Source: an uncultured Acetatifactor sp. (lineage in GTDB: Bacteria > Bacillota > Clostridia > Lachnospirales > Lachnospiraceae). Taken from it: 64,000 bases of DNA. The notes below the pieces were generated by a model that did no database searches, was not told where the DNA came from, and saw only the letters and a program-made list of their open reading frames with translations. Location of the stretch: contig CANPXL010000006.1 in the NCBI GenBank assembly GCA_947586055.1, positions 52,668-116,667 of the forward strand, given 5' to 3'. A program made the position numbers and the translations under genes. Shown here piece after piece: positions 1-64,000 of this stretch; within the stretch, counting starts at the first letter, position 1; every line of letters begins with the position of its first letter.

Positions 1-1152
1 GTTGCCATTTCGGCTCTGGTGGCCAGAAGAATGGGCGAGGACAGAAGAGAGGACGCAAACAGGATCTTTTCCACCTTTCTGCTCTTTGTCCTGATCATGG
101 CGGTGCTGTTCAGCATTCTTTTTGTCGCGTTCGCCGATCCCATCATCCGATTCTGCGGCTCGGAAGAGCTGACGCATGACAGCGCGGTGCAGTATTTTCG
201 GATCATCATGGGCGGCATGCTCTTTAACTGTGTCCAGATGGGCGTCAACGCGGCCCAGAGGGGCGCGGGCAACACCCGGATCACCATGCGGACCAATCTG
301 GTGTCAAGCGCCGTGAACATTGCCGCCAACTATCTGCTGATCGAGGGACATCTGGGTTTCCCGGCCCTTGGGATCCAGGGAGCGGCTCTGGCAACGGTTC
401 TGGGCACCGTCGTGGCCTGCTTCATGAGTCTGGCTTCCGTCTGGAAGCGGGAGACGTTTGTGAGCATTCCGCTGATTGTAAAGCAGAGAATGAAGCCTAC
501 GCTGGATGCGCTGAAGAATATCGTCAGGGTGGGATACAGCGTATTTGCGGAACAGGTCCTCATGCGGATCGGATTCATGCTGACGGCTCTTATGGCCGCG
601 GATCAGGGGACGGCGGCCATGGCGGCGCATCAGGTGGGAATGAATATCATGGGACTGTCCTTTTCCTTCGGGGACGGCCTGCAGGCTACGGCGGTAGCGC
701 TGATCGGTTACAGTCTGGGAGCAAAACAGCCGGAAAAGGCGAAAGACTTCGGAAGAACATGCCGGATGATCGGCGGTGTGATCTCTGTGGTGTTGTCCGT
801 GGCGTATTTCTTTGGGGCGAGACCGCTGATGCGTCTGTTCTTCCGGGAAGAAAAGGAGATCGTTGACATCGGCGTGGGCATTATGCATGTGATCATTTTC
901 GTCGTGGTCCTGCAGATCGCCCAGGTAATCTACATGGGCTGTCTCAGGGGCGCGGGGGATACCCTGTACACGGCGCTGGCGTCCGCGTTCAGCGTTACCG
1001 TGATGAGGACGCTTGGCTCCTATCTGTTCGGATATACCTTCGGCATGGGAATCACGGGAATCTGGATCGGCGTGGTGGCGGACCAACTCTCCAGATATGT
1101 TCTGGCATCCGTCCGGTTCCGCCAGGGAAAGTGGACGAGGATAAAGATATGA
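1..1152 (+). CDS. MATE family efflux transporter (5' end cut by window)
   Basis: Multidrug and toxic compound extrusion transporter, an inner-membrane cation/drug antiporter. The frame is open from base 1, and the first residues (VAISALVARRMGEDRRED) match the loop after the second helix of MATE proteins, so roughly the first 60-70 residues lie outside the window. A GTG at 19 is only an internal codon. What remains is about 383 residues with some ten hydrophobic helices and two MATE half-repeats, ending with a basic tail. The stop is 10 nt from the stop of the convergent peptidase gene. Family assignment is firm; the substrate cannot be told. Confidence 0.9.
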   Translation, partial: VAISALVARRMGEDRREDANRIFSTFLLFVLIMAVLFSILFVAFADPIIRFCGSEELTHDSAVQYFRIIMGGMLFNCVQMGVNAAQRGAGNTRITMRTNLVSSAVNIAANYLLIEGHLGFPALGIQGAALATVLGTVVACFMSLASVWKRETFVSIPLIVKQRMKPTLDALKNIVRVGYSVFAEQVLMRIGFMLTALMAADQGTAAMAAHQVGMNIMGLSFSFGDGLQATAVALIGYSLGAKQPEKAKDFGRTCRMIGGVISVVLSVAYFFGARPLMRLFFREEKEIVDIGVGIMHVIIFVVVLQIAQVIYMGCLRGAGDTLYTALASAFSVTVMRTLGSYLFGYTFGMGITGIWIGVVADQLSRYVLASVRFRQGKWTRIKI

Positions 1153-1161
1153 CCTGTCTTC

Positions 1162-2055
1162 CTACTGCGGCGCCTTCTGGAAATGCTGGTAGTCTTTGCA
1201 GCTGTTCCAGTTTCCGCCCCAGGTAAAGCCGTGTGCGGTAAAAAGCTTATAGCACAGATCGTCTTCGTCGATTTTATAGGGGAAGCTCTGTGAGCGGTCC
1301 GCGTAGGATACGCCGGAAGCGGGAGAAACCGTTTCGCTCCCGTCGCTGTTGTAAGTGATATAAGGATTGTAGAGCGGGTTAATGTCCACGGCGAGTCCCA
1401 GAGCGTGCCGGGAAAGACTGGAAGAACCCTCTACCGTCCGGTAGTTAAAGCAGGAGGTGTTGTTGTCCTCCATGGAAGCGGTGTCGTCGCCGTCGTATCC
1501 GTCGATCAGCCGCACGCGCTCCAGACGGTACTCGTTCCGGTACAGCTCATAGAAGATTTCGACCAGATCCTGAGCGATAAGGCTGTTGCAGATCAGTTCC
1601 CCCTCCGCGGGATTTCCGTCGAAGTCATAGTGCAGAATATGGACATAGCTCAGCTCGTCCAAGGTGATCGAGAGCTCCTGACCGTCCTGCGGCAGGGCGG
1701 GATAGGAGACCCCGGTGATATAGCGGCGCAGATCGTCCGAAAGCGGCTCGTAGTAGAACGCGTCCGTAAGCGCCTGGCGAAACTCCAGCTGGGTGTCTCC
1801 GTTTAAGACGGCCCCGGTCAGGGTGGAGGAAAATGTGTCGTCGGGTCTGTCCTCCTGCGCGGGAGAAGCCGTCGGAGATTCGGAGGGAGACGGAACCGGA
1901 ACGTCCGACGGAGCCGGGACATCCGGCGTGCCGTGAAGTTCGGCGTATTCCGTGAGACTCAGGGAATCGCCCAGAAGAAACCTGCGCAGACAGACGACAA
2001 ACAGGAGAATGGCGCCTATCAGAGCAAACATTTTTAACAGTTTGGAACGGTTCAT
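1162..2055 (-). CDS. M15-family D-Ala-D-Ala carboxypeptidase-like protein
   Basis: Membrane-anchored zinc peptidase of the VanY/M15 type, expected to trim peptidoglycan stem peptides or related cell-wall dipeptides. The 297-residue product has an N-terminal membrane helix (residues about 8-26), a Ser/Pro/Glu-rich linker, and a C-terminal catalytic domain with the zinc motif SRHALGLAVD and the closing motif WGGNWNSCKDYQHF, whose last His is the third ligand. The start at 2055 was chosen because AAAGGATG lies just upstream and a membrane anchor follows at once; the frame stays open further upstream but there it runs into the divergent ecfA1 gene. Whether it acts on D-Ala-D-Ala or L-Ala-D-Glu links is not visible. 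Confidence 0.85.
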   Translation of the reverse strand: MNRSKLLKMFALIGAILLFVVCLRRFLLGDSLSLTEYAELHGTPDVPAPSDVPVPSPSESPTASPAQEDRPDDTFSSTLTGAVLNGDTQLEFRQALTDAFYYEPLSDDLRRYITGVSYPALPQDGQELSITLDELSYVHILHYDFDGNPAEGELICNSLIAQDLVEIFYELYRNEYRLERVRLIDGYDGDDTASMEDNNTSCFNYRTVEGSSSLSRHALGLAVDINPLYNPYITYNSDGSETVSPASGVSYADRSQSFPYKIDEDDLCYKLFTAHGFTWGGNWNSCKDYQHFQKAPQ

Positions 2056-2154
2056 GGAATCATCCTTTATTTTGATATAAGTGTGGCCTGGAACGGAAAG
2101 CAGCCGTTTTATGTCCTTTTTCAGCATACCACGGAAACGGCGGATTGTAAACGG

Positions 2155-2183
2155 TTGTATTCCGCAGGCAAATCTGATATAGT
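2155..2183 (+). promoter_or_regulatory. Promoter of the ecf-truA operon
   Basis: TTGTAT (2155-2160), a 17-nt spacer and TATAGT (2178-2183) lie 26 nt upstream of ecfA1 in the divergent gap between the M15 peptidase and the ECF genes. Prediction from sequence only. Confidence 0.6.
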
Positions 2184-2209
2184 GGAACGGGTAATGGGAG
2201 AGAGAATAC

Positions 2210-3073
2210 ATGGGAATTGTAAAGGCATCGGATGTGGTGTACGAATATATCAGACGGGACGAAGAAGGAAACGTGGAAGGGATCACCACGGCCATAGACC
2301 GGGTGAACTTTGACATTGCTCCAGGCGAGTTTGTGGCCATTGTGGGACACAACGGCTCCGGGAAATCCACTCTTGCCAAGCATATCAACGCCATTTTAAA
2401 TCCCACGGAGGGGACCGTCTGGGTGGACGGAATGGACACCGGCGACGAGGGCAGTCTCTGGGATATCCGCCAGACGGCGGGGATGGTGTTTCAGAATCCC
2501 GACAACCAGATCATCGGTCAGGTGGTGGAGGAGGACGTGGGATTCGGGCCGGAAAATCTCGGCATCCCCACAAAAGAAATCTGGGAGCGGGTGGAAGAGA
2601 GTCTGCGGGCGGTGGGAATGTACGAATACAGGAAACATTCCCCCAACCGTCTCTCCGGCGGCCAGAAGCAGCGGGTCTCCATCGCGGGAGTCCTTGCCAT
2701 GCATCCCAGATGCATTGTGCTGGACGAACCCACCGCCATGCTGGATCCCAGCGGCCGCAGGGAAGTGATCCGCGCCGTGAGGGGATTGAATCAGGTGGAA
2801 GGCATGACGGTGATCCTGATTACCCATTACATGGAAGAGATCATCCACGCGGACAGAGTGTTTGTGATGGATCAGGGAAAGATCGCGATGGAGGGCACGC
2901 CCAGAGAAATCTTTTCCCAGGTGGAACGGCTGAAGGAACTGCGGCTTGACGTGCCCCAGGCGACGCTGCTTGCTCATGAGCTGAAGAAAAGGGGCGTCGT
3001 CCTGCCGGACGGCATTCTTACGGGTCAGGAGCTGGCGGACGCTCTTGTGGGGAAGAAAAGAGGACAAGGCTGA
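2210..3073 (+). CDS. ecfA1: Energy-coupling factor transporter ATPase EcfA1
   Basis: First of the two ABC ATPases that power vitamin and metal uptake by ECF transporters. The 287-residue protein has Walker [10 protein letters not shown], a Q-loop in MVFQNPDNQ, signature LSGGQKQR, Walker B CIVLDEPT and the switch His in LITHYMEE. It opens an operon ecfA1-ecfA2-ecfT-truA, overlapping ecfA2 by one base (TGATG). No S-component is encoded beside it, so it is a group II module shared by scattered S-components such as the one at 36071-36982. The start ATG is preceded by GGGAGAGAG. Confidence 0.95.
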
Positions 3074-3921
3074 TGTCGATCATACTGGATCATGTGAATT
3101 ATCGTTACGGAGAGGGAACACCCCTGGAGACAGCGGCTTTAAAGGACGTTTGTCTTCAGATCCCGGACGGGCAGTTTGTGGGTATCATAGGACATACCGG
3201 CTCCGGGAAGTCCACGCTGGTTCAGCACTTAAACGGTCTGCTGAAAGCGTCCTCCGGCCGGATCTATTTTAACGGGGAAGACATTTACGATAAGGAGTAC
3301 GACAGAAAAAAGCTGAGAAGCCGGGTGGGGCTGGTTTTTCAGTATCCCGAGCACCAGCTTTTTGAGACGGACGTGTTTACCGACGTCTGCTTCGGGCCGA
3401 AAAACCTCGGTCTGGACCGGCGGGAGACGGAGCTTCGCGCTTACGACGCTCTTCGGAAGGTGGGTCTGCCGGACGAGCTTTTCTATCAGTCTCCCTTTGA
3501 CCTTTCCGGCGGCCAGAAGCGACGGGCCGCCATTGCGGGCGTTCTGGCCATGAAGCCTGAAGTGCTGATCCTGGACGAGCCTACGGCGGGACTGGATCCA
3601 AGGGGGCGGGACGAGATTCTCGGCCAGATCAGGGAGCTGCAGACGAAGACAGGAATGACGATCCTGCTGGTCTCCCACAGTATGGAAGATGTGGCGGAGT
3701 ATGTGGACAGGATCATTGTGATGAACCGGGGAAGCGTTATGTATGACGGCACGCCTAGAGAAATCTTCACACATTACAGGGAGCTGGAGAGCGTGGGGCT
3801 TGCCGCGCCGCAGGTGACCTATATTCTGCATGAACTGAAGGACAGAGGGCTTGACGTAGATGTGTCGGCCACCACCATCGGGGAGGCGGCCGACACCGTG
3901 ATGCGCGCGCTGGGACGTTAA
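3073..3921 (+). CDS. ecfA2: Energy-coupling factor transporter ATPase EcfA2
   Basis: Partner ATPase of EcfA1; the two form the heterodimer that couples ATP hydrolysis to the membrane subunit EcfT. The 282 residues contain Walker A GHTGSGKST, signature LSGGQKRR, Walker B VLILDEPT and LVSHSMED. The Q-loop segment FQYPEHQLFE is typical of EcfA2 (an NPD in EcfA1). Translation is coupled to ecfA1 by a one-base overlap of stop and start. Confidence 0.95.
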   Translation: MSIILDHVNYRYGEGTPLETAALKDVCLQIPDGQFVGIIGHTGSGKSTLVQHLNGLLKASSGRIYFNGEDIYDKEYDRKKLRSRVGLVFQYPEHQLFETDVFTDVCFGPKNLGLDRRETELRAYDALRKVGLPDELFYQSPFDLSGGQKRRAAIAGVLAMKPEVLILDEPTAGLDPRGRDEILGQIRELQTKTGMTILLVSHSMEDVAEYVDRIIVMNRGSVMYDGTPREIFTHYRELESVGLAAPQVTYILHELKDRGLDVDVSATTIGEAADTVMRALGR

Positions 3922-3954
3922 GGCGGACCGGGAGAAAGGCAGATAAAAGACGAA

Positions 3955-4767
3955 ATGCTGAGGGATATCACTTTAGGACAATATTATCAGACGGATTCCG
4001 TGATCCACAGGCTGGATCCGAGGGTAAAGCTGGGCGGGACGCTGCTGTTTATTATCTCGCTGTTCTTCTTTCAGCATTTTCCGGGCTATGTTGCGGCCGC
4101 GCTGTTTCTTGGAATCGTGATCAAACTGTCTCATGTGCCCTTTCGGTTTATGGTGCGTGGGATGAAGGCCATTGTGTTTTTGCTGATCCTCACGGTGGCC
4201 TTTAATCTGTTTCTTACGCCGGGGACGGAGTTGGTCTCGTTCTGGAAGCTTACCATCACCTGGGAGGGACTGAAGACGGCGGCCGCCATGGCGGTGCGCC
4301 TGACCATGCTGATCATAGGATCTTCCATCATGACGCTGACCACCACGCCAAACAATCTGACGGACGGCATGGAAAAGATGATGCGGCCCCTGCGGGTGTT
4401 TAAGGTTCCCGTTCATGAAGTCGCCATGATGATGTCCATTGCCCTCAGGTTTATTCCCATTCTTCTGGAGGAGACGGACAAGATCATGAAAGCGCAGATC
4501 GCAAGGGGAGCGGATTTTGAGAGCGGCAATCTCCTGAAACGGGCGAAAGCCATGGTCCCTCTTCTGGTCCCTCTGTTTGTATCCGCCTTCCGAAGGGCGA
4601 ATGATCTTGCGCTTGCGATGGAGGCAAGGTGTTACCGTGGGGGAGAGGGAAGAACGAAGATGAAGCCTCTTGTCTATCAAAAACGTGACAGGATCGCCTA
4701 TCTGTGCATCCTTCTCTATCTGGCCGTGTCGATCACGGCGGGAAGGCTGGTGTGGATGTGGATCTGA
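3955..4767 (+). CDS. ecfT: Energy-coupling factor transporter transmembrane protein EcfT
   Basis: Membrane scaffold that links the EcfA1/EcfA2 ATPases to interchangeable S-components. The 270-residue protein has five to six hydrophobic helices and the two coupling-helix motifs of the family: AQIARGADF near residue 180, and AMEARCY near residue 220, where the usual Gly of the second Ala-Arg-Gly is Cys. It follows ecfA2 by 33 nt, with GGGAGAAAGG upstream. The order ecfA1-ecfA2-ecfT-truA is the usual Firmicute order. Confidence 0.93.
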   Translation: MLRDITLGQYYQTDSVIHRLDPRVKLGGTLLFIISLFFFQHFPGYVAAALFLGIVIKLSHVPFRFMVRGMKAIVFLLILTVAFNLFLTPGTELVSFWKLTITWEGLKTAAAMAVRLTMLIIGSSIMTLTTTPNNLTDGMEKMMRPLRVFKVPVHEVAMMMSIALRFIPILLEETDKIMKAQIARGADFESGNLLKRAKAMVPLLVPLFVSAFRRANDLALAMEARCYRGGEGRTKMKPLVYQKRDRIAYLCILLYLAVSITAGRLVWMWI

Positions 4768-4793
4768 CGGGACGGGAAAGGAATCGGACGGGT

Positions 4794-5588
4794 ATGGCGG
4801 ATGAGTCCGGAGAAAGGGCGGAGAACAGCGGGGACGGCAGATCCGGTCATTTAAGGCGGATCCGGCTGACGGTGGCCTATGACGGCACCGGCTATCACGG
4901 CTGGCAGATCCAGAACAACGCAGTAACGGTGGAAAGCGAGCTGAACCGCGCGCTGAGCGGACTTCTGGGCAGCAGGGTGCAGGTCATCGGCGCCAGCCGC
5001 ACGGATGCGGGAGTACATGCGCTGGGGAACATTGCGGTGTTTGACACGGACAGTCCCCTGCCGCCGGAGATGTATTCTTACGCCCTGAATCAGAGACTGC
5101 CGGAAGACATACGGATCCAGCGCTCGGAGGCTGTTGCGCCGGACTGGCATCCCAGGCGCTGCAAAAGCCGGAAAACCTATGAATACCGGATCTATCGGGG
5201 AGAGTTTCCCATGCCCGTAAAGCGGTTATATGCCTATTTCACTTACCGGCCGCTGGATGTGGACCGGATGCGTGAAGCGGCGGCCTTTCTCGTGGGAGAG
5301 CACGATTTCCGGAGCTTCTGCCAGTCCGGCTCCCAGGCGGAGAGTACGGTGCGTACGCTTTATTCGCTGGAACTGGAAGAGCAGGGGGCGGAGCTTGTGA
5401 TCCGCGTCTGCGGCAACGGATTCCTCTATAACATGGTCAGGATCCTTTCGGGAACCCTGATGGAGGTGGGATGGGGAAAGCGGGAGCCGGAGAGCATGAA
5501 GGCGGTGCTGGACGCCGGGAACCGCGCAGCGGCCGGACCCACGGCGCCGGCCTGCGGACTGACGCTGATAAAGTATGAATTTATATAA
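4794..5588 (+). CDS. truA: tRNA pseudouridine(38-40) synthase TruA
   Basis: Isomerises uridines 38-40 in the anticodon arm of many tRNAs. Conserved core: LTVAYDGTGYHGWQ near the N-terminus and the catalytic motif GASRTDAGVHA, whose Asp is the nucleophile. I start at ATG 4794 (264 residues) because GGAAAGGA lies upstream; the frame is open back to 4704 inside ecfT, but that extension resembles nothing and would overlap ecfT. The MADESGERAENSG-type leader before the domain is longer than usual. In related Firmicutes rplM-rpsI follow directly; here they are 14 kb away. Confidence 0.93.
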   Translation: MADESGERAENSGDGRSGHLRRIRLTVAYDGTGYHGWQIQNNAVTVESELNRALSGLLGSRVQVIGASRTDAGVHALGNIAVFDTDSPLPPEMYSYALNQRLPEDIRIQRSEAVAPDWHPRRCKSRKTYEYRIYRGEFPMPVKRLYAYFTYRPLDVDRMREAAAFLVGEHDFRSFCQSGSQAESTVRTLYSLELEEQGAELVIRVCGNGFLYNMVRILSGTLMEVGWGKREPESMKAVLDAGNRAAAGPTAPACGLTLIKYEFI

Positions 5589-5609
5589 AGCCTGATTCGG
5601 AAAGAAGAG

Positions 5610-5640
5610 AACGGCCCGGATGTATTCCGGACCGTTTGTG
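5610..5640 (+). terminator. Probable terminator after truA
   Basis: An 11-bp stem (5610-5620 with 5626-5636, one mismatch) around a 5-nt loop is followed by a short T/G-rich stretch. It would separate the ecf-truA operon from the signalling cluster. Confidence 0.5.
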
Positions 5641-5721
5641 TGCATTTCTGCCCACCATCTGAAAAATCCTCTGTGATAAAATGCTGTAAATAGCAAAATT
5701 TATCGGAAAGGATATGATACG

Positions 5722-6321
5722 ATGAAACAATGTCCAAACGGTCATATTTATGACGAAAAGCGGAACAAGGAGTGTCCTTACTGCAGCGGTGGGAGCAGCT
5801 TTCAGCCGATAGGTCTGGGCGGACAGCCCGACTTCCCCAGGACGGTTCCCATTGCGGGGGGAGACGACGGCGCATTTCCGCCTACCGTCCCGGTGGACAG
5901 CGGCGCGGCGGCCACGGTTCCCTCGTCTTCGCAATCCGCCATGAGCGTGACGGTGGCGCTTGAGGAAACGGAGAGCGGGATCAATCCGGTCCGCGGCTGG
6001 CTGGTGGTGACGGACGGCGAGAAAAAAGGGCTTTCCTTTGTGATACACGGGGAGCAGAATTCCATTGGAAGAGGAAACAGGTTTGATATCAATATTTCCT
6101 TCGACAAAGCCGTTTCATCCGACGGGAACGCGGTGATCGCCTATGATTCCAAGAACCGGAAGTTCTTTTTAAGTCCCGTGCTGGGAAAAGGAAAGAATAA
6201 TATTTACCACAACGAAGCCATGCTGCTCATGCCGGTGGAACTTCACGACTATGACAAGATTCAGATCGGAGCGTTCGAGTATGTTTTCAGAAGCTTCTGC
6301 AACGAAGCCTTTTCTTATTAA
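5722..6321 (+). CDS. Zinc-ribbon/FHA-like domain protein
   Basis: First gene of the signalling cluster, 199 residues. The N-terminus has a Cys4-x3-His8 and Cys18-x2-Cys21 set that looks like a small zinc site. A Pro/Ala/Gly-rich linker (about 30-80) leads to a C-terminal FHA-like beta sandwich: SIGRGNRFDINI holds the Gly-Arg turn, followed by a region matching the strand pattern of FHA folds (KKLEFFLSPV-like, then DYDKIQIG). FHA domains bind phosphothreonine, so it may read the kinases encoded downstream. The canonical Ser-x-x-His of FHA domains is weak here (VSSDGNAVI), so phosphopeptide binding is unproven. AAAGGAT precedes the ATG. Confidence 0.7.
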   Translation: MKQCPNGHIYDEKRNKECPYCSGGSSFQPIGLGGQPDFPRTVPIAGGDDGAFPPTVPVDSGAAATVPSSSQSAMSVTVALEETESGINPVRGWLVVTDGEKKGLSFVIHGEQNSIGRGNRFDINISFDKAVSSDGNAVIAYDSKNRKFFLSPVLGKGKNNIYHNEAMLLMPVELHDYDKIQIGAFEYVFRSFCNEAFSY

Positions 6322-6323
6322 TT

Positions 6324-7115
6324 ATGAAGCGCGGTGATCTGTCTGTCCGCATGAAATTTGCGGACTCGGATGTGAAAAGAATTGTCCTGGGATGCGTCAG
6401 CGAGCGCGGAGGCAGAAATTATCAGGAGGACAGCTTCGGGTTTTCCTCTGTGGAAAAGGCTGATATCGAGAAAAACGGATTCACTGCCGTAGTGGCGGAC
6501 GGGATGGGAGGACTATCTCAGGGAGCGCAGGTCAGCGGCTATGTGGTGTCCGCCATGTTGGAAATGCAGAGGAACCGGAATGCCGCCGTTCCCGCCCATG
6601 TACACCTTTCCCGGTCTTTGTGCGCAGTGAACGACAATGTGGTTGCAAGCGGCTTGAATGGAGGCTCTACCGCGGTGGTGATCTTTTGTACGGCAAAAGG
6701 GATTCATTGGTGCACCGCGGGAGACAGCAGAGTCTATCTGTTCCGGGATCAGGCGCTTACGGTACTCAACGAGGACAGCGACTATCTGAACAGGCTTATG
6801 GAGCAGGTCATTTCGGGAGACATGACGTTTGACGAGGCGGGAAAAGACGCCCAGAAGGATTCTCTGGCGCAGTATATCGGCTGCCGTGCCGGAATCCACC
6901 CCGAGGTAAACGCGAAACCGCTGATGCCTCAAAGAGGCGATAAGCTGCTTTTGTGCACAGACGGGGTGTACAACGCGCTGAGCGGGCAGGAACTGTCGGA
7001 GGCGCTTGCGGGATCTGCGGGAGAGGCGGCAGAAGATCTGAAGAGCCGCATCTGCGGCAAGGGTTATCCGGATCAGGATAATTTTACGGCTGTAGTAATG
7101 GAATTTACAAAGTAG
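6324..7115 (+). CDS. PP2C-family protein serine/threonine phosphatase
   Basis: Metal-dependent phosphatase expected to reverse the Ser/Thr kinases of the cluster. The 263 residues carry the PP2C motif series: RGGRNYQEDSFGF, VVADGMGG near residue 58, GGSTAVVI, AGDSRVY, LLCTDGVY and DNFTAVV. These supply the metal-binding aspartates. No membrane segment is seen, so it is probably cytosolic. The start ATG lies 2 nt after the stop of the FHA gene; a second ATG at 6351 is also possible because conserved sequence begins only after it. Confidence 0.9.
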   Translation: MKRGDLSVRMKFADSDVKRIVLGCVSERGGRNYQEDSFGFSSVEKADIEKNGFTAVVADGMGGLSQGAQVSGYVVSAMLEMQRNRNAAVPAHVHLSRSLCAVNDNVVASGLNGGSTAVVIFCTAKGIHWCTAGDSRVYLFRDQALTVLNEDSDYLNRLMEQVISGDMTFDEAGKDAQKDSLAQYIGCRAGIHPEVNAKPLMPQRGDKLLLCTDGVYNALSGQELSEALAGSAGEAAEDLKSRICGKGYPDQDNFTAVVMEFTK

Positions 7116-7128
7116 AAAGGAAAATGTG

Positions 7129-8625
7129 ATGAAAAGATTCAGGAAGTTGGCGACCGCCCTGTTTACGGCGGCAATTGCAATCATAATGACGGGGCCCCTG
7201 CAGGTGCGGGCGGGCTCTTTCTCAGACGCAAAGGAAGGCGTGGTATACATAGAGTCCCATTTTATTGCGGACGCCGATGTGGCGGCGGAGGATGATTTTA
7301 TCTGGGCCGCCGGCGACGGAACCTATTCCTATCAGACCCCGGGTACGACGATGGGATTTCGGGCGTCAGGTTTCGCTATCGGAAACGAGGGAGAACAGGT
7401 ACAGTATATCGTGACCAACGCCCACGTGGTGCTGGATGATACATCGGAAGGGATCCGGAGTGTGGATCCTCTGAATGCCACTATGAATGTGAGCAGCAAA
7501 AAGGCGTCGGAGGTGATTGTGTATTTTTCCTATGGCGCGAATGATTTCATGCGGGCCCAGATTTATTTTGTGGACGAGGAAAAGGATCTGTGTATCCTGA
7601 AACTGCCGCAGGCCACAGATAAGAGAAAACCGCTGGTTCTGTGCAAATCCGGGGATATAGATATGGACGGCAATTTTGCCGCGCTGGGTTTTCCCGGGGA
7701 CTCCGATCTTCTGATGGACGAAACTTCGCTGGCTTATGACATCGACGATATCACCAGTACGAGGGGCTCCATTTCCAGACAGTCCACCGATGAGAGCGGC
7801 GTCAGCGTCTATCAGATCGATATCGATATTACCGGCGGAAACTCCGGCGGGCCTCTGGTAAACGAAGAAGGACAGGTGGTAGGGATCAATACCTATTCTG
7901 TTACGAATCTGTCGAACGGTCATCAAAATAATTATGCCATTGTGATCGACGAACTTTTACGGCTCATTGACCGGGAGACGGTTCCCTATACCCTCTCGAC
8001 GGAGTTGGGCGCATCCGCAGGCAATACTCCTTCCACTGAAAGGGAACCTGCAGATGAGAAGGGACCTGCAGCTGAGAAGGAACCTCCAGCTCCCGGCGCC
8101 GATGAGGGGATTTCCGCAACCAGCGCTCCTTCCCCGGAGAAAGAATCTTCTTCCAATAACACGGTCGTGATCGTGGTCGTTGTCCTTGCGGCAGTCGTGG
8201 TTATCCTTGCGGCAGCGCTGCTTCTCAGGAAGAAAAAAACTCTCGGGCAGGCGGGATACGGTCAGAGCAGGGGAAATGCGCCCAGTCCTTCCGGGGTTGG
8301 GGCTGCGCCGTCCCGGAGCGCAGTGATCACGGGCATGAAGGGAATCCTGGCAAACAAGACATTCCCCATAGCCGGGAGCATTGTAATGGGAAGAAATTCC
8401 CAAAAGTGCAATGTGTGCTTCCCGGTGGATGCGCAGGGCATATCCGGCGTACACTGCCAGATCCGGCAGGTAAACGGCGGTTATGAGATTATGGATCTGG
8501 GCTCCAGCAACGGTACTTACCTGGGAAGCGGCCAGAAACTCACCCCTAATGTGCCGGTATCCATTCCGGACGGAACCTATTTTTACCTTGGAAGTGCGGA
8601 GCAGCTGTTTCAGATTAAATTTTGA
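7129..8625 (+). CDS. Membrane-anchored trypsin-like serine protease with C-terminal FHA domain
   Basis: About 499 residues with an N-terminal signal sequence, an extracytoplasmic trypsin/HtrA-like protease domain, a Pro/Glu-rich spacer, one membrane helix (about 342-370, Val/Ala/Leu-rich followed by RKKK) and a cytoplasmic FHA domain. The triad is visible: His in VTNAHVVLD (about 98), Asp in KDLCILKLP (about 155), Ser in GGNSGGPLV (about 239). The FHA part has VMGRNSQKCNV, ISGVHCQI and LGSSNGTYL, the full phosphothreonine-binding signature. No PDZ domain is present, unlike HtrA. The layout suggests an outside protease tied to inside phospho-signalling. ATG 7129 is used; a GTG directly before it is the alternative. 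Confidence 0.88.
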   Translation: MKRFRKLATALFTAAIAIIMTGPLQVRAGSFSDAKEGVVYIESHFIADADVAAEDDFIWAAGDGTYSYQTPGTTMGFRASGFAIGNEGEQVQYIVTNAHVVLDDTSEGIRSVDPLNATMNVSSKKASEVIVYFSYGANDFMRAQIYFVDEEKDLCILKLPQATDKRKPLVLCKSGDIDMDGNFAALGFPGDSDLLMDETSLAYDIDDITSTRGSISRQSTDESGVSVYQIDIDITGGNSGGPLVNEEGQVVGINTYSVTNLSNGHQNNYAIVIDELLRLIDRETVPYTLSTELGASAGNTPSTEREPADEKGPAAEKEPPAPGADEGISATSAPSPEKESSSNNTVVIVVVVLAAVVVILAAALLLRKKKTLGQAGYGQSRGNAPSPSGVGAAPSRSAVITGMKGILANKTFPIAGSIVMGRNSQKCNVCFPVDAQGISGVHCQIRQVNGGYEIMDLGSSNGTYLGSGQKLTPNVPVSIPDGTYFYLGSAEQLFQIKF

Positions 8626-8650
8626 ACGGTAGACAGGAAAGGGTTTTCCT

Positions 8651-9505
8651 ATGATAGTTGATTCATTTCATTATACCTGTGAAGGCGGGCGCGAGATCAA
8701 TGAGGATTCCTTTCTGTGCAGTACCGACCGCGGCGTTTATGTTGTGGCGGACGGACTGGGCGGACATTCGGACGGCGAAAAGGCGTCCCTTGCGGCGGTA
8801 GATTATTTTGACAAAAACTGCCTTGGCGGATACACAGGGGAAAGCGTCTCACAGCTTTTGGAGGGCGCGAACGCAGAAGTGCTGGAAATGGGCGACGGTG
8901 GCAAGAGCACCGTCGCCGCAGGCTTTCTTGAAAAAGGATGGTTCCGTTATGCCAATGCGGGGGACAGCAGAATCTATTATTTCAGAGACAATAAGATCAT
9001 TGCCCAGTCGAAAGACCATTCCGTCTGTCAGGCGTCGGTGGATATGGGACTGATCCGGCCGGAGGATATCCGGGGAAACGAGGACCGTTCCAGACTTTTA
9101 AAGGTTCTGGGGGGCGAGGAAAAACTGAACATCAAGATACACTATCCGCCGATCCAAGTGCAGAACGGAGATGCCTTCCTGATCTGCAGCGACGGCTTCT
9201 GGGATTATGTCTATGAAGCCGAGATGGAGGCGGACCTTTTGAAATCCGACTGCGCGGAAGTGTGGGCGAAGCACATGCTGAAACGTCATATTCTGCGGGC
9301 ACAGAATAAGGGGGACAATTACACGGTCATCTGCGGAATGATCCATCTGGATGAGGACGACGTATTTGAAGAGATACCGGATCTGCCTCCTGGGGAGGGA
9401 AGAACGCGGGCGCCCGAAGCGCGGGGGAGCCGCCGCAGGCCTTTTGTTGAACTGGTGGTTCTGGCTGTCATTCTGGTCATTCTGCTGGTAATTGCATTCC
9501 GGTGA
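8651..9505 (+). CDS. PP2C-family phosphatase with C-terminal membrane anchor
   Basis: Second PP2C phosphatase of the cluster, 284 residues. Motifs: GGREINEDSFL, VVADGLGGHSDGE (about 33), GKSTVAAGF, AGDSRIYYF, FLICSDGFWDYV and GDNYTVICG. Unlike the first one it ends in a hydrophobic helix (about 264-283) after a basic Arg-rich stretch, so the catalytic domain should sit on the inner face of the membrane next to membrane-bound kinases. The gene is 25 nt after the protease-FHA gene, with AGGAAAGGG upstream of the ATG. Confidence 0.9.
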   Translation: MIVDSFHYTCEGGREINEDSFLCSTDRGVYVVADGLGGHSDGEKASLAAVDYFDKNCLGGYTGESVSQLLEGANAEVLEMGDGGKSTVAAGFLEKGWFRYANAGDSRIYYFRDNKIIAQSKDHSVCQASVDMGLIRPEDIRGNEDRSRLLKVLGGEEKLNIKIHYPPIQVQNGDAFLICSDGFWDYVYEAEMEADLLKSDCAEVWAKHMLKRHILRAQNKGDNYTVICGMIHLDEDDVFEEIPDLPPGEGRTRAPEARGSRRRPFVELVVLAVILVILLVIAFR

Positions 9506-9558
9506 TTTCGCTTGAAACAGGAGTGTATTTTCATGTATAATAGAGGAGAAGCGGTTCG

Positions 9559-10620
9559 ATGGTAACACTGGGTAATAAACTGTTATGCTCGGCATGTTTT
9601 TCACCAATAAAAAAAGAGCCTTGTAAAAAGTGCGGCTTTTCTGAAGAGAATTATGTGCCGGACAGTATGGTGCTTCCTGTGGGAACGGTGCTGATGGGCA
9701 ATTTCATCATCGGCAGGGTTCTGGGGAGAGGCGGATTCGGAATCACTTACCTTGCCTACGATGTCAAATACAGTAAAGTGATCGCCATTAAAGAGTATTT
9801 TCCGGTAGAACTTGCCATGCGGAGACAGGGCGAGACAGGACTGATGGTGCGGGACAGGAAATCCGCGGAGCTGTTTAAGAGCGGCGTCCTGAAATTTTAC
9901 AATGAAGCTGGGTTTATTGCAAGGTTTGCCGACAGCGAGGGAATCGTCAAGGTCTATCAGTTCTTTTACGAGAACAACACCGCCTATTTTACCATGGAAT
10001 ACCTGACGGGCATGACGTTAAAGGATTATGTGATCAACTGCGGCGTTCTCACGGCGGGACAGGCGCTGCGCATTGCGGATCAGGCGGCAGCCGCCCTGCA
10101 GAAGATCCACAGTCAGAATGTGCTGCACCGGGATGTCTGCCCCGACAATATCATGCTTTGCAGCGACGGCAGCGTTAAGATTCTGGACTTTGGCTCAGCC
10201 AGACAGGTCTTTCCCGAGGGGTCCCAGCTTTTAACGGTTATCCTGAAGCCGGGCTTTGCTCCGATCGAACAGTATATGCGCAAGGGAAAACAGGGAGAGT
10301 GGACGGATATCTATGCGCTTGCCGCGTCTATTTACTACGGACTGACCATGCAGATTCCGGAGAATCCTCAGAACAGGCTGGAGGATGATTCGGATATGGA
10401 GAACAATAGATATCATGTTGCCCCGGAGCTCTGGAGCGTTCTGTATAAAGCCATGAAGCTGAAGTACACCGACCGCTATCTCTCTACCGGGGAATTTCAG
10501 AAAGCGCTCGCAGATATTCCGATCAGACGCCAGAACATACGTATATCCGGCAGGACAATTCATAAAAAGGATACCGACAGTCCCCTCCGTCAGCTTCTTT
10601 CAAAGCTGTTTCGGGCGTGA
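9559..10620 (+). CDS. Zinc-ribbon serine/threonine protein kinase (soluble)
   Basis: Hanks-type kinase of 353 residues preceded by a zinc ribbon with Cys10, 13, 22 and 25. Kinase motifs: glycine loop LGRGGFGITY (55-64), Lys78 in AIKEYF, catalytic HRDVCPDN near 189, and metal-binding DFG in ILDFGSAR. The catalytic loop has Cys where most Ser/Thr kinases have Lys (HRDxKPxN), a change shared in type by the other kinases here. The activation segment LKPGFAPIEQY replaces the APE motif. No membrane helix is visible. AGAGGAG stands 9 nt before the ATG. Confidence 0.9.
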   Translation: MVTLGNKLLCSACFSPIKKEPCKKCGFSEENYVPDSMVLPVGTVLMGNFIIGRVLGRGGFGITYLAYDVKYSKVIAIKEYFPVELAMRRQGETGLMVRDRKSAELFKSGVLKFYNEAGFIARFADSEGIVKVYQFFYENNTAYFTMEYLTGMTLKDYVINCGVLTAGQALRIADQAAAALQKIHSQNVLHRDVCPDNIMLCSDGSVKILDFGSARQVFPEGSQLLTVILKPGFAPIEQYMRKGKQGEWTDIYALAASIYYGLTMQIPENPQNRLEDDSDMENNRYHVAPELWSVLYKAMKLKYTDRYLSTGEFQKALADIPIRRQNIRISGRTIHKKDTDSPLRQLLSKLFRA

Positions 10621-10647
10621 TGAGAAAAAAGGAGCATTGGTGCGGAT

Positions 10648-12498
10648 ATGATAGAGGTAAATGGAAAGAAATTGTGCGAGAACTGTTTTTCTGAGATCTC
10701 CCAGGAGCCGTGCGCCTGCTGTGGATATGGAGAGACGCAGGAGGAGACGGATCGCAGCGTCCTGCAGGCGGGTACAAAACTGAACGGACATATCCTGGTG
10801 GGAAAGGTAATGGGGAAGGGAGGGTTCGGCGTCACTTATCTGGGTTATGACTGCAGAATGGATAAAGTGGTGGCCGTAAAAGAATATTTCCCCAACGGTA
10901 TCGTATACCGTTCCGGAGGGACAGAAGTGCTTTTAGCGGATGTAAAGTCCAAAGAGGTCTTTTCCAGGGGAGCGGATAAGTTCTACGACGAGGCCCAGAT
11001 GGTGGCGCAGTTCAACGGGAACCCTAATATTGTCAGCGTGTTTGAGTATTTCCGGGAGAACAACACCGTTTATCTGGTGATGGAATTTCTGGACGGCATC
11101 ACGTTGAAGGATTACATCAAAAAACGGGAAAACCTTTCGGACGGTCAGGTGTTGTTTGTTTTCAATAAGATGGCGTCCGCCCTGAGCATTACCCACAGCG
11201 CGGGAGTGCTGCATCGGGACATTTCTCCCGATAATATCATGCTGTGTACGGACGGCAAGGTAAAGCTGATCGATTTCGGCGCTGCCCGCCAGATCATGGA
11301 AGAGAGCGCATCCAATCTTACTGTGGTATTAAAACCGGGCTATACGCCCATGGAGCAGTACACAAAGAAGGGACAGCAGGGGGCATGGACGGATATTTAC
11401 TCTCTGGGGGTTTCCCTTTATTATGCGCGGACGGGGATCCTGCTGGATGATCCTTATGAGCGTCTGGACAACGACAGGGAGTTTGAGGAGAACCGTCACG
11501 GAATCAACAAGGATCTGTGGGCTATTTTAAAGAAATGCACGATGATCAGTGCTTCAGACCGTTATGCCAGCGCCATTGAACTGAAAAAAGCCCTGGCCAG
11601 CGTTTCCGCTCCCTTAAGACCGGAACCCATTTCCGTAGGGAGCAAAGATGTGGGAAAGGAAGAAAACGGTTCCTCCGGGGATGCGGACCGTTCCCTGCAA
11701 ACGGATGAGCCCGGGGAAAAGGAAACGGAACAGACCGGGGGAGAACCGGAGGAGATGTCGCTGAATCTGACGGCGGATCTTCCCGTGGACGATTCCGGCT
11801 ATGACGCGACGGTCAACGTCTATAAAAAGAAAGGCGGCGGGAACCGTAAAAAACGGATCGCCGCGGTCTGCGCGATCTGCGCGGCCGTCGTGGTTCTGCT
11901 GTGCGCCGTTTCAGTCTTTATCGTGGGGCGGAGGGAAAAAGGCCCTTCTGTGGTCATCCGTTACGAAACGGATTTCGGGAATTACGGTGTGGGCAATCTG
12001 ATCCCGAAGGAGAAACTGGAATCCATTGGAGGGGATGTACTCGTAACGCTGGAGATAGAGACGGGAGATTTCGTCCCGGAGGAAGACGGGAGGTTTTATT
12101 ATAAAATTCGACCCATCACCGGGGACTACTGGTTTAATGTGAACACCAAGATAGTTGACACGGAAATTATTTTAATTGATGACGCTGGGTTTTTTTACGT
12201 GCGTCAGGATTGCAGCCAATTTTCTTTTACGGTCAATCAGAATCAGATCAGCCGGCTAAAGGGAATCGGATATGACGGCGAGGAGACGCTTGCAGGAATC
12301 TGGTTTACCGGTACGAACATCAAGATCCGGTCCGCCCGTCTGGAACCGGCGCCGCAGTCTTCTGAGGTCGTCAGTTACGAAACAGATTTCGGAAATAACG
12401 ATGAGGGCAATCTGATCTCGAAGGAGATACTGGGATCCATTGGAGGAGACGTGTTTGCAACTATTGTGGGGGGGGGCAGAGGGAAAAGGCCCTTCTGA
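10648..12498 (+). CDS. Zinc-ribbon receptor-type Ser/Thr kinase, truncated at a poly-G tract
   Basis: As read, 616 residues: zinc ribbon (Cys10, 13, 22, 25), kinase domain (GKGGFGVTY, AVKEYF, HRDISPDN near 189, LIDFGAAR), an acidic linker, one membrane helix (about 401-426), and an external part made of a 138-residue repeat plus the beginning of a second. The frame ends at 12498, just after a run of nine G (12468-12476). Removing one G, or adding two, joins it to the next frame and gives an 888-residue receptor ending at 13315. The external repeat is beta-rich and looks like a ligand-binding sandwich, but I do not recognise a family. It may be a phase-variable gene, a true truncation, or a sequencing error in the G run. 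Confidence 0.85.
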   Translation: MIEVNGKKLCENCFSEISQEPCACCGYGETQEETDRSVLQAGTKLNGHILVGKVMGKGGFGVTYLGYDCRMDKVVAVKEYFPNGIVYRSGGTEVLLADVKSKEVFSRGADKFYDEAQMVAQFNGNPNIVSVFEYFRENNTVYLVMEFLDGITLKDYIKKRENLSDGQVLFVFNKMASALSITHSAGVLHRDISPDNIMLCTDGKVKLIDFGAARQIMEESASNLTVVLKPGYTPMEQYTKKGQQGAWTDIYSLGVSLYYARTGILLDDPYERLDNDREFEENRHGINKDLWAILKKCTMISASDRYASAIELKKALASVSAPLRPEPISVGSKDVGKEENGSSGDADRSLQTDEPGEKETEQTGGEPEEMSLNLTADLPVDDSGYDATVNVYKKKGGGNRKKRIAAVCAICAAVVVLLCAVSVFIVGRREKGPSVVIRYETDFGNYGVGNLIPKEKLESIGGDVLVTLEIETGDFVPEEDGRFYYKIRPITGDYWFNVNTKIVDTEIILIDDAGFFYVRQDCSQFSFTVNQNQISRLKGIGYDGEETLAGIWFTGTNIKIRSARLEPAPQSSEVVSYETDFGNNDEGNLISKEILGSIGGDVFATIVGGGRGKRPF

Positions 12499-13312
12499 GG
12501 TCATTCTTTACGAAACGGATTTCGGAAATAACGGTGTGGGCAATCTGATCCCGAAGGAGAAGCTGGAATCCATTGGAGGGGATGTACTCGTAACGCTGGA
12601 GATAGAGTCGGCATATTTCGTTTCGGAGGAAGACGGGAAGTTTTATTATAAAATTCGGCCTGTCACCGGGGACAATAATGTGGCCATCGAGATAGTTGAC
12701 ACAGAAATTATTTCAATTGATGACGCTGGGTTTTTTTATGTGCGTCCGAGTTGCAGCCAATTTTCTTTTATAGTCAATCAGGATCAGATCAGCCAGCTAA
12801 AGGGAATCGGATCTGACGGCGAGAAGGCGATTGCAGGAATCTGGTTTACCGGTATGAACATTAGGATCCGATCCGCCCGTCTGGAACCGGCGCCGCAGTC
12901 TTCTGAGGTCATCCTTTACGAAACGGATTTCGGAAATAACGGTGTGGGCAATCTGATCCCGAAGGAGAAGCTGGAATCCATTGGAGGGGATGTACTCGTA
13001 ACGCTGGAGATAGAGACGGGAGATTTCGTCCCGGAGGAAGACGGGAGGTTTTATTATAAAATTCGACCCATCACCGGGGACTACTGGTTTAATGTGAACA
13101 CCAAGATAGTTGACACGGAAATTACTTTATTTGATGAGGCTGGGTTTTTTTACGTAAAGCAGGATTGCAGCCAATTTTCTTTTATAGTCAATCAGAATCA
13201 GATCAGCCGGCTAAAGGGAATTGGATCTGACGGCGAGGAGGCGCTTGCAGGAATCTGGTTTACCGGTACGAACATCAAGATCCGGTCTGCCCGTCTGGAA
13301 CGGGCGCCCCAG
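11953..13312 (+). repeat. Near-identical 0.41-kb coding repeats in the kinase ectodomain
   Basis: Units begin at 11953, 12367, 12500 and 12908 with a Val-(Ile/Val)-x-Tyr-Glu-Thr-Asp-Phe-Gly motif. Unit 1 is 414 bp, unit 3 is 408 bp and unit 4 about 405 bp; unit 2 stops after 133 bp. Units 1 and 4 share long stretches without difference, which points to recent duplication or gene conversion. The segment just before unit 3 (IVGGAEGKGPS) copies the sequence that follows the membrane helix (IVGRREKGPS), so unit 2 was cut by a recombination that brought in juxtamembrane sequence. Confidence 0.9.
12468..12476 (+). repeat. Nine-G homopolymer at the frame break
   Basis: A run of nine G inside the kinase gene. 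With eight G the reading is T-I-V-G-G-A-E-G-K-G-P-S-E-V and continues in frame into the remaining repeats. Such tracts are classical slipped-strand sites and also frequent assembly error sites. Confidence 0.9.
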
Positions 13313-13315
13313 TAA
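12477..13315 (+). pseudogene. Frame-shifted 3' part of the receptor kinase (two ectodomain repeats)
   Basis: An open frame that continues the external repeats of the upstream kinase in another phase; it is open from about 12440 to 13315. It contains two complete repeats and nothing else, has no signal peptide, and has no convincing ribosome site, so it is better read as the C-terminal half of the kinase than as a gene. The join is at the nine-G run. Confidence 0.8.
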
Positions 13316-13400
13316 GACCGGATCGGACCGGCGCGAGTTTGGGGCTGTCGGTCTTTCAGCGGGAGAGCGGCACGGAATATCTGGGAAGGGAGGGGCGGCT

Positions 13401-13793
13401 ACGGATACGGTAAGTCTTGAAAAAAAGCTGAGAGAGGACAGTTTTTTTGACGAAGCGGCGGTTCTGGAATCCAGAACGCCCGAAATTCATCTTCTCATCA
13501 ACCAGTATATCACTGACAAGAACCTTTCACACGCTGACATCATTCGTATGCTCAACGTGGAGAGAAGTTACGGATATCAGATCCTCAACGGGAAGCGTAC
13601 GCCTACCAGAGAACAGATGATACGGCTGGGTCTGATCTTTCGGCTTACGCTGCCGGAGCTGCAGAGATTTCTGAAAGCTGCGGGCAAGCCGGCGCTGTAT
13701 GCCAGAAATATGGCGGATGCAAGAGTCATCTATGCGGTGGAGCACGGCTTCGATTATGACCGGGCCTGCGAATTTGCCATGGAAAAAGTATAG
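13401..13793 (+). CDS. Small helix-turn-helix protein, start codon unusual
   Basis: About 130 residues with an XRE-like helix-turn-helix (LSHADIIRMLNVERSYGYQIL and following) and a C-terminal helical part. There is no ATG, GTG or TTG in this frame between the end of the kinase frame (13315) and the conserved region. A good ribosome site (GGGAAGGGAGGGG) stands a few bases before ACG 13401, whose reading would be (M)DTVSLEKKL, so ACG may be a mutated or non-standard start. TTG 13221 would overlap the kinase repeats and add unrelated residues. It lies between two kinases and could regulate the cluster. Confidence 0.6.
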   Translation, partial: TDTVSLEKKLREDSFFDEAAVLESRTPEIHLLINQYITDKNLSHADIIRMLNVERSYGYQILNGKRTPTREQMIRLGLIFRLTLPELQRFLKAAGKPALYARNMADARVIYAVEHGFDYDRACEFAMEKV

Positions 13794-13802
13794 GATGAGA
13801 CG

Positions 13803-14777
13803 ATGCAGAAAATATGCGGAAGATGTTCTTCTCCTGTCAGGGGAAAATATTGTCCGGTGTGCGGCTATGACTGCGAAAGCGCCGAGGAATCGGTGGCGCT
13901 TAAGGCGGGAACAGTTCTGGATCAGAGATATGTGCTGGGGCGTGTGATCGGTTCCGGCGGTTTTGGGATCACATACCTGGCGTATGACACGGAAGAAGAA
14001 AAAACGGTGGCAATAAAGGAATATTATCCGAAAGGCGTGGCTTTGCGGGGAGAAGATAATCTTTCCGTGGAGCCTTATGCTTCTGCGCAGGCAGATGAAT
14101 TCAGAAAAGGGATGGAGAGCTTTCGGAGAGAGGCGGAGATCCTGTCGGGACTGGACGCCGACGTTGTCATGAAGATATTCGGCACGTTTTCGCAGAACGG
14201 CACGGTATATTATGTCATGAAATATGTCCATGGGATCACCCTGAAGGAGTATGTTTCCCAAAATGGGAAGATTACGGAGGGACAGGCTCTTTATGCCGCC
14301 CGGGAGGCCGCGGCGACTTTTGAGGCGATCCATGAGAGGAATGTGATTCACAGGGATCTGTCGCCCAATAATGTCATGATTGACATGGACGGCAGATTTC
14401 GGATCGTGGATTTCGGAAATGCAAGACAGTTTTTTGCAAAAGAGGGAAAAAGCATGACGGTGAACCTTAAGCCGGGGTTTGCACCGCTGGAACAGTATCA
14501 GCGTCATGGTAATCAGGGACCATGGACGGATCTTTATTCTCTCGGCATGGTGTTGTACTATGGCCTTACTCTGAAGGTCCCGGAAGATCCCATGGCCAGG
14601 CTGGATGACGACAGAATCTTTCAGGAGGAGCTGTCGCGCATGAATCCCAGACTCGCGGCGGTGCTTGAAAAGCTGTGTCAGGTGAAGGTACAGGAAAGGT
14701 ACGCCTGTGTACAGGAGCTGAGTAAGGCGCTGGACAAGCTGAAAATCGTTCCGGAATATTTCAGGGCCGGTGATTGA
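13803..14777 (+). CDS. Zinc-ribbon serine/threonine protein kinase
   Basis: Third kinase of the cluster, 324 residues. Zinc ribbon Cys5, 8, 17, 20; glycine loop GSGGFGITY; Lys in AIKEYY; catalytic HRDLSPNN near 182; DFG in IVDFGNAR; activation segment LKPGFAPLEQY. The Lys of HRDxKP is Ser. There is no membrane helix. It follows the helix-turn-helix gene by 9 nt and is the last kinase; the next 0.7 kb holds only a broken nuclease gene and a promoter. Confidence 0.9.
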   Translation: MQKICGRCSSPVRGKYCPVCGYDCESAEESVALKAGTVLDQRYVLGRVIGSGGFGITYLAYDTEEEKTVAIKEYYPKGVALRGEDNLSVEPYASAQADEFRKGMESFRREAEILSGLDADVVMKIFGTFSQNGTVYYVMKYVHGITLKEYVSQNGKITEGQALYAAREAAATFEAIHERNVIHRDLSPNNVMIDMDGRFRIVDFGNARQFFAKEGKSMTVNLKPGFAPLEQYQRHGNQGPWTDLYSLGMVLYYGLTLKVPEDPMARLDDDRIFQEELSRMNPRLAAVLEKLCQVKVQERYACVQELSKALDKLKIVPEYFRAGD

Positions 14778-14866
14778 GAGGGTACCGCCGGAGGGACGGT
14801 TTTCTGAGCGTACAAATCTTTATTTCACGCAATTTCTGCGGCATTTTTCAAGACAACAATTCATCT

Positions 14867-15172
14867 CACAGGAGAAGTCTGCCTGTATTATCTGTTTACA
14901 ACGGGACAAGGCACGTACCCGGCGAAAAAGTATTAAAACTTTCGTACGGGTATATTGTCAAAACAAAAGATCCTATGCTAGAATTGAAAGTGAGGATGAT
15001 CAACATTAATCTTCCGGCGGGACACAGGCTTCTTCGGGAGTGCGTGCCGCTGTATGAGTATTCCTGGTTCATCGAACGGGTGAGGGCATACATAAAGGAA
15101 GGTCAGGACCGCGATAGCGCGGTTACCCTTGCGGTGAGGGACAGTGTGCGGGATTCTGCAAATACCTGCACA
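14867..15172 (+). pseudogene. Remnant of an Rpn/PD-(D/E)XK-type nuclease gene
   Basis: The translation near 14880-15140 holds segments typical of the C-terminal half of Rpn-like recombination-promoting nucleases (transposase_31 type): VYNGTR, then VLKLSYGY, PMLELKVRMININ, GHRLLRECVPLYEYSWFIERVRAY. The N-terminal catalytic part is missing and the end degenerates. These genes multiply in Lachnospiraceae genomes, so this is a decayed copy, leaving a scar between the kinase and vWA genes. Confidence 0.6.
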
Positions 15173-15405
15173 GGAGAAACCAGAGACAACGGACAGCAGG
15201 AATATGCCGGCGTAATAAGAGGATGCGGTTTGCAAATGTAGGGAGAGGGAAGATCTGACTTTCCCTTATTTCAGCGGCCAGAAAAAACTCGAGGGTGCCG
15301 CGGAGATCACGAAAAACCGGATGATGCTGTATTATTCGGAACATTACGGGAGATAGAAGGAAACGTGGGCCGCAACGGGTACAAGATGCGGATTGTGCGG
15401 AACGG

Positions 15406-15434
15406 TTGACAGAAAATTGCCGCCGGGGTAAAAT
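15406..15434 (+). promoter_or_regulatory. Promoter of the vWA/lectin gene
   Basis: TTGACA (15406-15411), 17-nt spacer, TAAAAT (15429-15434), 72 nt before the start codon. A near-consensus vegetative promoter, suggesting that the vWA-hexosaminidase pair is transcribed separately from the kinases. Confidence 0.75.
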
Positions 15435-15506
15435 TACAGAAAATGACAGAATTACAGAAAAAAAGGGAAATTTACGTTTCCCGGAATATACGGGGAGGCA
15501 TGGATA

Positions 15507-17933
15507 ATGTTTTGCGCAAAATGTGGACGGCCTGTGAAAGACAATGCGAAATTCTGCACTAACTGCGGTGCGCCGGTTCAGCAGATACCGGCGGGAGCAG
15601 AGCAAGCGCCGGAAGCGGTTAAGGCACAGGTACCGGCGGGAGCGGAGCAAGCGCCGGAAGCGGTCAAGGCACAAGTACCGGCAGGAGCGGAGCAAGCGAC
15701 GGAAGCGGTTAAGGCACAGATACCGGCGGGAGCGGAGCAAGCGCCGGAAGCGGTCAAGGCACAGGTACCGGCGGGAGCGGAGCAAGCGACGGAGGCGGCC
15801 AAGGCACAGATATCGGCGGGAACTGTCAGCAAGGCCGTGACCGGGACACTGGAGACGCCGCAGTCGTCCGGAACGGACAGGAAAAAGAAGAAGCGGACGC
15901 CGCTTTATATTGTTTTGGGCATTGTGCTGGCGGCACTGATCGGCGGAGGCTGCTTTGCCTTTTACGTCATACGCGGCAACATGCAGTATCAGGCTGCGCT
16001 GGGCAAGGCGCAGGATGCCATGGAGGAAGGACAGTTTTCCGAGGCTTTGGATTATTATGAAGAGGCGCTGAATCTGCGTCCTGACGGTGCAAAAGCAAAG
16101 GAAGGCCGGGTACAGGCCGAATATCAGGCTGCGCTGCAGGATGGCGAAAAAGCGTTGGAAAAGGGAAATTATAAAAAAGCTCAGACATATTTCAAGGATG
16201 CTCTGGAGGTAGTCCCGGACGGAGAGGAAGCAAAAGAGGGTGTGGCAAGAGCCGTTATGGGACAGGCAGAAGAGTGCATGCAGCAGGAGGATTTTTCTCA
16301 GGCTTATGAACTGCTTGAAAAGCTTGAGATTGATCAGACTTTTTCGGATTATGAGCGTTATACCGATCTGTTGTCGGCGGCCGGAATGAATCCGGAGATC
16401 ATCTCCGTGGATGCGGGCAGTTTTCCGGTGGTTTCCGTTACTTTGTCCTGTGGAAGCGAGGTGACGGCCGATCAGATTACCGTATCGGAGAGCGGACAGG
16501 AACGCGCGCTGCGGGATGTTAAACCGGCAGAAGGCGGAGTTACCCTGAGCTATGAAAGCGACGATGCGGCGTATGATTCGGAGCATCGTGAATTTACGGT
16601 GACACTGACGGCCGGGAATTTTACCTTTCAGCGTTCGTCCGCATACGACACCCCACGGTTTGAACAGGCCAATGTGAAGCTGATCTCTTCCGACGTATCG
16701 GCCTATCCTGTCATCCGGGCTTACTTCCGGGTGGAAAAGCAGAGCGACGGCACAACGGTGGAAAATCTGAATGCGGATGCTTTCCAGATTCAGGAACGTC
16801 TTCAGGGGGGAGAGTATCTTGCCAGAGAGATCCGGGCGGTGTCGCCGCTGGAGAGTCTGGGCCTGAACATCGACCTTGTGGCGGACAAAAGCAGCAGTAT
16901 TTCGTGGGACGATATGAACAGCATCAAGAGAGTTATGATCGAATTTGTCAACAATCTCCATTACAATGTGGGAGATAAGGCGGAGGTATTGGCCTTTGAC
17001 GATATTGTTCAGCAGATGTGTTATTTTACCGATGACGCCGGATTGCTTGCAAACGGTATCAACAATATGGCGACCGACGGTCTCACTGCCTTTTATGACG
17101 CCGTGTACGCCGGGATCCAGAACGCCAGCCTTCAGGGCGGCGCCAGATGCGTCATTGCTTTTACCGACGGCATGGACAACCGCAGTATCCATACGGCGTC
17201 CGAGGTCATCAACTATGCAAATACGAACCAGGTTCCCGTTTATATCATTGGCGTCGGCAGCAGCGTAGATGCCTGGACCCTGCAGGATATTGCGACACAG
17301 ACCGGGGGACGTTACTGGTTCATCAGCGATCTCTATGATCTGGAAGATATCTTCAGTGAGGTATACGCCGAGCAGAAGGAGCTTTACATGGTGGAGTATG
17401 TCAGCGATCCCAACGCGGATCCGTATGCCGTGCGGGAGCTGCAGACTTCCGTGAGAGGGGGAGGATATAAGGGCAGCGATTTTTCCAGCTTTACGCCGGC
17501 GTTTTCCGTGCAGGGTCTTACCCACGAATCTCATTATGAACTGGTTCCCGGCACCTGTACCTGGGAGGAGGCGAACCAGCGCTGCCAGCAAATGGGAGGA
17601 CATCTTGCCACGATTACTTCACAGGCGGAATTGGATGAGATCATTGCTCTGGCAGAACAGAACGACTGCAAATACGTCTGGCTGGGCGGGTATACTTCTT
17701 ATGATTACAATGGGAATGTTTTCGGACATTGGGTGACCGGAGAAGATTTTTCCTTCCAGTATTGGGGGGACGGCCAGCCCTCCCGTCAGGACCTTGACGG
17801 AACGCCGGAATGGTATATCATGCTCTGGTATGTGCATGGCGAGTGGAGATGGAACGACCAGCGAAACGATCCTGCCGCCGTCTCCAAGGCGTTGAATCAG
17901 AATATGTGCTTTATCTGTGAATATGAGGATTGA
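15507..17933 (+). CDS. Zinc-ribbon membrane protein with TPR, vWA and C-type-lectin domains
   Basis: 808 residues in this order: zinc ribbon (Cys3, 6, 17, 20); five 15-residue Ala/Glu/Pro-rich repeats (27-101); one membrane helix (about 132-155); TPR-like helices (160-270); a beta-rich part; a von Willebrand A domain (about 450-640) with metal-site motifs DKSSS, DGLTAFYDA and FTDGMDN; and a C-terminal C-type-lectin-like domain (about 670-808, CTWEEANQRCQQMGGHLATI and WLGGYTS). The zinc ribbon should be inside and the vWA and lectin parts outside, suggesting binding of a protein or sugar ligand at the surface. The gene overlaps nothing; the hexosaminidase gene starts 4 nt after its stop. Confidence 0.85.
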   Translation: MFCAKCGRPVKDNAKFCTNCGAPVQQIPAGAEQAPEAVKAQVPAGAEQAPEAVKAQVPAGAEQATEAVKAQIPAGAEQAPEAVKAQVPAGAEQATEAAKAQISAGTVSKAVTGTLETPQSSGTDRKKKKRTPLYIVLGIVLAALIGGGCFAFYVIRGNMQYQAALGKAQDAMEEGQFSEALDYYEEALNLRPDGAKAKEGRVQAEYQAALQDGEKALEKGNYKKAQTYFKDALEVVPDGEEAKEGVARAVMGQAEECMQQEDFSQAYELLEKLEIDQTFSDYERYTDLLSAAGMNPEIISVDAGSFPVVSVTLSCGSEVTADQITVSESGQERALRDVKPAEGGVTLSYESDDAAYDSEHREFTVTLTAGNFTFQRSSAYDTPRFEQANVKLISSDVSAYPVIRAYFRVEKQSDGTTVENLNADAFQIQERLQGGEYLAREIRAVSPLESLGLNIDLVADKSSSISWDDMNSIKRVMIEFVNNLHYNVGDKAEVLAFDDIVQQMCYFTDDAGLLANGINNMATDGLTAFYDAVYAGIQNASLQGGARCVIAFTDGMDNRSIHTASEVINYANTNQVPVYIIGVGSSVDAWTLQDIATQTGGRYWFISDLYDLEDIFSEVYAEQKELYMVEYVSDPNADPYAVRELQTSVRGGGYKGSDFSSFTPAFSVQGLTHESHYELVPGTCTWEEANQRCQQMGGHLATITSQAELDEIIALAEQNDCKYVWLGGYTSYDYNGNVFGHWVTGEDFSFQYWGDGQPSRQDLDGTPEWYIMLWYVHGEWRWNDQRNDPAAVSKALNQNMCFICEYED
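15585..15821 (+). repeat. 45-bp tandem repeats in the vWA/lectin gene
   Basis: Five full 45-bp units (15585-15809) plus a partial sixth encode (I/V)PAGAEQA(P/T)EAVKAQ. Nearly identical units make this a likely variable-number tandem repeat that sets the length of the cytoplasmic linker. Confidence 0.93.
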
Positions 17934-17937
17934 GAAC

Positions 17938-19377
17938 ATGAAGAAACGAATCCATTCACAGCGCCGTTTGCGGCTGGCTGTTCTGATCCTGATTCCGGTG
18001 ATCGTTTTGGGGGCGCTGGCAGTCTGGACTGTTCGTCGGGCAACTGACGCACAGGCGGGATCCGACGGAGAAGGGGCAGGTTTTTCGCCTGTGCCCGCTG
18101 TGTCGGCGGCTGTGCCGGAGACTTTGGACGGCGACGCGGGGAAGGATATGACCGACACCGGATCGGAAGATGCGCCGGACGACGCGGGAAATACGACCGA
18201 CGCCGGGCCGGAAGGTGCGCCGGACGACGCAGGGAAGGATACGACCGACGCCGGATCGGAAGGCGTGCCGGATGTCACGCCGCAGCCTGCGGCCGATGCC
18301 GTCTCGAAACCCGGTGCAGAAGCAGGCTCTGAGAATGGGGAGGAATATTCATCCGCAGTGAGGGAGCTTCTGACCGGCATGACCCTGCGGGAGAAGGTGT
18401 GCCAGATGATGCTGGTCACGCCGTCTGCCCTTACGGGGGTGTCCAAGGTGACTTCTGCGGGGGAGACTACCCGGGCCGCGCTGGAAAAATATCCGGTGGG
18501 AGGTCTGGATTACAATAAGAGCAACATGGTCAGCAAGCAGCAGGTGGCGCAGATGCTTGCCGATGTACAGAGCTATTCCCGGATTCCCCTGATCCTTACC
18601 TGTGACGAAGAGGGCGGCCGGGTTGCGCGGCTGATGAATACGATCGGCACCACATGGGTGGACGCCATGCTGGATTATAAGGATGACGGACCTGAAGTCG
18701 CCCGGTCCAACGCGCTGACCATTGCGCAGGATATGTCCGCGCTTGGCTTTAACATGGATCTGGCCCCTGTGGCTGACGTATGGTCCAATCCGGAGAATAC
18801 CGTGATTGGAGATCGTGCGTACAGCGACGACTTTGATCAGGCGGTGTCTTTGCTGCCCTCCGCGGTGGCAGGATTTCAGGAGGGCGGCGTCGCCTGCGTG
18901 ATAAAGCATTTTCCCGGGCACGGCGATTCCTCCGCAGACAGCCATTACGGTTCCGTATATATCTACAAAACGCTGGATCAGCTGCGCGCGCAGGAACTGC
19001 GCCCTTTTCAGGCGGCGATTGACGCGGGGGCGGACGCCGTGATGATGGGTCATCTCATTGTGCAGGATGTGAGCGAAGAACCCGCTGTATTCAGTTATGA
19101 GATGGTGACGGAACTGCTTCGTGAGGAAATGGGCTTTCAGGGGGTAGTGATGACGGACGCCCTGAACATGAAAGCCATATCCGATCATTACACCAACGCG
19201 CAGGTCGCGGTGATGGCGGTACAGGCCGGCGTGGACATGCTGCTGTGTCCCATGGATCTTGACGGGGCCATTGAAGCGCTGGTCTCGGCCGTGGAATCCG
19301 GAGAAATCGAGGAATCACGCATTGATGAAAGCGTTCTGCGTATTCTTCGACTGAAAGAGAACAGGGGGATTCTGTAA
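17938..19377 (+). CDS. Membrane-anchored GH3 beta-N-acetylhexosaminidase (NagZ-like)
   Basis: 479 residues: a membrane helix (about 12-34), a Gly/Asp/Thr-rich linker with three imperfect 15-18-residue repeats, then a GH3 domain. Diagnostic motifs are CDEEGGRVARL, KHFPGHGDSSADSH (near 321, with the His/Asp acid-base pair of the NagZ group) and the nucleophile Asp in GVVMTDALNM (near 404). Expected to remove N-acetylglucosamine from cell-wall fragments outside the membrane. ATG 17938 follows GAGGATTGAGA; an in-frame ATG at 17917 overlaps the previous gene. Being paired with the vWA/lectin gene suggests a cell-wall-linked signal. Confidence 0.88.
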   Translation: MKKRIHSQRRLRLAVLILIPVIVLGALAVWTVRRATDAQAGSDGEGAGFSPVPAVSAAVPETLDGDAGKDMTDTGSEDAPDDAGNTTDAGPEGAPDDAGKDTTDAGSEGVPDVTPQPAADAVSKPGAEAGSENGEEYSSAVRELLTGMTLREKVCQMMLVTPSALTGVSKVTSAGETTRAALEKYPVGGLDYNKSNMVSKQQVAQMLADVQSYSRIPLILTCDEEGGRVARLMNTIGTTWVDAMLDYKDDGPEVARSNALTIAQDMSALGFNMDLAPVADVWSNPENTVIGDRAYSDDFDQAVSLLPSAVAGFQEGGVACVIKHFPGHGDSSADSHYGSVYIYKTLDQLRAQELRPFQAAIDAGADAVMMGHLIVQDVSEEPAVFSYEMVTELLREEMGFQGVVMTDALNMKAISDHYTNAQVAVMAVQAGVDMLLCPMDLDGAIEALVSAVESGEIEESRIDESVLRILRLKENRGIL

Positions 19378-19440
19378 AACATCGGTTACGAACGGCGCGG
19401 ACTGAACTGTTACAATCTGCGGAATTCTTGAAATTATTTA

Positions 19441-19469
19441 TTGACATATGCGGCCGCATATAGTAAAAT
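19441..19469 (+). promoter_or_regulatory. Promoter of rplM-rpsI with palindromic spacer
   Basis: TTGACA (19441-19446), 17-nt spacer, TAAAAT (19464-19469). The spacer contains a perfect 16-bp palindrome ATATGCGGCCGCATAT (19446-19461), a possible operator between the -35 and -10 boxes. Confidence 0.8.
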
Positions 19470-19475
19470 ACATGA

Positions 19476-19632
19476 ATGTGGCAGTGTTTCCAAGCGCGGA
19501 GCCAAAGCCCCGGCAACGCGTTTGAACAATAGAAAACAAGCTGTTTCGCAAAGCTTTGGAAGGCAGCCGGACATCTGCGGACCGGAGGGAAGCGGGACAC
19601 AACAAAGTGACAAGCAATACGGAGGGAACATA
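19476..19632 (+). promoter_or_regulatory. Long rplM 5' leader, possible L13 autoregulatory RNA
   Basis: About 155 nt of leader with several short complementary stretches precedes rplM. Firmicute rplM operons often carry an L13-binding leader; I could not fold this one by eye and do not claim the known motif. Confidence 0.35.
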
Positions 19633-20061
19633 ATGAAAACATTTATGGCTAGTCCAGCTACAATCGATAGAAAATGGTATGTAGTAGACGCTGACGGCAA
19701 GACTCTTGGCCGTCTTGCTTCCGAGGTCGCAAAGGTTCTCAGAGGCAAGAACAAACCTATCTTTACCCCTCATATCGACACAGGCGATTATGTGATCGTC
19801 GTGAACGCGGAGAAGGTTCAGGTGACTGGAAAAAAACTGGATCAGAAGGTTTATCATCATCATTCCGACTATGTGGGCGGCATGAAGGAAGCGACGCTGA
19901 GAGAGAAGATGGCAAAGAAGCCCGAGCAGGTGATCGAACTTGCTGTGAAGGGAATGCTTCCCAAGGGACCTTTAGGAAGGCAGATGTTCACGAAGCTTTT
20001 TGTATATGCGGGACCTGACCACAAGCATGCGGCTCAGAAACCGGAAACGCTGACATTCTAA
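19633..20061 (+). CDS. rplM: 50S ribosomal protein L13
   Basis: Early-assembling protein of the large ribosomal subunit. 142 residues, the usual length, with the family motifs [35 protein letters not shown] and [14 protein letters not shown] 19633 follows GGAGGGAACATA; the frame is open further upstream only through the leader. Forms an operon with rpsI. Confidence 0.98.
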
Positions 20062-20082
20062 AGGATAGGAGGAAAACAGATC

Positions 20083-20478
20083 ATGGCAAAAACGGAGAGG
20101 TACTACGGTACGGGAAGAAGAAAGAAATCCATCGCCAGAGTATATCTGGTACCCGGAAAAGGCGATGTTACCATTAATAAGAGAAGCATGGACGATTATT
20201 TTGGGCTGGAGACGCTGAAAGTTACCGTCCGTCAGCCTTTGGTGGCCACGGATACCGCAGGCAAGTATGACGTGCTGGTAAACGTACACGGAGGCGGATA
20301 TACCGGACAGGCAGGCGCTATCCGGCACGGTATTGCAAGGGCTCTGCTTCGTGTGGACGCAGATTACAGACCTGTTCTGAAGAAGGCGGGATATCTGACC
20401 AGAGACCCTCGTATGAAGGAGAGAAAGAAGTACGGCCTGAAGGCAGCCCGTCGTGCGCCGCAGTTTTCCAAGCGCTGA
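20083..20478 (+). CDS. rpsI: 30S ribosomal protein S9
   Basis: Small-subunit protein whose C-terminal tail reaches the P-site tRNA. 131 residues with [35 protein letters not shown], and the invariant basic end RRAPQFSKR. Starts 21 nt after rplM behind AAAGGATAGGAGG. Confidence 0.98.
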
Positions 20479-20511
20479 TCTGGCTGCGCGGAAATCTATA
20501 CGTCAAGATGT

Positions 20512-20548
20512 AAAAATCCCGGAAGCAGGACAGTTCCGGGATTTTATT
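20512..20548 (+). terminator. Terminator after rpsI
   Basis: A perfect 12-bp stem (AAAATCCCGGAA at 20513-20524 with 20534-20545) and a 9-nt loop, ending in TTTTATT. Confidence 0.88.
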
Positions 20549-20628
20549 ATGGTCCGGGCGCGGCTTTTTCGGAAGAACCGGGGAATCGTTTCATTATTTT
20601 CGGACCGCTTGAGAGGGGTGAAAAAGAG

Positions 20629-20664
20629 ATGCTGATCATTGCAGCAGCTCCATGCAGAGTCTGA
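20629..20664 (+). CDS. Putative 11-residue leader peptide of the efflux gene
   Basis: ATG 20629 behind GAGAGGGG encodes MLIIAAAPCRV and stops inside the first arm of a hairpin system. Its place and length fit a ribosome-monitoring leader peptide of the kind found before antibiotic-efflux and Erm genes. Evidence is positional only. Confidence 0.45.
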   Translation: MLIIAAAPCRV

Positions 20665-20715
20665 GGAATCTGCGTGGAGGAAATAATTTTGACGGTTTCC
20701 TCAGACTTTGCTTCT
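20648..20715 (+). promoter_or_regulatory. Attenuator-like alternative hairpins before the MFS gene
   Basis: Three mutually exclusive stems are visible. CTCCATGCAGA (20648-20658) pairs with TCTGCGTGGAG (20669-20679), one G-U pair, and its loop is exactly GTCTGAGGAA (20659-20668). That loop sequence pairs perfectly with TTCCTCAGAC (20697-20706), which is followed by TTTGCTTCT. The same right arm can instead pair with GAGGAAA (20677-20683). This matches an antiterminator/terminator arrangement controlled by translation of the 11-residue peptide. Confidence 0.6.
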
Positions 20716-20750
20716 GATCTGAAAATAAACAGAACAAAAGGAGCAAAGTG

Positions 20751-22037
20751 ATGAAATTTATAAAAAAGAAGGAATTACGGGAGTTAAGGGATTTCCTGAT
20801 CCTTTGGAGCACACAGAGCGTATCCCAGCTTGGCAGCAGCATCACGGGCTTTGCACTGACGCTGTGGCTGTACGAGACCACAGGATCTTCTCTTGACACG
20901 GCGGCGCTTGCGATCTGCTCTTATGTGCCTTATGTGCTGATGAGCGTTTTTGCAGGAGCGTGGACAGACCGATTTGAAAAAAAGAAGACAATGCTTGGCT
21001 GTGACACGTTTGCGGCAATCTGCACAATGATTCTGTGGATATTGTTTCGGACAAACAGCCTGATGGTATGGCATTTGTATGTTTTGAATGCAGTTACGGG
21101 GTTAATGAATACCGTTCAGCAGCCTGCCGGCGAAGTGGCCATGACGCTGATAACACCGGAAAAGTATTATCAGAAAACAAGCGGGTTCCGCTCTCTGTCA
21201 AGAAGCCTGATCTCTGTGGCGAATCCTTTGATTGCGACTTCCCTGTATGCTTTCTGCGGGCTCGATGGCGTGATCGCGGTTGACCTTGGCAGCTTTATTG
21301 TTGCGTTCACCGCATTGCTGTTTTTCGTCAGGATTCCGCAAAACAAAAGCGACCAAAAAGAAAGCACGGCGGATCTTGCGAGAGAGGGATTCCGATTCCT
21401 GAGAGAGAATCGGCTTATTCTGGCGCTGATCCTTTTTATGTCCGGCGTTAATTTTGTGGCGTCCGCCTTCGATGCGGTACTGCCCGGTTATGTTCTGCCG
21501 AATCCGAAGGGCGGCACCGCTGTTTTGGGAATTGTCACGTCCTGTTCCGGCATCGCCATGATCGCCGGAAGTCTGGCGGTTTCCGTTTTGCCGAAACCGA
21601 AAAACAGGATCAAGGTTATTTATCTGACAATGCTGTTTTCTCTGGGAAGCGAGAATTTTCTGCTGGCGTTTTTCAGGGAGCCGATAGTGTGGTGTCTGGG
21701 ACAGATCATAGGATGGATTCTTGTGCCGATTATGGACGCCAACTTGGATGTGATCCTCAGGACATCTGTTCCTGTAAAACTGCAGGGCCGCATTTATGCC
21801 TGCCGCAATACGCTTCAGTTTTTTACCATTCCGATCGGATTGTTTACAGGCGGGTTTATGGTAGACCACATTTGCGAACCGTTGATGAGAAGATATGGCG
21901 GCCTGCCAGTCCTGAAAGCGCTTTTTGGCACAGGAAAGGGTTCCGGGGCAGCGCTGATGATGCTGGTGCTTGGTGTGAGCGGAAGCCTGCTCTGTATCGT
22001 TACAGGCAAACAGCTGAATCGGTATCGGTATCCCTGA
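20751..22037 (+). CDS. MFS efflux transporter (macrolide-efflux-like)
   Basis: 428-residue major facilitator protein with about 12 membrane helices. The N-terminal pattern FLILWSTQSVSQLGSSITGFALTLWLY-type start, then VFAGAWTDRFEKKK after helix 2, resembles the MFS_3 group that includes Mef-type macrolide exporters and enterobactin exporters. ATG 20751 follows AAAAGGAG; a GTG directly upstream is less likely. The attenuator-like leader supports an induced antibiotic exporter, but the substrate is unknown. Confidence 0.82.
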   Translation: MKFIKKKELRELRDFLILWSTQSVSQLGSSITGFALTLWLYETTGSSLDTAALAICSYVPYVLMSVFAGAWTDRFEKKKTMLGCDTFAAICTMILWILFRTNSLMVWHLYVLNAVTGLMNTVQQPAGEVAMTLITPEKYYQKTSGFRSLSRSLISVANPLIATSLYAFCGLDGVIAVDLGSFIVAFTALLFFVRIPQNKSDQKESTADLAREGFRFLRENRLILALILFMSGVNFVASAFDAVLPGYVLPNPKGGTAVLGIVTSCSGIAMIAGSLAVSVLPKPKNRIKVIYLTMLFSLGSENFLLAFFREPIVWCLGQIIGWILVPIMDANLDVILRTSVPVKLQGRIYACRNTLQFFTIPIGLFTGGFMVDHICEPLMRRYGGLPVLKALFGTGKGSGAALMMLVLGVSGSLLCIVTGKQLNRYRYP

Positions 22038-22079
22038 GGGATTTACAGGGGGCTGTTGCGAAATAGATGGATCATCTAT

Positions 22080-22099
22080 GGAGCAGTGGCTCCCTTTTT
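22080..22099 (+). terminator. Weak terminator after the MFS gene
   Basis: A 5-bp stem GGAGC/GCTCC with a 4-nt loop followed by CTTTTT. Short, so low confidence. Confidence 0.4.
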
Positions 22100-22157
22100 A
22101 TATTGCAGGGCAATCTTTTCATAAGCCACCTGCTATGCAAAAGAATTTCCTTCGCGG

Positions 22158-22186
22158 TTGTGAAGCGCAGCGGAGTCTGGTATAAT
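22158..22186 (+). promoter_or_regulatory. Promoter of the acyltransferase gene
   Basis: TTGTGA (22158-22163), 17-nt spacer, TATAAT (22181-22186), 71 nt upstream of the start codon. Confidence 0.65.
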
Positions 22187-22257
22187 GGTTTTGCTGTGGG
22201 AATTATGTCATTGGAATTATGGCGTTGGAAGTTTTACTGTAGAATGGGAGGTCCCAA

Positions 22258-23475
22258 ATGACTGACAAAAACAAGACCTGTATTGTCCCTGAAAAAAATT
22301 CCGCGGGACGACAGGCCAATCTGGATCTTTTGCGATGCGTGGCTATGATGATGGTCGTCGTCCTGCATTATCTGGGAAAAGGAAATCTTCTGACGAGTCT
22401 CCAGACACCGGATCTGTATCCGGCGGAATATCTGGCGTGGCTTCTGGAAAGCTTCTGTATGGTGGCCGTCAATGTATATATGTTCATCAGCGGGTATTTT
22501 CTCTGCACCTCTTCCTTTCGGGTCAGCCGTCTCATTCAGCTTGTGCTCCAGGTCTGGATGTATTCCGTTGTGTTCGGACTGATCGGATCAATAACTGGCG
22601 TTATTAAAGAGACGCCTGTGGACACACATTACTATCTGACGCTGCTATTTCCCGTTTCCATGAATCATTACTGGTTTCTGACGGCATACATTTTTCTCTA
22701 TCTGCTTCTGCCCTTTCTCGGAACCGCGGTGCGGCGGATGACAAAACGGCAGCTTGGAACCGCGGTGCTGTTTCTGCTGGCGGCCTTCAGCGTTTTAAAG
22801 AGCGTGCTGCCGGCAAGACTGGAAACGGACATGCAGGGCTATGACTGCCTGTGGTATATCTGTGTATTTGCGGCGGCTGCCTATCTGCGCCGCTTCGGGG
22901 TTCCTTTTCTGGAAAAGAGGGGACGCGGGATTGCGCTTTATGTGGTCTGCTGTCTGATGGTCTTCGGCGGGACCATGCTTCTCAGGCAGGTGTTTCTGCG
23001 GACCGGAAGTCTGGAGCGTATGTTGAAAATGTGTCTGGAATACAATCATATATTGGCGTTTTTGGCGGCGGCAGGGCTGTTCGCGGCTTTCCGAAGGTTG
23101 AAGATATCCGGTTGGTTTGCGGCTTTTGTCTGCCGGATCGCGCCGTATACGCTGGGGGTGTATCTGCTGCATGAAAATCTGGGCCTGCGGTACAGCTGGC
23201 AGAAATGGCTCGGATGCGACGCGCTTCACGTGGCCGTTCTGCCCGATGATAACACGTGTTATCGGCTGCAGTCGGCGCCGGGGCTGGTACTTTATACGGC
23301 GGCCGCCGTGGTGTGCGTGTTTGCGGCGGGGATTCTGACGGAAATGCTGCGGGCCGCGTTGGTCAGGGCGGCGGATCGGATACTGGGACTGCTCGGCCCT
23401 TACCGGAAACTGAAATGTTTTGTGAAAAGGCTGGATGAAACTTTCCGGGAGGAAACCCAGGAACCATCCCTTTGA
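22258..23475 (+). CDS. Acyltransferase 3 family membrane protein
   Basis: 405-residue integral membrane acyltransferase of the OafA/acyl_transf_3 type, which adds acetyl or other acyl groups to surface sugars. It starts its domain with RQANLDLLRCVAMMMVVVLHYLG, holding the Arg and the His needed for acyl transfer, and has about ten membrane helices. Preceded by ATGGGAGG. The following gene, a multi-helix glycosyltransferase-like protein, may work on the same surface polymer. The acceptor is unknown. Confidence 0.88.
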   Translation: MTDKNKTCIVPEKNSAGRQANLDLLRCVAMMMVVVLHYLGKGNLLTSLQTPDLYPAEYLAWLLESFCMVAVNVYMFISGYFLCTSSFRVSRLIQLVLQVWMYSVVFGLIGSITGVIKETPVDTHYYLTLLFPVSMNHYWFLTAYIFLYLLLPFLGTAVRRMTKRQLGTAVLFLLAAFSVLKSVLPARLETDMQGYDCLWYICVFAAAAYLRRFGVPFLEKRGRGIALYVVCCLMVFGGTMLLRQVFLRTGSLERMLKMCLEYNHILAFLAAAGLFAAFRRLKISGWFAAFVCRIAPYTLGVYLLHENLGLRYSWQKWLGCDALHVAVLPDDNTCYRLQSAPGLVLYTAAAVVCVFAAGILTEMLRAALVRAADRILGLLGPYRKLKCFVKRLDETFREETQEPSL

Positions 23476-23567
23476 ACAGCGGCATAAAAGACGGAGAGAG
23501 CGGACGGAAAAGAGGGAAGTTTTAAATAAAATAACAAACGATTTTGTATTGGAGAGGCAGGAGATCC

Positions 23568-25592
23568 ATGGATTGCGGAGAAAGCAGTACAGCGAATCAG
23601 GGAAGGATGGCAGAAAACAGCATGACAAAAACCAGCGCGGATGACCGGAAGAGGGGGATGGCGTCCAAAAGCGCCGCAGGGGCCGGCGTGTGGGACGGCA
23701 GGTCTGCCCGGGAGAGATTCGGGGGGATCCTGGAAATTATTTTTGCGGTAATCCTTGCCGTTTATCCGCTGCGTCATGTCAACTGGGGGCTGGATCTGTG
23801 GGATACGGGTTACAGTTATGCAAACTTTCAATATATGGGGACGGATCACATGGATCCCATGTGGCTGTTTTCTACTTATCTCGCGAACGCGGTGGGACAC
23901 GGAATTTCGATGCTGCCGGGCGCGGGAAGTCTTGTCGGCATGAACCTGTACACAGGTCTTTTGGTGAGCATTCTGGCGCTGTCCGGTTTCTTTTTCTGTG
24001 TGAGGGTGGTAAAAATGCCTTCCTGGATCGTCTTTCTGGGAGAGATGGCGGCGCTGGGGCTCTGCTGGTGCCCCACGGCGAAGCTGTATGACTATCTGAC
24101 GTATCTCTTGCTGCTTTATTGCGTGATTCTGTTGTATTTCGGGCTGACAAGGGAGAAAAAATGGTGTCTGTTCGGCGCGGGCGTCTGCCTTGGGGCCAAT
24201 GTGCTGGTAAGGTTTTCCAACGTGCCGGAGGCTGTCCTCATTCTGGCGGTATGGGGCTGGGACGTCATCCTCTGGGTGGAGGCCGGGAAAGAAGGACGCC
24301 GCAGAGAGCGGGGAAATTTCTGGAGAAGGCTTTTAAAGCATACGCGCTGGTGCCTGCTTGGATATCTGGCGGCGCTTGCCGTGCTTCTGGGATGGATCCA
24401 TCTGCGGTACGGGATCGGCGCTTATGCGGAGGGGATCCGGCAGCTTTTTGCCATGACGGACAATGCGGTTTCTTATCGGCCCCGCACCATGCTGGCAGAT
24501 CTGGTGTATGTCTATGTTTCCCATCTGTACTGGGTGATCCGGCTGGGCGTGATCACGGCCGCGGGTATGGCGCTGGGAGCGGCGGCCCAAACGGTGCGGG
24601 AGCGTTTGGCAGAAGCGAAACAAAACTCGGCTCTCTTCGCTGCGCGTGCGCTGCAGGCAGGCTTCGGAGCGGTGTGGGGGCTGATCTGCGTCGTCACACT
24701 GGTATGGCTTTATCGCAGAGGATTTTTTTCCTTTCGATACTACAGTTACGACTCCATCTGGCATCCGGGGGTACTGTTCTTGATGCTGACGATGTTTACG
24801 GCGGCTGTTCGGATCTTTTATCCGGGAACGCCCCGGGAGGAACGGCTGCTTGGCGGTATGGTGCTTCTTGTCGTGTTTTTTACATCCGTAGGGAGCAACA
24901 ATAATATTTATCCCAGTCTGAACAATCTGTTTCTGGCCGCTCCTTATACAGTGTGGCAGTGTGTGCGTTTTATCAGGAGCGTATCAGACATACAGTTTAA
25001 GAAACTGCGTATTTCGCTTTTTCCGCTGAAAGGCATGCTGGCGGTGTTCCTTGTTCTGTGCGGCTTTCAGTTTGGGATGTTCGGAGCGGTGTTTATGTTT
25101 GCGGAAGGAACCGGAGTCCGAAATACGGACAGCTATGTGGAAAACAATGAATGCCTGAAGGGAATCCGCATGAGCGGGGAAAAAGCGCTCTGGATGACCC
25201 GGATCAGCGAATATGTGGAGGAAAACAGACTGCAGGGAAGCGATGTGATTCTTTACGGAGACATTCCGGCGTTGTCCTATTATCTCGGGATGCCTGCGGC
25301 GTTTAATCCCTGGTGCAGTCTGCAGTCCTACAGAGCGGAACAGATGGAGCGCGCCATGGCGGAGGTGGCGGAGCAGATGAGAAATACGGGATACAGACCG
25401 CCGGTCATCGTGGAGGACATCTACATCGCCTATTGGACCGGCGGAGAAGAAGCGCTCGAGGAAATGGGGCTTTCCAGGGAAAGAATCCAGATCGTCTCCC
25501 AGGATCAAAAATGGCGGATGCTTGTAAAATTTCTGGAGGAACACAATTACCGGGAGGACTTGGACAACGGGAAATTCACCGTGTTCCGGTGA
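23568..25592 (+). CDS. Multi-pass membrane protein, GT-C glycosyltransferase-like
   Basis: 674-residue protein with a polar N-terminus, about ten membrane helices and a soluble C-terminal domain. The first external loop has an acidic DLWDTGYSYANFQYM segment, like the metal/donor site of lipid-linked-sugar GT-C enzymes. It has no closely recognised family signature. The start at ATG 23568 follows GGAGAGGCAGGAG. It lies 92 nt after the acyltransferase gene, so cell-surface polysaccharide work is likely but inferred. Confidence 0.6.
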   Translation: MDCGESSTANQGRMAENSMTKTSADDRKRGMASKSAAGAGVWDGRSARERFGGILEIIFAVILAVYPLRHVNWGLDLWDTGYSYANFQYMGTDHMDPMWLFSTYLANAVGHGISMLPGAGSLVGMNLYTGLLVSILALSGFFFCVRVVKMPSWIVFLGEMAALGLCWCPTAKLYDYLTYLLLLYCVILLYFGLTREKKWCLFGAGVCLGANVLVRFSNVPEAVLILAVWGWDVILWVEAGKEGRRRERGNFWRRLLKHTRWCLLGYLAALAVLLGWIHLRYGIGAYAEGIRQLFAMTDNAVSYRPRTMLADLVYVYVSHLYWVIRLGVITAAGMALGAAAQTVRERLAEAKQNSALFAARALQAGFGAVWGLICVVTLVWLYRRGFFSFRYYSYDSIWHPGVLFLMLTMFTAAVRIFYPGTPREERLLGGMVLLVVFFTSVGSNNNIYPSLNNLFLAAPYTVWQCVRFIRSVSDIQFKKLRISLFPLKGMLAVFLVLCGFQFGMFGAVFMFAEGTGVRNTDSYVENNECLKGIRMSGEKALWMTRISEYVEENRLQGSDVILYGDIPALSYYLGMPAAFNPWCSLQSYRAEQMERAMAEVAEQMRNTGYRPPVIVEDIYIAYWTGGEEALEEMGLSRERIQIVSQDQKWRMLVKFLEEHNYREDLDNGKFTVFR

Positions 25593-25640
25593 GAGGGCAG
25601 TTTTTTCAGGCGCAGCGCGCGCCCGCATCATGCTTGTAAA

Positions 25641-25737
25641 AGGGAAAATCCGGAAGAAAACCGGGAGGAAAGGAAAATCCGGAAGGAAGGGAAATTCAGG
25701 AGGAAGGGAAAACCGGAAGGAAGGGAAAAACGAAGAG
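25641..25737 (+). repeat. Purine-only-like short tandem repeats
   Basis: About 95 bp of near-pure purine built from degenerate 14-16-bp units of the form GGAAAATCCGGAAG / GGAAGGAAGG. It lies between the GT-C gene stop and the terminator. It is not coding on either strand in a convincing way. Confidence 0.8.
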
Positions 25738-25741
25738 AAGA

Positions 25742-25776
25742 GCCCGCAGCTTACAAAAGCTGCAGGCCCTTTTTTT
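25742..25776 (+). terminator. Terminator overlapping the 3' end of asnA
   Basis: An 11-bp stem with one mismatch (25742-25752 with 25757-25767), loop ACAA, and a run of seven T on the + strand. It would end transcription from the GT-C gene; it also covers the last codons of the convergent asnA. Confidence 0.8.
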
Positions 25777-26761
25777 GCGCTTCTTCCATGACCTCGCGGG
25801 GCCACAGGGAACACTGGACTTCTCCGATATGCGCCTTGCGCAGGAAAAACATACAGATTCTGGACTGGCCGATGCCGCCGCCGATGGTGTAGGGAAGTTC
25901 CTCCGCCAGCACGGCTTTGTGGAAAGGAAGCCTGGCCCGCTCGGGGCATCCCGCTTTTTCCAGCTGTTCCGTGAGGGACTTTTTGTCTACCCGGATTCCC
26001 ATGCTGGACAGTTCCAGCGCAATGTCGAGCACGGGATAATAGACGATGATGTCCGCGTTCAGAGCCCAGTCGTCGTAATCCGGCGCCCTGCCGTCGTGGG
26101 GTTCGCCGTTCTCCAGTTTATCGCCGATCTGCATGACGCAGACGGCGCCCTTTGCCTTCGCAATATAATATTCCCGCTCTTTGGGAGTGTAATCCGGAAA
26201 CATCTCTTCCAGCTCCCGGGTGGTAATGAAAAAGATATCGTGGGGCAGGATCTCTTCTATGTAGTCATATTCTATGGCAAGGTATTTTTCTGTTTTCCGA
26301 AGCACATTATAGACGGTTCGGACGGTATCCTTCAGGGTATCCAGATTGCGGTCTTCCTTCCGGATGATCTTTTCCCAGTCCCATTGATCCACATAGATGG
26401 AATGAATATTGTCCGCTTCCTCGTCTCGACGGATGGCGCTCATGTCCGTATAGAGACCTTCGCCCACGGAAAAACCGTACTTTTTCAGGGCGTAGCGCTT
26501 CCACTTGGCAAGGGACTGCACGATCTCGCCCTCTCTGCTGTCCTGATACTTGATGTCGAAGGTGACGGGGCGCTCCACGCCGTTTAAGTTGTCGTTGAGA
26601 CCGGAGAGGGGGTCTACAAAGAGCGGCGCCGAAACTCTCAGAAGATGCAGCCGCTCCGCCAGAAGATTCTGGAAAAAATCTTTTACTGTTTTGATGGCCA
26701 CCTGAGTCTCATACAGATTCAGATGGGATTTGTAATTTTTCGGTAACCTGATGTCTGTCAT
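25751..26761 (-). CDS. asnA: Aspartate-ammonia ligase
   Basis: Makes asparagine from aspartate, ammonia and ATP; a class II aminoacyl-tRNA-synthetase-fold enzyme. The 336 residues are the usual length and show RVSAPLFVDPLSGLNDNLNG, GEGLYTDMSAIRRDE, VDQWDWEK, and the C-terminal ELPYTIGGGIGQSRICMFFL motif. The start codon at 26761 follows GAAAGGTC on the minus strand. It is transcribed alone, divergent from the radical-SAM pair. Confidence 0.97.
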   Translation of the reverse strand: MTDIRLPKNYKSHLNLYETQVAIKTVKDFFQNLLAERLHLLRVSAPLFVDPLSGLNDNLNGVERPVTFDIKYQDSREGEIVQSLAKWKRYALKKYGFSVGEGLYTDMSAIRRDEEADNIHSIYVDQWDWEKIIRKEDRNLDTLKDTVRTVYNVLRKTEKYLAIEYDYIEEILPHDIFFITTRELEEMFPDYTPKEREYYIAKAKGAVCVMQIGDKLENGEPHDGRAPDYDDWALNADIIVYYPVLDIALELSSMGIRVDKKSLTEQLEKAGCPERARLPFHKAVLAEELPYTIGGGIGQSRICMFFLRKAHIGEVQCSLWPREVMEEAQKKGLQLL

Positions 26762-26920
26762 TGTTTTTGACCTTTCTTGTATGCCGGCGAAACTGCACCG
26801 TTTAAGGGATTGCTATACAGCGTATGCTGTACCATATACAATTTAACCCCTTTTCCGGCTTTTTGGCAACAGATTTTTATAAATGAGGATAAATTTTTCA
26901 GCTTTTTTCCACAAAAGGAC

Positions 26921-26968
26921 TTGCCACAGAAGAACAGGTGTGCTATCCTTGGAATAGAACACACGTTC
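26921..26968 (+). promoter_or_regulatory. Promoter with LexA-type SOS box
   Basis: TTGCCA (26921-26926), 17-nt spacer, TATCCT (26944-26949), then GAACACACGTTC (26957-26968), which fits the Firmicute LexA consensus GAAC-N4-GTTC and overlaps the expected transcription start. Predicts DNA-damage induction of the two genes downstream. Confidence 0.7.
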
Positions 26969-26983
26969 TATATGGAGGACAAA

Positions 26984-28339
26984 ATGCAATATGTTACCGT
27001 AGACGGGGAGCGGCGTTCCCTGTCGGAAAAGCTGCTGATCCTGTCGGATGCGGCCAAATATGACGTTGCCTGTACCTCCAGCGGCGTGGAGCGAAGAGGG
27101 AACGGACGGGATATGGGAAACTGTGTGGCGGCCGGGATCTGCCACAGTTTTTCCGGCGACGGGAGATGTATCTCGCTGCTTAAAATCCTTATGACCAACG
27201 AGTGCGTATATGATTGTAAATACTGCCGGAACCGCTCTACCAGTGATATTCCCCGTGCCACTTTCACGCCGGAGGAAATCTGTACCCTGACCATGGAGTT
27301 TTATCGAAGAAATTATATCGAGGGTCTGTTCTTGAGCTCCGGTATTCTCCGAAATCCTGACTATACCATGGAACTTCTCTTCAGGACGCTGTGGCTGTTG
27401 AGGAACCGGTACCGCTTTAACGGGTATATCCATGTCAAGGCCATACCGGGCGCGGATCCGGAGCTGATCGGGAAAACGGGGTATCTGGCGGACCGGATGA
27501 GCGTCAATTTGGAGCTGCCGACAGCGGAGGGACTGCGGACGCTGGCGCCCAGCAAGCACCGGAAAAATATTCTGACCCCCATGCGTCGGATACAGAACGG
27601 CATTCAGGCGAACCGGAACGATCTTGTGTTGTATCGCAGCGCGCCCCGTTTTGTGTCCGGCGGCCAGTCCACGCAGATGATCGTCGGCGCAACGCCGGAG
27701 AGCGACTGGCAGATTATGAACGTGGCGGAGAGTCTCTACAGAAAATTTGACCTGAAGAGAGTGTTCTATTCCGCCTTTGTGAACGTGACGGGGGACAGCG
27801 CTCTGCCGGCGCTGCCCGGAGGACCGCCGCTGCTCAGGGAGCACAGGCTGTATCAGGCGGACTGGCTGCTTCGCTTTTACGGATTTCGGGCATCGGAGCT
27901 TCTGGATGAAAAACACCCGTTTTTTAATGTGCTTTTGGATCCCAAGGAGGACTGGGCCATTCGGAATCTGGGACAATTCCCGGTGGAAATTAACCGGGCT
28001 CCGCTGGAACAGTTGTTGCGTGTGCCGGGGATCGGCGTAAACAGCGCCCGCAGGATCGTAGCCGCGCGGAGAAGCGCCGCTCTCACTTTTAGCGATCTGA
28101 AAAAGATTGGTGTGGTATTGAAACGCGCCCTGTATTTTATTACATGCGGCGGGCGAATGCTGTATCCCGTGAAGTTGGAGGAAGACTATATCGTGAGGAA
28201 CCTGACGGACCGGAGGGACAGGGTGCGGTTTGGAAGCGACGGCATGACGTACCGCCAGATGTCGCTGTTTGACGACGGCGTTTTTTCGCGGCCGGTAAGG
28301 CCTGTGGAACAGGCGCAGGACGCGGTGGGCCAGTTGTGA
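26984..28339 (+). CDS. Putative DNA modification/repair radical SAM protein (TIGR03916-like)
   Basis: 451-residue radical S-adenosylmethionine enzyme with the cluster motif CVYDCKYC (about 73-80, Cys-x3-Cys-x2-Cys) and a C-terminal helix-hairpin-helix (LLRVPGIGVNSARRIVAAR, about 344), a DNA-binding element. The pair with the following gene is the standard TIGR03916/TIGR03915 pair, thought to act in DNA repair. The exact reaction is unknown. ATG 26984 is chosen because GGAGGAC lies 4-10 nt before it; an upstream in-frame ATG at 26972 overlaps that site. The LexA-type box supports a repair role. Confidence 0.85.
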   Translation: MQYVTVDGERRSLSEKLLILSDAAKYDVACTSSGVERRGNGRDMGNCVAAGICHSFSGDGRCISLLKILMTNECVYDCKYCRNRSTSDIPRATFTPEEICTLTMEFYRRNYIEGLFLSSGILRNPDYTMELLFRTLWLLRNRYRFNGYIHVKAIPGADPELIGKTGYLADRMSVNLELPTAEGLRTLAPSKHRKNILTPMRRIQNGIQANRNDLVLYRSAPRFVSGGQSTQMIVGATPESDWQIMNVAESLYRKFDLKRVFYSAFVNVTGDSALPALPGGPPLLREHRLYQADWLLRFYGFRASELLDEKHPFFNVLLDPKEDWAIRNLGQFPVEINRAPLEQLLRVPGIGVNSARRIVAARRSAALTFSDLKKIGVVLKRALYFITCGGRMLYPVKLEEDYIVRNLTDRRDRVRFGSDGMTYRQMSLFDDGVFSRPVRPVEQAQDAVGQL

Positions 28340-28390
28340 CGGAAAACGGAGGACGGGCGCGGGACGAGACGGCGGCGTTGGGAGGCGCGG

Positions 28391-29170
28391 ATGCTTATTT
28401 ATGTGTGTGAAGATTCCCTGGAGGGTATTTTTACAGGAATCTACAGGGCTTATGAAGAAAAGAGGGATCCGCTGGACACGGCGCTTTCTCTGACGGACGA
28501 TCCGGTGCTGTTTGCGGAAAAGACGGCGGTGGAGCCGGACGGGACGCGGGCGTTTAAAGTTGGCCGCACCCTGCGGAGAAGGTTTGGGGAGGACGACTAT
28601 CTGCGTCTCTGTCAGGCGCTGGCTGCGGAAGACGAAAGGAAGGCCCAGGCGGTTTACCGGACGGTAGCCCGGGGACTTGAGACAAACTGCAGGCCGGGAC
28701 ACCTTTTTGACAGTCTGGCGGATGACAATGTGCAAACGGCATTTTCTCTTGCCCGGGGAGCGGGCCGCGAGATCGGACATCTTCAGGGTTTTGTCCGTTT
28801 TCAGGAGCTGAAGGACAGGATACTGTATGCTGTGATCGGACCGAAGAATAACGTGCTGACATTTCTGATGCCCCATTTTGCGGACAGACTTCCGGGAGAA
28901 AATTTTGTGCTGTTTGACAGAGAAAGAAATCTTTTCGGCGTTCATCCGGCGTACAGGGAATGGTATCTCTTTCAGGGGGAGACGGAAGAGCCCGTTCTTT
29001 GTCCGACAAAAGAGGAGGAACGGTACCGGGAGCTTTTTCGAGCGTTTATCCGGGGCATTGAGATTCAGGAGCGGCGGAATCCGCAGCTTCAGGCGAAACT
29101 GCTTCCCCGGCATTTCCGGGAATACATGACGGAGTTTCAAAACGCAGGGGGACAAAAGTCTGCAAAATAA
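28391..29170 (+). CDS. TIGR03915-like DNA metabolism protein
   Basis: 259 residues, partner of the radical SAM gene. Features are the start MLIYVCEDSLEGIFTGIYRAY, the middle segment GHLQGFVRFQEL, and the sequence PHFADRLPGENFVLFDRERNLFGVH. The C-terminal half is reminiscent of the uracil-DNA-glycosylase fold reported for this group. The pair is cotranscribed (51-nt gap) and probably shares the SOS control. Enzymatic activity is not established. Confidence 0.82.
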   Translation: MLIYVCEDSLEGIFTGIYRAYEEKRDPLDTALSLTDDPVLFAEKTAVEPDGTRAFKVGRTLRRRFGEDDYLRLCQALAAEDERKAQAVYRTVARGLETNCRPGHLFDSLADDNVQTAFSLARGAGREIGHLQGFVRFQELKDRILYAVIGPKNNVLTFLMPHFADRLPGENFVLFDRERNLFGVHPAYREWYLFQGETEEPVLCPTKEEERYRELFRAFIRGIEIQERRNPQLQAKLLPRHFREYMTEFQNAGGQKSAK

Positions 29171-29216
29171 ACAAAAAAATTTGCAAAATCCGTCCTTTTT
29201 TTAGTGAGGAAAACAA

Positions 29217-29244
29217 TTTACAACAGGAAGAATTTGAATATAAT
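29217..29244 (+). promoter_or_regulatory. Promoter of the HPr-like gene
   Basis: TTTACA (29217-29222), 16-nt spacer, TATAAT (29239-29244), 63 nt upstream of the start codon. Confidence 0.7.
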
Positions 29245-29307
29245 AATACATTATAGAACACAATATCTCAAAGGAACTTTTGAGGTTGCCGGAAAGGATG
29301 GTTGGAA

Positions 29308-29532
29308 ATGGTAAAGACGATTCAGTTAACACCAGATGAGGTCCAGCACTTTGTGGAAGTAACATCCCGTTGCGATTTCGACATTGACATTTCCTATAAC
29401 AGGTATGTAGTGGATGCCAAATCGTTTTTAGGAGTGTATGGACTGGATTTCAGGAGTCCGCTCACCGTATCTTATGAAGGCTACAATGCAGAGCTGGAAG
29501 AGCTTTTGAATAAGCTTGCCCGCGCCTGCTAG
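29308..29532 (+). CDS. HPr-like protein lacking the phosphorylatable histidine
   Basis: 74 residues with the HPr fold pattern: a central YNRYVVDAKSFLGVYGLDF segment matching the Ser46 region of HPr and an SYEGYNAELEELL C-terminal helix. The N-terminal GLHARPA motif with His15 is replaced (LTPDEVQHFVEV), so it cannot carry PEP-derived phosphate in the usual way, though the serine region is kept. It may be a regulatory Crh-like relative. The start at ATG 29308 follows GGAAAGGATGGTTGGA. Confidence 0.75.
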   Translation: MVKTIQLTPDEVQHFVEVTSRCDFDIDISYNRYVVDAKSFLGVYGLDFRSPLTVSYEGYNAELEELLNKLARAC

Positions 29533-29592
29533 TTTGTGGATTCCGCAGCCTATGCGCGATGCGCCCGAATGGGGCTGCGTACGAAAAGATTG

Positions 29593-29640
29593 ACTCCCCG
29601 TGAAAGATGAATTATGATCTTTCAGGGGGAGTTTTGTGTT
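29593..29640 (+). terminator. Terminator after the HPr-like gene
   Basis: A 15-16-bp stem (ACTCCCC-GTGAAAGAT with ATCTTTCAGGGGGAGT, one bulge) followed by TTTTGTGTTTT. Confidence 0.85.
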
Positions 29641-29702
29641 TTGGGAGACAACGGTATCTGGATGCGTCCTTACAGGCCGCACCGCGGAGGAAGACAGAAA
29701 GC

Positions 29703-32327
29703 ATGGCGCAGTTTCGGGAGGATGGGAAAATAACAGAAAAGGCAGAACAAACAGCAGAACAATCAGCAGAAAAAGCGGAGGTCCGCATCTCTGTCAGAAA
29801 TCTGGTGGAATTTATTCTGCGCCATGGAGACATCGATAACCGGATCCAGACCTCGCCGGACAATGCCATGCAGGAAGGCGGCAGAATCCACAGAATGATT
29901 CAGCGCAGGATGGGGGCGGAGTATCAGGCGGAGGTGACGCTTCGGTATGTTCTGCCGGGAGAAAACTATGCGCTGGTGGTGGAAGGCAGAGCGGACGGTA
30001 TTTTCCGTCAGGAGGAAGCCGTTGTGATCGATGAGATCAAGGGAACTTACCGGGAGCTGGCCGGAATGAAGGCGCCCATGCCGCTGCATCTGGCGCAGGC
30101 AAAGTGCTACGCCTATATGTACGGATCCCGGGAGGGCCTGAAACAGATGCGTATCCGGCTGACCTACTGTCATATTCCAACGGAGGACATCCGTTATTTT
30201 TATGAAGACGATACCATTGAAGCGCTGGAACAGTGGTTTGGGGAACTTATCGGCGCCTACCGGAAATGGTCGGATTATACCTGGGAATGGAAAAGGACCC
30301 GACAGAGATCCATAGAGGGCCTGGCATTTCCGTTCCCCTATCGGGAAGGCCAGAAGGAACTGGCAGCCCATGTCTACAGAACGATCTACCACGGGAAAAA
30401 GCTTTTTCTCGAGGCGCCGACCGGCGTCGGAAAGACGGTGTCCACCCTCTATCCCGCCATACAGGCCATGGGAAAAGGCATGGGGGAAAAGCTTTTTTAT
30501 CTTACGGCAAAGACGATTACCCGAACGGTGGCGGACGACACGCTGGAACTTCTGCGGCAGAAGGGCCTTCACTTGAAAAGTGTGGTTCTGACGGCCAAGG
30601 AAAAAATCTGTTTTATGGAACAGACGGAGTGCAACCCGGACGCCTGTCCCTATGCGAAAGGGCATTACGATCGGATAAACGACGCCATGTTTGAACTTCT
30701 TACCGGGCAGGAGAGTTTCAGCCGGGCGCAGATCGAACGCTTCGCGCAGCGCTATAACGTCTGTCCCTTTGAACTGTGTCTGGACATGAGCCTGTACGCG
30801 GACGCTGTGATCTGTGACTATAATTATCTCTTTGATCCGGATATCCACCTGAAACGCTTCTTTGGAGACGGGGTGGGAGGCGACTATATTTTTCTTATCG
30901 ACGAGGCCCATAACCTTCTGGAGAGAGGAAGGGAGATGTACAGCGCCGTTTTGTATCAGGAGCAGCTGAAGGGCCTGATCCGGGAAATAAAACAGACAGT
31001 CTTGTCGGAAATGGCGGAAAAGAAAAGGAAATCCGGCGTTTCCGGACAGCTGGAACTCGACATGACACAAATTATGACGGGGACGTCGGAGACGTCGGAA
31101 CCAGAGGAAGACCGGATGGAAGACGGGGAACGGTTACGGCCTTCCGGCAGACCGCGCAGGGCAAAGAGCCTTCTTGTCCGGCAGGGGTACGCGGATAAGC
31201 TGCTGTATCATCTGGATCAGTGCGGCAGGGAAATGCTGGCCATGAAGCGGAAGTGCGAGGGCGGCCTTGTGGTAGAGGAAATCGATGGATTCGTAAAAGC
31301 GCTGATGAGGCTATATTCCGCGCTCGACGATTATCTGTCAAAGCAGGAGGAAGAAAAGATCCCGGTGCGGGAACTGCTTCTGGACTTCTTTTTTGAAGTC
31401 CGCCATTTCCTTGAAATGTATGAGCTGGCGGATGACAACTATGTGAAATATACCCAGCTTGAGGAGGACGGAGGGTTTCTGCTGAAACTGTTCTGCGTCA
31501 ATCCCCGGGAAAATCTGAAAAACTGCATGATGCGCGGGAGAAGCGCCATTCTGTTCTCCGCGACGCTGCTGCCCATCCAGTATTATAAAAAGCTTCTGGG
31601 AGGGGAGAAGGAGGATTACGAAGTATATGCCAGGTCGGTGTTTGACCCGGAGAAAAGAGGCCTTTTCCTTGCAGGCGACGTGACCAGCAGGTACGCAAGG
31701 CGCTCGGAGGAAGAGTACGGCACGATCGCCCGTTATATCGAGGAAATCGTGAAAAACCGGCATGGAAATTATATGGTGTTCTGTCCGTCTTATGCGTTCC
31801 TGCGCGCAATTTATGAAAAATATACGGAACGCTGCGCCGGGGAGGACAGGGAGTGTCTGCTGCAGAGCGAATCCATGAGCGAGTCGGACAGGGAAGCGTT
31901 TCTCGCCAGATTCCAGAGAGAGGACGGGGAGCCTCAGGACAGGACGCTGATCGGCTTCTGCGTGCTGGGCGGCATTTTCGGAGAGGGGATCGACTTAAAG
32001 AACGACAGCCTGATCGGAGCTGTCATCGTTGGGACCGGCCTGCCGCAGGTATGCTTTGAACGTGAGATCCTGAAAGAATATTTTGACGAAGACGGCGAGA
32101 ACGGTTTTGATTACGCCTACCGGTACCCGGGACTGAACAAGGTGCTGCAGGCCGCGGGCCGCGTGATCAGGACGGTGGAGGATGTGGGAATCGTGGCCCT
32201 TCTGGACGAAAGGTTCCTGCAGCCCGCTTATCGGAGGCTGTTTCCCAGGGAATGGGAGACCTTCGAGACCGTGACGGTGGACACGGTTTCCAAACGGGTG
32301 GAACGTTTTTGGAACTCCTGGCTGTGA
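29703..32327 (+). CDS. DinG/XPD-family DNA helicase with N-terminal PD-(D/E)XK domain
   Basis: 874-residue superfamily 2 helicase. The N-terminal 200 residues resemble a Cas4/RecB-like nuclease: GRADGIF and IDEIKG (about 109) give the Asp and Glu-x-Lys. The helicase part has Walker A EAPTGVGKT (about 236), DEAH (about 398), and four Cys that would bind an iron-sulfur cluster (in KICF, TECN, DACP, NVCP) as in XPD/DinG; the C-terminal part has GGIFGEGIDL and QAAGRVIR. Likely acts in repair of damaged forks or RNA-DNA hybrids. The start at ATG 29703 lies 63 nt after the terminator. Confidence 0.88.
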   Translation: MAQFREDGKITEKAEQTAEQSAEKAEVRISVRNLVEFILRHGDIDNRIQTSPDNAMQEGGRIHRMIQRRMGAEYQAEVTLRYVLPGENYALVVEGRADGIFRQEEAVVIDEIKGTYRELAGMKAPMPLHLAQAKCYAYMYGSREGLKQMRIRLTYCHIPTEDIRYFYEDDTIEALEQWFGELIGAYRKWSDYTWEWKRTRQRSIEGLAFPFPYREGQKELAAHVYRTIYHGKKLFLEAPTGVGKTVSTLYPAIQAMGKGMGEKLFYLTAKTITRTVADDTLELLRQKGLHLKSVVLTAKEKICFMEQTECNPDACPYAKGHYDRINDAMFELLTGQESFSRAQIERFAQRYNVCPFELCLDMSLYADAVICDYNYLFDPDIHLKRFFGDGVGGDYIFLIDEAHNLLERGREMYSAVLYQEQLKGLIREIKQTVLSEMAEKKRKSGVSGQLELDMTQIMTGTSETSEPEEDRMEDGERLRPSGRPRRAKSLLVRQGYADKLLYHLDQCGREMLAMKRKCEGGLVVEEIDGFVKALMRLYSALDDYLSKQEEEKIPVRELLLDFFFEVRHFLEMYELADDNYVKYTQLEEDGGFLLKLFCVNPRENLKNCMMRGRSAILFSATLLPIQYYKKLLGGEKEDYEVYARSVFDPEKRGLFLAGDVTSRYARRSEEEYGTIARYIEEIVKNRHGNYMVFCPSYAFLRAIYEKYTERCAGEDRECLLQSESMSESDREAFLARFQREDGEPQDRTLIGFCVLGGIFGEGIDLKNDSLIGAVIVGTGLPQVCFEREILKEYFDEDGENGFDYAYRYPGLNKVLQAAGRVIRTVEDVGIVALLDERFLQPAYRRLFPREWETFETVTVDTVSKRVERFWNSWL

Positions 32328-32587
32328 TTTTGCATGAAATGACGCCGAAATATATGGAAATGACAGGATAAAAATGGTAAAATGACAGGTGTGTATATGT
32401 GGATAACTCTGTGGATTTGGTGAATTTCCGGCGGTAAACCACAAAAAAACCGACATTGGTATCCGGTTGCAGAGTGTTCTTCCAGCTGCAAGTTAAACTG
32501 CATGGTACCGGATTGGTCAATGCGAAATACGTCAATGTGAAATACGGAAAGTCCGTCTGAAGACGGAAGAAAGTGAGGAATCGAAAG

Positions 32588-33901
32588 ATGTGGGCTTATG
32601 AAAGTGTGTTTTATCAGATCTACCCGCTGGGCTTCTGCGGCGCGCCCTTTGAAAATGACGGGATCCTGGAGCACAGGATTCTGAAAGTGATGGACTGGAT
32701 CCCTCACATGAAGAAGCTGGGGATCAGCGCCGTCTATTTCTCTCCTTTGTTTGAGTCGGATACCCACGGCTACAATACAAGAGATTACAGAAAGCTGGAC
32801 GTCCGTCTGGGGACAAATGAAGATTTTAAACAGGTCTGCGCCGCGCTGCACGAGAACGGCATCCGGGTAGTGCTGGACGGTGTGTTCAATCATGCCGGCC
32901 GGGGTTTCGGGCCCTTTCAGGATGTGCTCAAAAACCGGGAGAGATCTCCATACATCGACTGGTTCGGCCGCATAGATTTCGGCGGCAACTCTCCTTATAA
33001 CGACGGGCTCTGGTACGAAGGCTGGGAGGGAAACTATGATCTGGTAAAGCTGAATTTACATAAGGAAGAAGTAGTCCGCTACCTTCTGGACAGCGTAAAG
33101 AGCTGGGTGGAGGCGTTCGACATCGACGGACTGCGGCTGGATGTGGCATACTGCCTGGACGAGGGATTTGTCCGCAGGCTGCGCGATTTTACCCAAAATC
33201 TGAAACCGGACTTTTTTCTGGTGGGAGAAATGCTCCACGGGGATTACAACAGGCTGATGAACGACCAGATGCTTCACTCCGCCACCAACTATGAATGCTA
33301 TAAAGGACTGTACAGCAGCTTCAACAGCATGAACCTGTTTGAGATCAACCATTCCCTGCTTCGCCAGTTCGGACCGGAAAACTGGACGCTGTACAAAGGA
33401 AAGCACATGTTATCTTTTGTGGACAACCATGATGTGACCCGAGTGGCCAGCATCCTTACCAACGAGAGGCATCTGCCGCTGATCTACGCGTTGATGTTCG
33501 GCATGCCCGGCATTCCCTGCGTCTATTACGGAAGCGAGTGGGGAGAGAAAGCGGAAAAGAATCAGGGGGATCCGGCCCTGCGTCCGGCGTTTGACAAACC
33601 GGTCTGGAACGACCTGACAGAGTGGATCAGCAGCCTTGCCAGGGCGAAGAGACAGTCGCAGGCCCTGAATTACGGCGGCTTCCGATCGGTGCTTCTGACC
33701 AACAGGCAGTGTATCTTTGAGAGAAAGACCGAAGAAGAGCGGGTGCTGGTAGCCATTAACGCGGACGGAGAAGACTTTACGGCCCATTTTGACGCGGGCT
33801 GCGGAACGGCCGTGGATCTGATCAGCGGAGAAAAGCATGACTTTGGCGGCGGATCGGTGCTGCCGGGTTACAGCGCCCGCTTTTGGAAGATGGAGCGGTA
33901 A
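32588..33901 (+). CDS. GH13 alpha-amylase-family glycoside hydrolase
   Basis: 437-residue cytoplasmic enzyme (no signal peptide) that would act on maltodextrins or other alpha-glucosides. Catalytic residues: Asp in GLRLDVAYCLD (about 184), Glu in FFLVGEML (about 212), Asp in SFVDNHDV (about 280). The barrel starts VFYQIYPLGFCG; GVFNHAGRGFGPF is the second conserved region. The start ATG is chosen by GTGAGG upstream; GTG 32573 is an alternative. The subfamily and substrate are not determined. Confidence 0.9.
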   Translation: MWAYESVFYQIYPLGFCGAPFENDGILEHRILKVMDWIPHMKKLGISAVYFSPLFESDTHGYNTRDYRKLDVRLGTNEDFKQVCAALHENGIRVVLDGVFNHAGRGFGPFQDVLKNRERSPYIDWFGRIDFGGNSPYNDGLWYEGWEGNYDLVKLNLHKEEVVRYLLDSVKSWVEAFDIDGLRLDVAYCLDEGFVRRLRDFTQNLKPDFFLVGEMLHGDYNRLMNDQMLHSATNYECYKGLYSSFNSMNLFEINHSLLRQFGPENWTLYKGKHMLSFVDNHDVTRVASILTNERHLPLIYALMFGMPGIPCVYYGSEWGEKAEKNQGDPALRPAFDKPVWNDLTEWISSLARAKRQSQALNYGGFRSVLLTNRQCIFERKTEEERVLVAINADGEDFTAHFDAGCGTAVDLISGEKHDFGGGSVLPGYSARFWKMER

Positions 33902-33915
33902 ACAAAAATTTGTTA

Positions 33916-33980
33916 TTGACACTGAATACTATACGCCGTATAATATGCAAAACAGGCAATATTATACGGCGTATAATATT
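33916..33980 (+). promoter_or_regulatory. Promoter with two PadR-type operators
   Basis: TTGACA (33916-33921), 17-nt spacer, TATAAT (33939-33944). Two palindromes flank or cover it: 33928-33944 (ACTATACGCCGTATAAT, one imperfect pair) over the -10, and a 23-bp perfect palindrome at 33958-33980 centred on ATTATACGGCGTATAAT. This is the shape expected for self-repression by the PadR protein just downstream. Confidence 0.85.
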
Positions 33981-34004
33981 ATGCGAACAGGAGGAGCTGG
34001 CAAG

Positions 34005-34376
34005 ATGATATTTAATGCGGGAGCCGCCCTGCTGGATGCCATTGTGCTTGCCGTTGTGTCGAAGGAGCCGGAAGGCACATACGGCTATAAGATCACGCAG
34101 GAGGTCCGTCAGGTCATTGAACTGTCGGAATCCACGCTGTATCCGGTGCTGCGCAGGCTTCAGAAGGAGGAATGTCTCGAGGTATACGATATGGAATGCG
34201 CAGGCAGGAACCGCCGGTATTACAAGGTGACAAGCAGAGGCTGGGCACAGCTTAAGCTGTACGAGAGCGAATGGCGGCAGTATGCGGAAAGGATCACCGG
34301 GCTATTTGAGGGCAGGTTCGATCTGTCTTCCGGAACCAACACAGGAAAGGATGGCACAGAGTGCGGGAAAAAGTGA
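34005..34376 (+). CDS. PadR family transcriptional regulator
   Basis: 123-residue winged-helix repressor. It has the family features AIVLAVVSKEPEGTYGYKITQEV and ESTLYPVLRRLQKEECL, with the wing after it and a C-terminal dimer helix. Starts behind GGAGGAG; the stop is 1 nt before the next start. It heads a three-gene module with DUF1700 and DUF4097 proteins and sits behind two operator-like palindromes, so it probably represses its own operon. Ligand unknown. Confidence 0.92.
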   Translation: MIFNAGAALLDAIVLAVVSKEPEGTYGYKITQEVRQVIELSESTLYPVLRRLQKEECLEVYDMECAGRNRRYYKVTSRGWAQLKLYESEWRQYAERITGLFEGRFDLSSGTNTGKDGTECGKK

Positions 34377-34377
34377 A

Positions 34378-35082
34378 ATGAACAGAACAGAATTTATCGG
34401 GCAGCTGGAGCGGCTGCTTGGGAATGTGTCTCCCGCAGAGCGGAAAGAGGCACTGCAGTATTACAATGATTATTTTGACGACGCGGGAGCGGAAAATGAA
34501 AGGGAAGTCATCGAAGCGCTGGGCAGTCCGGAGACAGTGGCGGAAAATATCAGGCGCTCTCTGCAGGAACAGGACGGCGGGAACGCGGACGGCAGGATGT
34601 CCGACCGGGCGCTGGTGGAATACGGGAAGGCGCGGAAGGAAAGGCAGGATGCGCCGGATGAGAGACAAAAGACGATGGAAGCCGGCCCGGCAGAGGGGAA
34701 AAAAGGCTCCGGTAAAAAAGAGATGCCTGTCTGGGGGATCCTTCTTCTCATCCTTCTCTTTGTCTGTGCTTCGCCGGTGCTTCTGGGTCTGGCGCTGGGG
34801 CTGTTCGGCGTATTTCTGGGGGTTGCGGCGGCGTGGTTTGCCATTGTCATAAGCTTCGGCGCAGTGGCGGCCGCTCTGATACTGGTGATGTTCGTCCTTC
34901 TGGCGGTGGGCGCCGTATGCATCCCGGCGGACGCGCTGGCGGGGGCCGGCGTCGTCGGGGCGGGCATGATCTGCGGCGGAATCGGCATTCTGTTCCTGAT
35001 ATTGACCGTCTTCCTCAGCGGGGTGGCCACGCCGGCTGTCTGCAGAGGAATCGCAGGTCTGTTCCGCAAAAAGGCGCATTAG
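34378..35082 (+). CDS. DUF1700 family membrane protein
   Basis: 234 residues: an N-terminal helical domain with MNRTEFIGQLERLLG and YYNDYFDDAG, the signature of DUF1700, a charged linker, and four to five hydrophobic helices in the C-terminal half. It belongs to the conserved PadR-DUF1700-DUF4097 triad found in Firmicutes, whose role is in envelope stress or membrane homeostasis but unproven. Translation is coupled to padR. Confidence 0.85.
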   Translation: MNRTEFIGQLERLLGNVSPAERKEALQYYNDYFDDAGAENEREVIEALGSPETVAENIRRSLQEQDGGNADGRMSDRALVEYGKARKERQDAPDERQKTMEAGPAEGKKGSGKKEMPVWGILLLILLFVCASPVLLGLALGLFGVFLGVAAAWFAIVISFGAVAAALILVMFVLLAVGAVCIPADALAGAGVVGAGMICGGIGILFLILTVFLSGVATPAVCRGIAGLFRKKAH

Positions 35083-35102
35083 AGAAGGGGGGGAAAGCAT
35101 TT

Positions 35103-36056
35103 ATGAAGAAATTTTTGAAGGTCTGTGCGATTCTGGCGGTGATTTTGCTGCTTTTTGGAGCGGCGCTGGCCGTTATGGCAAGTACCGTCGGAGGGAGAGA
35201 AAGGATCTCCGAGGCGGTGGAACGCGTAACCGGCGGCAGACTGCATCTTGATCTGGGCGATCGGGGAATACCTTTGGGAATTTACTGGAAGGAAGACTGG
35301 AAGTATGAGCTGGATGCGTCGAACATCTACGATGAGGACTATCCTTTGATGGAAGGGGATACGACCGTTGCCATCCCTGACAAAGACGTGAAGAAGCTGC
35401 AAATCGAGATAGGGGGCTATTCTTTCCGGACGGCGCCGTCTGCGGACGGAGCGTTTTCTCTGACGGCGGAGGATGTGAAGCGGTTTCAGTGCTATGTGTC
35501 GGAGGGCGTTCTCTTTTTAAAAGCGGTCAATTCCGATGTACCGGGGTTGACGTTCGGAAAAAGCGAGGGTGGTCTGACCCTCTACATTCCGGAGGGACAG
35601 TATTTTGAACAGGTGGATATAGAACTCGGCGCCGGACAGATCCAGGCGGACCATCTGAAGGCTGGTGAGGTAAATCTGGAGGTGGGCGCCGGACAGATCA
35701 CGGCCGGGGAACTGGCCGCCGACAGGCTGGAGATCAGCGTGGGAGCGGGGCAGGCCAAACTTCCGGAGATGAACGTGGGCGCTTTCCGCGCGGAGATTGG
35801 TATGGGAGAACTGGTGGGGAGCGGCTCTCTCCGGGAGGACGCGGATCTGGTATGTTCCATGGGAAATCTGAAGCTGACCCTTGCCGGCAGCCGTCAGGAC
35901 TTTAATTACGAGCTGAACGTGTCTGCCGGCAATCTGGATCTGGGAGAACAGGACTTTGACGGAATGGCAGTGAAACAGACCATCCGGAACGACGCACCCA
36001 GGGACATGCGGATTGATTGTTCCATGGGCAATGTTACGATCCGGTTTCAGGAATAA
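35103..36056 (+). CDS. DUF4097-family surface protein
   Basis: 317 residues with an N-terminal membrane helix (about 5-25) and an external right-handed beta-rich region. The repeated VDIELGAGQIQA / VNLEVGAGQITA / LEISVGAGQAKL elements are the DUF4097 (Toast_rack-like) repeat. It lies 20 nt after the DUF1700 gene, behind GAAGGGGGG, and completes the PadR triad. Confidence 0.85.
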   Translation: MKKFLKVCAILAVILLLFGAALAVMASTVGGRERISEAVERVTGGRLHLDLGDRGIPLGIYWKEDWKYELDASNIYDEDYPLMEGDTTVAIPDKDVKKLQIEIGGYSFRTAPSADGAFSLTAEDVKRFQCYVSEGVLFLKAVNSDVPGLTFGKSEGGLTLYIPEGQYFEQVDIELGAGQIQADHLKAGEVNLEVGAGQITAGELAADRLEISVGAGQAKLPEMNVGAFRAEIGMGELVGSGSLREDADLVCSMGNLKLTLAGSRQDFNYELNVSAGNLDLGEQDFDGMAVKQTIRNDAPRDMRIDCSMGNVTIRFQE

Positions 36057-36074
36057 ACAACAGGTGTTGTTTAT
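36053..36074 (+). terminator. Shared hairpin at two convergent stops
   Basis: A perfect 10-bp stem ATAAACAACA-GG-TGTTGTTTAT covers the stop of the DUF4097 gene and the stop of the convergent ECF gene. A bidirectional terminator is possible, though there is no long T-run. Confidence 0.55.
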
Positions 36075-36982
36075 ACATCTTCCGGAAACAGTCCGGCTTT
36101 CCGCAGGGCGGGGCGCAGCGCCAGATAAAACACCGTGGAAGCGATCACGGCGACCACGGCGTTGACCGCTGTGGTCACAGCCGCCAGCTTTGCCAGCGCG
36201 GAGGCGATGTCCTGCGGGACGCCCAGCAGATACGTCTTATAGAAATATCCCACGATGGGGTCCGCGATTACGTTGAACACCATGCCGCAGGCGCTGGCCG
36301 CGATGGTCGCGCCGGTCACATACTTCGCGGAGTGGCTGCGGCTGAGCTTTAACAGTCTGTGCGCCACAAGTCCCACGATCAGGCCGATCAGCAGCTTGAG
36401 CAGAAAGGTTTTCGGGGCGCTGGTCACATAGGAGGTAGTCAGGTCGCCGATGGTCATGCCGACGGCGCCTGCAAGGCCGCCCCAGTAACCGCCCAGCAGA
36501 AGGGCCGCCAGCACACAGAAAACATTTCCGAAATGAAAGGCGGTTTTTTCCGTGCCCACCGGAATATCAATCTTGAAAAAGGCGAATCCAATATAGCATA
36601 ACGCCGCCAGAAGTCCCGCCATGGCAAGCTGCCGGACGGTGCGGGGCCGGGACGCCGGGACGCCGAAGACGGCGTTGCAGATTCCCTTTCCTGTCAGGAG
36701 AAGCGCAAAAAACACAAGGGTCAGGCAGTAAGAATAAGGGCGTTCCTGATGAAGCTTTTGGTCGGACAGTTCGGCCGACCGGGCGTTTAAGGCGTCAAGA
36801 TCCCCCTCGGCGTTTCCTTCCTGCACGGCGTCTATCTGCGCCGTGAGTTCCTTCAGCTCTTCTCCGGTTTTCACGGAGTCGCGGTAGCTGGTGTTATGGG
36901 TGATCACCGCCAGGATGATGCCCGCCGTAAGAAGCAGCGCGCCTGCGATCAGCAGACCGTATTTCTTTTCTCTTTTTTCCAT
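36071..36982 (-). CDS. ECF transporter S-component
   Basis: 303-residue membrane protein with about seven helices. An extended N-terminal part (two helices and a soluble coiled region) precedes the S-component core, which has FKIDIPVGTEKTAFHFGNVFC and LLLGGYWGGLAGAVGMTIGDL-type sequence (the AxxxA and substrate-loop pattern of ECF S proteins). It should dock on the shared EcfA1-EcfA2-EcfT module at 2210-4767 and import a vitamin or similar compound; which one is not clear. The start ATG at 36982 is preceded by GAGGAGA. Confidence 0.8.
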   Translation of the reverse strand: MEKREKKYGLLIAGALLLTAGIILAVITHNTSYRDSVKTGEELKELTAQIDAVQEGNAEGDLDALNARSAELSDQKLHQERPYSYCLTLVFFALLLTGKGICNAVFGVPASRPRTVRQLAMAGLLAALCYIGFAFFKIDIPVGTEKTAFHFGNVFCVLAALLLGGYWGGLAGAVGMTIGDLTTSYVTSAPKTFLLKLLIGLIVGLVAHRLLKLSRSHSAKYVTGATIAASACGMVFNVIADPIVGYFYKTYLLGVPQDIASALAKLAAVTTAVNAVVAVIASTVFYLALRPALRKAGLFPEDV

Positions 36983-37359
36983 AACTGTCTCCTCTTTTCT
37001 CTTTTCCGCCGCGTCCGGCGGCGGTTCCTTTCTTTTTTCTCCCGCGTTCCGCACCGCAGACAATGGCCGGGTGTGCGGTGCCTGTATTGCGGCTTCCGCG
37101 CATTGACGGGCCGTTTTTGCGGGAAGCGGGTATGACTGCTCCGGCCGGATGTCAGAGACAGTGTAGCGCGAAACTGGTTCGATTAAAAGAGCCAGAACAG
37201 AACTTTTTCACCATGCCAGTTGCGCCGCCAGACCGGGGGATAAAAATAGCAAAATATGCGCAGGAGTTGACAAGGTTTAAGGAGCCATCCGGGCGGAAAA
37301 TATTGTAAACTATAGAAAATGGACATCGTATGCCCAAAAGGGCGGAAACGGAGGAAAAT
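36983..37359. other. Divergent intergenic region, leader of ECF S gene
   Basis: 377 nt without a gene. On the minus strand it carries an 8-bp perfect stem (37051-37058 with 37074-37081, GCACCGCA/TGCGGTGC) that lies in the leader of the S-component gene, where riboswitches are common. I could not match it to a known riboswitch. No consensus promoter is obvious on either strand. Confidence 0.5.
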
Positions 37360-39057
37360 ATGGCAGGACCCAAGGCTCCGAAAGATCCGGAGAAAAAGCG
37401 GAAAAGTTTCTACATTATGAGAAATAAAGAGGTTGCGGGTTCGCCCCAGCCGGACGGAAGAGGGCTTCAGACGATTTATCTGGACGATTCCCGGATGGTA
37501 AGTTTTGCGCGGATCACAGGTTCGATCACGGACGAAGAGATTCTGGGACTGCTTCCCACCGCGGAAGGCTTCCGGCGTCTTGTGTACTCCATAGGCGTGA
37601 CGGCGGAGACCGATACGCCCGGAGAAGACGTGGAATTTGCCATGCAGATGTACGGGAAGCGGGATCCGTACCGGTCCGGAACCACGTTCTGCGCAACGGT
37701 TCCCGCGGACGGCAGGGAGAAGGTCATCCGGCTGGACGAGGTGGAATGGTCCGACGACGACAGGGTGCCGGGACAGATCCGCTTTTTGTTTCAGAAGGCC
37801 GGCGAGCTGGCCAGAGTTTCCGTGCGGCTGTATCTGCAAGACGGTTTCGATGCGCCGGAGCCGGAAGAGGAAGGCGAGATCGATCTGGAATGCCCGGAAT
37901 ATAAGCGGATGCTGGAAAAATCCCTGATGCAGACGGGAAACACGCTGCGGCTGAAGAGAGCGATCGAGCGGGCGAAAAAGGGCGAGGACGTGACCGTGGC
38001 CTTTATTGGCGGATCCATCACCCAGGGGGCGGGCGCCATCCCCATCCACACCCAGTGTTACGCCTACAAGGCGTTTCAGGGCTTCTGCAGTCTGGCAGGC
38101 AGGGGAACGGAGGAAAACATTCATTATATAAAAGCCGGCGTGGGCGGAACTTCCTCGGAGTTTGGCGTGGTGCGCTATGAGCGGGACGTCTGCGGCGGGG
38201 GAAAAGAAAAGCCGGATGTGGTCGTGGTGGAATTTGCTGTGAACGACGAGGGAGACGAGACCAAGGGTGAGTGCTATGACAGCCTGATCAACAAGATCTG
38301 GTATTCGGAAAGCCGGCCCGCCGTGGTGCTTCTGTTCGCCGTGTTCACGGATGACTGGAACCTTCAGGACCGGCTGGGGAAGGCGGGGTACGCTTACCAT
38401 CTTCCCATGGTCAGCGTGAAGGACTGCGTGGTGGAGCAGTTCTACAAAAAGCCCGGACAGGGCAGGGTTTTCAGCAAGGCCCAGTTCTTTTACGACGTAT
38501 ATCATCCCAGCAACCTCGGCCATACCGTGATGGCGGACTGCCTTGTACAGCTGTTTCGGACGGTGGACGGCATGCCGGGGGATGTGACGGAGCCGGACCT
38601 TCGCGGGATCGAAGCGCCCTTTGGAAGGGAGTTCGCGGACGTAAAGCTTCTGGACCGGAAGAATGTGCCGGAAGGGGTAAGGATCGACTGCGGCGATTTC
38701 TCCGGGACGGACACGGAGCTGCAGGCGGTGGAACGGAATCTGGATCTGAAACAGACGCCCCAGTTTCCGGACAACTGGAAGCACGAAGGAGGCGGCAGGC
38801 CGTTTGTCATGGACATTGTCTGCAGCGCGCTGATGATCGTGGAAAAGGATTCCGCGGATCCGAAGACCGGCGTGGCGGATATCTTTGTGGACGGAGAGAA
38901 GGTGCGCAGCATCAATCCCCGGGAGGTGGGATGGAACCACTGCAATTCCCTGATCTGCCTGCGCGGCGCGGAAAAGAAAGAGCATCGTCTGGAGGTCAGA
39001 ATGCAGCCGGGCGACGAGGAAAAGCAGTTTACCATACTCGGCTTCGGGTACGTATAA
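37360..39057 (+). CDS. SGNH/GDSL-type esterase, probably carbohydrate esterase
   Basis: 565 residues: an N-terminal beta-rich domain (about 1-190), the SGNH hydrolase domain with GGSIT (about 216, nucleophile Ser), GVGGTSS, VEFAVNDEG (Asn block) and DVYHPSNLGH (Asp/His of the triad), then a C-terminal beta domain. No signal peptide. Together with GH115 next to it, it probably removes acetyl groups from xylan-derived oligosaccharides inside the cell. GGAGG precedes ATG 37360; an upstream in-frame ATG at 37330 is weaker. Confidence 0.85.
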   Translation: MAGPKAPKDPEKKRKSFYIMRNKEVAGSPQPDGRGLQTIYLDDSRMVSFARITGSITDEEILGLLPTAEGFRRLVYSIGVTAETDTPGEDVEFAMQMYGKRDPYRSGTTFCATVPADGREKVIRLDEVEWSDDDRVPGQIRFLFQKAGELARVSVRLYLQDGFDAPEPEEEGEIDLECPEYKRMLEKSLMQTGNTLRLKRAIERAKKGEDVTVAFIGGSITQGAGAIPIHTQCYAYKAFQGFCSLAGRGTEENIHYIKAGVGGTSSEFGVVRYERDVCGGGKEKPDVVVVEFAVNDEGDETKGECYDSLINKIWYSESRPAVVLLFAVFTDDWNLQDRLGKAGYAYHLPMVSVKDCVVEQFYKKPGQGRVFSKAQFFYDVYHPSNLGHTVMADCLVQLFRTVDGMPGDVTEPDLRGIEAPFGREFADVKLLDRKNVPEGVRIDCGDFSGTDTELQAVERNLDLKQTPQFPDNWKHEGGGRPFVMDIVCSALMIVEKDSADPKTGVADIFVDGEKVRSINPREVGWNHCNSLICLRGAEKKEHRLEVRMQPGDEEKQFTILGFGYV

Positions 39058-39135
39058 GGAATACGTTCCGGGGCGGTATGTGGAAGGACGAAAACCGAAT
39101 ACGGAGGCTGCGGGAGTGCAGCGGAAAGGGGTGTT

Positions 39136-42027
39136 ATGGAGCTTAAGCTTGTGGAGGGCGGCGAAGGACTGCCCATACTTGTTGAGAGCACGGCCTTTGA
39201 GGGCGTAAGACTTATCGCGGATGCGGTTGCGGAGGATATCTGTCTGGTGACGGACCGGAAACCGGAGATCGTGACGGGAAAATGCCTTGAGGACGGCGCG
39301 GATAGGCCGGCGGAGGGCGTGATCTTCTGTGCCACGCTGGGGAAAAGCCCTCTGTTGGAGAGACTGGAAGCGGAGGGAAAGTTTTCCGCGGCGGAGCTGT
39401 CGGGAAAGCGGGAGGTATTTCGGATCGCGCTGGTGGAACAGCCTTTTCCCGGCGTGAAGGGAGCGCTTGTCATCTGCGGAAGCGATAAGAGGGGAACTAT
39501 CTACGGTATGTTTACGCTGTCCGAGTATCTGGGGGTGACGCCCCTGGTCTACTGGGGAGACGCGGCGCCCGCAAAAGCAGCGCAGCCCGTTATCAAAGAG
39601 GACATTCAGACGACGTCAAAGGAGCCCAGCGTCCGGTACCGTGGATTCTTTATCAACGACGAGTGGCCCTGCTTCGGCAACTGGGTCAACGATCATTTCG
39701 GGGGCTTCAACGCCGACGCATACCGCCATGTATTTGAATTTCTCCTGCGGATGAAGGGAAATTATCTCTGGCCCGCCATGTGGTCGGCTTCCTTCCCTCT
39801 GGACGGTCCCGGCAGCAGGAATGAAGAGCTGGCGGACATCTACGGCGTCGTCATGGGTTATTCCCACCATGAGCCCTGTCTCCGCGCCAGCGAGGAGTGG
39901 GACAAGGTCCGGGGCGAAGGGACGCGCTACGGGAATGAATGGAATTTCTATACCAACGAACAGGGGCTTTTGAACTATTGGGAGGACAGCCTGAAGCGGA
40001 GCGGAAAATATGAGAACATCATCACCATCGGCATGCGGGGGGAGCGGGATACCTCCATGCTGGGAGAAAACGCAACGGTACAGGAGAATGTGGAGCTTCT
40101 GAAGGATATTATCCGAAAACAGCGGGAGCTGATCCGGAAGTATGTCAATCCGGATCTTTCCAGGGTGCCCCAGATGCTCGCCCTCTATAAGGAAGTGGAA
40201 GCTTACTTTTACGGGGACGAAAATACGCCGGGACTCAAGGACTGGGAAGAGCTGGACGGCGTGATCTGTATGCTATGCGAGGACAATTTCGGCCATATGA
40301 GAACATTGCCGGAAGTCTCCTGGCGCAACCGGCCCGGCGGATTCGGCATGTACTATCATTTCGACTATCACGGCGGCCCCGTTTCCTATGAATGGGTGGA
40401 TTCCACCCCTCTGTCAAAGACATGGGAACAGATGTGCACGGCGTATGAGTACGGCGTCCGGGATCTGTGGATCGTGAACGTGGGGGATCTGAAATTTCAC
40501 GAGGTGCCTCTGACTTATTTCATGGCGCTTGCCTACGACTACGAAAAATGGGGAATCTCCAACCCGGAGAGCTATCGGGAGTTTACCGCGCTCTGGGCGT
40601 CGAAGTGCTTTCCGCTGGCGGATGCCGGACTTCAGGAAAAGATTGCAAGGGTGTTTACGGAGTACATAGACATCAACCATCTCCGCCGGCCGGAATCGCT
40701 GAATGCAGACATTTATCATCCCTGCCATTATCAGGAGGCGGACCGGATGCTGAAGCGGGCGGAGGATGTGGAGAAGCTGTCCGAAGAAGTGTACGGGAAA
40801 CTGCCGGCGGAAGAAAAGGGCGCCTGGTACAGTATGGTGCATTTTTCCGCAACGGCCAGCATGAACCTGCTGAAGATGCATCTGATCGCGGCAAAAAACC
40901 GCCGTTATGCGCTTCAGGGGCGGTCGGTGGCAAACCAGCTGATCTTTCAGGGACAGAATACCATCATCAGGGACAGAGAGCTGGCGGAGGAATTCGGCAG
41001 ATTTAAAGGCGGAAAATGGGACGGCATGCAGCTTGCGGCGCACATCGGGTTTACGCGCTGGAACGAGGACGGATGCAGATATCCTTATGTCTGTCTGATG
41101 GAACCCGTACAGAAGCCGAGGATGAGCGTCTCCAGGGCAGACAGCGAAGAGGTTTTTGTCAAGAGCTACGGCGGGCCTTCCGTGATCAGAGTCCCCGATT
41201 TCCAGTGGGCGGGCTGCGACAGGGTCGATATTGAGGTGGCAAACGACGGCGTGGGATTCTTCCGGTTCCGGGTAAGGCCGGAAAGCGGGCAGATGCCGGA
41301 GTGGCTGGAGGTCTGTCCTGAATCGGGGGAGGTGGAAACGCTGCAGACGGTGAAGCTTCGATGCCTGCGGGAGAAACTGCCGGAGAAGCCGCAGCAGGCG
41401 AGACTTCTGATCGACGACGGGGAGACCTGCGTGGCGGTGGAGGTCACGGCCTCCGCGCCGGAGCGAGGGGATCTGCCTGCGGGAACCTTCCTGCCGGCAA
41501 ACGGCGTTACGGTTATGGACGCCGATCATTATGCGGCGAAAAAGGACACCGGCCGGGGGGCGTATCAGGTGATAAAGGGTTACGGGCGTTACGGCGTCGG
41601 CGTGAAGGTATCTCCCTGCACCGCAGACTTTACGGAGAAGGAAGAACGGCCGGAGCTGACATACCGGTTCCTGATCCCGCAGACGGGAGACTATCGGGTA
41701 GAGCTTCTTGCCGCGCCCACCAATTCGCCGGTGAACGGGCGTGCCATGCGGCTGACCATTGGCGATGGACGGACGGGAATGCAAACGCTGACGCTGGTGG
41801 ACGAACAGTTCAGGGCCGGGGAAAACAGGGACGCGGAATGGTGTCAGGGCGTTCTTGACCAGATCCGGACGGTTTCCGCGGTCATGCACTTTGAAGAGGG
41901 CGTCCGGCAGCTTACCGTGGGAGCGCTGGAAGCGGGAGTCGTGCTGGAGCGGATCCGGATCTATCCGGCGGACATGACGCTTCCCAAATCCTATCTGGGA
42001 CCGCAGGAGAGTATGCGGATCGGCTGA
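39136..42027 (+). CDS. GH115 family glycoside hydrolase (alpha-glucuronidase)
   Basis: 963 residues matching GH115, enzymes that release 4-O-methyl-glucuronic acid from xylan side chains. Visible blocks: ICGSDKRGTIYGMFTLSEYLG, VRYRGFFINDEWPCFGNWVNDHFGG, LLRMKGNYLWPAMW, and MRGERDTSMLG. The length agrees with the usual N-terminal, barrel and C-terminal parts. No signal peptide, so it works on imported oligosaccharides. Operon partner of the SGNH esterase (79-nt gap) and functionally linked to the GH3 enzyme at 44223. Confidence 0.92.
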   Translation: MELKLVEGGEGLPILVESTAFEGVRLIADAVAEDICLVTDRKPEIVTGKCLEDGADRPAEGVIFCATLGKSPLLERLEAEGKFSAAELSGKREVFRIALVEQPFPGVKGALVICGSDKRGTIYGMFTLSEYLGVTPLVYWGDAAPAKAAQPVIKEDIQTTSKEPSVRYRGFFINDEWPCFGNWVNDHFGGFNADAYRHVFEFLLRMKGNYLWPAMWSASFPLDGPGSRNEELADIYGVVMGYSHHEPCLRASEEWDKVRGEGTRYGNEWNFYTNEQGLLNYWEDSLKRSGKYENIITIGMRGERDTSMLGENATVQENVELLKDIIRKQRELIRKYVNPDLSRVPQMLALYKEVEAYFYGDENTPGLKDWEELDGVICMLCEDNFGHMRTLPEVSWRNRPGGFGMYYHFDYHGGPVSYEWVDSTPLSKTWEQMCTAYEYGVRDLWIVNVGDLKFHEVPLTYFMALAYDYEKWGISNPESYREFTALWASKCFPLADAGLQEKIARVFTEYIDINHLRRPESLNADIYHPCHYQEADRMLKRAEDVEKLSEEVYGKLPAEEKGAWYSMVHFSATASMNLLKMHLIAAKNRRYALQGRSVANQLIFQGQNTIIRDRELAEEFGRFKGGKWDGMQLAAHIGFTRWNEDGCRYPYVCLMEPVQKPRMSVSRADSEEVFVKSYGGPSVIRVPDFQWAGCDRVDIEVANDGVGFFRFRVRPESGQMPEWLEVCPESGEVETLQTVKLRCLREKLPEKPQQARLLIDDGETCVAVEVTASAPERGDLPAGTFLPANGVTVMDADHYAAKKDTGRGAYQVIKGYGRYGVGVKVSPCTADFTEKEERPELTYRFLIPQTGDYRVELLAAPTNSPVNGRAMRLTIGDGRTGMQTLTLVDEQFRAGENRDAEWCQGVLDQIRTVSAVMHFEEGVRQLTVGALEAGVVLERIRIYPADMTLPKSYLGPQESMRIG

Positions 42028-42035
42028 AAAATTGA

Positions 42036-42064
42036 TTGCAAAAGCGGCGGAACCATCATAAAAT
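42036..42064 (+). promoter_or_regulatory. Promoter of the DUF6044-like gene
   Basis: TTGCAA (42036-42041), 17-nt spacer, TAAAAT (42059-42064). A transcript from it would have a long leader of about 250 nt before 42322; no gene is visible in that stretch. Confidence 0.6.
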
Positions 42065-42321
42065 ATGTTAGAGAAGTGCGGGCAGGCAAAGTGCAATGAA
42101 TATGGGCAGGCGGCCGGTGGAGACGTTTGCCGTTGGAATTTTGTTTCAGGATGGCCTCCTTTGTTTTTTGAAGGCATGATTGTGCCGACGCCGGCACCGA
42201 TCGGAGAATATAAGGGATAAAATGAATTTACAGGAGGTTGGCATAGGGGAGATTTTGCCGTCACTGTGAGTGCCCGGTTTGCGGCGTTTCACGGATTCAC
42301 GGTGGTGTCTTGGAGGAGAAA

Positions 42322-44109
42322 ATGCGGATCAACAGGATTTGCAGAAAAATCAATTGTGTGGTGGCGCAGATGGATCGATGGCCGCTGTGGGTATTGTTTC
42401 CGATTCTTTTGGCGGCGGTCATGGCTCCTGTGATAGCTTTGGGTGAGGGAAGCGTGTTCGGCTATCATGATCAGCTGGATGAAGTCATGATGAGCATGGT
42501 CTTTTCCGCAAAGCACATGGGAGACGGCTTGAAGATATGGCCAGAGATGATGGGGGGCCTCGACGCCTGCGGACTTCAGCCGGCCGCGGCGCTGTTTGTG
42601 CCTTTATATAGGTTCCTCCCTGTGTTCTGGGCTTTCGTGACGCAGTATGCGGTGATTTTTACGGCGGGATTTCTGGGAATGTACCTGTGCGTGAAAGAAC
42701 TGACCGAAAGCAGTTTCTTGTCGCTGATTGCGGCCGGATGTTTCTGTATGCTGCCGCATCTTCCCGTTTATGGATTGTCCGAGGTTGGAATTCCGCTGGC
42801 GGTTTTTGCGTTCCTTCAGATTTGGAAAGAAAAAAACGTTCTGTTATCCTATGGGATTTTGGTTTTCTTTGGTCTGACCAGCAGCCTGGTATTGACAGGA
42901 TATGTGGTTTTGGGATTCTGGGCGGTGGGGACGGCCGTGTCGTTCCTGCGCAGGCGAAAATGGGGGATGCTGGCAGGCGGTTTTGCACTCTTGACAGCGG
43001 TTTATGTCTGGGTAAATCGGAATCTGTTTTGGGAACTGTTTCTGGGGATGGAGGCATACGTCAGCCATCGGGAGGAAATGGTGACGTATGCCATGCCCTT
43101 TTGGAAAACGGTCTGGGAGGCTTTTACGTCCAGCACACAGTACGTGCCGTCGCTGCACCGGTATCTGATCCTGCCGATTATGGTTTCACTGATTTTGGGG
43201 ATTGTGTGTTATAAAAAGATGGAGCGGAAGAGCAGAAAGCGGCTTTTCCTTGCCTGGGCGGGGCTTTTCCTTTTATTTGGCATAGCGTTGTTTTATGGAT
43301 TCTGCCGATGGCGTCCCGTGGTGGATTTTAAGAACGGTCTTCACGGGTTCATGCATTATTTTCAGATGGAGCGGTTTTGCTGGATTTATCCGGCAGGATG
43401 GTATCTGGAAACCGCACTGTGCTGTTCTATATGGTGGGGAATGAAGGGAAAAGGGAAAATTTCTTCCGTGCTCTTGTCTCCGACAGTGCAGTTGTGTGTG
43501 ATTGCGGCTGTGATGATGCCGACGCTGAAGTTCATCAAGGAAAATTCTTACCTTTACATGAATGTGAATCAGTACAATAACGGATCGGGCATTACAGGAT
43601 ACATCTCATGGGAAAGTTATTATGCGGAAGACCTGATGCAGCAGCTGGAGGATGCCATAGGAAGGGATATGTCCACATACAGGGTGGCTCATCTGGGCAT
43701 TTGTCCGGCGCCTGCGCTGATGCACGGTTTTTATACTGTGGACGGGTATTCCAACAATTACCCGCTGGAATACAAACACCGGTTTCGGAAAGTGATTGCA
43801 AAAGAACTGGAAAAGAACCGGGAGACCCAGCTTTATTTTGACGAGTGGGGGAGCAGGTGCTATCTGTTTAACGGCACGACGGGAAGCGCCTGGATGCTGG
43901 GGAAGGACAGCGAGATCGTCTATGAGAAACTGGAGCTGGATATGGAAGCGCTGCAGGAACTGGGATGCGAATACCTTTTTTCCTGCGGCGAGATCAAAAA
44001 TGCGCGTGAGCTGGGACTTTCCCTGATGGGATGTTACGAGACGGACATCGGTTACTGGCGGGTATGGCTGTACGGACTACAGCGGACAGCGAACGGAGGG
44101 AGCCGTTGA
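42322..44109 (+). CDS. Multi-pass membrane protein (DUF6044/YkoS-like)
   Basis: 595 residues with about 11 membrane helices and a soluble C-terminal domain of about 180 residues. The acidic motif GYHDQLDEVMM after the first helix is similar in place and chemistry to the catalytic loop of GT-C glycosyltransferases, and the overall arrangement resembles the DUF6044/YkoS family; this is recalled, not searched. A second large GT-C-like gene lies at 23568. ATG 42322 follows TTGGAGGAGAA. Relation to the flanking xylan enzymes is only positional. Confidence 0.55.
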   Translation: MRINRICRKINCVVAQMDRWPLWVLFPILLAAVMAPVIALGEGSVFGYHDQLDEVMMSMVFSAKHMGDGLKIWPEMMGGLDACGLQPAAALFVPLYRFLPVFWAFVTQYAVIFTAGFLGMYLCVKELTESSFLSLIAAGCFCMLPHLPVYGLSEVGIPLAVFAFLQIWKEKNVLLSYGILVFFGLTSSLVLTGYVVLGFWAVGTAVSFLRRRKWGMLAGGFALLTAVYVWVNRNLFWELFLGMEAYVSHREEMVTYAMPFWKTVWEAFTSSTQYVPSLHRYLILPIMVSLILGIVCYKKMERKSRKRLFLAWAGLFLLFGIALFYGFCRWRPVVDFKNGLHGFMHYFQMERFCWIYPAGWYLETALCCSIWWGMKGKGKISSVLLSPTVQLCVIAAVMMPTLKFIKENSYLYMNVNQYNNGSGITGYISWESYYAEDLMQQLEDAIGRDMSTYRVAHLGICPAPALMHGFYTVDGYSNNYPLEYKHRFRKVIAKELEKNRETQLYFDEWGSRCYLFNGTTGSAWMLGKDSEIVYEKLELDMEALQELGCEYLFSCGEIKNARELGLSLMGCYETDIGYWRVWLYGLQRTANGGSR

Positions 44110-44222
44110 CGAAGTACGAAATGATGAGAGAGACTGTCTGAAAGAACATCAGAGGGGAGTCTACAGCGGGCTGCCGGTGAAAGGCAGCTGAAAGCGAGAG
44201 AAAGAAAAGAGGAGGTTCAAAC

Positions 44223-46352
44223 ATGAGAGACAGAGCAGAAGCAGCGAGAAAGGCGAAGGAACTGGTGGCAAAGATGACTCTGGAGGAAAAGGCCGAGCAG
44301 CTGAAGTACGACGCCCCCGCCATTCCAAGACTGGGCGTACCCGCCTATAACTGGTGGAACGAGGCGCTCCACGGCGTGGCGAGAGCCGGCGTGGCCACGG
44401 TTTTCCCTCAGGCCATCGGCATGGCGGCGGCCTTCGATACCGAACTGATGAAGGAAGCCGGAGACGTAATCTCCACAGAGGGCAGAGCAAAGTATAACGA
44501 GTACAGCAGACAGGGCGACAGAGATATTTACAAGGGTCTGACCTTCTGGTCCCCCAATGTGAACATCTTCCGGGATCCCAGGTGGGGCAGAGGGCACGAG
44601 ACCTACGGCGAGGATCCTTACCTGACCGGAGAGCTGGGCAAAGCGTTTGTGGAGGGCCTGCAGGGCGACGGGGAGTATTTGAAATCTGCGGCCTGCGCCA
44701 AGCATTTCGCGGTGCATTCCGGGCCGGAAGCCCTGCGCCATAAGTTCGACGCAAAGGCGTCGGAGAAGGACATGCGGGAAACTTACCTGCCCGCCTTTGA
44801 GAAGCTGGTGAAGGAAGCGGACGTGGAGGCCGTCATGGGCGCATACAACAGAACCAACGGCGAACCCTGCTGCGGCAGCACCACGCTGATGGAGAAGATC
44901 TTAAGGGGCGAGTGGAAGTTCCAGGGCCATTTCGTTTCCGACTGCTGGGCGATCCGGGATTTCCACACCCAGCACATGGTGACGGACACGGCGGAGGAAT
45001 CGGCGGCCATGGCCTTAAAGGCGGGCTGCGACGTAAACTGCGGCAATACCTATCTCCATCTGTTAAAGGCGTACGAACAGGGGCTGATCACAGAAGAGGA
45101 TATCACGAGGGCGGCGGAGAGACTGTTTACCACCAGATTCCTGCTGGGGCTCTTCGACGGCACCGAGTACGATGAGATCGGACTTGACAAGGTAGAATGC
45201 AGGGAGCATCTGGCTCTTGCGGAGCGTGCGGCGGCGGAATCCGTTGTGCTGCTGAAAAACGACGGGATCCTTCCGTTAAAGAAGGAAAAGCTGAAGGCCA
45301 TAGGCGTGGTAGGGCCAAATGCCAACAGCCGCGCGGCTCTGATGGGAAATTATCACGGCACCGCATCCCGCTATATTACCGTTCTGGAGGGAATCCAGGA
45401 CGCCATGGGCGAGGATGTGAGAGTGTATTATTCCGAGGGAAGCCACCTGTTTAAAGACAGAGTGGAGGGACTGTCCGCCGGTCCGGACCGTTTAAGCGAA
45501 GCAAAGATCGTGGCGAGACACAGCGACGTTGTGATCCTTTGTGTCGGCCTGGATGAGACGCTGGAGGGCGAAGAGGGCGATACCGGCAACAGCTATGCTT
45601 CCGGCGATAAGAACGATCTGCTCCTGCCCGAGTCCCAGAGACAGCTGCTGGAAGCGGTAACGGAGACCGGAAAGCCCGTGATTCTTGTCAACATGACCGG
45701 AAGCGCCATGGATCTTCGGTATGCGCAGGAGCACTGTGCCGCGGTGGTTCAGGCATGGTATCCGGGTGCAAGAGGGGGAAAGGTGATCGCGGATATCCTG
45801 TTCGGAGAGATCTCCCCTTCCGGAAAGCTGCCCGTAACCTTTTACAACGACACGGAGGCGCTCCCCGCATTTGAGGATTATTCCATGAAGGGAAGGACCT
45901 ACAGATACCTGACCGAGACGCCCCTTTATCCCTTCGGATATGGGCTGACTTACGGCGACATCCGGCTGAAGGGCGTTTCCTGCTGCGGACAGAATGTGGC
46001 GGGGGGCGGACAGATAACGGTGAAGCCGGAGGCGTTCACCGTGGAAGCGCAGCTGGTCAACAACGGCGCTATCCCTCAGGAAGAAGTTTTGCAGGTCTAT
46101 ATCAAAGCGGACTCCGCCAATGCGGTGCCGAACGGAAAGCTCTGCGGTTTTGCGAGAGTTTCTCTTGCGCCGGGGGAGAGCAAAACGGTTGCCGTCCCGG
46201 TGGACAAAGATGCGTTTACCGTCATCAGCGACCGCGGCGAGAAGCTGATAGACACTTCCTCCTTTGCCGTCAGCGTGGGCTTCGGACAGCCCGACGAGAG
46301 GACGAAAGCGCTGACCGGGAAAGAATGTACGGAATTTACGGTGAAGCTGTAA
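44223..46352 (+). CDS. GH3 family beta-xylosidase/beta-glucosidase
   Basis: 709 residues with the three GH3 domains: the barrel (1-about 300) starting MTLEEKAEQL, ending at the nucleophile Asp in GHFVSDCWAI (about 239); a second domain with ESVVLLKNDGILPL; and a fibronectin-III-like C-terminal domain after YPFGYGLTYGD. AHFAVHSG-type KHFAVHSGPE is the acid/base region. The start NWWNEALHGVAR is typical of the xylosidase branch. No signal peptide. It complements GH115 and SGNH in intracellular xylo-oligosaccharide breakdown. AAGAGGAGG precedes the ATG. Confidence 0.9.
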   Translation: MRDRAEAARKAKELVAKMTLEEKAEQLKYDAPAIPRLGVPAYNWWNEALHGVARAGVATVFPQAIGMAAAFDTELMKEAGDVISTEGRAKYNEYSRQGDRDIYKGLTFWSPNVNIFRDPRWGRGHETYGEDPYLTGELGKAFVEGLQGDGEYLKSAACAKHFAVHSGPEALRHKFDAKASEKDMRETYLPAFEKLVKEADVEAVMGAYNRTNGEPCCGSTTLMEKILRGEWKFQGHFVSDCWAIRDFHTQHMVTDTAEESAAMALKAGCDVNCGNTYLHLLKAYEQGLITEEDITRAAERLFTTRFLLGLFDGTEYDEIGLDKVECREHLALAERAAAESVVLLKNDGILPLKKEKLKAIGVVGPNANSRAALMGNYHGTASRYITVLEGIQDAMGEDVRVYYSEGSHLFKDRVEGLSAGPDRLSEAKIVARHSDVVILCVGLDETLEGEEGDTGNSYASGDKNDLLLPESQRQLLEAVTETGKPVILVNMTGSAMDLRYAQEHCAAVVQAWYPGARGGKVIADILFGEISPSGKLPVTFYNDTEALPAFEDYSMKGRTYRYLTETPLYPFGYGLTYGDIRLKGVSCCGQNVAGGGQITVKPEAFTVEAQLVNNGAIPQEEVLQVYIKADSANAVPNGKLCGFARVSLAPGESKTVAVPVDKDAFTVISDRGEKLIDTSSFAVSVGFGQPDERTKALTGKECTEFTVKL

Positions 46353-46362
46353 GAACCGGGAA

Positions 46363-46404
46363 ACGGCGGGCGGGGAGCGCAGGCTTTCCGCCCGCTGTTT
46401 TAAC
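46363..46404 (+). terminator. Terminator after the GH3 gene
   Basis: Stem AACGGCGGGCGG (46363-46374) with CCGCCCGCTGTT (46389-46400), one mismatch, 14-nt loop, then TTTTAAC. Confidence 0.75.
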
Positions 46405-46463
46405 GGAAACCATCACAAAGAAAACCAGAGTTTAGGAAAAGTCTGTTATGGAGGAATACACAG

Positions 46464-47342
46464 ATGAAGACGCTGTACGTCACGGATCTGGACGGCACCT
46501 TTCTGAACAGAGAAGGCAGGCTGAGCGGGTTCAGCCGCCGGACCGTTCAGTCTCTTGTAAGCTCCGGTCTGCTTTTTACCTTCGCTACCGCCAGAAGCCT
46601 GTCCTCCGCTTCCAGGGCCATGGAAGGACTCGATCTTCGGACGCCTGTCATTACCTACAACGGGGTTTTTCTCATAAGACCGGACACCGGGGAGATTCTG
46701 GAGAAAAACTGTTTTACGCCAATGGAAGCGAAAAGGATTCAGGATCTCATGGAAAAGCTGGATATTTCTCCGCTGGTGTATTCTATCATTGACGGCAGAG
46801 AACGGCTTTCATGGGACGTTACCCGGCAAAACCCGGGCAGGGAAAATTATCTGAGCCGCAGGAAGGGGGACAGGAGGCTTCGCCCTCTTATGGACGGCAG
46901 GGGACTGTATGACGGGGAAATCTTTTATTTTCTTGGGGTCGGGAAACGGGATGAACTCCTGCCGCTGCAGGAAGCGGTAAAGAACGACAACCGCTGTATC
47001 AGTTTTCTGCAGAAGGAACTTTACCAGCCGGAATATTTCTGCGAGATCATGCCCGCAGAGGCTACAAAAGCCAATGCCATCCGGCGGCTTAAAGCACTTC
47101 TGGGCTGCGGCCGCGTCATCACCTTCGGCGACGCCGTAAACGACATTCCCATGTTTCGGGTCTCCGACGAGTGTTATGCCGTAGAAAACGCGGTGGAAGA
47201 ATTAAAGGCGGCCGCGACAGGGGTGATCGCTTCCAATGAACAGGACGGGGTGGCAAAATGGCTGCTGGAAAACGGGGTCATTGACGGGAACGCGGAAATC
47301 GGAAGGAAATCAGGCTTCCGGGGCGGAACGCGGGACATTTGA
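46464..47342 (+). CDS. HAD-IIB (Cof-type) phosphatase
   Basis: 292-residue haloacid-dehalogenase-superfamily hydrolase of the Cof type, usually a sugar-phosphate or cofactor-phosphate phosphatase. Motif I VTDLDGTFLN, motif II FATARS, and motif III-IV KANAIRRLKALL then ITFGDAVNDIPMF are in place, and the cap lies between. Starts behind ATGGAGGAAT. Its 3' side runs into the left inverted repeat of the invertible element, which also forms a terminator-like hairpin. Confidence 0.9.
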   Translation: MKTLYVTDLDGTFLNREGRLSGFSRRTVQSLVSSGLLFTFATARSLSSASRAMEGLDLRTPVITYNGVFLIRPDTGEILEKNCFTPMEAKRIQDLMEKLDISPLVYSIIDGRERLSWDVTRQNPGRENYLSRRKGDRRLRPLMDGRGLYDGEIFYFLGVGKRDELLPLQEAVKNDNRCISFLQKELYQPEYFCEIMPAEATKANAIRRLKALLGCGRVITFGDAVNDIPMFRVSDECYAVENAVEELKAAATGVIASNEQDGVAKWLLENGVIDGNAEIGRKSGFRGGTRDI

Positions 47343-47420
47343 CTTGGGGCGTTTGGTTCGCAGCCTGTGGAAAAAACAAAAAGATGAATAAATTACCCCA
47401 AAACGGGGAAATAAAAATAA

Positions 47421-47453
47421 CACAACATTTTTCTGAGAAATGTTGTGTTATTT
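47421..47453. repeat. Left inverted repeat (IR-L), also a hairpin
   Basis: 33-bp repeat, exact reverse complement of 48272-48304. With its outer flank the whole forms a 16-bp perfect hairpin (47415-47430 with 47438-47453). Read leftwards (minus strand) it is followed by TTTTTATTT, a good terminator; read rightwards it is followed by GTGTTTT and may end HAD-gene transcription. Confidence 0.93.
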
Positions 47454-47474
47454 GTGTTTTCCTTGCTTACACTT

Positions 47475-47504
47475 ATTATATCGGACGCATTTTCTTTTTC
47501 TTAA
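47475..47504 (-). promoter_or_regulatory. Outward promoter of the invertible element
   Basis: On the minus strand TTAAGA (47499-47504), an 18-nt spacer and TATAAT (47475-47480), pointing left, out of the element into IR-L. In the present orientation it points away from csrA. After inversion it would lie about 20 nt inside the right repeat and point at csrA. Confidence 0.6.
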
Positions 47505-47592
47505 CCCCTTAAAACAGATTTTTTAATACGCTTTTTGTCAGGTCTTTTTATATGGCGCTTCCTGCAAAATTTACAGGGGCGTCGCGGGGATT

Positions 47593-48171
47593 CTACAGCT
47601 GAATCTGGCGGAACACGTTGTCCCTGTCGTCCTGGTCGATGCACAGGTAGCGGGTGGTGACCTGATAGGAAGAATGGTTGTAAATATCCATCAGCACCGC
47701 GGGCGGAACACCCTGTTTCCAGGCGTGATAGCCGAATGTTTTGCGCAGGGAATGGCAGCCGATATGGTCGCAGAGTCCGCAGCCGGAGGCGGCTTTGCGT
47801 ATGATGCGGTAGGCCTGATGCCGGTCAAGGGTCTTTTTGCTCCGCGCGCTTTCAAAGATGGGATCTTCGGGAGCAGGCTGTTTCACCGCCATCCAGTTTA
47901 TCAGCGCGTCCTGCAGAATCGCGTTCAGAACGATCCGGGTGTGCTTTCCCGTCTTTTGTTCCGTCAGTTCCACATGTGTTTTCAGCTTCTGGTTGGAAAA
48001 GTCATATACGGCGTTCCATTTCATGTTCAGGATATCCGTGATCCGCAGCGCGGTGTTAAGCCCCATCAGGATCAGCAGATGATTCCGCTGGCTCACCGGA
48101 GTAATGTCCGGATAGAAATTTTCTAACTTCTTTAAGTCTTCTTTTGTTCGGATTGGTTGTGTTACGCTCAT
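47593..48171 (-). CDS. Small tyrosine-type site-specific recombinase
   Basis: 192 residues, only the catalytic domain, as in FimB/FimE-type inversion enzymes. The active-site set is complete: Arg43 (ALR), Lys73 (EQKTGK), His140 and Arg143 (CHSLRKT), His166 (YNHSS), nucleophile Tyr175 (TTRYL). It lies wholly inside the 33-bp inverted repeats and would itself flip. AGAAGGAG precedes the start at 48171. Probable job: inversion of this segment, switching csrA and perhaps flagellin. Confidence 0.93.
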   Translation of the reverse strand: MSVTQPIRTKEDLKKLENFYPDITPVSQRNHLLILMGLNTALRITDILNMKWNAVYDFSNQKLKTHVELTEQKTGKHTRIVLNAILQDALINWMAVKQPAPEDPIFESARSKKTLDRHQAYRIIRKAASGCGLCDHIGCHSLRKTFGYHAWKQGVPPAVLMDIYNHSSYQVTTRYLCIDQDDRDNVFRQIQL

Positions 48172-48271
48172 GTTTTGTCTCCTTCTGCCTGTCGGCCTTT
48201 GTATGGAGGGCTTTGTCCCCCTGAAATCTCATTTTACGAAAAAAAGCGGCGGTTCCCCCTTTTCTCCGAAA

Positions 48272-48304
48272 AAATAACACAACATTTCTCAGAAAAATGT
48301 TGTG
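48272..48304. repeat. Right inverted repeat (IR-R)
   Basis: 33-bp partner of IR-L. Its outside flank is CGGCAGGATTC, without the T-rich run that stands outside IR-L, so transcription leaving the element on this side would not meet a complete terminator. Confidence 0.93.
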
Positions 48305-48349
48305 CGGCAGGATTCAAGGCAGAAGCCGGAGAAAACAGGGAGGTAAAAA

Positions 48350-48625
48350 ATGCTGAATCTATCCGTAAGGCCGGGCGAGTATCTCATGGTGGGGGAAAAC
48401 GTAAAGATCGTCTTCGTAGGCGGAACCGGAAACAACATCCACCTGATGATAGACGCGCCGCGAGAGGTCAACATCGTCCGCAGCGCGGTGGCGGAGAAAG
48501 CGGGAGCCGTTCCGCCCTCTCCCTATAAGAAAAAGACGCCGGTGTCCAACGCGGCGCAGCAGGAGATCATCCGCATTATCCGGGAGGATAAGAAGAAAGC
48601 GGGGGCGGCGAAGGCCGCAAGGTAA
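48350..48625 (+). CDS. csrA: CsrA-family carbon storage regulator/flagellin translational repressor
   Basis: 91 residues: the CsrA beta-sheet core MLNLSVRPGEYLMVGENVKI, GGTGNNIHLMIDAPREVNIVR, followed by a longer basic tail (about residues 55-91). CsrA binds GGA motifs in mRNA leaders; in Firmicutes it represses flagellin (hag) translation and is counteracted by FliW. Divergent: Arg6 of the canonical SRKPGE is shifted (SVRPGE). CAGGGAGG stands upstream. The gene lies between the inversion repeat and flagellin, with no recognisable promoter in the 45 nt before it. Confidence 0.88.
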   Translation: MLNLSVRPGEYLMVGENVKIVFVGGTGNNIHLMIDAPREVNIVRSAVAEKAGAVPPSPYKKKTPVSNAAQQEIIRIIREDKKKAGAAKAAR

Positions 48626-48750
48626 AAGGGCGGAAGAGCCCTTCCAAAACGGAATATGGGGCTGCTATCCTGGGGGCGGTCCTTTATTCATAAAAAACTG
48701 AATAGCAACCAAAAAACAAAGCACGGGCCAAAGGCCCAAACGCGCCGAAC

Positions 48751-48777
48751 GGATTCGGAGCGGAACGTAAAGGGAGG
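48751..48777 (+). promoter_or_regulatory. Clustered GGA motifs at the flagellin ribosome site
   Basis: Four GGA triplets at 48751, 48757, 48762 and 48773, the last inside the Shine-Dalgarno sequence AGGGAGG. This spacing and position match CsrA-binding sites on hag mRNA. A GGGCC-AAA-GGCCC hairpin stands just upstream. Confidence 0.6.
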
Positions 48778-48783
48778 TACACT

Positions 48784-50268
48784 ATGGTAGTACAACACAA
48801 CTTAACAGCAATGAACTCTAACAGAATGCTGGGTCTGACCAGTTCTTCACAGGCAAAGTCCACCGAGAAGCTTTCTTCCGGTTACAAGATCAACCGTGCG
48901 GCTGACGACGCAGCAGGCCTGTCCATCAGTGAGAAGATGCGCAAGCAGATCAGAGGTCTGACACAGGCATCCGCAAACGCACAGGACGGCATCAGCGCAG
49001 TACAGACCGCTGAGGGCGCGCTGAACGAAGTTCAGGATATGCTGCAGAGAATGAACGAGCTGGCAGTGAAGGCAGCAAACGGCACCAACTCCGAGAATGA
49101 CCGCAGCTACATCCAGAACGAGATCGACCAGCTGACCACTGAGATTGACCGTGTGGCAGAGACCACCAAGTTCAACGAGACTTATCTGCTGAAGGGCGAT
49201 AAGGATCTGGAGAAGGGGTATACCTACAGCTACAAGAATTTTGCAGCGGATGCTGAACAGGATGGAACAGCAACCTTCAGCACAGATGACAGCACAAAGC
49301 TGACAGCGACGCTGGCCGATATCACTGCTCCTACAGAGGCAGGTCTGCAGGATGAGATGAACGAGGTGCTGATGGCATTCCGTGACCAAGGAGTAAAGTT
49401 GACGGCAGAGGTTGTTTCAGACGGAGCTGGCGGTGGAAAGGTGTCCTATAGCCTTGAACTGCTCGGCGCAGCGGCAGAGAAGTTTGATGTCAATAGGGTA
49501 AAAGACTCGGATACAAGTTTTGAAATCAAGGACAAGGAAGGCAAGCTCTTGGCGACCGTTACGGGCAAAGGAGCAACCTTGACGGCCGATAAGGATCACA
49601 TTGGAGATAAAGCCTCTGCAACGGTGATTGCAACCGATATTCAGGCGGTTCAGTCTACCGCTGAGCAGGCAAAGTACTATGACAGAGACGGCAACGCCAT
49701 TTCCGCAAATGCCTTGAGCAACTATTTTTCGGCTTCAACAGCTGATGATGGTACAGTTTCCGTTGCTGCAAAGACAGGTGCTCCCCAGCTTTATGATGCG
49801 GTAGGCAACAAAGTGGACGCTGAGCCGGACAACATTGCAGCCCTTCAGGATCTGACTGCCGCCCTCACGGTATCCCTCCATGTAGGCGCAGACGCTACCA
49901 GCAACAACCAGATCACCATGAACATCGACACCATGAGCGCAAAGGGACTTGGCGTGAATGGTCTGAAGGTGGACGGTGTGGATGACACCAACGCATTAAG
50001 CGCGATCGACACCATCAAGGAAGCCATCCAGAAGGTCTCCACACAGCGTTCCGCACTCGGTGCAGTTCAGAACAGACTGGAGCATACCATCAACAACCTG
50101 GATAACGTCGTTGAGAACACCACCTCCGCAGAGAGCCAGATCCGTGATACCGATATGGCTACTGAGATGGTGAAGTACTCCAACAACAACATCCTGTCCC
50201 AGGCAGGCCAGGCAATGCTGGCTCAGGCAAATCAGGCGAACCAGGGCGTTCTGTCCTTACTTGGCTGA
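48784..50268 (+). CDS. Flagellin
   Basis: 494-residue flagellar filament protein. The N-terminal D0/D1 region (to about 140) has [13 protein letters not shown] and the [16 protein letters not shown] segment; the C-terminal D1/D0 region has [16 protein letters not shown] and ends in [23 protein letters not shown]. The middle (about 145-395) is a variable domain. The TLR5-contact stretch reads LQRMNELAV rather than LQRVRELAV, a change from Arg to Asn. No sigma-28-type promoter was recognised upstream, so transcription may depend on csrA read-through or another promoter. Codon use is more biased than in neighbours, as expected for an abundant protein. Confidence 0.97.
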
Positions 50269-50326
50269 TCGGGTTCATTGTAAAAGTGATGTCATGCAAT
50301 ACGGCCGGACGGCGCCGGCCAAAGCG

Positions 50327-50371
50327 GAAGACAGCATGGAAGACAGAAATGTTTTCCATGCTGTCTTCTTT
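50327..50371 (+). terminator. Flagellin terminator
   Basis: 15-bp perfect stem (50327-50341 with 50354-50368), 12-nt loop, then TTT. Strong. Confidence 0.85.
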
Positions 50372-50404
50372 AGAAATAACTTTTTCGTGAATTGTAGAAA
50401 ACGG

Positions 50405-50433
50405 TTGAACTGTGATGTTATAAATGGTATATT
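50405..50433 (+). promoter_or_regulatory. Promoter of the toxin mRNA
   Basis: TTGAAC (50405-50410), 17-nt spacer, TATATT (50428-50433). The transcript would carry a structured leader of about 140 nt before the toxin start codon. Confidence 0.7.
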
Positions 50434-50583
50434 GATAACGTGGCGAAAGCCATAGGAAAGTACCCATGACAGGGCGCTGAGCGTCCGGTGGACGCTTGTT
50501 CAGCGCTGACCGGAGCGTAGAGGTAGCCTCCCGACGCTTAATGACCGGCTTGCCGGAATACATAGGAAGGGAGGTGGCGTTAT

Positions 50584-50703
50584 ATGACAGCTTTTGAAAT
50601 CATTTCGATTTTCATCGGCATATTAACTTTGTTATGTGCCTTTGGAAGCCTGATTGTAGCGTTGCTTGCCTTTCTCCAAAAGAGAAAGAAAAAGCGAAAA
50701 TAA
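50584..50703 (+). CDS. Small hydrophobic toxin of a type I toxin-antitoxin pair (holin-like)
   Basis: 39 residues: MTAFEIISIFIGILTLLCAF and a following hydrophobic stretch form one membrane helix, ending in the basic tail QKRKKKRK. This is the form of Firmicute type I toxins (putative holin-like toxin, TxpA/BsrG-like). The ribosome site GGGAGG (50569-50574) can pair with CCTCCC (50527-50532) in the leader. The leader segment 50454-50466 is complementary to 50783-50795 near the mRNA 3' end. An antisense RNA promoter faces it from the right. Expected to depolarise the membrane if not silenced. Confidence 0.75.
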   Translation: MTAFEIISIFIGILTLLCAFGSLIVALLAFLQKRKKKRK

Positions 50704-50800
50704 AAATGCCTATCCTGTCTGCCATACAGGATAGGCGGTGTCCGTAAGGACATTAGCTTGCTTGGGAGCATCCACTTTGGAGTGGGTACTTTCCTCTTCT
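50700..50800 (-). ncRNA. Predicted antisense antitoxin RNA
   Basis: Minus-strand promoter TTGAAT (50830-50835), 17-nt spacer, TATAGT (50807-50812); start near 50800. About 100 nt later an 11-bp hairpin (50708-50718 with 50726-50736) followed by ATTTTTATTTT on the minus strand ends it. The RNA overlaps the toxin mRNA 3' region including the stretch that would pair with the 5' leader, as in known type I pairs. Confidence 0.7.
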
Positions 50801-50919
50801 GAGAACACTATATCACATTTTCCACATACATTCAACAAAAATATTTTTAACGATACATGCTTTTGACCTGTTACAAAAATTTTCCCTTGACAAAGGTAAC
50901 TTCATAACATGGAGGATAT

Positions 50920-51600
50920 ATGAAACACAAAGCGGTTATTTTTGATTTGTATGAAACGTTAATTACGGAATGGGGTCATAAAAAGTATACTAAAAATGAT
51001 ATGAGCGCCGATTTAGGCGTCGAAAGAGAAATTTTTGATATGTACTGGGATGAAAAAGAGCAGGAACGATATGTGGGAGAGATCAACTTTGAAGATTCCA
51101 TATTATATGTTTGTAAAAGCTGCGGAAAATGTATCGATAATTCGCTGCTGTCCAGCGTTGTTGATAAGAGAATCAGAACAAAATCAGCATGCTTTGAATA
51201 TGTGATTCCGGATGTATATCAGCTATTGAAGAATTTGAAAGCGATGGGGTTAAAAACTGCGATTGTTAGTAATTGTTCTTCCGACGAGGTGAAAGCACTA
51301 AAAGGATTGGAAATATACAAATATTTTGATGAAGTAATATTATCTTTTGAAGTACATATGAAGAAGCCGGATCCCTGTATCTATGAAGAAGCCGCCAGAC
51401 GATTAGGAGTTGCCTTCAACGAGTGTGTATTTGTGGGTGATGGAGGAAGCAATGAACTTGCGGGAGCGAAAGCCGTTGGAATGAAAGCGATTCAGGCAAA
51501 ATGGTACACGAATCAACATCCATACAAGCGTGAAAATATAGCTGATTTTTCTGTGGCAGAAGAACCAATGGATATCATTGAATATATCGAATCGTTTTGA
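50920..51600 (+). CDS. HAD-superfamily hydrolase
   Basis: 226 residues with motif I FDLYETLIT (Asp-x-Tyr-x-Thr form), motif II VSNCSS, motif III Lys in KKPDPCIYEEAARRL, and motif IV VFVGDGGSNELAGA. These are typical of the haloacid dehalogenase-like phosphatase branch. AT-rich compared with the genes to the left. Substrate unknown. Confidence 0.88.
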   Translation: MKHKAVIFDLYETLITEWGHKKYTKNDMSADLGVEREIFDMYWDEKEQERYVGEINFEDSILYVCKSCGKCIDNSLLSSVVDKRIRTKSACFEYVIPDVYQLLKNLKAMGLKTAIVSNCSSDEVKALKGLEIYKYFDEVILSFEVHMKKPDPCIYEEAARRLGVAFNECVFVGDGGSNELAGAKAVGMKAIQAKWYTNQHPYKRENIADFSVAEEPMDIIEYIESF

Positions 51601-51703
51601 GAATCCTACCCCGGAACAATCAATCCCTTGATGGCAGTTTTTTATTTTCGGAGAACTGCCGTTTGTTTTGTGACAAAGAATTATTTTGTGAGTGAAAATT
51701 TTT

Positions 51704-51742
51704 AGTGACAAAAATGTCACTTTATAGTATAATAATGTCACT
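51704..51742 (+). promoter_or_regulatory. Promoter and palindromic operator of the AlbA_2-type gene
   Basis: GTGACA (51705-51710), 17-nt spacer, TATAAT (51728-51733). The -35 box lies in a perfect palindrome AGTGACAAAAATGTCACT (51704-51721), and a further half-site TGTCACT stands at 51736-51742 after the -10. This suggests repression or autoregulation. Confidence 0.7.
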
Positions 51743-51761
51743 TAGAAAAAGAGGTAAACAG

Positions 51762-53096
51762 ATGAATTTGGGGAAAGAAACGGAAACGCTTGAATTTAAA
51801 AAAACAACCGGAGAAATGAAAGAGGCAATGATCTCTATATCCTCCATTTTAAATAAACATGGGGTGGGAACGCTTTATTTTGGCGTGAAGCCAAACGGCG
51901 ATGTCTGTGGTCAAGATGTTTCAGAGTCATCGCTTCGTGATGTTTCAAGGACTGTTTATGAAAATATAAGACCACAGATATATCCTGTTGTTGAAGAAGT
52001 AGAGATGTGTGGAAAACATCTGATCAAGGTTGAATTTAATGGAGATAATATGCCATATTCCGCGGCAGGACGTTATTATTTAAGAACGGCGGACGAAGAC
52101 CGTGAGGTTACACCGGAAGAACTAAAGAATTTTTTTGTATCAAATGAGTATAAAGAAAAATGGGAGAAAACTGCATCTTCAGCCACTGTAAAACAGATTG
52201 ACAGGACTGCCGTAAAATCCTTTTGGCAAAAAGCGGTTTTAGCGGGACGTATGCCGGATGGAAGATATACCTGTCCGATAATTCTCAGAAGGTATGGCTT
52301 GCTTAATGGAAATAACCTAAACCATGCCGGAGAATATTTATTTGGCAATACTCAGCCGGTTACGCTAAAAGCTGCTGTATTCGCCACAGATGAAAAGCTT
52401 ACATTTATTGATATGAAGCATTTTGAGGACAATATTTATAATTTACTTAATATTGCCGAAAATTATGTCCTTCAGAATATGAAATGGAGGAGTGAAATAA
52501 TCGGAACCCAAAGAGAAGAGATTCCGGAAATTCCGGTTGCAGTGATCAGAGAGGTTCTTTCCAACAGCTTTGCTCACGCAGTTTATAATGAACACACAAA
52601 TCATGAGATATGCATCCATCCGGGAATGATAACATTTTATAGTCCCGGGGAATATGCGAGCAATTACAAACCTGAGGAATACATAAAAGGAAATAAAGAG
52701 TCTGCAATACGGAATGCCATAATATCCAAAATCTTATATTTAAATAAATCTATCGAACAATTTGGCAGTGGATTTAAAAGAGTGGACAGTTTGTGCAGAG
52801 ATGCAGAAATTCGATATTCCTACGAGATGCTGGAACATGGATTTAAATTCATCCTATACAGACCTCAGTATAAAAGTGACATTTACAATGTCACTTTAGA
52901 TGTCACTTTGAATGGAACAGAAATGTCGGTGCTTGCTATTTTAAGACAAAAACCAGATTCTTCAAGGAATGAAATTGCAGAAAAAATATCAAAAACTGTC
53001 AGGACAGTGCAGAGAGCGTTGGATTCATTGAGAGAAAAGGGATATATCCGCAGGGTCGGATCGAAGCGTGAAGCCAAATGGGAAGTGCTGAAATAA
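51762..53096 (+). CDS. AlbA_2 (Schlafen-like) ATP-binding transcriptional regulator
   Basis: 444 residues. The N-terminal AlbA_2/Slfn-type domain begins ETETLEFKKT and has GTLYFGVKPNGDVCG; a HATPase_c_4-type region contains IREVLSNSFAHAVY and GSGFKRVDSL; the C-terminus is a winged-helix with SRNEIAEKISKTVRTVQRALDSLREKG. Probably a DNA-binding regulator, and it may control its own promoter. The linker before the wing has NVTLDVTL, whose DNA repeats the operator half-site. Start ATG 51762 follows AAAAAGAGG. It lies directly before the Wadjet operon. Confidence 0.8.
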   Translation: MNLGKETETLEFKKTTGEMKEAMISISSILNKHGVGTLYFGVKPNGDVCGQDVSESSLRDVSRTVYENIRPQIYPVVEEVEMCGKHLIKVEFNGDNMPYSAAGRYYLRTADEDREVTPEELKNFFVSNEYKEKWEKTASSATVKQIDRTAVKSFWQKAVLAGRMPDGRYTCPIILRRYGLLNGNNLNHAGEYLFGNTQPVTLKAAVFATDEKLTFIDMKHFEDNIYNLLNIAENYVLQNMKWRSEIIGTQREEIPEIPVAVIREVLSNSFAHAVYNEHTNHEICIHPGMITFYSPGEYASNYKPEEYIKGNKESAIRNAIISKILYLNKSIEQFGSGFKRVDSLCRDAEIRYSYEMLEHGFKFILYRPQYKSDIYNVTLDVTLNGTEMSVLAILRQKPDSSRNEIAEKISKTVRTVQRALDSLREKGYIRRVGSKREAKWEVLK

Positions 53097-53125
53097 GTGT
53101 GTATGTTTAAAGATTGTAAAAGAGT

Positions 53126-54571
53126 ATGAGGGAGAATATGGACTTTACTCGACAGAAAAACAATGTTTTTAACGCCATACCAGAAAATTTTTTTAATTAT
53201 CTTGCCAGCAATAGTAATCAAAGACTATATTCACGGTGTCTGCGGCTTATTTATGAGCAGTATGAAAGAGAAATTTCTTACAGGATTCCGCGTAATCAGA
53301 TAAGAGATGCACTGGCAATCTATTTATTGGAGAATCATGTTTCTCTGGAGACGGATGAGGAAACAGGCCCCATGAAAAATCATACTGATCTTGCAAGTTC
53401 GATTCTTCGGAAATTTTGTGCTAAAAATGTAGGGTGGCTAGAGGAGGAGAACGATGATGCAACCTATGAAAAGCAGATCATGATAACGGAACAGGGGCTG
53501 CTTTTAGCGGAATTTTTGATACAATTAGAAAAACCTGAGAAAGAAGAATATTCGGGTTACATTTTTAATATCTATAATACATTTCGAAATGAAGAATTAT
53601 GGCAGGAAAATCCATATGTAAATGGTATTAAAAGCATCTATATGAATGCAAAAGCATTATCGAAATCCTTGAAAAAATTATCTACATTTATTCGAAAGAT
53701 TATAGAAAGAATGGTAAACGAGGGTACTCTTGAAAGTCTGACTGAAAATTTACTGGAATACTTTGACGGCAGTTTTATCAGGGAGTATTCCAGGCTTATT
53801 AAACAACAGAATATTCATGTGTATAGGAATTATATTCGCACGAAGCTGGATGATCTGAGAGCAGATCAGGAATTGCTTAACCGGTTGACTTTGGAGTGCA
53901 TGACAGAGGAAGAACTGGAAAAGGAAGAAGCACAGGAATATGTCCTTGATATGATAGCAGCAACGCGCAAATTTCTGGTGGAAGATTATGACCGGATTAT
54001 GAAGGACATCAAACACAAGATCAATGTATATCTGCAGGTGGCGATCGGGAGAGCACGCTTTCTTCGGAATCGAGAAACGGATGAGAAAGGAAATGTGGAA
54101 CAGACCGTTAAATATATTGTGGAAGAAATGAACGAATTGGGATGGGAGGATGAAGTGCCGGAAGCCCTGCAGACTCTTTTTACATTTGAAACACATTCTT
54201 TTATTGATGCGGCATCGTTGAGATATCCGAGAAGACAGCAGGCAATTCGGCAGGCGACTGTCTCTGAAATAGAAGATATGACAGAAGAAGATCGTGAAAA
54301 AGCGCGCAGGATGCTGGAAAAGGAGGCGTACAATCCGTTTTCGAAAGATAAGATGAGGGAATATATCAGGCTTTGCATGGGGAACAGGGAGGTAATACAG
54401 GCGGAGGATCTTCCAATGGCCTGTAAGGAAGATATGCTGGCAGCGTTGTCTGCGGTGGCATATGGAGATGAAAATGGCTTTGATATTATTCCGCAGGAGG
54501 GGTATTTAAGCGCGAATGAGATGCTGCTTCGCAGATTTAAAATTGTGAGGAGAGAGGAAAATGAGTATTGA
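53126..54571 (+). CDS. jetA: Wadjet anti-plasmid system protein JetA
   Basis: 481-residue kleisin-like subunit (DUF5716 family) of the Wadjet system, which senses and cleaves circular plasmid DNA by loop extrusion. Recognised by order and content: a mostly helical protein with FNAIPENFFNYLAS, a long coiled region and a winged C-terminal part, directly overlapping a DUF4194 gene. The ATG at 53126 is not preceded by a strong ribosome site; ATG 53138 is an alternative. The four jet genes overlap in sequence, forming one operon. Confidence 0.92.
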   Translation: MRENMDFTRQKNNVFNAIPENFFNYLASNSNQRLYSRCLRLIYEQYEREISYRIPRNQIRDALAIYLLENHVSLETDEETGPMKNHTDLASSILRKFCAKNVGWLEEENDDATYEKQIMITEQGLLLAEFLIQLEKPEKEEYSGYIFNIYNTFRNEELWQENPYVNGIKSIYMNAKALSKSLKKLSTFIRKIIERMVNEGTLESLTENLLEYFDGSFIREYSRLIKQQNIHVYRNYIRTKLDDLRADQELLNRLTLECMTEEELEKEEAQEYVLDMIAATRKFLVEDYDRIMKDIKHKINVYLQVAIGRARFLRNRETDEKGNVEQTVKYIVEEMNELGWEDEVPEALQTLFTFETHSFIDAASLRYPRRQQAIRQATVSEIEDMTEEDREKARRMLEKEAYNPFSKDKMREYIRLCMGNREVIQAEDLPMACKEDMLAALSAVAYGDENGFDIIPQEGYLSANEMLLRRFKIVRREENEY

Positions 54572-55214
54572 GCAATATCTGGAACAATATACATCATCTG
54601 AAAAAGAGATGTTTCAGAGAACGTGCAGAAGACTGTTGAAACAGACTTTTATTGTGAGGGATAAAAATGAGGAAAGCAAACGTCTTTATTATTTTGTATC
54701 CAAGAATCCGGCTCCCTTTTCGGAGTATTTTCAGTGTATTGGTTTTGATATTGTAGTGGATCGGAACAATGGTGTGATCATGCTCAGAAATTACGCGGAA
54801 GAAGCTGAAACTGCCAAAATCCAATCCAATCGTCTCCAGTTAAAAAAAGATGAAAGCATTGTTCTGTGCTGCCTGTGGATCATTTATGTGGACAATCTGA
54901 AGGAGGGAAATCTTACCCGGCCGATCCTGACTTCAGTAACGGATCTGCGCTTTGAGTTGGAAAAGTTTGGTATTCGGGACGAGGTAGGGAAAGCATCATT
55001 AAAGAGGGCTTTGGATCTGTTTTCACGATATCAATTGGTTGACGTGAACGGCAAAGTGGGAGATGCGGAATGTCTGATCCGGCTTTATCCGTCGTTAGAG
55101 TTTGCCATGGATATGGAAGAATTTAAGAAATTTGTGGAAATAACTGTTGATCGTATGAAAAAGATAAGCGCAGATGAGATAGAGGAGCAGGACAATGCAG
55201 ACAGTGAAGAATAG
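54561..55214 (+). CDS. jetB: Wadjet protein JetB (DUF4194)
   Basis: 217-residue KITE-like winged-helix subunit of the Wadjet SMC complex. It starts MSIEQYLEQYTSSEKEMFQRT, overlaps jetA by 11 nt and jetC by 20 nt, and has the DUF4194 pattern DESIVLCCLWIIYVDN. It links the JetC ATPase arms to JetA. Confidence 0.92.
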   Translation: MSIEQYLEQYTSSEKEMFQRTCRRLLKQTFIVRDKNEESKRLYYFVSKNPAPFSEYFQCIGFDIVVDRNNGVIMLRNYAEEAETAKIQSNRLQLKKDESIVLCCLWIIYVDNLKEGNLTRPILTSVTDLRFELEKFGIRDEVGKASLKRALDLFSRYQLVDVNGKVGDAECLIRLYPSLEFAMDMEEFKKFVEITVDRMKKISADEIEEQDNADSEE

Positions 55215-58200
55215 AAAAACGGTAACAAAGCTGCGATTGATTCAATGGGCCAGGTTTCAGGATGTACAGGTTAGCCTGGAAGGCTCCACTCTGTTTACAG
55301 GAGTCAACGGCAGCGGAAAGTCCACGATACTTGATGCCATGACCTACTTGATGACAGGTAACACGCAATTTAATTCGGCGGCAAGGGACAGGGAGCGAAC
55401 GGTCATCGGCTATGTCCGTGGCGACACAAAAAGCAATGGGAAGAACAGGTATCTGAGGGCGGGAGAAGTGGTCAGTTATATTGCCATGGAATTTTATTCT
55501 CCTATTGACAATAACACATTTGTGATCGGTGTGTGTATGGAATCGCCAAATGAAACTGACTGCAAATCTTATTGGTTTGTATTGCCTGATGTAAAGATGG
55601 AGGATATTGCTTTTACTTCCATCCAGGACAAAAAAATGACGGTCTTTCCGAGAAATCAGCTTGCGGTCAATGGCAGCCCCATAAAAATGTCTGTTTTTAT
55701 GTCCAGAGACAAGGGTGTGGCACAGGTCGCCCGTGCTATGGGGCTTCGCTGTGACGTGGTGAAATACCGAAAAAAACTCCTGAAGATGATGGCGTTCAAC
55801 CCGGAAAATAATATTGACCAGTTTATTCAGGAATGCGTGTTGGAACCTGGGAAAGTGGACTCCCTGAAAGAGCTTCGGGAGCAGAGGCATAAGTTTGAGC
55901 AGCTTAGAGAGATGTATGAGAGTTTGAAACTCAGCAAGCGGAAACTGGAGGAATTGGAAAAGAAAACGCAGGAATATGAAACAAAGAACAGGAACTATCA
56001 TATTCGGGAGATGATGTTTTCCTATCAGAATCTTTGCGCCAAAAAGCAGGAAAAAGAGGATATCGCTTTTCGCATGAAAGCGCTGGAGGTAAAACTTTGC
56101 GCAGGGGAAAGACAAAAGATAGGAATTGAAGAAAGGTGGAACCGGGCTCATGAGAGACTGTACACTGCTCAGAACAATGATGCCATAAAAGGGGTGGAAG
56201 AAAGCGTTCGTGTGCTGGAGGAACAGATCAGAAACTTGGACAGAGAAATTGAAAGTAGGGAAACTTCCGTGGCACGGCTGATGCGGGTCAAGCAACAGTT
56301 TGAGCAAATGGAGAATTGGTTAGCGGATCAAGTGAATTTTATCCCTCAGGATCTTCAAAATATGAAATTACTGTCCGAAGAGGCGCCGGATGGAGATGTA
56401 AAAAGGGAAAGTTTTTTACGTGTGGCGGAGAAGGTTTTGAATTATCAGGAGTCTCTGCGAGAAAGCAGAATCCGCGGGAAAGATGAAATAAGCGCTATGC
56501 GCGGGAATATATCTGCCAGAGAAAGTGAGATCAAGAATCTTGAGGCCAACAAGCTGGTGCTGCCTTCGGAGATTGACGAAGCCAAAAAGGTACTTTCCAG
56601 AGAGTTTGAGAGACAGGGAATTCATACGGAAATCCGGGTTTTTGCGGAGCTGGTGAATGAGGTGAAACCGGAAAGCTGGCGAAAGGCCATTGAAACTTTT
56701 TTGGGCAGAAAAAGGTTTTATATCATTATGGATGGAGCATATTGTCTGAAGGCCATGGAAGTGCTGCAGGAGAAAAAGCTTTATCATGCCAATGTGGTGA
56801 TTACTGACAAGCTGCCGGAATCGGAGGTGACCAGAGGATCCGCTGCGGAAGTATTGTCGATTCCGAATATTTTTGCCAGAAGATATGCCAATTACCTGTT
56901 GAACGGAATCCATCTATGTGACACACTGGAGGAACTCCATGAACATCCGCAGGGTGGACTTATGAAAAATGGTATGTTGGCAAAAAGCTACGCGGTTTCT
57001 AATATGAAACTGGAGAAGACCAGATATTATTTGGGGGCCGATGCAATTAAGTTGCAGCTGGAACAGCTCCGATGGGAACAGGAGGAGGAAAAAGCCGCAT
57101 TAAACAATAAAATAGCAGAACAAAATTTGATTGAGAGGCAAATAAAAGAGATTGGAGAGATTGAGTGGAAAGCGGAACATTATGATTTCACTGCACCGAT
57201 GCAGCTGCAAGCAGACAGAGCGCAGCAAAACAGCCTGAAGGCTCAGAAACAAGAGCTGGAGACCAACCCGGCGTTTATGGCTGTGCTGGAAGAAAGGCAG
57301 AAGGCGCAGCAGCAGTTTGATGCGGTTCAAAAAGAGAGAGATGAGATTGTAGGTTCCATACGCAGCTGCGAGGATGAACTGAAACGGGAGCAGGACAACC
57401 AAAAAAGGATTGCAGGAGAAATCTATGAGGCAGAGCAGATTTATCGTGAAAAACAGGAGAAATTTATAGAGCTGGAACCTGTTATGCTGGAGGAGTATCG
57501 CAGATTACGGGAAAAGTCAGATACCTGCGTGGTAATAAAAGTGAAGACGGTAAATAATCAGAAAGCGGAATTGGATAACTGTATACGAGAGATGGAAAAT
57601 CTCCAAATGGGTTATGCCAGAATTGCGGAGATTGATTTAAACAGACGCGGCGTTTCCTTTATTCCCTTTTATAGAAGCCACATGAAAGAAATATCCAATG
57701 TAAAGCTGGAGGAAGCTTCTGCAAAGCTGGAGCAGCAGTCCAAGATCTTGGAGAGCGCATTTATGAATGACTTTGTGGCAGAGATCAATGAGGCAGTCAC
57801 CAATGCTCGTATGGAAATCGACCTGATCAATCGGGAACTGAGGCAGCTGCCTTTCGGAAATGACACTTATCGTTTTGCCATGGAAGAAAAAGCGGACAGA
57901 AAGGAGTTTTTCCGTATCTGCAAAAAATTAGGTGACCTTGGATCTTCTGAATTTTATTTGAGCAGCGCCCGGACGGATGAAGAACTGGAGCGTGATATTC
58001 AAGATTTTATGAACGTTATATTAGAAGAACAGAATGAAAAAGAATATACGGATTATCGGAAGTATTTTACCTATGATATGAAAATATCCAGCCGTCAGGG
58101 AGAGGAAGAAATAGAAGCCGATCTGTCAAGGAAACAGGGGTCTGCCAGCAATGGTGAAAAACAGACACCCTATTTTATCATTTTGGCGGCCAGTCTGATG

Positions 58201-58458
58201 CAGTGTTATCCAAAAGACAACTGCTGTGTGCGGCTCGCATTTATTGACGAGGCATTTTCGGCACTTTCCAGAGAGCGGATAGAACAGATGGTGAAATATT
58301 TTGAAGAAAATCATTTTCAGGTGATCTATGCCGCACCGCCGGAAAAGATTAACAGTATTGGAAGCTTCATTCAGTCTACAGTTAGTTTGGTGCTTACCGG
58401 GCGTTATACCAATATGGTGGAAGGATTGGTTAAGACAGATGCCGTTTCAATGGAATGA
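55195..58458 (+). CDS. jetC: Wadjet SMC-like ATPase JetC
   Basis: 1087-residue SMC/MukB-type motor. Walker A GVNGSGKST at 36-44, two long coiled-coil arms (about 230-400 and 600-800) with a hinge between them, and a C-terminal signature SNGEKQTPYFIILAASLMQ and Walker B LAFIDEAF near 1014. ATP-driven extrusion of plasmid DNA leads to cutting by JetD. The gene overlaps jetB by 20 nt and jetD by 20 nt. The ribosome site lies inside the upstream gene (GAGGAGCAGGAC). Confidence 0.95.
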   Translation: MQTVKNRKTVTKLRLIQWARFQDVQVSLEGSTLFTGVNGSGKSTILDAMTYLMTGNTQFNSAARDRERTVIGYVRGDTKSNGKNRYLRAGEVVSYIAMEFYSPIDNNTFVIGVCMESPNETDCKSYWFVLPDVKMEDIAFTSIQDKKMTVFPRNQLAVNGSPIKMSVFMSRDKGVAQVARAMGLRCDVVKYRKKLLKMMAFNPENNIDQFIQECVLEPGKVDSLKELREQRHKFEQLREMYESLKLSKRKLEELEKKTQEYETKNRNYHIREMMFSYQNLCAKKQEKEDIAFRMKALEVKLCAGERQKIGIEERWNRAHERLYTAQNNDAIKGVEESVRVLEEQIRNLDREIESRETSVARLMRVKQQFEQMENWLADQVNFIPQDLQNMKLLSEEAPDGDVKRESFLRVAEKVLNYQESLRESRIRGKDEISAMRGNISARESEIKNLEANKLVLPSEIDEAKKVLSREFERQGIHTEIRVFAELVNEVKPESWRKAIETFLGRKRFYIIMDGAYCLKAMEVLQEKKLYHANVVITDKLPESEVTRGSAAEVLSIPNIFARRYANYLLNGIHLCDTLEELHEHPQGGLMKNGMLAKSYAVSNMKLEKTRYYLGADAIKLQLEQLRWEQEEEKAALNNKIAEQNLIERQIKEIGEIEWKAEHYDFTAPMQLQADRAQQNSLKAQKQELETNPAFMAVLEERQKAQQQFDAVQKERDEIVGSIRSCEDELKREQDNQKRIAGEIYEAEQIYREKQEKFIELEPVMLEEYRRLREKSDTCVVIKVKTVNNQKAELDNCIREMENLQMGYARIAEIDLNRRGVSFIPFYRSHMKEISNVKLEEASAKLEQQSKILESAFMNDFVAEINEAVTNARMEIDLINRELRQLPFGNDTYRFAMEEKADRKEFFRICKKLGDLGSSEFYLSSARTDEELERDIQDFMNVILEEQNEKEYTDYRKYFTYDMKISSRQGEEEIEADLSRKQGSASNGEKQTPYFIILAASLMQCYPKDNCCVRLAFIDEAFSALSRERIEQMVKYFEENHFQVIYAAPPEKINSIGSFIQSTVSLVLTGRYTNMVEGLVKTDAVSME

Positions 58459-59674
58459 GAATCAAAAACTCGTGTTGGAAAAGCTTTTGGATAAATATGA
58501 GAACAGCAAAAGTTACGAGGACAAAAACCTGATAAGGCAAAGATTTTCGGTCAAACCTGAGGACATTTGTGATGCCTATAGAGACAGTTTTGCCGATGTG
58601 AACCGGATATCAGATTTTGAACAGGATGTGCAGGCTCTGGAAAGGGAAGGTCTTGTCAGGATTCTTTCGAAAAATGGCGAGATACAAAAAATTGTTGCGC
58701 AGGAGGAGAGGATTACAGAATATTATCTGATGCTGGGAAGGACTGAAAAAAAGGAACTTATCAGCCGGGAGATCAGTTTATATCAAAACTTTCTGGGGAA
58801 AAATGTTCTTCTGGATCATTTCTGCAAGGAACAGATTCGGCGACTGGAAAAGGGAAATAGACCGGAGGTTTCAAAAGAAAAAGCGGAAAATCTGTTGCCG
58901 TTAATACAATTTATTTTGAATAATCAGGAAGAATTTTTGGAAAGAGAATTATCCATTCGGTTTTTTGGAGATACAAAGCTATTTGAAAAATCTTATCGTG
59001 CCACTGTGTGTAAGATCATGGAAAAATATGGAGATTATCAAACGCAGCTGTTTGGCGTATCAGACAGTAGGGAAAAAGAACTAATTCTTTTGGGCGAGCA
59101 CAATATTCACGCAAACCCCACCTATGTATACGTGCGTGGGAATGGAGAATTTCTATTGAAGAATGGGACTGTATTGCGTCTTACACCTGAAAATCCAATC
59201 GCCTTTTCTGCTGAAACCATTAAAAATATGGATAAGATATTAATAAAAAACGAAAAGGTGATGACCATTGAAAATTTGGCGTCTTTTCACAGGATATATG
59301 GACAAGATACATTCTATATTTTCCTGAGCGGGTATCACAATACGTTAAAGCAACACTTTATCAAGCGGTTGGCACAGGAAAATCCCAAATTGAGATGGTA
59401 TCATTTTGGCGATTTGGATCCGGACGGATATTATATTTTGGAACACTTAAAGCGAGGAACGGGAATTGGTTTCGAACCGTTTCGTATGGGAGTGGATGAT
59501 TTGATAAAATTTCAGGAGTACGGGAAAAAGTTAAGCGAATCTGATCGAAAAAAAGCGAATACACTGATGAATTCAGGATTATATTGCAGAGAGCTTTCCT
59601 ATATACTTGAAAAAGATATAAAATTAGAGCAAGAGATTATTTCATGGGACTTAATGAATCATTTCGTTCGTTGA
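58439..59674 (+). CDS. jetD: Wadjet nuclease JetD (Toprim, DUF2220)
   Basis: 411-residue topoisomerase-VI-like nuclease that cleaves plasmid DNA for the complex. A helical N-terminal part leads to a Toprim domain: Glu in TIENLASF (about 277), Asp-x-Asp in GDLDPDGYYIL (about 325). Starts at ATG 58439, 20 nt inside jetC. It completes a jetABCD operon; all catalytic residues are in place, so the system looks intact. Confidence 0.93.
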   Translation: MPFQWNENQKLVLEKLLDKYENSKSYEDKNLIRQRFSVKPEDICDAYRDSFADVNRISDFEQDVQALEREGLVRILSKNGEIQKIVAQEERITEYYLMLGRTEKKELISREISLYQNFLGKNVLLDHFCKEQIRRLEKGNRPEVSKEKAENLLPLIQFILNNQEEFLERELSIRFFGDTKLFEKSYRATVCKIMEKYGDYQTQLFGVSDSREKELILLGEHNIHANPTYVYVRGNGEFLLKNGTVLRLTPENPIAFSAETIKNMDKILIKNEKVMTIENLASFHRIYGQDTFYIFLSGYHNTLKQHFIKRLAQENPKLRWYHFGDLDPDGYYILEHLKRGTGIGFEPFRMGVDDLIKFQEYGKKLSESDRKKANTLMNSGLYCRELSYILEKDIKLEQEIISWDLMNHFVR

Positions 59675-59859
59675 ACGCCGGGCAGAAGTTCAAGAGTTGA
59701 ATCGACCGGAAGCAAGAGATTTTTTTATAAGGATTGTGTAATAACCAGATAACACCAAGTCAATACTTACCGGTTGCTATTTATCCGGTAAACCACAATT
59801 GTAACTTTGAGTATTACACCATTATAACTTTAAAAATTATAACTTTAAAAATTATATAA

Positions 59860-59937
59860 TTGCAAAACGTGCGAGAATATGGTATAATTTCGATGCAAAA
59901 CGTGAAAAATATTTCCACAAGTGTGCTGCAAAACGTG
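59860..59937 (+). promoter_or_regulatory. Promoter with three TGCAAAACGTG repeats at 33-bp spacing
   Basis: TTGCAA (59860-59865), 17-nt spacer, TATAAT (59883-59888). The 11-mer TGCAAAACGTG occurs at 59861-59871, 59894-59904 and 59927-59937, exactly 33 bp apart (about three helical turns, same face). The first overlaps the -35 box. Upstream a 15-bp unit with TATAACTTTAAAAAT is doubled. Looks like cooperative repressor binding. Confidence 0.75.
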
Positions 59938-59962
59938 AATCCGGAAAGGACTGAATGCGTTC

Positions 59963-61360
59963 ATGTATAGGAAATATGTTAGTTTTCTGGCAGATTGGAA
60001 AGAAAACAAATCGAAAAAGGCGCTTTTGGTGACAGGCGCCCGTCAGATCGGCAAAACCTATCTTGTGCGGGAATTTGGTAAAACCTACGAAAATTTTGTG
60101 GAAATCAATTTTATCACTGAACCGGAGGCCATGGAGATATTTTCAGGTAATCTGAATGCGGATACCATTGTCATGAACCTGACGGCGTATACTGGTCGCT
60201 CCCTGCTTCCAGGGAAAACACTTGTTTTTCTGGACGAGATTCAAGAGTGTCCACAGGCCAGAACCGCCATTAAATTTCTCGTGGAGGACGGGCGTTTTGA
60301 CTACGTTGAGTCCGGTTCTTTGTTGGGTGTCCGCTATAAGCATGTCCGGTCCTATCCGGTTGGTTATGAAACCATTCTTCAGATGTATCCTATGGATTTT
60401 GAAGAATTCTGCATTGCCAATGGGGTGCAGGAAAATGTACTTTCCTATTTGAAAGAATGTTTTGAAAAAAAGCAGCCGGTAACGTCCTCCATACATCGCA
60501 CGATGATGGAATTGTTTCGATATTATGTGATCGTAGGAGGGATGCCGGAAGCGGTTCGGATTTTTATTGATTCTCATGATATGGGACAGGTTGCGGCCGT
60601 TCAGAAGGACATTCTGAGACTGTATCGACAGGATATCGGCAAGTACGCACTGGAAGGCAAAACGAAGATTACGGACATTTTTGATCGGATTCCTTCTCAG
60701 CTGGATGACAAAAACCGTCGTTTCCAACTGGCGTCCATCAAGGCCACTGCCAGACTTCGGGATTATGAAGATGCTTTTGTGTGGCTGCGGGACGCAGGCG
60801 TCGCGTTGCCCTGTTACAATTTACGGGAGCCCAAAGTTCCCCTGAAGATCAACGAACAAACGAGACTTTTCAAGCTGTTTCAGAATGACAGCGGGTTATT
60901 GTGTGCGGCCGGGCTGGAAAACGTTCAATTTCCTATTCTTCAGGGAGATCTGTCGGTAAATATGGGCAGTATTCTGGAAAACGTATTTGCGACCCAATTG
61001 GTCTCGAATGGCTTTGAACTTCGATATCTGAATAAGCGAAACGTCGGAGAACTGGATTTTGTCATACAAAAAGGGATACAGATTATACCGCTGGAAATCA
61101 AATCAGGAAAAGATTATCACATCCATGCCGCACTGAATAATGCATTGAATGTAAAGGAGTGGGCACTTGCGGAAGGAATTGTATTCGGCGCATGTAATGT
61201 TGAAACCGAAGGACATGTGCGTTACCTTCCATGGTATATGATCATGTTTTTTGTACAGGAGCGGCTGCCGGCGCATTTCACGGCAGTTCCTGACTTATCT
61301 GCGTTTGCGAAATTCGGCGCCGGAGAAGACGACGAGAACGTAACTCCATTTGTCGAATAA
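59963..61360 (+). CDS. AAA ATPase with DUF4143 domain
   Basis: 465-residue P-loop ATPase: Walker A GARQIGKT (25-32), Walker B LVFLDEIQECP, then the DUF4143 C-terminal domain that ends in LDFVIQKG and IIPLEIKSGKD, a PD-(D/E)XK-like nuclease motif pattern. The role of this family is unclear; such genes are common in mobile and defence regions. Its promoter carries three evenly spaced repeats. It follows the Wadjet operon after a 288-nt gap. Confidence 0.88.
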   Translation: MYRKYVSFLADWKENKSKKALLVTGARQIGKTYLVREFGKTYENFVEINFITEPEAMEIFSGNLNADTIVMNLTAYTGRSLLPGKTLVFLDEIQECPQARTAIKFLVEDGRFDYVESGSLLGVRYKHVRSYPVGYETILQMYPMDFEEFCIANGVQENVLSYLKECFEKKQPVTSSIHRTMMELFRYYVIVGGMPEAVRIFIDSHDMGQVAAVQKDILRLYRQDIGKYALEGKTKITDIFDRIPSQLDDKNRRFQLASIKATARLRDYEDAFVWLRDAGVALPCYNLREPKVPLKINEQTRLFKLFQNDSGLLCAAGLENVQFPILQGDLSVNMGSILENVFATQLVSNGFELRYLNKRNVGELDFVIQKGIQIIPLEIKSGKDYHIHAALNNALNVKEWALAEGIVFGACNVETEGHVRYLPWYMIMFFVQERLPAHFTAVPDLSAFAKFGAGEDDENVTPFVE

Positions 61361-61405
61361 ATCAAGCTGCTGCCTTGATATGGTAAACATACCGTAGGTT
61401 TTCCC

Positions 61406-61434
61406 TTGACATAGCAAAGAAATCGTGATAAATT
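61406..61434 (+). promoter_or_regulatory. Promoter of the T-box leader transcript
   Basis: TTGACA (61406-61411), 17-nt spacer, TAAATT (61429-61434), just before the T-box RNA. Confidence 0.8.
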
Positions 61435-61441
61435 TTATCAT

Positions 61442-61697
61442 CATAACATGAGAAAAGCTGTGACGGAAAAGAGTAGTTTAGTGAGAAGCATCCAGAGAGA
61501 ACAGTGTTTGATGAGAGCTGTTTATGCGGAGATTAGACGAAAACCATTCCAGAGCTGTAATGCAGAATTAAGTAAGCGTTACCGTATGCCTGCGTTAAAG
61601 GATAGGATTTGACAGAATCCGAAGTGAAAAGTTAAGGTGGAACCGTGCTGAATGCACCCTTAGGACTATTTTAGAATGGTCTTATGGGTGCTTTTCT
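61442..61697 (+). promoter_or_regulatory. T-box riboswitch, specifier ACC (threonine)
   Basis: A T-box leader: Stem I with GGAAAAGAGTA (the AGTA element) and the distal GATGAGAG loop, the T-box sequence AAGGTGGAACCGTG (61634-61647), and a GCACCC/GGGTGC terminator (61654-61696) followed by TTTTCTT. The specifier loop aligns with the glyQS leader: CGAAA-GGC-ATTC there, CGAAA-ACC-ATTC here, giving ACC for tRNA-Thr. Uncharged tRNA would lift termination and switch on the next gene. Confidence 0.85.
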
Positions 61698-61736
61698 TAT
61701 GTTGTTGCCAGACAAAAAGGAAAGGAGATGAGTCTT

Positions 61737-62450
61737 ATGGTGGAGGAAAGGATCCGTTATCTGTTTTTGAGGTATCCTGATTGTCTATATGGTTTTACAG
61801 ATATTTCTGATAGCCGATATGCAGAGCATTATAAGTCTGCCCTGGTGTTTGCGGTCCCTTATGGAGAACTGTTGACAATGGAGGGCTATACAGAAGAACG
61901 ATTTGAGGGAGCAATCCGGGAGGCGAGACAAACGGAGAGAGAAATATTGGCACATATCGAAGAAATACTGGATGCGCATACAATAAGCTATCTGATTCCT
62001 TCCGCAGTTCAAAACAATGAGGAGGAACTGGCCGCCCCATTTTCATTTAAGTACGCTGCGGTTTGTGCCGGATTGGGCTGGATCGGAAAAAATGATGTGG
62101 TCGTCACGGAAAAATACGGGCCGAGAGTGAGACTGTCCGCAGTCCTGATAGACAGTCCGTTTGCCTACGGGAACAGAATAACTGAAAGCCGTTGCCCGGA
62201 TTCCTGCAGAAAATGTGTGGAGGCCTGCCCCTGTCATGCGCTGCGTGACAGGAAATGGAACATTGACGTCATGAGAAATGAAATGATCGATTATCAGTTG
62301 TGCAATCAAAAGAGAAGTCTGTACATAGAAAAGCATGGAAGGAAACATTCCTGCGGGCTATGTATAGCGGCCTGTCCGGTTGGCGTATCGGCGCTCTCCA
62401 CAGCCGGAGCCGCCGGAGCGCAGGGCCCCGCCATCGGGCAGGATGGCTGA
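61737..62450 (+). CDS. 4Fe-4S protein related to epoxyqueuosine reductase
   Basis: 237 residues resembling the middle of QueG: GLGWIGKNDVVVTEKYGPRV, CPDSCRKCVEACPCHAL and CGLCIAACP form two iron-sulfur cluster motifs. QueG reduces epoxyqueuosine in tRNA, but full-length QueG is about 370 residues and this protein lacks the last HEAT-like part, so it is a shorter relative with unknown substrate. ATG 61737 follows AAAGGAG by 9 nt; ATG 61728 abuts the site. Controlled by a threonine-type T-box. Confidence 0.8.
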   Translation: MVEERIRYLFLRYPDCLYGFTDISDSRYAEHYKSALVFAVPYGELLTMEGYTEERFEGAIREARQTEREILAHIEEILDAHTISYLIPSAVQNNEEELAAPFSFKYAAVCAGLGWIGKNDVVVTEKYGPRVRLSAVLIDSPFAYGNRITESRCPDSCRKCVEACPCHALRDRKWNIDVMRNEMIDYQLCNQKRSLYIEKHGRKHSCGLCIAACPVGVSALSTAGAAGAQGPAIGQDG

Positions 62451-62651
62451 AGGCGCGGAGCGGATTTGCGACACCGAATCAAACGGGCCAAAGAAACGGT
62501 CAGTGCTGATGTGCGAAGACGGGTTCCCTGGATGTGGTCTGGGGTAAAATCAGAGTATACTCATTTTTTCTCTTTTTTCATAAACCGGAATCCTGTATAG
62601 TATTGCTATCGGGAGCGCGCCTGAAGAAAATGAGAGTAAAAGGAGAAGACC

Positions 62652-63353
62652 ATGAACAGAGATAAATTATTAAGACAGTGGTTACCGGAGAGCATATCGC
62701 TAAATCCCATTGGAAGAAATGCCGAGGAAATTTGGATTGAGGAATTTGACAAAATATATCTTCAGTTTTTTGACAGCGTAATGGAAATTCAGAAAGCGGA
62801 TATTTCCTCGCTCCGGGGATTTGGAGAACTGACAGAGAACCAGCAGCCGGAATATGCTTCTTTCCATGAATTTATCACGGAAACCTTTGCCGATAACAAA
62901 GAAAACTATTGGAAGAACTGGAGAGAGCTTTTCGACACTTCCCTGATGACGAAAGAATTTTTTGACACATACTATGAAAAAATGCTTTATTACAGCAGAT
63001 ATTGTGAAGAGCAGCGCTACTTTACAAACAACAGCCTGTTTTTTGGGAATATGGTCATTATGGACCATTCGGTCGGATTTATGGACTGGAGCAGAGCGGC
63101 GGTTACGGATTGGCTGCTGGATTTCGCTTGCATGGACCTCCACCGTCCGTATTTCCTGATCCCGGAAAAATTAGCGCCATATTTACGGGAACGGGGAATT
63201 GAGGCAGAAAATTTCAGGGAGCGTTTTCTGTGTATGGCGTATTACAAGGGATTGGATGGGCTGCGCTGGCACGCGTCCATACAGGATGATACGTCCTGCA
63301 AAACAATCATGGAGTCCATCGGCAAATTGGAGAAACGTATAGAGAATCTGTAG
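62652..63353 (+). CDS. Aminoglycoside-phosphotransferase-like protein, catalytic loop altered
   Basis: 233 residues matching the C-terminal part of APH-type kinases: NMVIMDHSVGFMDWSRAAVTDWLLDFACMDL, where MDWS and the following acidic residues correspond to the metal-binding Asp loop. The preceding catalytic segment HGDxxxxN reads TNNSLFFGN, so the catalytic Asp is missing. Shorter than the usual 280-300 residues at the N-terminus. It may be a pseudo-enzyme or a decayed gene. Preceded by AAAAGGAGAAG. Confidence 0.65.
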   Translation: MNRDKLLRQWLPESISLNPIGRNAEEIWIEEFDKIYLQFFDSVMEIQKADISSLRGFGELTENQQPEYASFHEFITETFADNKENYWKNWRELFDTSLMTKEFFDTYYEKMLYYSRYCEEQRYFTNNSLFFGNMVIMDHSVGFMDWSRAAVTDWLLDFACMDLHRPYFLIPEKLAPYLRERGIEAENFRERFLCMAYYKGLDGLRWHASIQDDTSCKTIMESIGKLEKRIENL

Positions 63354-63395
63354 GTGAAAGCATAAAACAGGTAAAAGCATGAAACAGGTGAATGT

Positions 63396-63950
63396 ATGAA
63401 ATATGAAAACGCAAATAACGTTCTGCCGCCGGATTTATTAAGCGAAATCCAAAAGTATGCCGCAGGAAGATTATTGTACATTCCGCAAAAAGAAGAACCA
63501 ATGGCATGGGGGAGCCTCTCCGGCACAAGACAAAAACTGCGGAAACGAAATCAGCGCATTTACGACGAGTACAGAAATGGGAAAGGCGTCGGGGAACTCT
63601 CGGAGCAATATTTTCTGTCCGTAGACTCGATCCGTAAAATTGTATACGGTACGAGCCAAAGCAGACTTTCCTTTTTGCCGACGCTGGAAAATGCGCTTCA
63701 GTACAATCAGGCGGGACTTGCTGAGGAATGGCTTCGTATCTGTTATATGAAAAAGCTGTATGGAGAGCAGCCTTATCCGGAAGAATGGATATGCGACGGA
63801 CTGATAAATATGCCGCTGCGTCTCATCGACGACGTGGACAACGGGACACTACGGCAATCGGAGAATATGCCGTTGATCATCTGTTTCAGAAAAGGACGTT
63901 TTTGTTATCAGGGCAGCAGAGATTTTTTGAGGCATCATCAGTTTGTGTGA
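63396..63950 (+). CDS. CD3324 family protein
   Basis: 184 residues. The start MKYENANNVLPPDLLSEIQKY and the SGTRQKLRKRNQRIYDEYRNGK region followed by LSEQYFLSVDSIRKIVYG are typical of CD3324-type Clostridial proteins with a Mor/HTH-like helix set, probably DNA-binding. The C-terminal half is an unusual extension with no recognised domain. Function unknown. Weak ribosome site (AACAGGTG). Confidence 0.72.
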   Translation: MKYENANNVLPPDLLSEIQKYAAGRLLYIPQKEEPMAWGSLSGTRQKLRKRNQRIYDEYRNGKGVGELSEQYFLSVDSIRKIVYGTSQSRLSFLPTLENALQYNQAGLAEEWLRICYMKKLYGEQPYPEEWICDGLINMPLRLIDDVDNGTLRQSENMPLIICFRKGRFCYQGSRDFLRHHQFV

Positions 63951-63954
63951 AACA

Positions 63955-63985
63955 TATATGCCTGCCTCATGGCATATAATTCATC
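63955..63985 (+). terminator. Possible terminator at window end
   Basis: 8-bp perfect stem TATATGCC (63955-63962) with GGCATATA (63971-63978), 8-nt loop, then ATTCATCTTATT. Weak T-run. Confidence 0.45.
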
Positions 63986-64000
63986 TTATTCTGCCTTGAT

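What the first reader, a model, noticed from the sequence alone, without database searches (positions are those of the whole stretch)
47421..48304. Self-contained inversion switch directly upstream of csrA and flagellin
Seen: perfect 33-bp inverted repeats, each with the arm-core-arm layout of a tyrosine-recombinase site (10-bp arms, asymmetric 7-bp core), enclosing a recombinase gene with all catalytic residues. Known: tyrosine recombinases flip promoters of surface genes in gut Firmicutes. Inferred: inversion switches a CsrA-flagellin unit, so motility may be phase variable through a translational repressor. I do not know a described case of this arrangement.
Basis: partly seen in the sequence, partly recalled or inferred. 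Interest (0 to 1): 0.93.

Follow-up and report, generated by a model that had tools for sequence, protein, structure and literature searches.

The report
Self-flipping flagellin promoter in gut bacteria
Some gut bacteria of the family Lachnospiraceae carry a short DNA segment, bounded by matching inverted repeats and holding its own recombinase gene and a predicted flagellar promoter, just upstream of a flagellin operon; flipping the segment would likely turn that flagellin on or off, much like the classic Salmonella flagellar switch but with an unrelated enzyme.

Summary
In detail: perfect 33-bp inverted repeats (47421-47453, 48272-48304), each a 10-7-10 site, enclose a small tyrosine recombinase. 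In this draft genome the exact site arms occur only here and in a second, paralogous copy. The assembly is therefore read as OFF, and inversion would point the promoter at the operon.

The unit is a family: of the best 80 relatives kept (of 148), 70 lie beside csrA. The two sites share an identical inverted 7-bp core in 52 of 53 loci, with 33 different cores; shuffled pairs give at most 9 of 53. Promoter direction in the 70: 60 OFF, 5 ON, 2 ambiguous, 3 uncalled. Of 69 csrA-flagellin stretches, 0 hold their own sigma28 site. Flagellin leaders carry a GGA-loop hairpin of CsrA type (61 of 71).

In two relatives the segment sits between divergent flagellins and would choose between them. Closest known: Salmonella hin-fljBA and Oscillospiraceae hin-csrA-tldR (PMC13418256). 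Not shown: flipping within one strain; what CsrA does.

The parts
47421..47453 (.). Left inverted repeat (distal site); recombination site 47421-47447 = 10-bp arm, 7-bp core TTCTGAG, 10-bp arm
48272..48304 (.). Right inverted repeat (csrA-proximal site); recombination site 48278-48304
47593..48171 (-). Small tyrosine recombinase, 192 aa, of catalytic-domain size
   Evidence: PF00589 1.8e-22; conserved residues; AlphaFold mean pLDDT 86, best PDB fold matches XerA, a phage integrase, XerH
47478..47504 (-). Sigma28-like promoter TTAA-N16-CCGATAT, pointing left, away from csrA (OFF). Inversion would place -35 at 48221-48224 and -10 at 48241-48247 on the plus strand
   Evidence: one match in the 64-kb window, 0.01 expected; same element in relatives; coordinates after inversion. 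The same bases also read as a sigma70-like promoter, 10 of 12
48350..48625 (+). csrA-like gene (CsrA*), 91 aa
   Evidence: PF02599 3.3e-18; 24% identical to the genome's canonical CsrA in the alignment
48745..48758 (+). Leader hairpin with CGGA in its loop, a CsrA-type RNA site (predicted)
   Evidence: conserved in relatives with several pair types per stem position
48771..48777 (+). Shine-Dalgarno-like sequence of the flagellin gene (AGGGAGG)
   Evidence: sequence
48784..50268 (+). Flagellin, 494 aa
   Evidence: PF00669 5.3e-43 and PF00700 2.9e-27
47396..47453 (-). Terminator-like hairpins across and just outside the left repeat, which might stop the outward OFF transcript
   Evidence: pattern scan only: 7 terminator-like sites in 47300-48800 against 2.4 in shuffles

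Best explanation
This is very likely a self-contained inversion switch: two inverted recombinase sites enclose a tyrosine recombinase gene and a sigma28-like promoter that here points away from the neighbouring csrA-flagellin operon, and the recombinase is predicted to flip the segment so that the promoter would drive that operon. Shown directly: the sites, the shared asymmetric core, the gene, the promoter-like sequence and its direction, conservation of this anatomy across many species, and opposite orientations in different species. Inferred: that the enzyme is active in this strain, that the promoter is used by sigma28, and that ON cells make CsrA* plus the linked flagellin. Further inferred, less sure: CsrA* binds GGA hairpins in flagellin leaders and so holds down other flagellins, as FljA does in Salmonella. 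In relatives where the segment lies between two divergent flagellins, the same flip would choose one flagellin or the other.
For: Perfect repeats found only at this locus and its paralogue. Core test with sites found by their arms alone: 7-bp cores identical as inverted repeats in 52 of 53 loci, 0 of 53 in direct orientation, 33 distinct cores, permuted pairs mean 2.3 and at most 9 of 53. Mismatches between the two sites at the nine central positions are 14,0,0,0,1,0,0,0,6, so exactly seven bases are held identical and the next base on either side is free. Promoter scoring 10 or more of 11 downstream of the recombinase, on its strand, in 58 of 72 loci (the window, its C3 copy and 70 others), against 1 of 72 on the other strand of that stretch, 0 of 72 upstream on the same strand, 5 of 72 upstream on the other strand, and 0 of 72 in one base shuffle each. 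Those 5 are among the 14 that failed downstream and form a second group (L066, L067, L072, L076, L082) with the promoter on the other side of the recombinase, facing the other way: the promoter is kept, the gene direction is not. The -10 ends 13-26 bp from the distal repeat in 72 of 74 matches (one locus can give two). Both orientations exist: 60 OFF and 5 ON of 70 csrA-linked loci; recombinases 85-86% identical occur in opposite states (L031 vs L048, L076 vs L067). Of 69 csrA-flagellin stretches, 0 have a sigma28 site. In a second, partly overlapping sample csrA-linked flagellins have one within 450 nt in 0 of 12, unlinked ones in 12 of 21: 10 of 10 that are over 80% identical to the window's (two of these, L158 and L161, sit beside a recombinase segment whose promoter faces them) and 2 of 11 at 48-56%. 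Leader hairpin in 61 of 71 vs shuffle mean 2.65, maximum 6.
Against: No two assemblies of one strain in opposite orientation were available, and flanks beyond the unit are not syntenic between the ON and OFF relatives compared, so orientation is read against csrA only. OFF dominates (60 of 70; and all 14 csrA-linked loci among 26 read from a family draw, 11 with a promoter call, overlapping the first set), which could mean rare flipping or counter-selection. One of the five ON loci (L076) shows no flagellin match and a short 59-aa csrA frame. The window promoter's -35 is TTAA, not TAAA, and the site also fits sigma70. CsrA* lies far below the CsrA equivalog cut-off (37.9 vs 73 bits). Close unlinked flagellins have a GGA-loop hairpin too (9 of 10), so selective repression of the others is not explained. 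One locus (L026) has a 6 of 7 core, and in L030 only one site was found. Some repeats found by the general finder are short (7 of 61 score under 18), and no shuffle control was run for that finder.
Confidence: 0.87

Rival explanations
1. The recombinase segment is a solitary integrative element, or relic of one, that happens to sit beside flagellin genes; the repeats are its ends and it does not switch expression.
For: Relatives of the recombinase are common on plasmids, mostly of Firmicutes genera (1861 of 72,556 records), and in phages (178 of 50,697), at under 60% identity; PHROGs calls it integrase.
Against: The two sites around the recombinase are inverted by core in 53 of 53 loci, which gives inversion, not excision; extra same-core direct copies exist only before further flagellins in L033, L045 and L079. 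The unit keeps the same neighbour, csrA, in 70 of the 80 loci kept and a fixed promoter near the distal site.
Confidence: 0.04
2. The switch works but mainly controls CsrA* as a global translational regulator; flagellin is only one of several outputs.
For: csrA is the first gene of the operon in 70 of 80 loci, and one unit (L076) has csrA without a flagellin match; CsrA proteins are global regulators in other bacteria (recalled).
Against: Some units have flagellin with no csrA match (L045, L062, L186, L187; L187 with one site only), 69 of 70 csrA-linked loci have a flagellin after csrA, and the conserved GGA hairpins found here are in flagellin leaders. Other targets were not searched.
Confidence: 0.15
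3. The switch is locked OFF in most species: a silent flagellin reserve, with repeat identity kept by gene conversion rather than by flipping.
For: 60 of 70 loci OFF against 5 ON; 14 of 14 in the OFF layout in the family draw.
Against: Only the 7-bp core is kept identical; the base next to it differs between the two sites in 18 of 53 loci, which fits strand exchange across the core rather than conversion of the whole site. Five loci are ON.
Confidence: 0.1

Closest known systems
Salmonella hin-fljBA flagellar phase switch (PMC9368917, passages seen)
   Same: Recombinase gene and flagellin-operon promoter lie inside one invertible segment; the operon holds a flagellin and a regulator that acts on the other flagellin.
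   Different: Hin is a serine recombinase working with Fis and an enhancer; here a tyrosine recombinase with unrelated sites. The regulator is CsrA-like and precedes the flagellin, unlike FljA after FljB.
Oscillospiraceae hin / csrA-tldR-fliC loci (PMC13418256, section 11 read whole; other passages)
   Same: csrA linked to a flagellin system; an invertible FliA (sigma28) promoter upstream; their CsrA, expressed in E. coli, was enriched on a fliC 5' UTR with a stem-loop motif in RIP-seq.
   Different: Serine recombinase next to a ~120-bp inversion, plus the RNA-guided repressor TldR. Here a tyrosine recombinase is usually inside a segment of about 720-1240 bp, and this genome has no PF01385 (TnpB-type) match.
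Clostridioides difficile flagellar switch with RecV (PMC5386303, passages seen)
   Same: Tyrosine recombinase inverts DNA upstream of flagellar genes in a gut member of the Clostridia.
   Different: 154-bp element with 21-bp imperfect repeats upstream of the early flgB operon, RecV encoded elsewhere and serving more than one switch with unlike repeats, and control after transcription starts; not a flagellin-specific promoter.
fim switch (FimB/FimE) of E. coli (recalled; NCBIfam PRK09871 and PRK09870 'tyrosine-type DNA invertase' hits)
   Same: Tyrosine recombinase of about 200 aa; invertible promoter.
   Different: Recombinases outside the segment; fimbriae, not flagella; scores 44.8 and 32.0 bits against cut-offs of 222 and 221.

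Membership tests
Tyrosine recombinase | PF00589 domain with R, K, HxxR, H and Tyr catalytic residues | tested here: met
   (residue roles recalled); fold match to XerA, XerH, Cre, lambda Int
Invertible promoter (inverton) | Inverted repeats with matching asymmetric core around a promoter | tested here: met
   promoter by sequence only
Invertible promoter (inverton) | Both orientations in one strain or population | not testable with these tools
   no reads; opposite orientations seen only between species
Salmonella hin-fljBA type | Serine recombinase Hin | tested here: not met
   enzyme is a tyrosine recombinase
Salmonella hin-fljBA type | Recombinase and sigma28 promoter inside the segment, driving a flagellin operon | tested here: met
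   sequence level only
Salmonella hin-fljBA type | Linked regulator represses the other flagellin | not testable with these tools
   the C2 flagellin leader has a GGA-loop hairpin; repression itself untested
Oscillospiraceae hin-csrA-tldR | hin serine recombinase upstream | tested here: not met
   the recombinase beside csrA is of tyrosine type and the next gene is an HAD hydrolase; no separate serine-recombinase search of the genome was made
Oscillospiraceae hin-csrA-tldR | TldR (TnpB-derived) gene in the unit | tested here: not met
   csrA and flagellin are adjacent (158 nt); no PF01385 match in this genome. Other TldR profiles were not tried
CsrA | PF02599 domain | tested here: met
   3.3e-18, 65.8 bits vs 27
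CsrA | NCBIfam CsrA equivalog score | tested here: not met
   37.9 vs 73 and 33.7 vs 70.1 bits: a divergent paralogue
C. difficile RecV flagellar switch | Switch before the early flgB operon, recombinase in trans | tested here: not met
   segment lies before csrA-flagellin and holds its own recombinase

The most novel reading that the evidence does not exclude
Lachnospiraceae have re-invented the Salmonella flagellar phase switch from unrelated parts: recombinase, sigma28 promoter, a dedicated CsrA that would act as the FljA-like translational repressor, and a flagellin travel as one module, are duplicated within genomes with non-crossing cores, and in some species have grown into either/or or three-way flagellin selectors that would diversify the dominant flagellin antigens of the gut.
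Probability: 0.5. Interest if true: 0.88.

Novelty: new variant of a known kind. Interest (0 to 1): 0.76.

Why it matters
Gut-microbiota flagellins draw raised antibody responses in Crohn's disease (abstract start of PMC11285207 in the listing); that Lachnospiraceae flagellins are leading ones is recalled. A stochastic DNA switch on them would mean that flagellin load and type vary between cells of one strain, invisibly to gene-content surveys, and the orientation can be counted in metagenome reads that already exist. It is also a likely convergent solution to Salmonella's switch with a different enzyme class. The 33 distinct cores with exact within-locus matches are a ready set of candidate non-crossing recombination sites.

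Tried and rejected
Flank synteny between ON and OFF relatives, to show the flip on a fixed background: in 12 comparisons no shared flanks beyond the unit, apart from csrA itself (L067/L076) and a weak 26-30% protein match (L039/L085).

Rfam on 47300-48900: only matches below gathering score, all over the palindromic left repeat. PDB by sequence: none. Viral contigs: no relative.

Repeats as mere terminators: rejected as a full account, since cores match between sites but differ between loci; a terminator side-role stays possible.

Mobile element: see rivals. Longer segments in four relatives (about 1.8-2.5 kb) carry extra ORFs, some resembling Rpn/PD-(D/E)XK-type proteins by eye (that name is recalled, no family search was run on them); taken as later insertions.

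The sigma28 check on the C26 flagellin gave nothing (start not found) and was done (one weak-35 match at -199).

Literature: eight searches listed no description of a tyrosine-recombinase csrA-flagellin switch; they cover only CC-licensed PMC papers, and some lists were cut to the best rows. The 2019 Science paper on invertible promoters (doi 10.1126/science.aau5238) was not held, so a prior listing there or in its tables cannot be excluded. PMC3720852 (passages) gives the Butyrivibrio sigma28 consensus TAAA-N16-17-MCGATAa used as yardstick. PMC11892184 (passages) has no word beginning 'flagel' in its main text.

Full report
What was checked. The repeats at 47421-47453 and 48272-48304 are perfect over 33 bp with 818 nt between them. 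Each holds a site with 10-bp palindromic arms and the asymmetric core TTCTGAG. In the 2.8-Mb draft genome the arms occur without mismatch only at this pair and one more pair on contig C3; one further place has 3 mismatches, and the reversed control pattern has two places at up to 3 mismatches. The C3 pair encloses a 67%-identical recombinase and precedes another csrA-flagellin unit in the same layout, with a different core (CTGTCTG), so the two switches should not recombine with each other (non-crossing is inferred).

The enzyme. The 192-aa protein is a tyrosine recombinase (PF00589, 1.8e-22) with R43, K73, K76, H140, R143, H166 and Y175 invariant in 35 aligned sequences. The AlphaFold model (mean pLDDT 86) matches the catalytic parts of larger recombinases; the best hits are XerA, a phage integrase and XerH. 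It has no sequence match among solved structures and lies far below the NCBIfam cut-offs for Xer and DNA-invertase models.

Just inside the left repeat, on the minus strand, lies TTAA-N16-CCGATAT (47504-47478), the only match to TTAAG-N14-16-CCGATAT in the window (0.01 expected). It points left, away from csrA. A Butyrivibrio sigma28 consensus TAAA-N16-17-MCGATAa is given in PMC3720852 (passages). Across 72 csrA-linked loci (the window, its C3 copy and 70 from GTDB genomes) the stretch downstream of the recombinase scores 10 or 11 of 11 in 58; the controls give 1 of 72 (its other strand), 0 of 72 (upstream, same strand), 5 of 72 (upstream, other strand: the second group below) and 0 of 72 (one base shuffle each). 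In many relatives it begins TAAAGT and ends CCGATATA; the window's own copy has a poorer -35 and can also be read as a sigma70-like site. The -10 ends 13-26 bp from the distal repeat in 72 of 74 matches.

A family, with a core signature. A scan of one genome per species found 148 relatives and kept the best 80. Of these 80, 70 have csrA within 1.2 kb of the recombinase and 10 do not. A general finder found inverted repeats around the recombinase in 61 of the 70, seven of them with scores under 18; no shuffle control was run for it. The site scans add pairs in eight of the other nine, six around the recombinase (L026, L042, L050, L053, L061, L073) and two next to it (L024, L043), leaving L030 with one site. 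When sites are located by their arms alone, with the centre ignored, both sites score 15 of 18 or better in 53 of 82 loci scanned (80 plus the window and C3; the other 29 were not counted). In 52 of these 53 the 7-bp cores are identical as inverted repeats and in one (L026) 6 of 7; none are identical in direct orientation. There are 33 different cores, and shuffled pairings reach at most 9 of 53 (10,000 shuffles; loci are related, and cores that relatives share count in the shuffles too). Position by position the two sites differ in 14,0,0,0,1,0,0,0,6 of 53 loci across the nine central bases: seven bases are locked and their neighbours are not. This is what repeated strand exchange across a 7-bp overlap would leave, and it is the strongest evidence that the segments invert over evolutionary time.

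Orientation. Read by promoter direction, the 70 csrA-linked loci are 60 OFF, 5 ON (L031, L038, L039, L076, L082), 2 with matches on both strands (L015, L073) and 3 without a match at threshold; at 9 of 11 these three also have a promoter facing away from csrA (L018, L024, L043; L024 has one facing csrA too, outside its site pair). Where no repeat had been found by the finder, the stretch searched was up to 2.6 kb, so those calls are weaker. Among 26 loci read from a family draw, 14 had csrA, all in the OFF layout, 11 with a promoter at threshold (overlaps the first set). A second group (L066, L067, L072, L076, L082) has sites of another type and the promoter upstream of the recombinase, facing the other way; it also shows both states. 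Recombinases 85-86% identical are found in opposite states (L031/L048, L076/L067). L076 has no flagellin match and a 59-aa csrA frame. Outer flanks were not shared in the 12 comparisons made, so this is between-species evidence. No within-strain test was possible.

The operon depends on the segment's promoter. Of 69 stretches from csrA start to flagellin start, 0 contain a sigma28 site; the window and C3 have none either. In a second, partly overlapping sample of 33 flagellins (29 congener loci plus 4 from this genome) csrA-linked ones have 0 of 12 within 450 nt. Unlinked ones have 12 of 21: 10 of 10 that are more than 80% identical to the window's flagellin, and 2 of 11 at 48-56%. Two of those ten (L158, L161) lie beside a recombinase segment, and the promoter that faces them is the segment's own; the other eight have no recombinase match in the stretch read. 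The C2 flagellin of this genome has a sigma28-like site at -227. In the OFF state the outward transcript would meet hairpins with T-runs (pattern match only).

CsrA and leader RNA. CsrA* is a divergent CsrA (24% identical to the canonical copy beside a fliW-like gene on C36). It keeps R44; residue 6 is V instead of the canonical R, and residue 7 is R here but S in many relatives. In 61 of 71 linked flagellin leaders (60 dinucleotide shuffles: mean 2.65, maximum 6) a hairpin has GGA in its loop, in 55 of the 61 starting 38-50 nt before the start codon; in the 62 leaders with the loop motif there are 49 distinct stems, and the loop is ACGGAT in 39 of them and AAGGAT in 8. Stem positions 3 to 6 show several pair types, paired in 48, 46, 47 and 40 of 49 (where a leader had several such loops the best-paired one was taken, and relatedness was not corrected for). 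Such hairpins are the known CsrA target shape (recalled; and a fliC 5' UTR stem-loop enriched with a linked CsrA in PMC13418256). Close unlinked flagellins have a GGA-loop hairpin too, 9 of 10. So CsrA* could act on its own and on other flagellins; which it prefers is open.

Variants that extend the idea. L045 and L186 have the segment between two divergent flagellins without a csrA match, so either orientation would face a flagellin; L045 has a third same-core site before a third flagellin. L187 has a flagellin on one side and only one site at threshold. L033 and L079 have an extra same-core site, in direct orientation, before a second csrA-flagellin pair. In L024 and L043 the recombinase lies outside a smaller promoter segment.

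Spread. In the genus 43 of 138 genomes, this one included, have a relative at E 1e-40 or better; in a draw from the family 24 of 299, this one included, at 1e-30. A human faecal scaffold filed as Bacteriophage sp. (MT837916) carries recombinase, csrA and flagellin in order. A protein search with CsrA* returned 21 proteins, all with a CsrA domain and none with a given name.

Relation to known systems. It works like Salmonella hin-fljBA but with a different class of recombinase and a CsrA-type regulator. The nearest published arrangement found is hin upstream of csrA-tldR loci in Oscillospiraceae with inversions of a FliA promoter (PMC13418256). No paper listed in eight searches describes the tyrosine-recombinase version, with the limits stated under Tried and rejected.

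Verdict. Real, widespread and very probably functional as an inversion switch (0.87). The role of CsrA* and within-strain flipping remain to be shown. PMC9368917 describes FljA as acting on transcription; I recall it as post-transcriptional, and the comparison here does not depend on that.

Noticed in passing
G000 C3, locus L125 (also L003, L007): Second complete switch in the same genome: recombinase 67% identical, CsrA* identical over the 52 residues compared, different core; DNA about 80% identical over 1.8 kb. Also OFF.
   Followed up: yes
L045, L186: Recombinase segment between two divergent flagellins with no csrA match: a possible either/or flagellin selector; L045 has a third same-core site before a third flagellin.
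   Followed up: partly
L189 (18 kb) and L188: Array of many flagellins with three separate switches of different cores in one genome; several other flagellins there have sigma28-like sites just upstream.
   Followed up: partly
L024 737-1186; L043 5511-5727: Recombinase outside a smaller promoter segment; in this OFF state the promoter points towards the recombinase gene, which might raise recombinase and favour flipping.
   Followed up: no
L042, L050, L053, L073: Segments of about 1.8-2.5 kb with extra ORFs between recombinase and promoter; the promoter stays at the distal site.
   Followed up: partly
70 csrA-linked loci: Strong bias to OFF (60) over ON (5) in assemblies. Cause unknown: intrinsic bias, selection in the gut, or assembly preference.
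   Followed up: no
L192 (MT837916.1): Human faecal scaffold labelled Bacteriophage sp. is very likely a bacterial fragment with the recombinase-csrA-flagellin unit.
   Followed up: yes
window 51705-53096: Schlafen/AlbA_2-domain protein with winged-helix C-terminus downstream of the flagellin.
   Followed up: no
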